Of a stretch of 32,756 bases of DNA, positions 1 through 32,756 are shown piece after piece. Every line of letters starts with the position of its first letter. The first letter of the stretch is position 1. A model generated the notes under the pieces. That model was given only the letters and a program-made list of their open reading frames with translations, was not told the DNA's origin and made no database searches. This DNA is from an uncultured Mycoplasmataceae bacterium. Its GTDB lineage: Bacteria; Bacillota_I; Bacilli_A; Mycoplasmatales; Mycoplasmoidaceae. The position numbers and the translations under genes are program-made. Location of the stretch: positions 1 to 32,756 of the forward strand of contig CAMREV010000008.1 in the NCBI GenBank assembly GCA_947041945.1. The letters are read 5' to 3'.

Positions 1-458
1 TTTCTTTTAACTGCAGAGTATATAGTATCAGAATGTAATGCTGTAACTAAACCAGGGGCAAAACCAATAGGTGTTTGTCCTTCTAAAGATGGATGGTCTT
101 TAAGATAGACACTTCAAGATTGAAATAAGTTTGGTGCTGTTCAACCAATAGCATTTGGAAAAACACCAATAGTTCCAGTCTCGTGAGATCCTAAAATACC
201 TGGAACAGCTTCATTTGGAGAAATTACAGGTCTCGTAAGGTTATTAGTGAACATAGCATTGTAAGTAAAGTCTTTAAAAACATTATTTTCGCTTCCTGCA
301 TTTTTATTTAAAATATCAGCAGTTTGAGTTAATTCATTTGCGGGTTTGTTTTCATCTTCATTTGATACATAACTTTTATTATTAAAAACAAAACTAAGAG
401 GTAAAGTAGAAACTACAGAACCTATTAATAATGATGAAAGTATTATTTTCTTTTTCAT
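1..458 (-). CDS. Exported or membrane-anchored protein, unknown function (partial)
   Basis: The gene starts at ATG 456-458 and is still open at the left edge, so 152 residues are visible. The N-terminus (MKKKII, then a hydrophobic stretch to about residue 26) looks like a signal peptide or signal anchor. No lipobox cysteine is visible, so it is probably not a lipoprotein. The rest is polar, rich in Asn, Thr and Pro. Two TGA codons near bases 107 and 140 must be read as Trp. An AGGAT ribosome-binding site lies about 10 bases upstream of the ATG. I do not recognise the family; a surface protein is an inference from the signal alone. Confidence 0.7.
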
Positions 459-491
459 ATTTATTTTATCCTATTTATCATAATATATAAT

Positions 492-497
492 ATTATA
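492..497 (-). promoter_or_regulatory. -10 box upstream of the exported-protein gene
   Basis: TATAAT on the minus strand, 34 bases upstream of the ATG at 458, in the divergent 194-base gap shared with ligA. No convincing -35 box was found. The gap is extremely AT-rich, so chance matches are likely. Confidence 0.35.
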
Positions 498-617
498 ATC
501 TGTATTCTTAATTTATCTCTGATTAAATTATTAGTGGTTTTATTTTTTAATATTTTTATAAAAAAAGATATTAATAGAATTGTTAAAAAAGCAATAAAAA
601 ATAGCAATTTTATAAAA

Positions 618-628
618 TATAATATAAT
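618..628 (+). promoter_or_regulatory. -10 box(es) for ligA
   Basis: Two overlapping TATAAT hexamers (618-623 and 623-628) lie 25-30 bases upstream of the ligA ATG at 653. No good Shine-Dalgarno sequence precedes that ATG; only a weak TGGG is seen. No clear -35 box. Confidence 0.4.
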
Positions 629-652
629 CAATTATTCAAATGGGTTTCTAAT

Positions 653-2644
653 ATGGACATAAAGAAAAAAATTAATAATTTGGTTGAAAAACTAAAAAAA
701 TGAGAATATGAATATTATGCATTAGAATCACCAACTGTATCAGATAGTGAGTATGATTTATCTTTAAAAGAATTAGTAGAACTTGAAGAAAAAAATCCAG
801 AATTTAGAAATATTGATTCTCCAACTTTAAGAGTTGGAGGTTTCATTAGTGAAAAATTTGAAAAAGTTAAACATAAAATACCAATGTTATCTCTTTCAAA
901 TGCTTTCTCAAAGGAAGACATTATTAAATTTGATAATGATATTCGAAAAGAACTAAGTGAAAATATTTCTTTTTCATATTCTTTAGAACCTAAAATTGAT
1001 GGTCTAAGTATTTCCCTAATATATGAAGATGGTTTTTTAAAAAAAGCATTAACTAGAGGAGATGGAATTGAAGGTGAAGATGTTACTGAAAATGTCAAAA
1101 CAATCAAATATATTCCTCTTTCTATTCCTTTTAAAGATGAAATAGAAATTAGGGGTGAAATATTTTTTGATAAAAAAAGTATGGAAAAAGTTAATTCAAT
1201 ATCAGAAAAGAAATTTGTTAATGCTAGAAATGCCGCAGCAGGAACAATTAGAAATTTAGATTCATCAATTGTAGCGAAAAGAAATCTAAATGCTATTATG
1301 TACAATATTCCAGAATCTATAGAAAATAATCTATTTAAACAAAGTGATGTTTTAAAATGACTAAAACATAATTTTTTCAATGTTTCCAAATATAACAAAG
1401 TCTGTGAGAATGTAGATCAATTAATTAATGAAATAAAATGATTTCAGGAAAATAGAGAAACTATTCCTTTTGATATTGATGGAATAGTAATTAAAATAAA
1501 TGAAATTAGTTTGTATGATGATATTGGGTATACATCAAAATTTCCTAAATGAGCAACTGCATATAAATTTCCTCCAAAAATAGTTTCTTCAAAACTAATT
1601 GATATAAAAACATCTGTTGGAAGAACTGGAAGAATTAATTATATTGCTCAAATAGAAAAAGTAAAAATAGATGGTGTAGCAATCCAAAATGCTACATTAC
1701 ATAATTTTGAATATATTCAAGAAAAAGATATTAGAATAAATGACTATGTTGAATTATATCGAGCAGGAGAAGTAATTCCAAAAATAATTGGTCCAATTAT
1801 TTCTAGAAGAACAAATGAATGTAAAAAATTTATTTGCCCAAAAACATGTCCTTCATGTAATTCAATTTTAGAAAAGATAGAAAATGAAGTTGATTTATAC
1901 TGCAATAATAAAAAATGTGAAAGAAAAATAATAGAATCTATTAGCCACTTTGTTTCAAGAAATGCAATGGATGTTGATGGTTTATCTATAAAAATAATTG
2001 AAAAATTATATGACAAAAATATTATTTCAAGTTTTATTGACTTATATAAGTTAGAAAATAAAAAAGAAGAAATTATTAGTTCTAATTTATTAATTAAAGA
2101 AAAATCTTTTAATAATTTAATAAGTCAAATAAATAAATCAAAGGGAAACTCTTTAGAGAGATTAATATTTGGTTTAGGAATTAAGCATGTTGGAGAAGTT
2201 GCTTCAAAAGCAATTGCAAAAAAATATCTTTCGTTAACAAATTTAAAAAATATTACTATTGAAAGTCTTTTAGAAATTAGTGATCTTGGTGATAAAATGG
2301 CAAATGCTATTTTTAATTATTTTAATGATTGTGATAATGATGAACTAATTAATAGTTTAATAAATATGAAAATAGCAAATGAGTATTTTTCAAAATGATC
2401 TAGTAGTCAAATTTCAAATGAAAATGAAATTTATAGAAATAAAAAAATGGTTATAACAGGAAGTTTTTCAACTTCTAGAAATGAAATTAAACCATTGCTT
2501 GAAGAAATGTATGGAGCAAAAATTTCATCTAAAGTTGGTCCGTCAGTTGATTTCTTATTAATTGGTAACAATCCCACAACTAAGAAAATTGAAGAAGCTA
2601 AAAAATATAATATTAAAATTATTGATAAAGAGTTTTGGAAATAA
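653..2644 (+). CDS. ligA: NAD-dependent DNA ligase LigA
   Basis: 663 aa, the usual length for bacterial LigA. It seals nicks in DNA using NAD+ as adenylate donor. Domains in order: N-terminal Ia region; adenylation domain with the nucleotidyl lysine in KIDG (K114) and the following TRGDG motif; OB fold; a four-cysteine zinc finger (CPSC then C-x5-C, about bases 1848-1920); helix-hairpin-helix region containing RLIFGLGIKHVGE; and a C-terminal BRCT domain from about residue 597. Several TGA codons are read as Trp (for example at 701). The start at 653 gives the conserved N-terminus, with YYALESPTVSDSEYD following. It is convergent with rpsI. Confidence 0.97.
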
Positions 2645-2674
2645 AAAAAGATAATCAGTGATGATTATCTTTTT
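2645..2674. terminator. Bidirectional intrinsic terminator between ligA and rpsI
   Basis: Perfect 13-base inverted repeat (AAAAAGATAATCA / TGATTATCTTTTT) with a four-base GTGA loop, bounded by A and T runs so it can end transcription from both sides. It begins just after the ligA stop codon, and its right arm contains the rpsI stop codon (2665-2667), so it is shared by the two convergent genes. Confidence 0.85.
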
Positions 2675-3063
2675 GTAAATTGTGGGCTTCTTCTTGCTCC
2701 ATATTTTCCAATTTTTTTTCTTTCTTTTTGTCTAGCATCTCTTGTTAAAGTTTTGTTCATTTTAAGAACTTTCTTAAACTCTGCATTAGATTCAACTAAA
2801 GCTCTTGCAATACCAAGTCTGATTGCTCCAGCTTGTCCAGTGAATCCACCACCTTCAACTTTTACAAATATATCAAAGTTTTTTTGTGTATTTGTTAATT
2901 CAAGAGGTATTTTCATATCTTGGATAACGAAAGAATTAGGGAAATATTGTTCAGGTGTGTAATCACTATTAATAGTAATTTTTCCACTACCAGGAATCAT
3001 TCTTACTCTTGCGACAGAAGATTTTCTTCTACCTAATCCTTTAAAATCTAAATTTTCTTGCAT
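2665..3063 (-). CDS. rpsI: 30S ribosomal protein S9
   Basis: 132 aa, full length. The N-terminal [19 protein letters not shown] segment, the [19 protein letters not shown] segment and the basic C-terminus ending in SPQFTKR are diagnostic of S9, whose tail reaches towards the P-site tRNA. AGGAGA at 3073-3078 is its ribosome-binding site. It lies 16 bases after the rplM stop in the conserved rplM-rpsI pair. Confidence 0.98.
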
Positions 3064-3079
3064 AATTTAATAAATCTCC

Positions 3080-3523
3080 TTAATTTGTAACCTTATATTC
3101 AATTGGTTTTTGTGCTTGATGATTATGAGCATCATTTTTGTATAAATGAAGCTTAGTTATTATTTGATTTGATAATTTGTTTTTTGGTAACATGTTTTTG
3201 ATAGCATTTCTAACTAATTCATCAGAATATTTTTCTTTCATAGTTCTGTATGATCTTACTCTTAAACCACCAATATAACCTGAGTGGTTATATTTGTTTT
3301 CATTTTCAAGTTTGTTGCCCGTAAGTTTTATCTTGTCTGTGTTAATAATTACTACATAATCTCCACAATCAACGTTAGGTGTAAAAGAAGTCTTATTTTT
3401 TCCACGTAGTAAATCAGCTACATTAGTAGATAGTCTTCCAAGTACTAAATCAGTTGCATCTATAATGTATCATTTTTTGTTTGCCATTGCTTGTTCTTTT
3501 TTAAGCATTGTAGTTTTTTGCAT
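3080..3523 (-). CDS. rplM: 50S ribosomal protein L13
   Basis: 147 aa. Conserved L13 features are visible: KKWYIIDAT near the start (its Trp is encoded by TGA), [56 protein letters not shown] and a C-terminal HNHQAQKP. An AAGGAAG ribosome-binding site sits 5-6 bases before ATG 3521-3523. A second in-frame ATG at codon 13 (just before ANKKWY) is closer to the usual family start and remains possible. It forms an operon with rpsI. Confidence 0.97.
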
Positions 3524-3547
3524 AATTCTTCCTTTCATAACTTATTT

Positions 3548-3553
3548 ATTATA
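3548..3553 (-). promoter_or_regulatory. -10 box for rplM-rpsI
   Basis: TATAAT on the minus strand, 24 bases upstream of the rplM ATG, in the 71-base gap after rpoC. A 15-base direct repeat (TTATTAAAAAATAAA at 3561-3575 and 3580-3594) lies just upstream. It may be simple AT-rich sequence rather than an operator. Confidence 0.4.
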
Positions 3554-3594
3554 TATAAATTTATTAAAAAATAAACTAATTATTAAAAAATAAA

Positions 3595-7437
<3,843 letters not shown>

Positions 7438-7450
7438 AATATATCCTTAA

Positions 7451-10400
7451 TTAAATTTCGCCGCTTCTAATGAATTCATCACTGATGTCAATTGATGAAT
7501 TTTTTTCTTCTTCATCGTCTTGATTAATGTCTGAAATATACTGGTTGATATCTTGATAAGTGTCATCATCTTTTGTGATATCTACTTTCATACCTAAACC
7601 TTGTAATTGCTTAGTTAGTAATTTAAATGATTCAGGAAGTCCATATGGAGGCATTTCTTTACCTTTTATTATTGCATTGTAAGTATTGTTTCTACCTTTA
7701 ACATCATCAGATTTAATAGTTAAGATTTCTCTAAGGTTGTGAGCAGCACCATAAGCTTCAAGTGCTCAAACTTCCATCTCTCCAAATCTTTGACCACCAT
7801 TTTGAGATTTACCACCCAATGGTTGTTGTGTAATTTTTGAGTAAGAACCAACTGATCTTGCATGTATTTTATCATCAACCATATGGTCTAGTTTTAACAT
7901 GTAAATTACACCAATAGAAATGTTTCCATCAAAGTATTCACCGTTTCTTCCATCTATTAATTTAAATTTACCATCTTTTCCATAACCATCTTTTGAAGTG
8001 ATTGGACAAATTCCAGCTTCTTTCATAAGATCTTCAAGATTTTTTCTATCAATACCTTCAAATACTGGGGTTGAAACTTTATATAAAATATCATCTGCAG
8101 AAATACCACTATTCATTAAAGCAATTGAGTAATCTAATTCAGTAAATTGACTCTTAGCTGCTTCTAGTTTAGTTATTTTCTTTTCTTTTAAAATTGCTTT
8201 TATATTTGATTTTAATGTTTTAGCATTGTATTCACTAACTCCAAATAGTTTTTGGAAATCTTTTGTTGTTTTTTCTTCAAATATATATTCAAGAATTTTA
8301 TGTAATGATAAGTGTCTCATTGCTAAACCTGTATGCATTTCAAGAATTTGACCGATATTCATACGAGAAGGAACTCCTAATGGGTTTAACATAATATCTA
8401 ATGGAGTACCATCTTCCATATGTGGCATATCTTCCATTGGAACTATTTTAGAAATAATACCTTTGTTTCCATGACGTCCAGCCATTTTATCACCAATTTG
8501 GATTTTTCTTTTTTGAACTATATAAATTTTAACTTGTTCAATTACATCATCACCAAGTTCAAAGCCTTCTTCAACTTTGAATCTTCTTACCATAGCAACA
8601 GTACCTTCACCACCATGTGCAACTTTTAATGAAGTTTCTTTTGCATTTTTAGTTTTCTGACCAAAAATAGCTTGAAGTAATTTTTCTTCAGAACTTAAAT
8701 CAACTTGACCTTTAGGAGAAATTTTACCAACAAGGATATCACCTTCTTTTACTTCTGCACCAACCATGATTAGTCCATCAAAATCTAAAAACTTTTTAGA
8801 AGACTCAGAAACATTTGGAATGTCTCTTGTAATTTCTTCGTCACCGTTTTTAGTTCTTAAACATTCAACACTATATTCAGTAATATGAATTGAAGTATAT
8901 AAATCTTCACTCACTAATCTACTTGAAATAATAATTGCATCTTCATAGTTATATCCACTTCAAGTTGTGAACCCTACTAAAACATTTTGTCCTAGTGCAA
9001 GTTCTCCATTTGAAATAGCTGGTCCATCAGCAATCATTTGATTATTTTTAATTTTTTCACCAATGTTTACAATTGGATTTTGGTTGTTACATGTATTTTG
9101 GTTTGATTTAATAAATTTGTTTAAATGGTACTTGTGAGTTCCATTTTTATTTTCAACATGAATTTCATTACCATCAACATATGAAATTGTTCCTGGTTCT
9201 TTTTCTTCATAAACAATTGCCATTCCAGAGTCATGTGCAATTTTAAATTCATTACCTGTTCCAACAATTGGAGCATGTGGTTTTACTAGTGGAGTTGCTT
9301 GTCTTTGCATGTTTGCACCCATCAGGGCTCTATTTGCATCATTGTTTTCCAAGAAAGGAATACAAGAAGCAGCAACTGAAACTACTTGCTTAGGTGAAAT
9401 ATCTACATAGTCAACTTTTTTAGCATCAATAAATTCAAGAGATGATCTAAATCTTGATAATACTTTATCTTCTGTAAATTTATTCCCACTAATATTTGTA
9501 CTTGAAGCAGCAATTACATACTCATCTTCTTTTAGAGCAGTTAATCATTCTATTTGTTCAGTAATAACACCATTAGAAACTTTTCAGTAAGGTGTAATTA
9601 AGAATCCATTTTCATCAATTTTAGCATAATTAGCTAAAGACATAATTAATCCAATATTCATACCCTCAGGAGTTTCAATTGGACAAATTTTTCCATATTG
9701 AGAGTAGTGAACGTCTCTAATATCTAAGTTTGGATCTTCTCTTGAAATACCACCAGGACCCATAGCTGAAATCCTTCTTTTATTAGTTAATTCAGATAAA
9801 GGATTTTGTTGGTCAATAAATTGAGTAAGTTGGTGAGAGTTAAAGAAATCTTTTATTGCAATTTGAAAAGGTTTTGCATTTATTACAGTTTTAACAGTAA
9901 TAACTCTTGCTTTTTCTTCTTCCGAGTTATTTGCACCATCAGCATTAGCTAATTTTTCATTAATGAATTTTTCTAATCTAACAAGACCTAATTGACATTT
10001 TTGAATTAAAAGCTCATGAATTAATTTAATTCTTTTGTTACCTAAATGATCAATATCATCATACACACCAACATTATGAGTTAAATCAATTACATATGAA
10101 ACAATTGATACTAAATCAGAAATTCTTAAAGAATTACATGTTAAATTATTATCAACACCTATAATTGGAATTGATTCTGTTTGATTTTCATTGTCAATAT
10201 AAACATGAATTTTTTCATATGTTGAACCATAATCAAAATCTTTTGAATTTAGACCATTAGTTACAGGAACTTTATTTCTTATATCAATTACAAGATCTTT
10301 TGTTCAATTCTTAATTTTGTCTAATTCTTCCTTGTGAATTACTGTACCTTTTTTAAGAACAATTTTCCCATTTTTATCTTTTAAATCTTCAGCAAGAATT

Positions 10401-11575
10401 CTTTGGTAAAGTCTTTCAGAAAGTCTTAATTTTCTTATTAGTTTATATCTACCAGCCGAAGATAAATCATAGAATTTATTATCAAAGAAATGTTTGTAAA
10501 CCATTGATTGGAAACAAATATCACTATTTTTTTGAACTCTTAATTTTGAGTCTTGTTGTCTTGTAGAAATAGATAATAATTCAACTAAATCTTTAGATGC
10601 TTTTTCACAAATAATTTGATCTAATAATTTATACATTTCTTTTTTATCATTAGCATCTTTTGAAACTATTAATTTATCATCTGTATCAATGTATTTTTTA
10701 AAATCATAAATCATTTTTTTAAGTTTAAAGTCGATTGTTCTTGCTCTATCTTCAGCAACTGAATCTTTTGTAACTGTTTTTAATAAATTAACAATTTGAG
10801 GATCTTTTAAAATTTGACTTCTATTGTAATCTTCTTTGTTTAATGACTCAGTAATATAGGGGTTTTTATCAAAAATATTTAAAATTTCTTCTTCATTCAT
10901 ACCTAAAGCTTTAAAGAAACTTGTTACTGGAAGGATTGAAGTAGAATCTCCAGATGAATTTCTAAACATTGCTTGAACATATTTTTTATTTTTAGAAATA
11001 AAAATTAAGAACAAAGTACCTTTTGAAGGAAGAATTTCACATATATATCCTTCTTGAGTTCTTTTTCTTGAATTACTTAATTTAATTTGAGCTTTTGAAA
11101 ACATGTAAGGACCAGGTGATCTTACAATTTGAGATATTACTATTTTTTCAATTCCATTAACAACAAAAGTTCCTTTGTCTGTCATAACCGGGATATCACA
11201 AAAGAAAATTCCAGTATTCTTAGAATTTTTATTTTTCTTAATTTTTTTAACTTCACCAGATTCATTGTCAGTTAGCTCTAACTTAACATAAAGTGATTTA
11301 CCAAAAGTTTTACCTTCTTCTCTACATTGAGTTGTGGTTCTTTTAGGTTTATCAAACTCTATTCCATGAAATGATAGTGTATATCTTTTACCAATTGAGT
11401 TAATTGGAAAGAATGAACTTATTGTATTTTCTAAATTTGTTTCCATAAATCTACTAAAAGATTTTTTTTGAATATCTAGTAAATTTGGTGCTTCGAAATC
11501 CTTTGTAATTTTGCTATAGTCTCTTCTTGTTACCAAAGAAGAAAACTCTTTATTTGAAAATTTAGTTTTGCCCAT
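7451..11575 (-). CDS. rpoB: DNA-directed RNA polymerase beta subunit
   Basis: 1374 aa, longer than usual for firmicutes; the visible excess includes an acidic C-terminal tail (DDEEEK, ending FIRSGEI). Core motifs are present: [20 protein letters not shown] and [13 protein letters not shown] (rifampicin pocket), [28 protein letters not shown], and [17 protein letters not shown] (its Trp encoded by TGA). At the position equivalent to E. coli His526 the residue is Asn (N598, codon 9782-9784). This is the substitution tied to intrinsic rifampicin resistance in Mollicutes. AGGAG at 11584-11588, eight bases before the ATG, is the ribosome-binding site. Confidence 0.98.
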
Positions 11576-11626
11576 GCTTTTTTCTCCTGAATTTACAAAA
11601 TATGAATTTTATTCAATTTAGTTTTG

Positions 11627-11632
11627 ATTATA
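11627..11632 (-). promoter_or_regulatory. -10 box for rpoB-rpoC
   Basis: TATAAT on the minus strand, 52 bases upstream of the rpoB start, in the 101-base divergent gap. Nothing resembling TTGACA lies 16-18 bases upstream of it, so it would be a -10-driven mycoplasma promoter. Confidence 0.45.
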
Positions 11633-11664
11633 ATACAAAAAGGGAAATATTGACTATTTTTTTG

Positions 11665-11670
11665 TATAAT
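11665..11670 (+). promoter_or_regulatory. -10 box immediately before a possibly leaderless gene
   Basis: TATAAT preceded by TTG and followed by only six bases (ATTTTT) before ATG 11677. A start site at the normal distance of about seven bases would coincide with the A of the ATG, giving a leaderless mRNA. No Shine-Dalgarno sequence lies between the box and the ATG. Confidence 0.5.
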
Positions 11671-11676
11671 ATTTTT

Positions 11677-13629
11677 ATGAAGATTTCAAAATATATAAAT
11701 AAGTATGATTTCGTTGATTATTACACAAAACAGCCGGAAATGTGATTTTTCACAAACTCTGAGATTCAAGCTGGTATTGACTTGGTTTTAAAAAACTTAG
11801 GAGCTAGTAAAGAGTCAATTGAAGAAGATGAGGATTCTATCAAAGAATATGATTCTTATGAATATTTTTCTCAACTTAAACTTGAAAATGCTAGTATTGA
11901 TGAAGATAACCCTTTAATTATTGAAGGTAATATAATTGATAGCCTTTCAAAAAAGAAAATTATTGAGTTATTTCAAATAGATGTTATTGTTGATTTTGAT
12001 GATGATGAATATAAATATACAAAAATGGAAGACTTTGCATTAAAGACTAAAGATTTGTTATGTTCAAATGAAAACATAATTATTTTTCAGCCAGTTTTTA
12101 TTTTTGAGAATTTAATTACAAAGCCTGATGCCTTAATAAAAAAAGGTAAGGAAATAAAAATAATTGAAACAAAAGGTACAACAACTTCTAAACTTAATCA
12201 CCTATTGGATCTTTTATTTCAAAAAAAAGTAATTGAAAAACAAGAATTTTTAAGAAATTGCTTATTTGAATATAGCCTTTGTTTGGTTTCTTATAACAAA
12301 ATGAATAAGAATGAAATTGGATTTGTTATTACAAAAAATTGCAACATATCAAAATCATCTCCCCAACTTTCAGACAAAATCAAAAAAAGAGATGATATTT
12401 CAAATGATAAAAAAATAGAACTAAAGCAAATGTTGAAAATTGGTGAGTGATTTCAAGGAGAAAATTATGATAATATTTTTCCTATACCAATTACAGAAAT
12501 TTTAAATAATGATTGAAATGCATTAACAGAAAGATATGATAATAGTAATAATCAAAAAGCAAGATTATCAATGGATAATTTTAAAAAAGAATTTTTAGAT
12601 GTACTAAATAATTTTGATTCAACAATTGAAAAATTATGAACACATAAAATGAGTATGTCAGAAAAAGATTTTCCAAAAAAATTTAAACCCTCAAAAGAAG
12701 ACAAAGGCTTTTTCAAAAACTGTAGCTATTGAGATCAATTAAAATTCATATATGGAAAAATGGGCTATTCATTATTTTTATACTCTGGTCATGTTGTTGA
12801 CCAAAAAAGTGAAAATATTGAAAAGTACAAAATTCAAGATGATTTAGATGAATATATGAAAGAAGGTAAAAGTCCTGGTTATGCTTTTAAATATCTCACA
12901 AATGAAAAAGATATTTTTATAAATGAGGTAAGTACATTCAATACTTTTCAAAAGTTGAAAAAGAACAAAATTTACTTTGACTTTGAAAGTATAAATACAG
13001 CAATTAGAAATATTGATAATTCATTACCATTTAATCAAATAGTTACTCAATGCTCAATAATAAAATGATTTGAAAATGAAAGCATTGAAGATTTGACTTG
13101 TGAAAACCTTATTATTGATCCTAAAGAAATTGACACTAATTGATTCAAAGAAATAATTGATAAAATATATTGTAGCAAAGATAGTGTTTCATATGTTGTA
13201 TATAATAAAGCATTTGAAGAAACAAGAATAAAAGAAATGGCAATTTTTATTAATGAAAAAAATTATCATATCAAAGCAAATAATATCATTTCAAATCTTT
13301 TTGATCTAGCAGATTTTTTTGATCCTAGAAAAAATTTAATTACAATCAAAGAAATTTTTGGTTATTACTCTATTAAAAAAGTATTAGCATTAATTGAAAA
13401 GAATGATAGTAATTTGTTTGATATCACTAAATCAAAAAATTATAAATCTTTAGAAATATCAAATGGCCTTGATTGTCAACAAAAAACTGTTCTTAGATTT
13501 TTTGATAAATTGAATGATGATGAATGAAAAGAAATGTCAAAAAAATTAACAGAGTATTGTGAAAATGATGTAAGGGCAATGATTGCAGTTGAGTTATATA
13601 TAAAAAAAATAATTCAGAATGAGAAATAA
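11677..13629 (+). CDS. DUF2779-type putative nuclease: PD-(D/E)XK plus DEDDy exonuclease fusion
   Basis: 650 aa, not a characterised gene. The N-terminal half carries a RecB/Cas4-like nuclease signature, PDALIKKGKEIKIIETKG, with D151, E164 and K166 as likely metal-binding and catalytic residues. The C-terminal third looks like an RNase H-fold 3'-5' exonuclease: IYFDFES (D435, E437), YNKAFEETR (N510, E514 in place of the usual Asp) and YCENDVRAM (Y627-x3-D631, the DEDDy motif III). This matches what I recall of the DUF2779 family. The cysteine cluster that binds an iron-sulfur cluster in many Cas4-like proteins is not evident; only a lone Cys in FFKNCSYWDQ stands in that region. Several TGA codons are Trp. 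It is divergent from rpoB, its stop abuts the stop of the opposite gene with no spacer, and its -10 box suggests a leaderless start. Domain assignment is by motif reading; a role in DNA or RNA processing is inference. Confidence 0.75.
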
Positions 13630-14199
13630 TTATTTCTTTTCTAAATTAAATTCTATCTTAAAACTCTTTAATAAAAATTCAGTTATTTTTTCTTCTAAAA
13701 TAATTTCTTTTATTTCGTTAAATTTTTCTTCACTTTTTAATAGTTCATTAATCGGTCTGTTTGTTTCTTTATAATATTTTTCCAAATATTCTTTTCCTTC
13801 AGCGTCTGAAACGGAAATTTTTTGTTCCTTAGCAATTTCTTTAAAAATTAAAGATTTAATAATAATTTTTTCACTAATTACTTTTATTCTATCTTTGTCT
13901 TTAACAAGGTCCATACTAAATTGTTTAGCAAATCTTGTAGAAACAGTTTCTAATTCATCTTCATCAATCGAATATGTGAAATTATTTGAAACATATTCCA
14001 TTATTGTGTTGAATGCATTTTCTTTGATTACCAATGAATTAATTCTTTTTTGAATTTCTTCATTGCTAGTTTCATTAGTTAAAAGAGATTTTAATCTTTT
14101 TTCATGCATATCAACAATTTTTGGATCTGCAAATAATTCTTCAATTACAAATTTTTTGTTGTAATCTATTTTGTTTTTTTGTTTAATTTTTGATTTCAT
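13630..14199 (-). CDS. Trigger-factor-related chaperone, MPN555-like (C-domain only)
   Basis: 189 aa, lysine- and glutamate-rich and predicted mostly helical. The segment FTYSIDEDELETVSTRFAKQ and the later KSLIFKEIAKEQKISVSDAE follow the pattern of the substrate-cradling C-terminal domain of trigger factor. No ribosome-binding or PPIase domain is present. Length and layout match the MPN555 family of M. pneumoniae, whose structure was reported to resemble trigger factor and suggested a chaperone role. It is the last gene of the smc-ftsY-ylxM run, 19 bases after the preceding gene, and its stop touches the stop of the convergent nuclease gene. The family assignment is from memory and not certain. 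Confidence 0.6.
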   Translation of the reverse strand: MKSKIKQKNKIDYNKKFVIEELFADPKIVDMHEKRLKSLLTNETSNEEIQKRINSLVIKENAFNTIMEYVSNNFTYSIDEDELETVSTRFAKQFSMDLVKDKDRIKVISEKIIIKSLIFKEIAKEQKISVSDAEGKEYLEKYYKETNRPINELLKSEEKFNEIKEIILEEKITEFLLKSFKIEFNLEKK

Positions 14200-14218
14200 T
14201 TTTAACCTTTTTTTAATT

Positions 14219-14713
14219 CTAATCTAAAAAACAATCGAATTTAAATAATATGTTTGGTATTTCATCTGTCATCATATATAATTCTATTGGTTTTTTAAAT
14301 GATGTTTTACTAACAATTTTTTCTACATCTAAATTATGAACATGTGAATCAATGAACACAGAATATAATTGGTTATTTTTTAACAAATCTATGATTTCAT
14401 TTGAAGTAATAAATAATAAAGTATTTTTTTTATTCATATTATTTTCTACTCTTCAAAGATCTCAATTATTTTCAAAATTTTCATTACTAAATAATTTTAA
14501 ACTAATTTTTGAATCAATGTCATTTGCAACTTTTTCCATTAGAAGTTTTTTTGCATTTGCATTAGTAGAAACCATATGAATTTTAAAATTATTTGTTTCT
14601 CCGCACAATATTAATTTAATAATGGATTCTTTAAATAAATTGATTGTTCTTGCATCCAAGTCTTTCAATATTCCATCAATATCTATTATTATATTATCAA
14701 AACAATATTGCAT
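14219..14713 (-). CDS. Unknown 164-aa protein between ylxM and the chaperone gene, possibly degenerate HAD-like
   Basis: 164 aa when the TGA codons in NNWDLWRVENN are read as Trp; under the standard code it appears as two fragments. I do not recognise it. It begins FDNIIIDIDGIL, which resembles HAD motif I (DxDG), then has KIHMVSTNANAK (a possible motif II Ser/Thr after a beta strand), and later YSVFIDSHVHN (a strand ending in Asp). A degenerate HAD fold is a weak inference. ATG 14711-14713 follows the ylxM stop after one base, indicating translational coupling to the SRP-associated genes. Confidence 0.65.
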
Positions 14714-14714
14714 A

Positions 14715-15014
14715 TTACACCTTGTCCATTTGTATTAATTTTTTCTTAACTTCATCATCTTTGATTAAATCATACAATTTAAATCTTTGTTTCATTTTAA
14801 AAATTATTTTAAGTTTTTCTTCATAATTTTCTAACTCTAACAAAGTGATTTTAATACTATCATAAATAGCATTCTTTGTTACATTATTTATTTTTGCTAT
14901 TTCAGATAAAGAAAGGTCTTCAAAATAATGCATTTTTATATATTCAAGTTTCTTATTTGTAAGGAGTGAGCCATATGCATCAATCAACAAAGATATTTTA
15001 TGTAAGTCTTTCAT
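14715..15014 (-). CDS. ylxM: YlxM/p13-family DNA-binding, SRP-associated protein
   Basis: 99 aa. The sequence LLIDAYGSLLTNKKLEYIKMHYFEDLSLSEIA... and then NNVTKNAIYDSIK is the helix-turn-helix region typical of YlxM, a sigma-70 region 4-like protein encoded beside ffh or ftsY in Firmicutes and Mollicutes. It starts one base after the ftsY stop. An associated role in the signal recognition pathway is known from context in the family; the mechanism is poorly defined. Confidence 0.92.
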   Translation of the reverse strand: MKDLHKISLLIDAYGSLLTNKKLEYIKMHYFEDLSLSEIAKINNVTKNAIYDSIKITLLELENYEEKLKIIFKMKQRFKLYDLIKDDEVKKKLIQMDKV

Positions 15015-15015
15015 A

Positions 15016-16056
15016 TTAAATATCTAAGTCCTTTGTGATTGCTGTAATGAACATTTCTAAATCAAATGGAGCTAGGTCATCTAAACTCTCCCCAAGTCCT
15101 ATAAACTTTACAGGTATATCAAATATGTCTTTAATAGCAAGGATAATTCCACCTTTTGAAGTTCCATCCATTTTTGTTAAAATAATACCTGAGATATCGC
15201 CTATCTCTTTAAAAACCTTAGCTTGATTTAATCCTGATTGACCAGTTGTTGCATCAAGTACTAATAGTTTTTCATGAGGGGCAGATGAATCAAAGTTTTT
15301 AATTACTTTGTTCATCTTTTTTAATTCTTCCATTAAATTATTTTTATTTTCTAATCTACCAGAAGTATCACAAATAACAACATCAAAGTTTTCATCTTTA
15401 CCTTTTTTGATTCCTTTATATATTACAGAGCTTGGATCTTGACCATATTTTTCTGGTTTAACAATTTCAACCTTTAATCTTTCGGATCATATTTCTAATT
15501 GTTCTATTGCACCAGCTCTAAAAGTATCTGCTGCAACTAATAAAACTTTTTTATTATCTTTTTTTAAAATATTTGCTAATTTCGCAATCGATGTTGTTTT
15601 ACCAACTCCATTAACTCCAGAAACTAAAATAATATTTGTTCTATCACATTCTAAATTTAAATTTATATCAACATCTGTATTTTGAATATAATAAACAAAT
15701 ATTTTATCAATAATAATTGACTCAATTAACTTTGGATCTTTAATTGCTTGAAATTTTATTTCTTCTCTAATTGCATTAACAATTTTATTAGTGGCACTTA
15801 CACCAAAATCAGATAATATAAATACTTCTTCAAGGTTTTCAAAAAATTCTTCATTTACTTCAAAATATTTTTTGGCAATTTCTTTTATAGCAATTGAAAG
15901 TTTATTAGAACTTTTCTTTAAACCTTTATCAAACTTATCTTGTTCAAGATTTTTAACCTTATAAATTTTAGATTTATTTTCAATGTTTTTTTCTTCAATT
16001 TTTTTAGCCAATTTTTTATTTTTGATTTTGTCAATAAATTTTTTAAATAAACCCAT
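15016..16056 (-). CDS. ftsY: Signal recognition particle receptor FtsY
   Basis: 346 aa. A lysine-rich N-terminal region (about 1-50) is followed by the N domain and the SRP GTPase G domain. The P-loop GVNGVGKTT is at residues 147-155, then [31 protein letters not shown] and [11 protein letters not shown]. FtsY receives SRP-bound ribosomes at the membrane by paired GTP hydrolysis with Ffh. TGA codons are Trp. Its ATG overlaps the smc stop by one base (TAATG). Confidence 0.97.
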
Positions 16057-19028
16057 TAGTTAGCCACTTCTTTTTCAATAGATCCTAACTTCTCGGCTTC
16101 AACTAATTGAACTTTATACATAGTTGTAACACCTTTTGTAGCCATAGTAGCACCATAAAGAGATTGACATCTTTCCATAGTACCTGGTCTATGTGTAATA
16201 ACAATAAATTGTGTTTCAATTGCAAACTTAGAAATTATGTTACCAAATCTTTCAACGTTAGCTGGATCAAGAGCTGATTCAGCCTCATCAAGAATAACAA
16301 GAGGAAAATGACTTGTTTTTAAAATTGCAAATAATACTGACAATGCAACAAGAGTTTTTTCACCACCTGAAAGAGCAAATAATGAATTAATTTTTTTACC
16401 AGGAGGTGAAGCTAGAATATCAATCCCTGATTCAAGAATATTTTCTTCATTAGTAAATTCAATTAAACAAGTTCCGCCACCAAATAAATATTTAAATATT
16501 TCTGGTAGTTCTTTATTTATTTTATCAACGATAGTAGTAAAATCAACTATTGCTTTTGAATCAGATTCTTGAATTACTTGTAGTATGTTATTTCTGGCTT
16601 CTTCAGCTTCTGTTAATTCTTTAAATAAAGAATCATATCTTTCTTGTTTTTCTTTTAATTCATTTATAGCATCCATATTCATTGGACCTAAGTAATCTAT
16701 TGTTTTCGTTAAATACTTGATTCTTTCTCTCGCATCATTTTCAGACATTTCTAGTTTTGTATTATATTTTTCTATAACAGTATCTATTGACATTTTATAA
16801 GTGACATTGATTTTTTCTCTAGCATTTTCTAAAATAGATTTACATCTAACTTCTTCTACTTCAAAATCAATAATATAAGAAACGTTTTTATCAAGAATAT
16901 CTCTTGACCCTTTTATTTCTTTATCTATTTCAGAAATTTTTTCCTTAATTGAAGTTCTTTGATCTTCATTAGTTTTCATTTCTCCATAGATTTTTTCTCT
17001 TTGAAGGTATAGGCCATTTATTTTGTTAGAAACTAATTCATATTCACTATCTATTTTGAAAGAATTATCAGAGTATGATTTGTTATTTAATTTTTCATAT
17101 TCAGATTTGTATCTTTCTAAATTCTTTTCATTTGTTTCTATGAATTCTTGATATTTAGAAATGTTAATAGACTTTTCATTTATTTTAGAATTAATTTCAC
17201 CATTATCTAAAATAATTTGTTCAAGATTTAATTTTGAGTTTATTAATTCTTTGTTTAATAACTTTATTTCTTCTTCAAGGTTAGTCTTTTTTTCTTCAAA
17301 GTTTATCATCATTAAACTTTTGTTAAAGTTAGATGTATGACCACCCTTAATAATTCCACCAGAGAATACAATATCTCCATCTAAAGTAACAATTTTAAAT
17401 GCTTGATTTGTGTACTTTGATATTTCAAAGGCTTTTTCAATATTATTAACAACAAATATTCTCGCTAATAAAGTATCAATTGGTGTTTGAAAAATTTTAT
17501 TTTTTAATTTAACTAAATTTGAAGCAACATCAACAAATCCTTCTATTTGTGAAGCAATTTCTATTTTGTCTTCACTAATATATTTTGGAGTTAAATTATA
17601 TATGGGCATAAAAGTTGCACTTCCAGCTCTATTATTTTTTAAAAATTCAATTGCCTTTTGTGCATTGTTGTTTGTATTAACAATAATGTTGTTTATATTG
17701 TTACCTAGGGCAATTGAAATTGCTTTTTCATATTGTTCTTCAATTTCGATAGCTTGACCAATAGTACAATGTATTCCATCTAATGCATTTTTGTTTTCAA
17801 TAATGTTTTTTGAACCATAAGACATATGAGATCCAGACTCATTTAAATCTATCATTGTATTTAGGTTTGCATTCTTAGTAGAAATTAAGCCATTTAGCTT
17901 CATGTATTTGTCTTGTAATAAATTCTTTTGATTTTCTAAGTCAGTATATTCTTTTTTAAGCTCATCAAATTCTACTTCACTTTTTGACAAAAGATTTTTT
18001 TTGTTTTTTAGTTCAAATTCAATGTTGTTTATTACAGAAGAAATAGAAGAAGATCTAACTTCTTCATTTTCTGATTCAATTCCCTTTTCAATGTTTGTAT
18101 CAAATGTTGATTTTCTTATTTCTAATTTATTTATATCAATTGATAGATCAAATAATTCCTTATTACTTTTTGAAATTATTTCATCACATGAAGCTAATTT
18201 TGTTGTAAATAAACTTTTTTCTTTGTCTAATCTTTCTAAATCATTATGAAGAGTAGAATTGTTATTTTTTGAATCAGATAATTTGCCTGAAATTTCTAAT
18301 AACTTGCCTTGAGCATAAATTATGTCTTTACTTAAAATGTTTAATTCTAATGATGTTAATTCTTCTTTTAATTTTGAATATTTTTTTACTTTTTCAACTT
18401 GGCTTTCTAATTTTTTTAAATCTCTTGCAAGTTCTTTTGTTAAATCAGAAACTCTGTTAAAATTATTTTGAGCTCTATCAAGCTGTCTTATACTTTCTTC
18501 TTTCTTTTTTGTATATCTACCAATTCCTGCAGCTTCTTCAAATATCTTTCTTCTGTCTTCTGGTTTTGCATCAGCAAATCAGTTTACTGTACCTTGTGAA
18601 ATAATACCAAGAGATCCTTTAGATAATCCTGTATCTAAAAATATATCTTGAATATCTTTTAATCTTGATTCTTCACCATTAATAAAATATTTATTAGTTC
18701 CACTCCCTCTTTGAAGTCTTCTAGTAACACTTATTTCTTTTTGATCTGAATATAAAATATTTTTAGAGTTGTCAAAAGTTAATGTTACTTCTGCATAATC
18801 ACTACTACTTTTTGTAGTAGAACCATGAAAGATGATATCATCAGATTTTTTACCTCTTAAAACTTTATGAGATTTTTCACCTAAAACTCATTTAATTGCA
18901 TCAATAACATTAGATTTACCAGCACCATTTGGACCAACAATACCAATCATAGAGTCTTCAAAGTTTAGTGATACTGTATCAGCATATGACTTAAAACCTT
19001 TTGCATAAAAATTTTTTAAAAAAATCAT
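16056..19028 (-). CDS. smc: Chromosome segregation ATPase SMC
   Basis: 990 aa, one continuous frame once TGA (for example in AIKWVLGEK and TVNWFADAK) is Trp. Walker [11 protein letters not shown] is at 31-40, followed by a long coiled coil, a hinge beginning near residue 416 ([12 protein letters not shown]) with the GSATFMP segment and [11 protein letters not shown], then a second coiled coil. The ABC signature [12 protein letters not shown] starts near 886 and Walker [13 protein letters not shown] near 910. It is shorter than typical 1150-1200 aa SMCs, probably through shorter coiled arms. SMC dimers organise and segregate chromosomes. AGGAG at 19033-19037 precedes ATG 19026-19028. Confidence 0.96.
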
Positions 19029-19057
19029 ATGACTCCTTTGTTTTCAAATTTGATTTA

Positions 19058-19063
19058 ATTATA
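19058..19063 (-). promoter_or_regulatory. -10 box for the smc-ftsY-ylxM operon
   Basis: TATAAT on the minus strand in the 53-base gap between nfo and smc, about 30 bases before the smc ATG and 20 before its AGGAG. No clear -35 element. Confidence 0.45.
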
Positions 19064-19081
19064 TATAAATAAAAGTAATTT

Positions 19082-19960
19082 TTATTTAAAATTGTATCAC
19101 TTTTTATTTCTTAACATTTCAATTTCATCTTTGTATGGAGGTAAAGATTTATTTTCTTTTTCATAATATGGAGTTTCAAGAATTTTTGGTACATTTATTA
19201 ACTTTTCATTAACATATCAATTATATAAAACTTCAAATCCAATGTTGCCATATCCCAAATTTTCATGTCTGTCTTTTCTTGCACCAATTTCATTTTTTGA
19301 ATCATTTAAATGAATTGCTTTGATGTATTTAATACCAATAGTTTTTTCAAAGTCAGTCAAAACTTTATCAACATTAGAAATATCAATTCCTGATTCATGC
19401 ATATGACAAGTATCTAAACAAACACCAATTTTATCAAAATTAACTTTATCTATTATATTTTTAATTTCATTAAAATTTATGCCTAATTCAGATCCTTTGC
19501 CAGACATTGTTTCAAGCAAAATTCATACATCATTATTTGCTTTTTCCAAACAATAATTAATTCCATCAATTATTTGTTGTGTTCCTAAATTTCTATCTTG
19601 ATCCAAGCAACTACCTGGATGTAATACCAAGTATTTTAAACCAAGTTCATTTACTCTTCTTAGTTCTTGAATTAAAAAAGTTTTAGAAGATTCTCTTGTA
19701 TCAGGTTTTCCTGAAGCTAAATTAATAATGTATGGTGCATGAACAATAACATTTTCAGGTTTTATTAAGTTTTTCTTTAATAATTCATGTGCTTGCTTTG
19801 TATTTTCTGGATCCAATGGTTTTCTAATTGTATTTTGTGGAGCACCAGTATAAATCATCATACAGTTTGAACCATATGATAAAGATTCATTTACACTCCC
19901 AATAAAATAATCTTTTGCTTTGAAAGCAACATGTGATCCTATTAATAAATCTTTTTTCAT
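19082..19960 (-). CDS. nfo: Endonuclease IV (AP endonuclease)
   Basis: 292 aa, slightly longer than the usual 280 or so. It cleaves DNA 5' of abasic sites using a trinuclear zinc centre. Family motifs are visible: IGSHVAFKAKDYFIGSV near the start, VHAPYIINLASG, YLVLHPGS, GVCLDTCHMHESGIDI and KAIHLNDSKNEIGARKDRHENLG, which carry the metal-binding His, Asp and Glu. Two internal TGA codons (about 19520-19522 and 19214-19216) and one near the C-terminus (about 19097-19099) are Trp; the true stop is TAA at 19082-19084. AGGAA at 19965-19969 is the ribosome-binding site. Confidence 0.96.
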
Positions 19961-19980
19961 AAAGTTCCTATTTGTTAATT

Positions 19981-19986
19981 ATTATA
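19981..19986 (-). promoter_or_regulatory. -10 box for nfo
   Basis: TATAAT on the minus strand, 21 bases before the nfo ATG and just downstream of the RNA terminator at 20020-20056. nfo is therefore likely to have its own promoter. Confidence 0.5.
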
Positions 19987-20019
19987 TCTTAATATTTGTT
20001 AGTATTTGATTTATGACAT

Positions 20020-20056
20020 AAAAAAAATAAATGCTTATCTCTACAAGCATTTATTT
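20020..20056 (-). terminator. Intrinsic terminator of the minus-strand RNA candidate
   Basis: Perfect 12-bp stem (20025-20036 with 20045-20056) and eight-base loop, followed on the minus strand by a U run (bases 20024-20020). No protein gene ends just upstream on the minus strand, so this terminator needs another transcript to explain it. Confidence 0.85.
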
Positions 20057-20383
20057 ATAATTCACGTATCTCGGCATTGCCGGAAGTACGCATTGTAATC
20101 CAATAAACATATATATTATTGATTAATTTTGGCTAAGACGTTCTTGGGCTTAAAGTTATAAATATATTACAAATAACTCCACAAAAGATAACCCTAGTAA
20201 AACAATCAAAGTCAGATCAGTAGTAAAACTTACCAAATATAGATTCCACATGTATCAATTTTAATTGGCCAGAATTAAAAAATCAACAAACAAAATTCTA
20301 AATCGACATAAAAATTGTATCGATGCACAATGAATTACGATCTGACTAAGATGTTTTTCTAAATTTATTTTTATTCGGTTTCC
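20020..20383 (-). ncRNA. Candidate structured non-coding RNA, about 360 nt, unidentified
   Basis: Minus-strand transcript inferred from a promoter-like pair at 20387-20416 and a strong terminator at 20020-20056. The 5' arm 20363-20339 pairs with 20218-20192 in a long interrupted helix. Its core AGTCAGATC / GATCTGACT is nine perfect base pairs, followed by a 2x2 loop and further pairing. A closing helix joins 20378-20370 to 20107-20100 (one bulge). Inside are an 8-bp hairpin with a six-base loop (20259-20280) and, near the 3' end, a GC-richer hairpin CGTA...CGGC-AAT-GCCG...TACG (20065-20090). The size suggests RNase P RNA or tmRNA, but neither the GAGGAAAGTCC core nor the GGTTCGA/CCA end is present on either strand. 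No SRP RNA core is seen. Function unknown. Confidence 0.5.
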
Positions 20384-20386
20384 TAT

Positions 20387-20416
20387 AATATACCTATATC
20401 ATAACTGGAAATTCAA
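20387..20416 (-). promoter_or_regulatory. Promoter for the structured RNA candidate
   Basis: On the minus strand TTGAAT (20416-20411), an 18-base spacer, then TATATT (20392-20387). This is one of the few promoters in the window with both elements. The predicted start falls near 20380-20383, at the GGAAACC that opens the closing helix. The -35 box overlaps the left side of a 7-bp inverted repeat, TGGAAAT / ATTTCCA (20406-20412 and 20429-20435). Confidence 0.45.
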
Positions 20417-20588
20417 ATCGAGGCTAGGATTTCCAATTAAAATTAAGCTAAAACCAAAAATTAAAACTTAGCAAAAACATAATATATTGTTCATTAATTA
20501 TTCATTGCGCATTAATATTATATCAACTTTCTATAAAAAATATCTTTTTTTTAAAAAATAATGATAAATTTTAATTAAAGAGAATTAA
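20417..20588. other. AT-rich spacer between the RNA candidate and pncB
   Basis: No open frame of note. It holds one half of an inverted repeat (TGGAAAT 20406-20412 / ATTTCCA 20429-20435), a weak GCTAA...TTAGC hairpin (about 20447-20472), and a -10-like TATAAA at 20532-20537 that could serve pncB. Together with the RNA candidate it makes up the only gene-free stretch longer than 300 bases in the window. Confidence 0.4.
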
Positions 20589-21620
20589 ATGAAATTAATA
20601 AAATATAGTTCAAAATATTTTTTGTCTGCACAAAAAATTATAGAAGAAAACAAAATAGGAAAAAAATCTACTATTAGGTTTTTTTGTTTTCATAATGATA
20701 CATGTATTTCTGGTATTAATTATTTAAAAAAGTTAATTGAAGATGAAAAAAGAGAGAATAGGTTAAATAGCATTGTTGTTTATTCTGTTGAAGAAGGAAC
20801 AATAGTTGATGCATTTGAAACAGTAATGATAATAGAGGGTTTCTATTATGAATTTGCATATTTAGAAAATATAGTTGATGGATTATTAAGCAGAATGTCT
20901 TCTGTTGCAACAAATTGTTTAGAGTATATAAAATTTGCAAAAAATAAGAAAATTATATTTATGGCAGATAGAAGTGATTTTTACTTGAATCAACCAATAG
21001 ATGGGTATGCTGCATATGTTGGTGGAATGAAAAATTTTGTCACAAAAGGCTTGATGGATCTTTTGCCAAGTGATAATGATGCTGAATATTCAGGAACTAT
21101 GTCTCATTCACTTATTCAACAATGTCAAGGGGAATTACTTTTGGCAATTGAATTATTCTCTAATACATTTCCAAATGAAAAAATAATTGCATTAATTGAT
21201 TATCATAATGATTGTTTATCTGAAATTGATAAATTGGCAAAGTCAAAGTTTAAAAATAATATTTATGCAGTAAGGGTAGATACTTCAAAATCACTTATTG
21301 ATAATTGTTTAATTGAAAATAAAGATAATAATGAATATTATGGTGTTAATCATTATTTAATATCTAAAATTAGAAACAAATTAGACAGTCTAGAAATGAA
21401 GAATGTTAAAATTATTGCTTCTTCTGGAATTGATTTAAATAAAATAAAAGAGTTTGAATCTTTAAATACACCAGTTGATATATATGGTATTGGTAGCGCA
21501 TTAATTGCAAGACGTTGTCATTTTGCTGCAGATTTAATAAAAATTGAAAATAAATATGAAAGTAAGTTTGGTAGAAATATTTCAGTTGAAAAAGACTTTA
21601 AAAAATTAACTAAATGATAA
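20589..21620 (+). CDS. pncB: Nicotinate phosphoribosyltransferase
   Basis: 343 aa. It converts nicotinate and PRPP to nicotinate mononucleotide, the first step of NAD salvage. Visible motifs include EGTIVDAFETVMIIEG, the conserved SGTMSHSLIQ, an ALIDYHND strand end, VRVDTS, IIASSGIDLNKI, and the phosphate-binding YGIGSALIAR near the C-terminus. The frame reads ...LTK-TGA-TAA; with TGA as Trp the stop is TAA at 21618-21620, one residue later than under the standard code. AAAGAGA at 20577-20583 is the likely ribosome-binding site. Together with nadE at 27270-28004 it gives a salvage route from nicotinate; the adenylyltransferase step is not in this window. Confidence 0.92.
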
Positions 21621-21657
21621 TATAATATCATTAGTTTAATATTAAGGAATTATATTT

Positions 21658-22257
21658 ATGGTTTGCATTTTTTACAATAAAAATACAATGAATGATACTA
21701 TGACAATTAATCTTGTCCCAGAGAACTTTACAAGAATTGAAAACGTTAAGCAAGGAACTTTGCTTTACAATGAAGATAAATTTATAGGAATGAATATCTT
21801 TGACGTTTCAAAATTTATTGAAATTGAAGAAGGTTATTTGTATTTAAATAAAAAAATTGCTGATTTTGTTCTTAATAAATTCAACATTGATTTAGTTGAT
21901 TTTCATACAAAAAAATTTATTGTTGGAGAAGTTACAAAAGCAGATCCAATTGAAAATTCTCATTTAAAAAAATGTATTGTGGATATCGGAAGTGAATTGC
22001 TTCAAATTGTATGTGGTGCTGATAATGTTGAAAAAGGAAAAAAAGTTGTAGTTGCCTTAAATAATACAGTTATGCCAAATGGAAAAGTAATCATTCCAAC
22101 AAGAATGATGGGAATCGAATCAAGTGGAATGATTTGTAGTAGAAAAGAACTTTGAAATTTTGGTGAAAATAGTGGAATATTAATTCTTGATGATAGTTAC
22201 GAAAAAGGAAAAGAATTTATTGAACATTATGCTAATGTTAAAAAAAATATTAAATAA
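21658..22257 (+). CDS. ytpR: YtpR-type protein with tRNA-binding (OB-fold) domain
   Basis: 199 aa. The N-terminal half (to about residue 85) looks like the small domain found in YtpR proteins. The C-terminal half is an EMAP/Arc1-type tRNA-binding OB fold: VGEVTKADPIENSHLKKC, LQIVCGADNVEKGKKVVVAL, PTRMMGIESSGMICS. The same fold is fused to the beta subunit of phenylalanyl-tRNA synthetase and to MetRS; here it stands alone. The cellular role is not established. AAGGA sits about 13 bases before ATG 21658, 37 bases after pncB. Its 3' end overlaps the convergent hemW stop by eight bases. Confidence 0.9.
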
Positions 22258-23281
22258 TGTTTAATAAAACTTCATTTAATAAATCAATTTCTTTTACTCT
22301 TAGATAATTGTTTTCAATAATGATTAAATTCTTAGGTATTGAGTTTTTATAAAACTCAAATGCCTGAGAATTTTTTTCTTCATTTAAGTTTATTCCTCTT
22401 ACTTGTCTTAACCCCATAATTAAAATATCTTTGTATAATTCTTCTATTGATATTTTTTCATATGTATATTTTCAATCAGAAGTTTTACCTTTTGATTCAG
22501 TATATGTATTATCATCAAATCCGCAAGCACCGTATCCAATACCTTTTCAACCTTCCATGTTTCAATATGCTTTATTATGTTTTGATTCATAATTCTCATT
22601 TTTTGATCAATTTGATATTTCATATCTGTTCAAATTTATTTTGTTTTGAAAATAAAATAAAAATTCTTCTTCCTTCTCATTATCAATCTTGTATTTAAGT
22701 TTATTAAGTCGACTTCCTTCCTTAATTTCTAGTGAGTAAAAAGATAAATGTTTAATATCATTTTTTTTAATAAACAAAAGCATATCATCTACATCTGAAA
22801 GTTTCATATTAGGAAGATTGTATATGAAATCACAACTTATATTTTCAAAATTATATTTTTTTAATAATGCAATCTTATCATTAACTATTTCAATTGTATG
22901 TAATCTTCCAAGTTCTTTTAAAATATTATTATTTGTAGATTGAACTCCTAAGGAAATTCTGTTTACATTATTACTTTTTAAAATTAATAATTGTGATTTT
23001 GTTATTAGTTCGGGATTAAGTTCTATTGTTACTTCAGTATTTTTATCTATATTTTTATTTAATGAATTTAAAAATTTATCTAGCAGTTTGTCATTTAAAA
23101 TATTTGGTGTGCCTCCACCAATATAAATTGTTTTCAAAATATGTTTGACTTCATTTATTTCTAAGATTATTTTGTCAATATATTTTTCAATATTTTCATC
23201 ACTATTTATTTCTCTTTTAAAATCACAGTATGTGCAAATCATTTTACAAAAGGGGATGTGAACATAAATGCTTTTATACAT
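22250..23281 (-). CDS. hemW: Radical SAM protein, HemW family
   Basis: 343 aa. The radical SAM iron-sulfur motif C12-x3-C16-x2-C19 lies in VHIPFCKMICTYCDF, followed by YIGGGTPNIL, the ELNPE strand and RISLGVQS. The later NRYEISNWSKNENYESKHNKAYWN stretch (Trp from TGA) is characteristic of the coproporphyrinogen-oxidase-like HemW proteins, which in other bacteria act in heme delivery rather than as oxidases. The C-terminal part has the family's winged-helix region (LIMGLRQVRGINL). The start overlaps the miaA stop by eight bases. Its substrate in a mollicute, which would normally lack heme synthesis, is unclear. Confidence 0.9.
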
Positions 23282-24158
23282 TTTTATTACCTAAAAAAAT
23301 TCTTATTTCTTTTATTATTTCATCAAAATCTTTTTCAAAATTTTCTGTTTCATAGTTTACATCAAACTTATTTCTAATTCAAGTAGTCTGTCTTTTTGCA
23401 TAATTTCTTGATTCTTGTTTTATTTTTTCAAGAATCTCATCACTTAATTCTAGATTATTTTCAATTAATGTTTTATAACCAATTGCCTTTGATGCATTTG
23501 TATTTTTAAACTTTTCAAAATCTAAATCTTCTATTTCTTTTATTATATTTTCATCAAACATTTTTTCTGTTCTTTTATTAATTTTTTCATAGAGTTCTGC
23601 TCTATTAGGATTTGAGAAAACAATAAAATAATCATATTTTATTTTATTGTTATGTTTGCTAATATCTGATTTCAAAATATTTTTAGAATTAATTATTTCT
23701 AATGCTCTAGTTAAAGTTCTTTTATTGTTTTTTCCAATTTTAAGAGCTTCTTTTTGATCTAATTCAAAAAGTCTTGAATACAATTCTTCATTTGAAAGGT
23801 GTTCAAAAATATTTTCACGACCTATATTTTCAAGATTATAGTTTTTTAGTAAAGCATCAACATATAAATTTGAACCACCACAAATAATCATTGGTTTTTT
23901 TGATTTATCTATTATTTCTTCTGCTTTATCTTTAAAAAGTTTAATATTTCATTCATCAAAAATAGAAATATTGTTTATTAAGTAATGTTTAACTTCAGAA
24001 AGAATTTTTTTACTTGGCTTATTTATTCCTAAATTTAATTCTTTGTAAACTTGAAAAGCATCAGAATTAATAATTTCAAGATCAAATTCTTTTGCTATTC
24101 TATAAGAGATTTCTGTTTTTCTAGATCCGGTAGGTCCAACTATAACAATCAATTTCAT
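23274..24158 (-). CDS. miaA: tRNA dimethylallyltransferase MiaA with an altered Walker A
   Basis: 294 aa. The enzyme adds a dimethylallyl group to A37 of tRNAs reading UNN codons. Motifs present: IVGPTGSRKTE (8-16), INSDAFQVYKELNLGINKPS, the GGSNLYVDALL segment, RAELYEKINKRTEKMF, ASKAIGYK, and NYAKRQTTWIRNKF (Trp from TGA). In Walker A the normally invariant Gly before the Lys is Arg (R13, codon AGA at 24120-24122), one transition from GGA. All other landmarks look intact and the frame is unbroken. It starts one base after the pgi stop. It could be a working enzyme with an unusual loop, an impaired allele, or a sequencing error. Confidence 0.92.
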
Positions 24159-24159
24159 T

Positions 24160-25446
24160 TTATTTTTTCTTAATGTTATCTATCATTCTTTTCTTATATG
24201 CTTCAACGCCTGGTTGATCAAAAGGATTTTGATTTAGTAATAAAGCACTCATTGTTACTGATTTAGAGAATCAATAATATAAGTAACCAAAAGTTTCTTC
24301 ATCTATTTTTTCAACTACAATTTGAATCGTGCTGCTCCCACCATCTAGTAAATGTGCTTCCATTGTACTTTTACAAGCAATGTTATTTATTTCTCCAACA
24401 GTTTTTTGAATAACATAATCTAAATTATCTAAGTCATCAAATAATTTTTTAAATTTTAAATCTTTATTAGCATTTTTCACAATTAATAAAGTTTCAAAGA
24501 ATATTGGTGAACCATCTTGAAGAAATTGACCAATAGAATGTAGATCAGTAGTATATCTAGCAATTGTTGGAAATAATCCCTTATGATTTTTTCCTTCACT
24601 TTCACCAAATAATTGTTTTAAATGCTCAATGAAATAAAAATTTTCTTCATCATAAGATCCAAATACTTCTATTTTTTTTCTTAATTTACTATAAAAATAA
24701 TGTCTTAATACTGCATATTGATATGCAGTGTTTTTTTCAATTGTTTTATTTGAAGTATCTTTCCTTGCTTTTAATGCACCTTTAATAATATTTTTTATAT
24801 CAAGACCTAACATTGCCATTGGAACCAATCCAACTGGACATAATGCAGAAAATCTTCCCCCAATATCTTCAGGGATAAAGAAAGTTTTTCAATTATACTT
24901 TTTAGCTATTTTGATTAAACTACCTTTTGTCTCACTTGTGATTGCTACAACTCTATTTTTAGACTCTTCAACTCCATATTTTTTTATTAGAAGTTCATAA
25001 AATATTCTTAACGATATTGCTGGTTCTATAGTTCCGCCAGATTTAGAAATTACAATTATAGAAAAATCTTCTTTTTCTAGTTTTTGTTTTAATGAATATA
25101 TATAATTTGAAGATATACCAGGAACATAATAAATATTTACATCCCTATTATATGGAGGAATACACATATCTACTGCAGCTCTTAAAGCGGTGTATGAACC
25201 ACCAATTGAAATGACTAAAATATTTTTAATATTTTTAGATCTAAATTTCTTTGCATAGCCTTCAATTTCTTGGATTAAATCTTTTGAAATTTCTTTCGGA
25301 TAATCTAATCAACCAAGCATTTCTGCGCCTTTTATTTTTTTTTCATCAATTAAATTGCTATATTTACTTACATTACCTTTGTAGTCTTCAAAGACTTTTT
25401 TTGTATTGATATTTTTTTCTAAATATTTGACATTAAGATTTATCAT
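24160..25446 (-). CDS. pgi: Glucose-6-phosphate isomerase
   Basis: 428 aa. It interconverts glucose-6-phosphate and fructose-6-phosphate in glycolysis. Visible signatures: [16 protein letters not shown], the phosphate-binding [40 protein letters not shown], and [12 protein letters not shown] near the C-terminus. The 20 or so residues from [16 protein letters not shown] onwards match the region of the conserved active-site residues. TGA codons are Trp. AGAGGT precedes ATG 25444-25446, 28 bases after the pepF stop. Confidence 0.95.
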
Positions 25447-25474
25447 ATTATGTTACCTCTTCACTATGTGCATA

Positions 25475-27280
25475 TTACATATATTTTAATGTAATTTTAT
25501 TAAATTCAACTATTAAATCATTTATGTTTTTAAAACATTCATCTCAAACTTCTTTTTTAGAGAAGTCTATTCCTAATAATTTTATTGTATCTATTGGAGA
25601 TAATGATGATCCAGATTTAAGAAAATCAAAATATCTTTTAATAGCATCTTTGTCGCCTTCATATATTTTCTTTGAAATTATTATTGCACATATTTGACCA
25701 ATTGCATATTTATAAACATAAAAATTTCCTACATAAAAATGATCAATTCTTAGAATTGTAGAAAGAGAATATAGAAGGGGTTCTTTAGTACTTTTTTTCT
25801 TCTTAAAGTTTGTATACTTTTCATTCATGTCTTTATATGTTTCAGTAATTGTTTCAAATGTAATTGGTAAATTATTATTTAATTTTTCAATCATTTCATA
25901 TTCAAAATTTGAAAATATTATTTGTCTTGTTGTAGTAGAAAAGAAACCATTAATGACTTCGTCCAATATATATATTTTTTCATCATTTGATTTTGTGTTT
26001 TCTAGTAAGTAATAGCTTAAAAGCATTTCATTTGTTATAGATGCTATTTCGGCATAGAAAATTGAACATGAAGCATGAACTGTCTGATTTTTATTAATAT
26101 AATAAGAATGAAGTGAGTGTCCTAATTCGTGTGCTGCGGTATATAATGATTTGATTGTTTTATCAAAGTTCATAGAAATATAATATTTTTTTAAACCTTG
26201 CGTACCACCAATTGAATAAGCCCCACTATGCTTATTCTTTTTTGGTAACCATGAAATTCATTTTTCATTAAATGCCTTCTTAACTGTTTCTGTATATTCT
26301 TTTCCAAAACAATTAAAAACTTTCAATAGATCTTCTTGAATTTTTTCAATTGTATAATTATCATTAATTTTTTTAACAATTGAAACATTCTTATCTCAAG
26401 GATAAAGATTTTTAAATCCATATATTTTCTTTAAAATTTTATTTCTTGAATTTGAAAAATTTTTATATATTGGCGCAAATCTTTCTACACCTTTATAAAT
26501 ATTTAAAAGAAAATCACGATTAACTTCATCTGCATCACAACTAGATTCAACGTAATCTTTATATTTTCTTATTTTTGCAGATTGATTTAAATCAAGGTAA
26601 TTATAGTGAAGCGTGTTTGTTAATATATATCTATTGTCATAATATGCTTTATTGAAAGATATTCAAGCATTTTTTCTTAATATACGATCAGAAGACTTAA
26701 GACATTTATATACCTTTGCCATTGATTCAAGCTTAACTTTTTTGTTATTCTTGTTTTTTACATCTGCATACTTTATTGTTGTATCAACCACCGAAGAATA
26801 TATATCTTCAAAGCCTGAAGATGTTTTAGAAAGTTGTGATAAAAGTTTTTCTTCTTTTTTTGAAAGAATTCTTTTTTTGTTTTTAAAAAGTAATTCATAT
26901 AGTCTTATGTACTCTTTTAATCTTGGATCTTTTAAATACTCTCTAATTTTCTTCTCATTATCAATAATGATATTTTCCTCATCTGAAGTTGCTTCAGAAT
27001 ATGCTTGAGCATCATTTCTTAATTTTTGACTTCAAGATAATCATGTTGGATTTGCAGTATCTTCATTTAAGTTATTAGAAATATAGTTAAAAATTTTGTT
27101 AGTTAAAATAGTATTCTTTTCTCTTTCTTCATGAAATTTAACAAAGTTTTCAAGTGATAAGTAGAATGTGTTGTGCATTTTTAAAATTAAATCAATACTC
27201 TTTTTTCATTTTTTATATAAATTTTCCAGTGTATCATTATTTAAAATGTCTTCCAAATCTCAGTTATATTTATTTTTCAT
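25475..27280 (-). CDS. pepF: Oligoendopeptidase F (M3 zinc peptidase)
   Basis: 601 aa, the usual length for PepF. It degrades oligopeptides in the cytoplasm. The zinc motif HEXXH is AAHELGHSLH (H384, E385, H388), with the third ligand probably E411 in FYAEIASITNEML. The N-terminus MKNKYNWDLEDIL matches the family's WDL start (Trp from TGA). Under the standard code the gene is broken by many TGA codons, all at plausible Trp sites. Its ATG at 27278-27280 overlaps the nadE stop by 11 bases. Confidence 0.95.
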
Positions 27281-28004
27281 TTTCTTCTCTTTTTCTATCA
27301 AAAATTGGATAAGGAGTAGCTTCTCTTTTATGTTTTGAATTATATACTTTTAAATCAATTTTACTTTTATCTTCTTTTGAGATATCAATTCCTGAAAAAT
27401 AATCATCCATTGTTTCATATGTTAAACCAATTTCATCTTCATCAGTTTGATTTTCATACAGACCAGCAGTTGGAGCTCTATCAATTATTTCTTTAGGAAC
27501 ACCCAAATAAATAGCTATTTCTTTTACTTCTTTTTTTAAAAGATTTCTTAAAGGAGAAAGGTCTGAAGCTCCATCTCCATATTTTGTAAAGTAGCCGATT
27601 TTAAATTCAATATAATTAGTTGTACCTAAAACCAAATAATTTTTCTCTTGTGCCTTTGCATATAAAGAAATCATTCTTAATCTAGATTTGACATTTGATG
27701 TAATTTGTTCATTAAGTTTAAGTTCCTCTTTAATTAAATTAAAACTTTTTTTTAAATCAATTATTTCATATTTAAAATCAGGTTGTTCAAATATTAATGA
27801 TGCATGTTTAAAATCTTCATTTGAAGATTCTACATCAATTCAGTAAGTTCAATAGTTATTTGAAAAATACTCTTTTAAAATTAGCGCTAATACAGCAGAA
27901 TCAATTCCGCCAGATACACCTAATACAAAACCATCGCTACCAGAATTTTTTAAATATTCCTTCATTCAAGAAACAATATTATTTACTTTATTTTCAATCA
28001 TCAT
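27270..28004 (-). CDS. nadE: NAD+ synthetase
   Basis: 244 aa, the short ammonia-dependent form without a glutaminase domain. It amidates nicotinate adenine dinucleotide to NAD+. The ATP-pyrophosphatase P-loop LGVSGGIDSAV is at 28-38. Further motifs are VKSRLRMISLYAKAQ, LVLGTTNYIEFKIGYFTKYGDGASDLSPL, and RAPTAGLYENQTDEDEIGLTY. Its start codon overlaps the obg stop by one base (TAATG); a second ATG follows directly. Confidence 0.96.
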
Positions 28005-29287
28005 TAGTCCAGAACATACTCAACATCATTTATTACCATTATATCGCCTGCTTTTGCTCCATTATCTTTTAAAAGTTTTTCAATTTTATTAATTTCTATT
28101 TTTTGATTTAATCTAATTCAGTTTTCATCGGTTGTTTGAGGTATCTTATCAAATCAATAGTTAATTTTTTTAGAACTAATTGATCATCTGCAATCATCTA
28201 TTTTTGCAAATATTATTTCATCTTTTTCTTCTTTTATTTCTTTAATAATTTTTACTTTATCTTCCACAGTAGAATCTAATCTATTTTTGTAATTTTCATA
28301 TTCTTTTTCAATTTCACTAAGTAAATCACCAAAGTCCTTATTTAAACCAGAAATTACAAATATTTTTTCATTTTTTAAATGGTTTCTAAGTTTCAATAAA
28401 TTTTCTTCTGCTCCTTCAGCATCTTTTTTGTTAGCAACAACAAATATTTTTTTATCTAGGAGTTTCTCATTATATTTTTTAATTTCATTTCTAATTGTTT
28501 CATAAGACTTGATAATATCTGTATCATCTAATTCATTATCAAGTGATGAAAGAGAAATTAAATGAATTAAAATTTTACATCTTTCAATGTGTTTTAAAAA
28601 TTCATGACCTAAGCCTTGTCCTTCAGCTGCGTTTTCAATCAAACCTGGAATGTCAGCAAAAACAACTGTTTTTTCATTAATGTAAGAAGTTCCTAATACT
28701 GGAACTAAAGTTGTAAATTTATATGGAGCAGTTTTAGGTTGAGCAGAAGAAATATTTTTAACAAAAGTAGATTTACCTGCATTAGGTAAGCCAAGAAGAC
28801 CAACATCAGCAATGTATTTTAATTCAATTAAAACTTTTCTATTTTCTCCCTTATCCCCTCTTTCAAAAAGCTTTGGAGCTTTATTTCTACTTGATTTGAA
28901 GAAAGCATTTCCGTGACCACCATTTCCACCTTTACAAATTCTAAAAATTTCACCTGGATTAATACAATCAAAAATTACTTCATTAGTTATTGCATCTTTA
29001 ATTACAGAACCTAATGGAAGATTAATTGTAATGCCCTTGCCATTTGCACCATGACAAAGTTTTGATTGTCCATTTTCACCATTATTAGATTTTATTTTTT
29101 TTGAATATCTTAATTTAAATAAAGAGTTTTCATTGTGGTCTGCATAAACAAAAATATCGCCACCACGACCACCATCTCCTCCTCAAGGACCACCTTCAGG
29201 ATAATGAGCTTCTCTTCTTCAAGCAACGATTCCATCTCCACCATTTCCGGCTTGTAAATCGATTATACATTTATCAATAAATTGCAT
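28004..29287 (-). CDS. obg: Obg-family GTPase (CgtA)
   Basis: 427 aa. An essential ribosome-associated GTPase linked to 50S assembly. It has the glycine-rich Obg fold (residues 1-160, with repeats such as GGDGGRGGD and GGNGGHGN), then the G domain: G1 GLPNAGKST (176-184), G3 ADIPGLIENAAEG, G4 NKKD. A C-terminal OCT domain ends in DNGAKAGDIMVINDVEYVLD. TGA codons in VAWRRE and GGPWGGD are Trp. Three bases separate it from the upstream membrane-protein gene. Confidence 0.97.
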
Positions 29288-29290
29288 TTT

Positions 29291-29908
29291 TTATTCCCTA
29301 ACTTCCCAAGTTGTTTCTTTGTCTTTTTTTACCTTGTCAATAATACTTTTTTGATTTTTGATTATTTCATCATTTTCATCATTTTCATTTTTGAAATCTT
29401 TGAAGAAACTAGAAACATTTCTTGACCTTAAAATAATTATATTAACAATAAAATTAAAAATAAAAAAAAATATTATTGAAAAAACAATTATGAATATAAA
29501 TTTGCCTGTAATTACTATGTCAATTAGAGAAGTATCATTAGTAATACTAGGCATAATTCCTGTAAGTAATACACCAATTCAAAAACCACAAGACATATAA
29601 AGAAATGGTATTATGTCCAACTCCATTATTTTAAAAGCAAGCTTACCAATTAAAATAATAACAATTGGTAAAAGCAAAAGTAAAAAATAAACTAAATAAA
29701 ACTCATAATTATAAGTCAGTGAAATTTGATTAAATCAAATTTCTTTAATGCCTATATTGATGTTATTATTTTCAAATAAAATAACTCTTCCTTCACCCAA
29801 AAGAATTCATATAAGACCATAAGGTACAAAAATAAAAAAAAGCGAAGTTAAAGAAGTTACTATCGGTTTTGTTTTAAATTCAATATTTTGTGAGCTAAAT
29901 CTCTTCAT
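29291..29908 (-). CDS. Hypothetical membrane protein with four predicted TM segments
   Basis: 205 aa when three internal TGA codons are Trp. I do not recognise the family. Hydrophobic segments lie at about residues 17-37, 67-90, 98-120 and 128-155; a charged cytoplasmic-looking tail follows (NENDENDEIIKNQ...). The start at 29906-29908 is chosen as the first in-frame ATG of the run; only a weak GGTG precedes it. It is the first gene of the obg-nadE-pepF-pgi-miaA-hemW run, three bases from obg. Confidence 0.75.
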
Positions 29909-29973
29909 AAACACCAGAAACAAGTAAAATCTTAATTTATTTTTAATTCTTTACTATTATTATTCTTTCTATT

Positions 29974-29987
29974 ATTATATAATTATA
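29974..29987. promoter_or_regulatory. Divergent -10 boxes
   Basis: TATAAT occurs on the minus strand at 29979-29974 and 29987-29982 (towards the membrane protein-obg run) and on the plus strand at 29978-29983 (towards the gene at 30015). The overlap suggests two promoters compete for one site. No -35 element stands out for either. Confidence 0.4.
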
Positions 29988-30014
29988 TTTAGAATTAGTT
30001 AATTTGGAGGACAA

Positions 30015-30770
30015 ATGAATAAATTATTAAACATGGCAAATTATTTCAATAAAATTGAAGAAAAAGAAAAAGCATATGGTGTTTTTTCTTATGATAAAAA
30101 TATTGAAAAAGTATTATCTAACTTTCAAGAGTTTCCTCATGCAATCTTAATCTCTTTCATTGTTGATGATGAAACAGACTCTGGAATGGCAGAAGAGACT
30201 CCTCTTCTAATCAAGAATGCTTTAGGTAACTTAGAAATAGATGAAATGTCAAAATTGCAATTAAGTGATTTAGTAAAACTTTTTGTTGAAAACAATATAA
30301 CAAATGAACCAGAAAAAAATGCTAATTTAATCTTTGAAATGCTTTCAAAGATTAATTCAAAATATAATGGTAAAGCAAATAATATTTGAAATGATACTCC
30401 TTCTAGTCAAGAATTAAAAAGAAGATTGCTTGAATTCAAAGGAATGAATGCAAGAAAAGCAAACTTATTAGCATTAGTTCTTGTAAATAAATTTAAAGTT
30501 AAATTAAGTGAATATGCATCAATAAATATTTCAAATGACAAGAACGTAAGAAAAGCAATGTTAGAGATGAAATTAATAGATGAAGATTCTTCATATGATG
30601 ACATGAAAAAAATATGCTCAACTTTAAATGTAAATTATCCAGGTGTATTTGATTCGTTTTTCTGATCAATTGGGGAATATTTCTTCAATTCTAAACCTGA
30701 TTTTAAATTTGGAATTAAAGATGAAGATTTTATCAATTCTTGTCTAATGATATCTTTAAAATACATATAA
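30015..30770 (+). CDS. HhH-GPD-like protein (endonuclease III-related), function uncertain
   Basis: 251 aa. The segment RRLLEFKGMNARKANLLALVL resembles the helix-hairpin-helix of base-excision DNA glycosylases. The following SINISNDKNVRKAMLEMKLID sits where the catalytic Asp region (VDTHVxR-like) lies; D174 in NDKNVRK is the candidate catalytic Asp. The N-terminal helical half (ILISFIVDDETDSG...ALGNLEID) matches the layout of the same fold. No four-cysteine iron-sulfur loop is present. A strong GGAGG at 30006-30010 lies four bases before the ATG. TGA in NNIWND and SFFWSIG is Trp. A repair role is inferred; it could also be a non-catalytic DNA-binding relative. Confidence 0.6.
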
Positions 30771-30773
30771 AAA

Positions 30774-32756
<1,983 letters not shown>

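Follow-up and report, generated by a model that had tools for sequence, protein, structure and literature searches.

The 628-nt spacer between nfo (minus strand, 19082-19960) and pncB (plus strand, 20589-21620) raises the question of whether it holds an RNA gene and, if so, of which kind. The window, the whole 32,756-nt stretch that was analysed, is contig C8 of a 661-kb draft genome (G000; 12 contigs, genetic code 4). No other spacer in the window comes near this length: the second longest real one measures 194 nt. An apparent 302-nt spacer upstream of ftsY, easily taken for a real one, is filled by ylxM (UPF0122; 14715-15014, minus strand, 99 aa), which lies directly upstream of ftsY.

Elsewhere in the window, a bidirectional terminator with T runs on either side (2647-2670) separates the convergent ligA and rpsI genes. 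The divergent rpoB gene lies 26 nt from the start of the gene for a 675-aa protein with a DUF2779 domain (11602-13629, plus strand). The ORFs at 13630-14199, 14219-14713 and 29291-29923 (all minus strand) and at 30015-30770 (plus strand) have no Pfam match at E 1e-5.

Judged from its sequence and from those of its relatives, the nfo-pncB spacer can be said with high confidence to contain a real, conserved gene for a structured non-coding RNA. Very probably, this gene is an independent, leftward-transcribed unit for an RNA of ~490 nt, with an extended -10 promoter and an intrinsic terminator. Its predicted features, in the direction of transcription, are as follows.

20517-20525, minus strand: extended -10 promoter TGATATAAT (TGN plus Pribnow box), a perfect match, 6 nt before the predicted start
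20019-20510, minus strand: structured ncRNA gene of ~490 nt, predicted +1 at 20510 (from fold, homologues and non-coding frames)
20467-20477, minus strand: 5' strand of long-range helix P2 (UUUUUGCUAAG), pairing with 20127-20137
20454-20460, minus strand: 5' strand of long-range helix P3 (UUUUUGG), pairing with 20141-20147
20402-20439, minus strand: hairpin PA, 11 bp, loop CUCGAU at 20422-20417
20314-20331, minus strand: hairpin PB, loop AUCGAU at 20324-20319 with a putative kissing contact to the complementary PA loop
20259-20280, minus strand: hairpin PC, loop UGGCC at 20271-20267, palindromic at its GGCC core and possibly used for dimerisation
20141-20147, minus strand: 3' strand of P3 (CCAAGAA), pairing with 20454-20460
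20127-20137, minus strand: 3' strand of P2 (CUUAGCCAAAA), pairing with 20467-20477
20025-20056, minus strand: intrinsic terminator hairpin, U-tract at 20024-20017, with compensatory changes in relatives

Transcription signals and non-coding nature

The earlier note had pointed to a strong minus-strand intrinsic terminator without a coding gene upstream, and this terminator is real. The hairpin at 20056-20025 is followed by eight T and has a folding energy of -12.9 kcal/mol (z -4.5); no coding gene precedes it on the minus strand. It is one of just two intergenic terminators found by an energy scan. The promoter that had been placed at ~20416-20387 is given up: its 9/12 match is at chance level (8 sites versus 7.2 expected). 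A better candidate is TGATATAAT at 20525-20517, and the string TGNTATAAT occurs only there in the window, on either strand. This promoter places the predicted +1 at 20510 and replaces the former length of ~360 nt with ~490 nt. In M. pneumoniae, promoters with a TGN-extended -10 element and no clear -35 box are active (PMC5573727).

Both strands of the locus fold well (z -5.6 and -5.1), and the RNA was assigned to the minus strand because of its promoter, its terminator and its homologues. The G.U pairs that had been taken as strand evidence (7:1 in the inner helix) lose their significance once the high U and G content of the strand is considered. Position 20510 to 20019 of the minus strand folds at -121 kcal/mol (z -5.6 versus shuffles), and a 449-nt core is the lowest-folding of 144 windows taken from both strands. 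Codon scores range from -0.6 to -1.4 over all six frames, whereas 450-nt pieces cut from genes score +0.22 or more. A Pfam search of the six frames of the locus returned zero matches, by which a decayed protein gene was rejected. No ORF common to the three homologous RNAs described below was found. By these criteria, the locus is non-coding.

Homologues and fold

Two other genomes of the genus, G001 and G002, were compared (drafts, 77-78% complete). Both contain a colinear homologue, of 482 nt in G001 and 490 nt in G002, compared to 492 nt in G000. The three RNAs are 58-67% identical to each other, and promoter layout, element order and terminator are kept. The aligned -10 boxes are TGCTACAAT in G001 and TAATATAAT in G002; in each case, 6 nt separate the box from GCGCAAU, the RNA start common to all three species. 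A single-sequence covariance model (R1) gave a weak match (E = 2.9) at the terminator of the G001 copy, on contig C13, and homology was then established by pairwise alignment. The whole RNA aligns, down to the terminator at its end, with a local score of 136 against 56 ± 8 for shuffles (maximum 86, n=300). Against 327 real stretches of the sister species, the mean was 54 (sd 12) and the next best score 89. The homologue on contig C1 of G002 was detected with a two-sequence profile (nhmmer, E 3.4e-45, in a sample of 20 of ~140 contigs).

Between G000 and G001, RNase P RNA is 80% identical in its aligned part and 4.5S RNA 77%, so that the studied RNA evolves faster than these two. The earlier note had proposed an alignment of the nfo-pncB spacer across relatives. 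In G001 and G002, synteny does not extend to the spacers adjacent to nfo and pncB, and these do not contain the RNA (for pncB of G002, only an upstream stub is available); the homologues were found at other loci.

Beyond the genus, an R1 search of up to 320 genomes returned nothing convincing. This model also missed true homologues within the genus; what it covers is the inner part of the RNA, where conservation is lowest, and its negative result therefore informs little on distribution. Searched as DNA in 59 relatives, the locus gave AT-rich noise alone. With a three-sequence nhmmer profile, nothing was found in G011 (~0.66 Mb searched), in G018 (~0.36 Mb searched) or in a few short pieces of other genomes. 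Pattern scans of viral contigs with two motifs returned 62 loci for one, none of them matching the profile, and zero for the other.

The predicted fold contains the long-range helices P2 and P3, which are present in the three species with compensatory changes and close a domain of ~300-330 nt. In an unedited MAFFT alignment, these helices occupy columns 81-90/431-440 and 97-103/421-427, and five pairs are changed on both sides. After hand registration of all the conserved elements, 12 of their 34 pairs are changed on both sides and 97% of the cells are paired (shuffles, 0 of 500; slid controls, 30-51%). This registration used the predicted arms of only three sequences and thus favours structure, which makes the covariation of the unedited alignment the more independent evidence. 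Against shuffled alignment columns, the consensus fold of two sequences stood out only modestly (z -1.5 to -2.5). The fold z of the three RNAs is -5.6 for G000 and -4.3 and -5.3 for its relatives.

Within this domain, hairpin PA has a pair probability of 0.87-0.97 in each species despite differing arms, and all of the counted pairs (7/7) are changed on both sides. The PB loop reads AUCGAU in G000 and UUCGAG and AUCGAG in the relatives, and its complementarity to the PA loop is kept in the three species, over 5, 6 and 7 bases in G000, G001 and G002, respectively. The pair probability of PB is 0.99 and 0.88 in the relatives and 0.11 in G000. A 5' hairpin (GCGCAAUA/UAUUGCGC) is likewise perfect in the relatives and weak in G000, with G.U pairs and one C.A. 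Part of the modelled fold would thus differ, or be eroded, in G000. The predicted fold lets the start of the G000 RNA pair with 20088-20092 instead, which may be due to chance. UGGCC is found at nt 240, 230 and 230 of the three RNAs, in stems that differ, and the GGCC loop of G000 lies in a region of low pair probability (0.37).

Two helices described in the earlier note fared differently. The inner helix 20192-20218/20339-20363 has a high predicted probability in G000 and is not common to the relatives (5-nt gap); it is species-specific. The closing helix 20100-20107/20370-20378 is absent from the relatives and from the best fold, in which 20100-20107 pairs with 20496-20490. Conservation and covariation in relatives, which the earlier note had proposed as a check, were both found: the homologues extend from promoter to terminator in the two species and carry compensatory changes.

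Each of the three RNAs thus has its own promoter and terminator, is non-coding and conserved, and carries compensatory changes (n=3 sequences). The former reading of a stable ncRNA gene, possibly a new mollicute RNA, is supported by these homologues, by the covariation and by the lack of an Rfam match, and we propose that the three RNAs form a new family of large, structured, standalone RNAs at the level of the genus.

Neighbourhoods and alternative readings

The homologues have different neighbours: nfo and pncB in G000, a tracrRNA-like transcript and cas9 in G001, and exonuclease and lipoprotein genes in G002. An unlikely but not negligible reading is that of an RNA belonging to a mobile or phage-derived element that moves between loci, as ROOL and GOLLD. 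Three neighbourhoods in three species, one of them beside a phage-type exonuclease, are in agreement with it. However, the locus is present in a single copy in the G000 genome, where no flanking repeat or integrase was seen, and phage and plasmid records contain no match to the RNA. Its neighbours in G000 are housekeeping genes, and ordinary rearrangement would also account for the changed neighbourhoods, nfo and pncB themselves not being syntenic. In G002, the homologue lies between the gene of a RecE/YqaJ-type exonuclease and that of a lipoprotein with a transglutaminase domain. At L131:4388-6896 (contig C1), next to the RNA copy, this exonuclease is followed by a 557-aa protein that has no match in Pfam, PHROGs, PADLOC or PDB.

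A CRISPR-Cas9-associated RNA, i.e., a long tracrRNA or a Cas9-linked regulator that has no adjacent cas9 in G000, is distinctly less probable. It is suggested by the G001 homologue (L064:1064-1545), which shares its strand with cas9 and precedes this gene by ~90 nt, the Cas9 ORF starting at 1637. This Cas9 was identified by PADLOC (E 2.4e-23), and its gene (L064:1637-3001, corresponding to G001:C13:7905-9270) is cut by the contig end. Against this reading, a transcript of tracrRNA size, separate and ending at a terminator of its own, is predicted further upstream in G001 (L064:~609-761), so that the studied homologue stands between it and cas9. Among the three species, adjacency to cas9 is found in G001 alone, the G002 copy having the exonuclease and lipoprotein genes as neighbours. 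Tblastn revealed no relative of Cas9 in the window, and no CRISPR-like repeats were present near weak matches of the locus in its own genome.

It is very improbable that the RNA is a highly divergent member of the RNase P RNA, tmRNA, 4.5S RNA or 6S RNA class. RNase P RNA and tmRNA of mycoplasmas are close to it in size and likewise form transcription units of their own. However, normal genes of three of these classes are present elsewhere in the genome: RNase P RNA (RF00011) at G000:C10:7064-7401, tmRNA (RF00023) at G000:C7:18319-18713 and 4.5S/SRP RNA (RF00169) at G000:C7:28485-28577. The locus matches none of their covariance models, and ARAGORN predicts no tmRNA there, in agreement with the earlier note, which had set RNase P RNA and tmRNA aside. 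6S RNA (RF00013), which is also long and mostly paired with its ends close together, was undetected in 39 genomes (G000 and 38 relatives); its Rfam model has 187 positions, whereas the studied RNA is a multi-hairpin domain with paired loops. The Rfam check that had been suggested was run on the three sequences at gathering and permissive thresholds (E up to 10) and returned chance-level matches alone.

A chance fold of a decayed inverted duplication, of a foldback element or of a pseudogene can practically be dismissed: the arms of the locus are ~70% complementary, both strands fold well and the locus lies at a rearrangement junction, yet this reading is contradicted by promoter-to-terminator homologues with compensatory changes in two species and by the absence of a protein family in every frame.

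Possible function and comparison with known RNAs

For the standalone ncRNA gene, the following course can be proposed. Transcription would start at the extended -10 promoter, run leftward and stop at the intrinsic terminator, yielding a presumably stable RNA. P2 and P3 would join its ends, and the PA and PB loops (CUCGAU/AUCGAG) may kiss. The RNA probably acts in trans as a structural RNA, since it has its own promoter and terminator in each species and lies in different neighbourhoods. The conserved palindromic UGGCC loop is suggestive of a homo-oligomer in this model. We would guess that it lets two molecules dimerise and that the RNA serves as an RNA-only or RNA-protein scaffold, as OLE, ROOL and GOLLD; such a dimer or scaffold function is speculative, at perhaps one chance in a few. 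Slightly less doubtful, and still tentative, is the broader reading of a new class: a large standalone RNA machine or scaffold with a kissing-loop fold and a GGCC-loop dimer in a gene-poor lineage.

An RNA of ~490 nt whose fold is kept in every known species of the genus, in genomes below 1 Mb and in differing neighbourhoods, suggests a function that repays the expense of keeping it. In M. pneumoniae, the set of essential functional RNAs consists of rRNA, tRNA, 4.5S RNA, RNase P RNA and tmRNA; the remaining ncRNAs are for the most part considered to be transcriptional noise that the cell can do without (PMC12494982). The studied RNA resembles the annotated ncRNAs of that species as a predicted non-coding transcript of a reduced genome; unlike these, it is intergenic, structured and conserved.

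OLE, ROOL and GOLLD are large ornate bacterial RNAs whose complex folds involve long-range helices and kissing loops; OLE assembles into RNA-only dimers, and ROOL and GOLLD are often phage-linked, without known function (PMC12286853). The studied RNA has no sequence match to these families, and none of the three homologues matches their Rfam covariance models at E up to 10. It is also shorter than many GOLLD members (~490 nt versus >800 nt), its oligomerisation is putative, and no tRNA was found in the window. It would add one family to the small group of large, structured RNAs of bacteria that have no known function, and the loop contacts predicted for it offer a direct way to test structure and dimerisation. 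What it shares with OLE, ROOL and GOLLD is a large, standalone and non-coding nature, together with a predicted fold with closed ends, in which one loop is palindromic and two others are complementary to each other.
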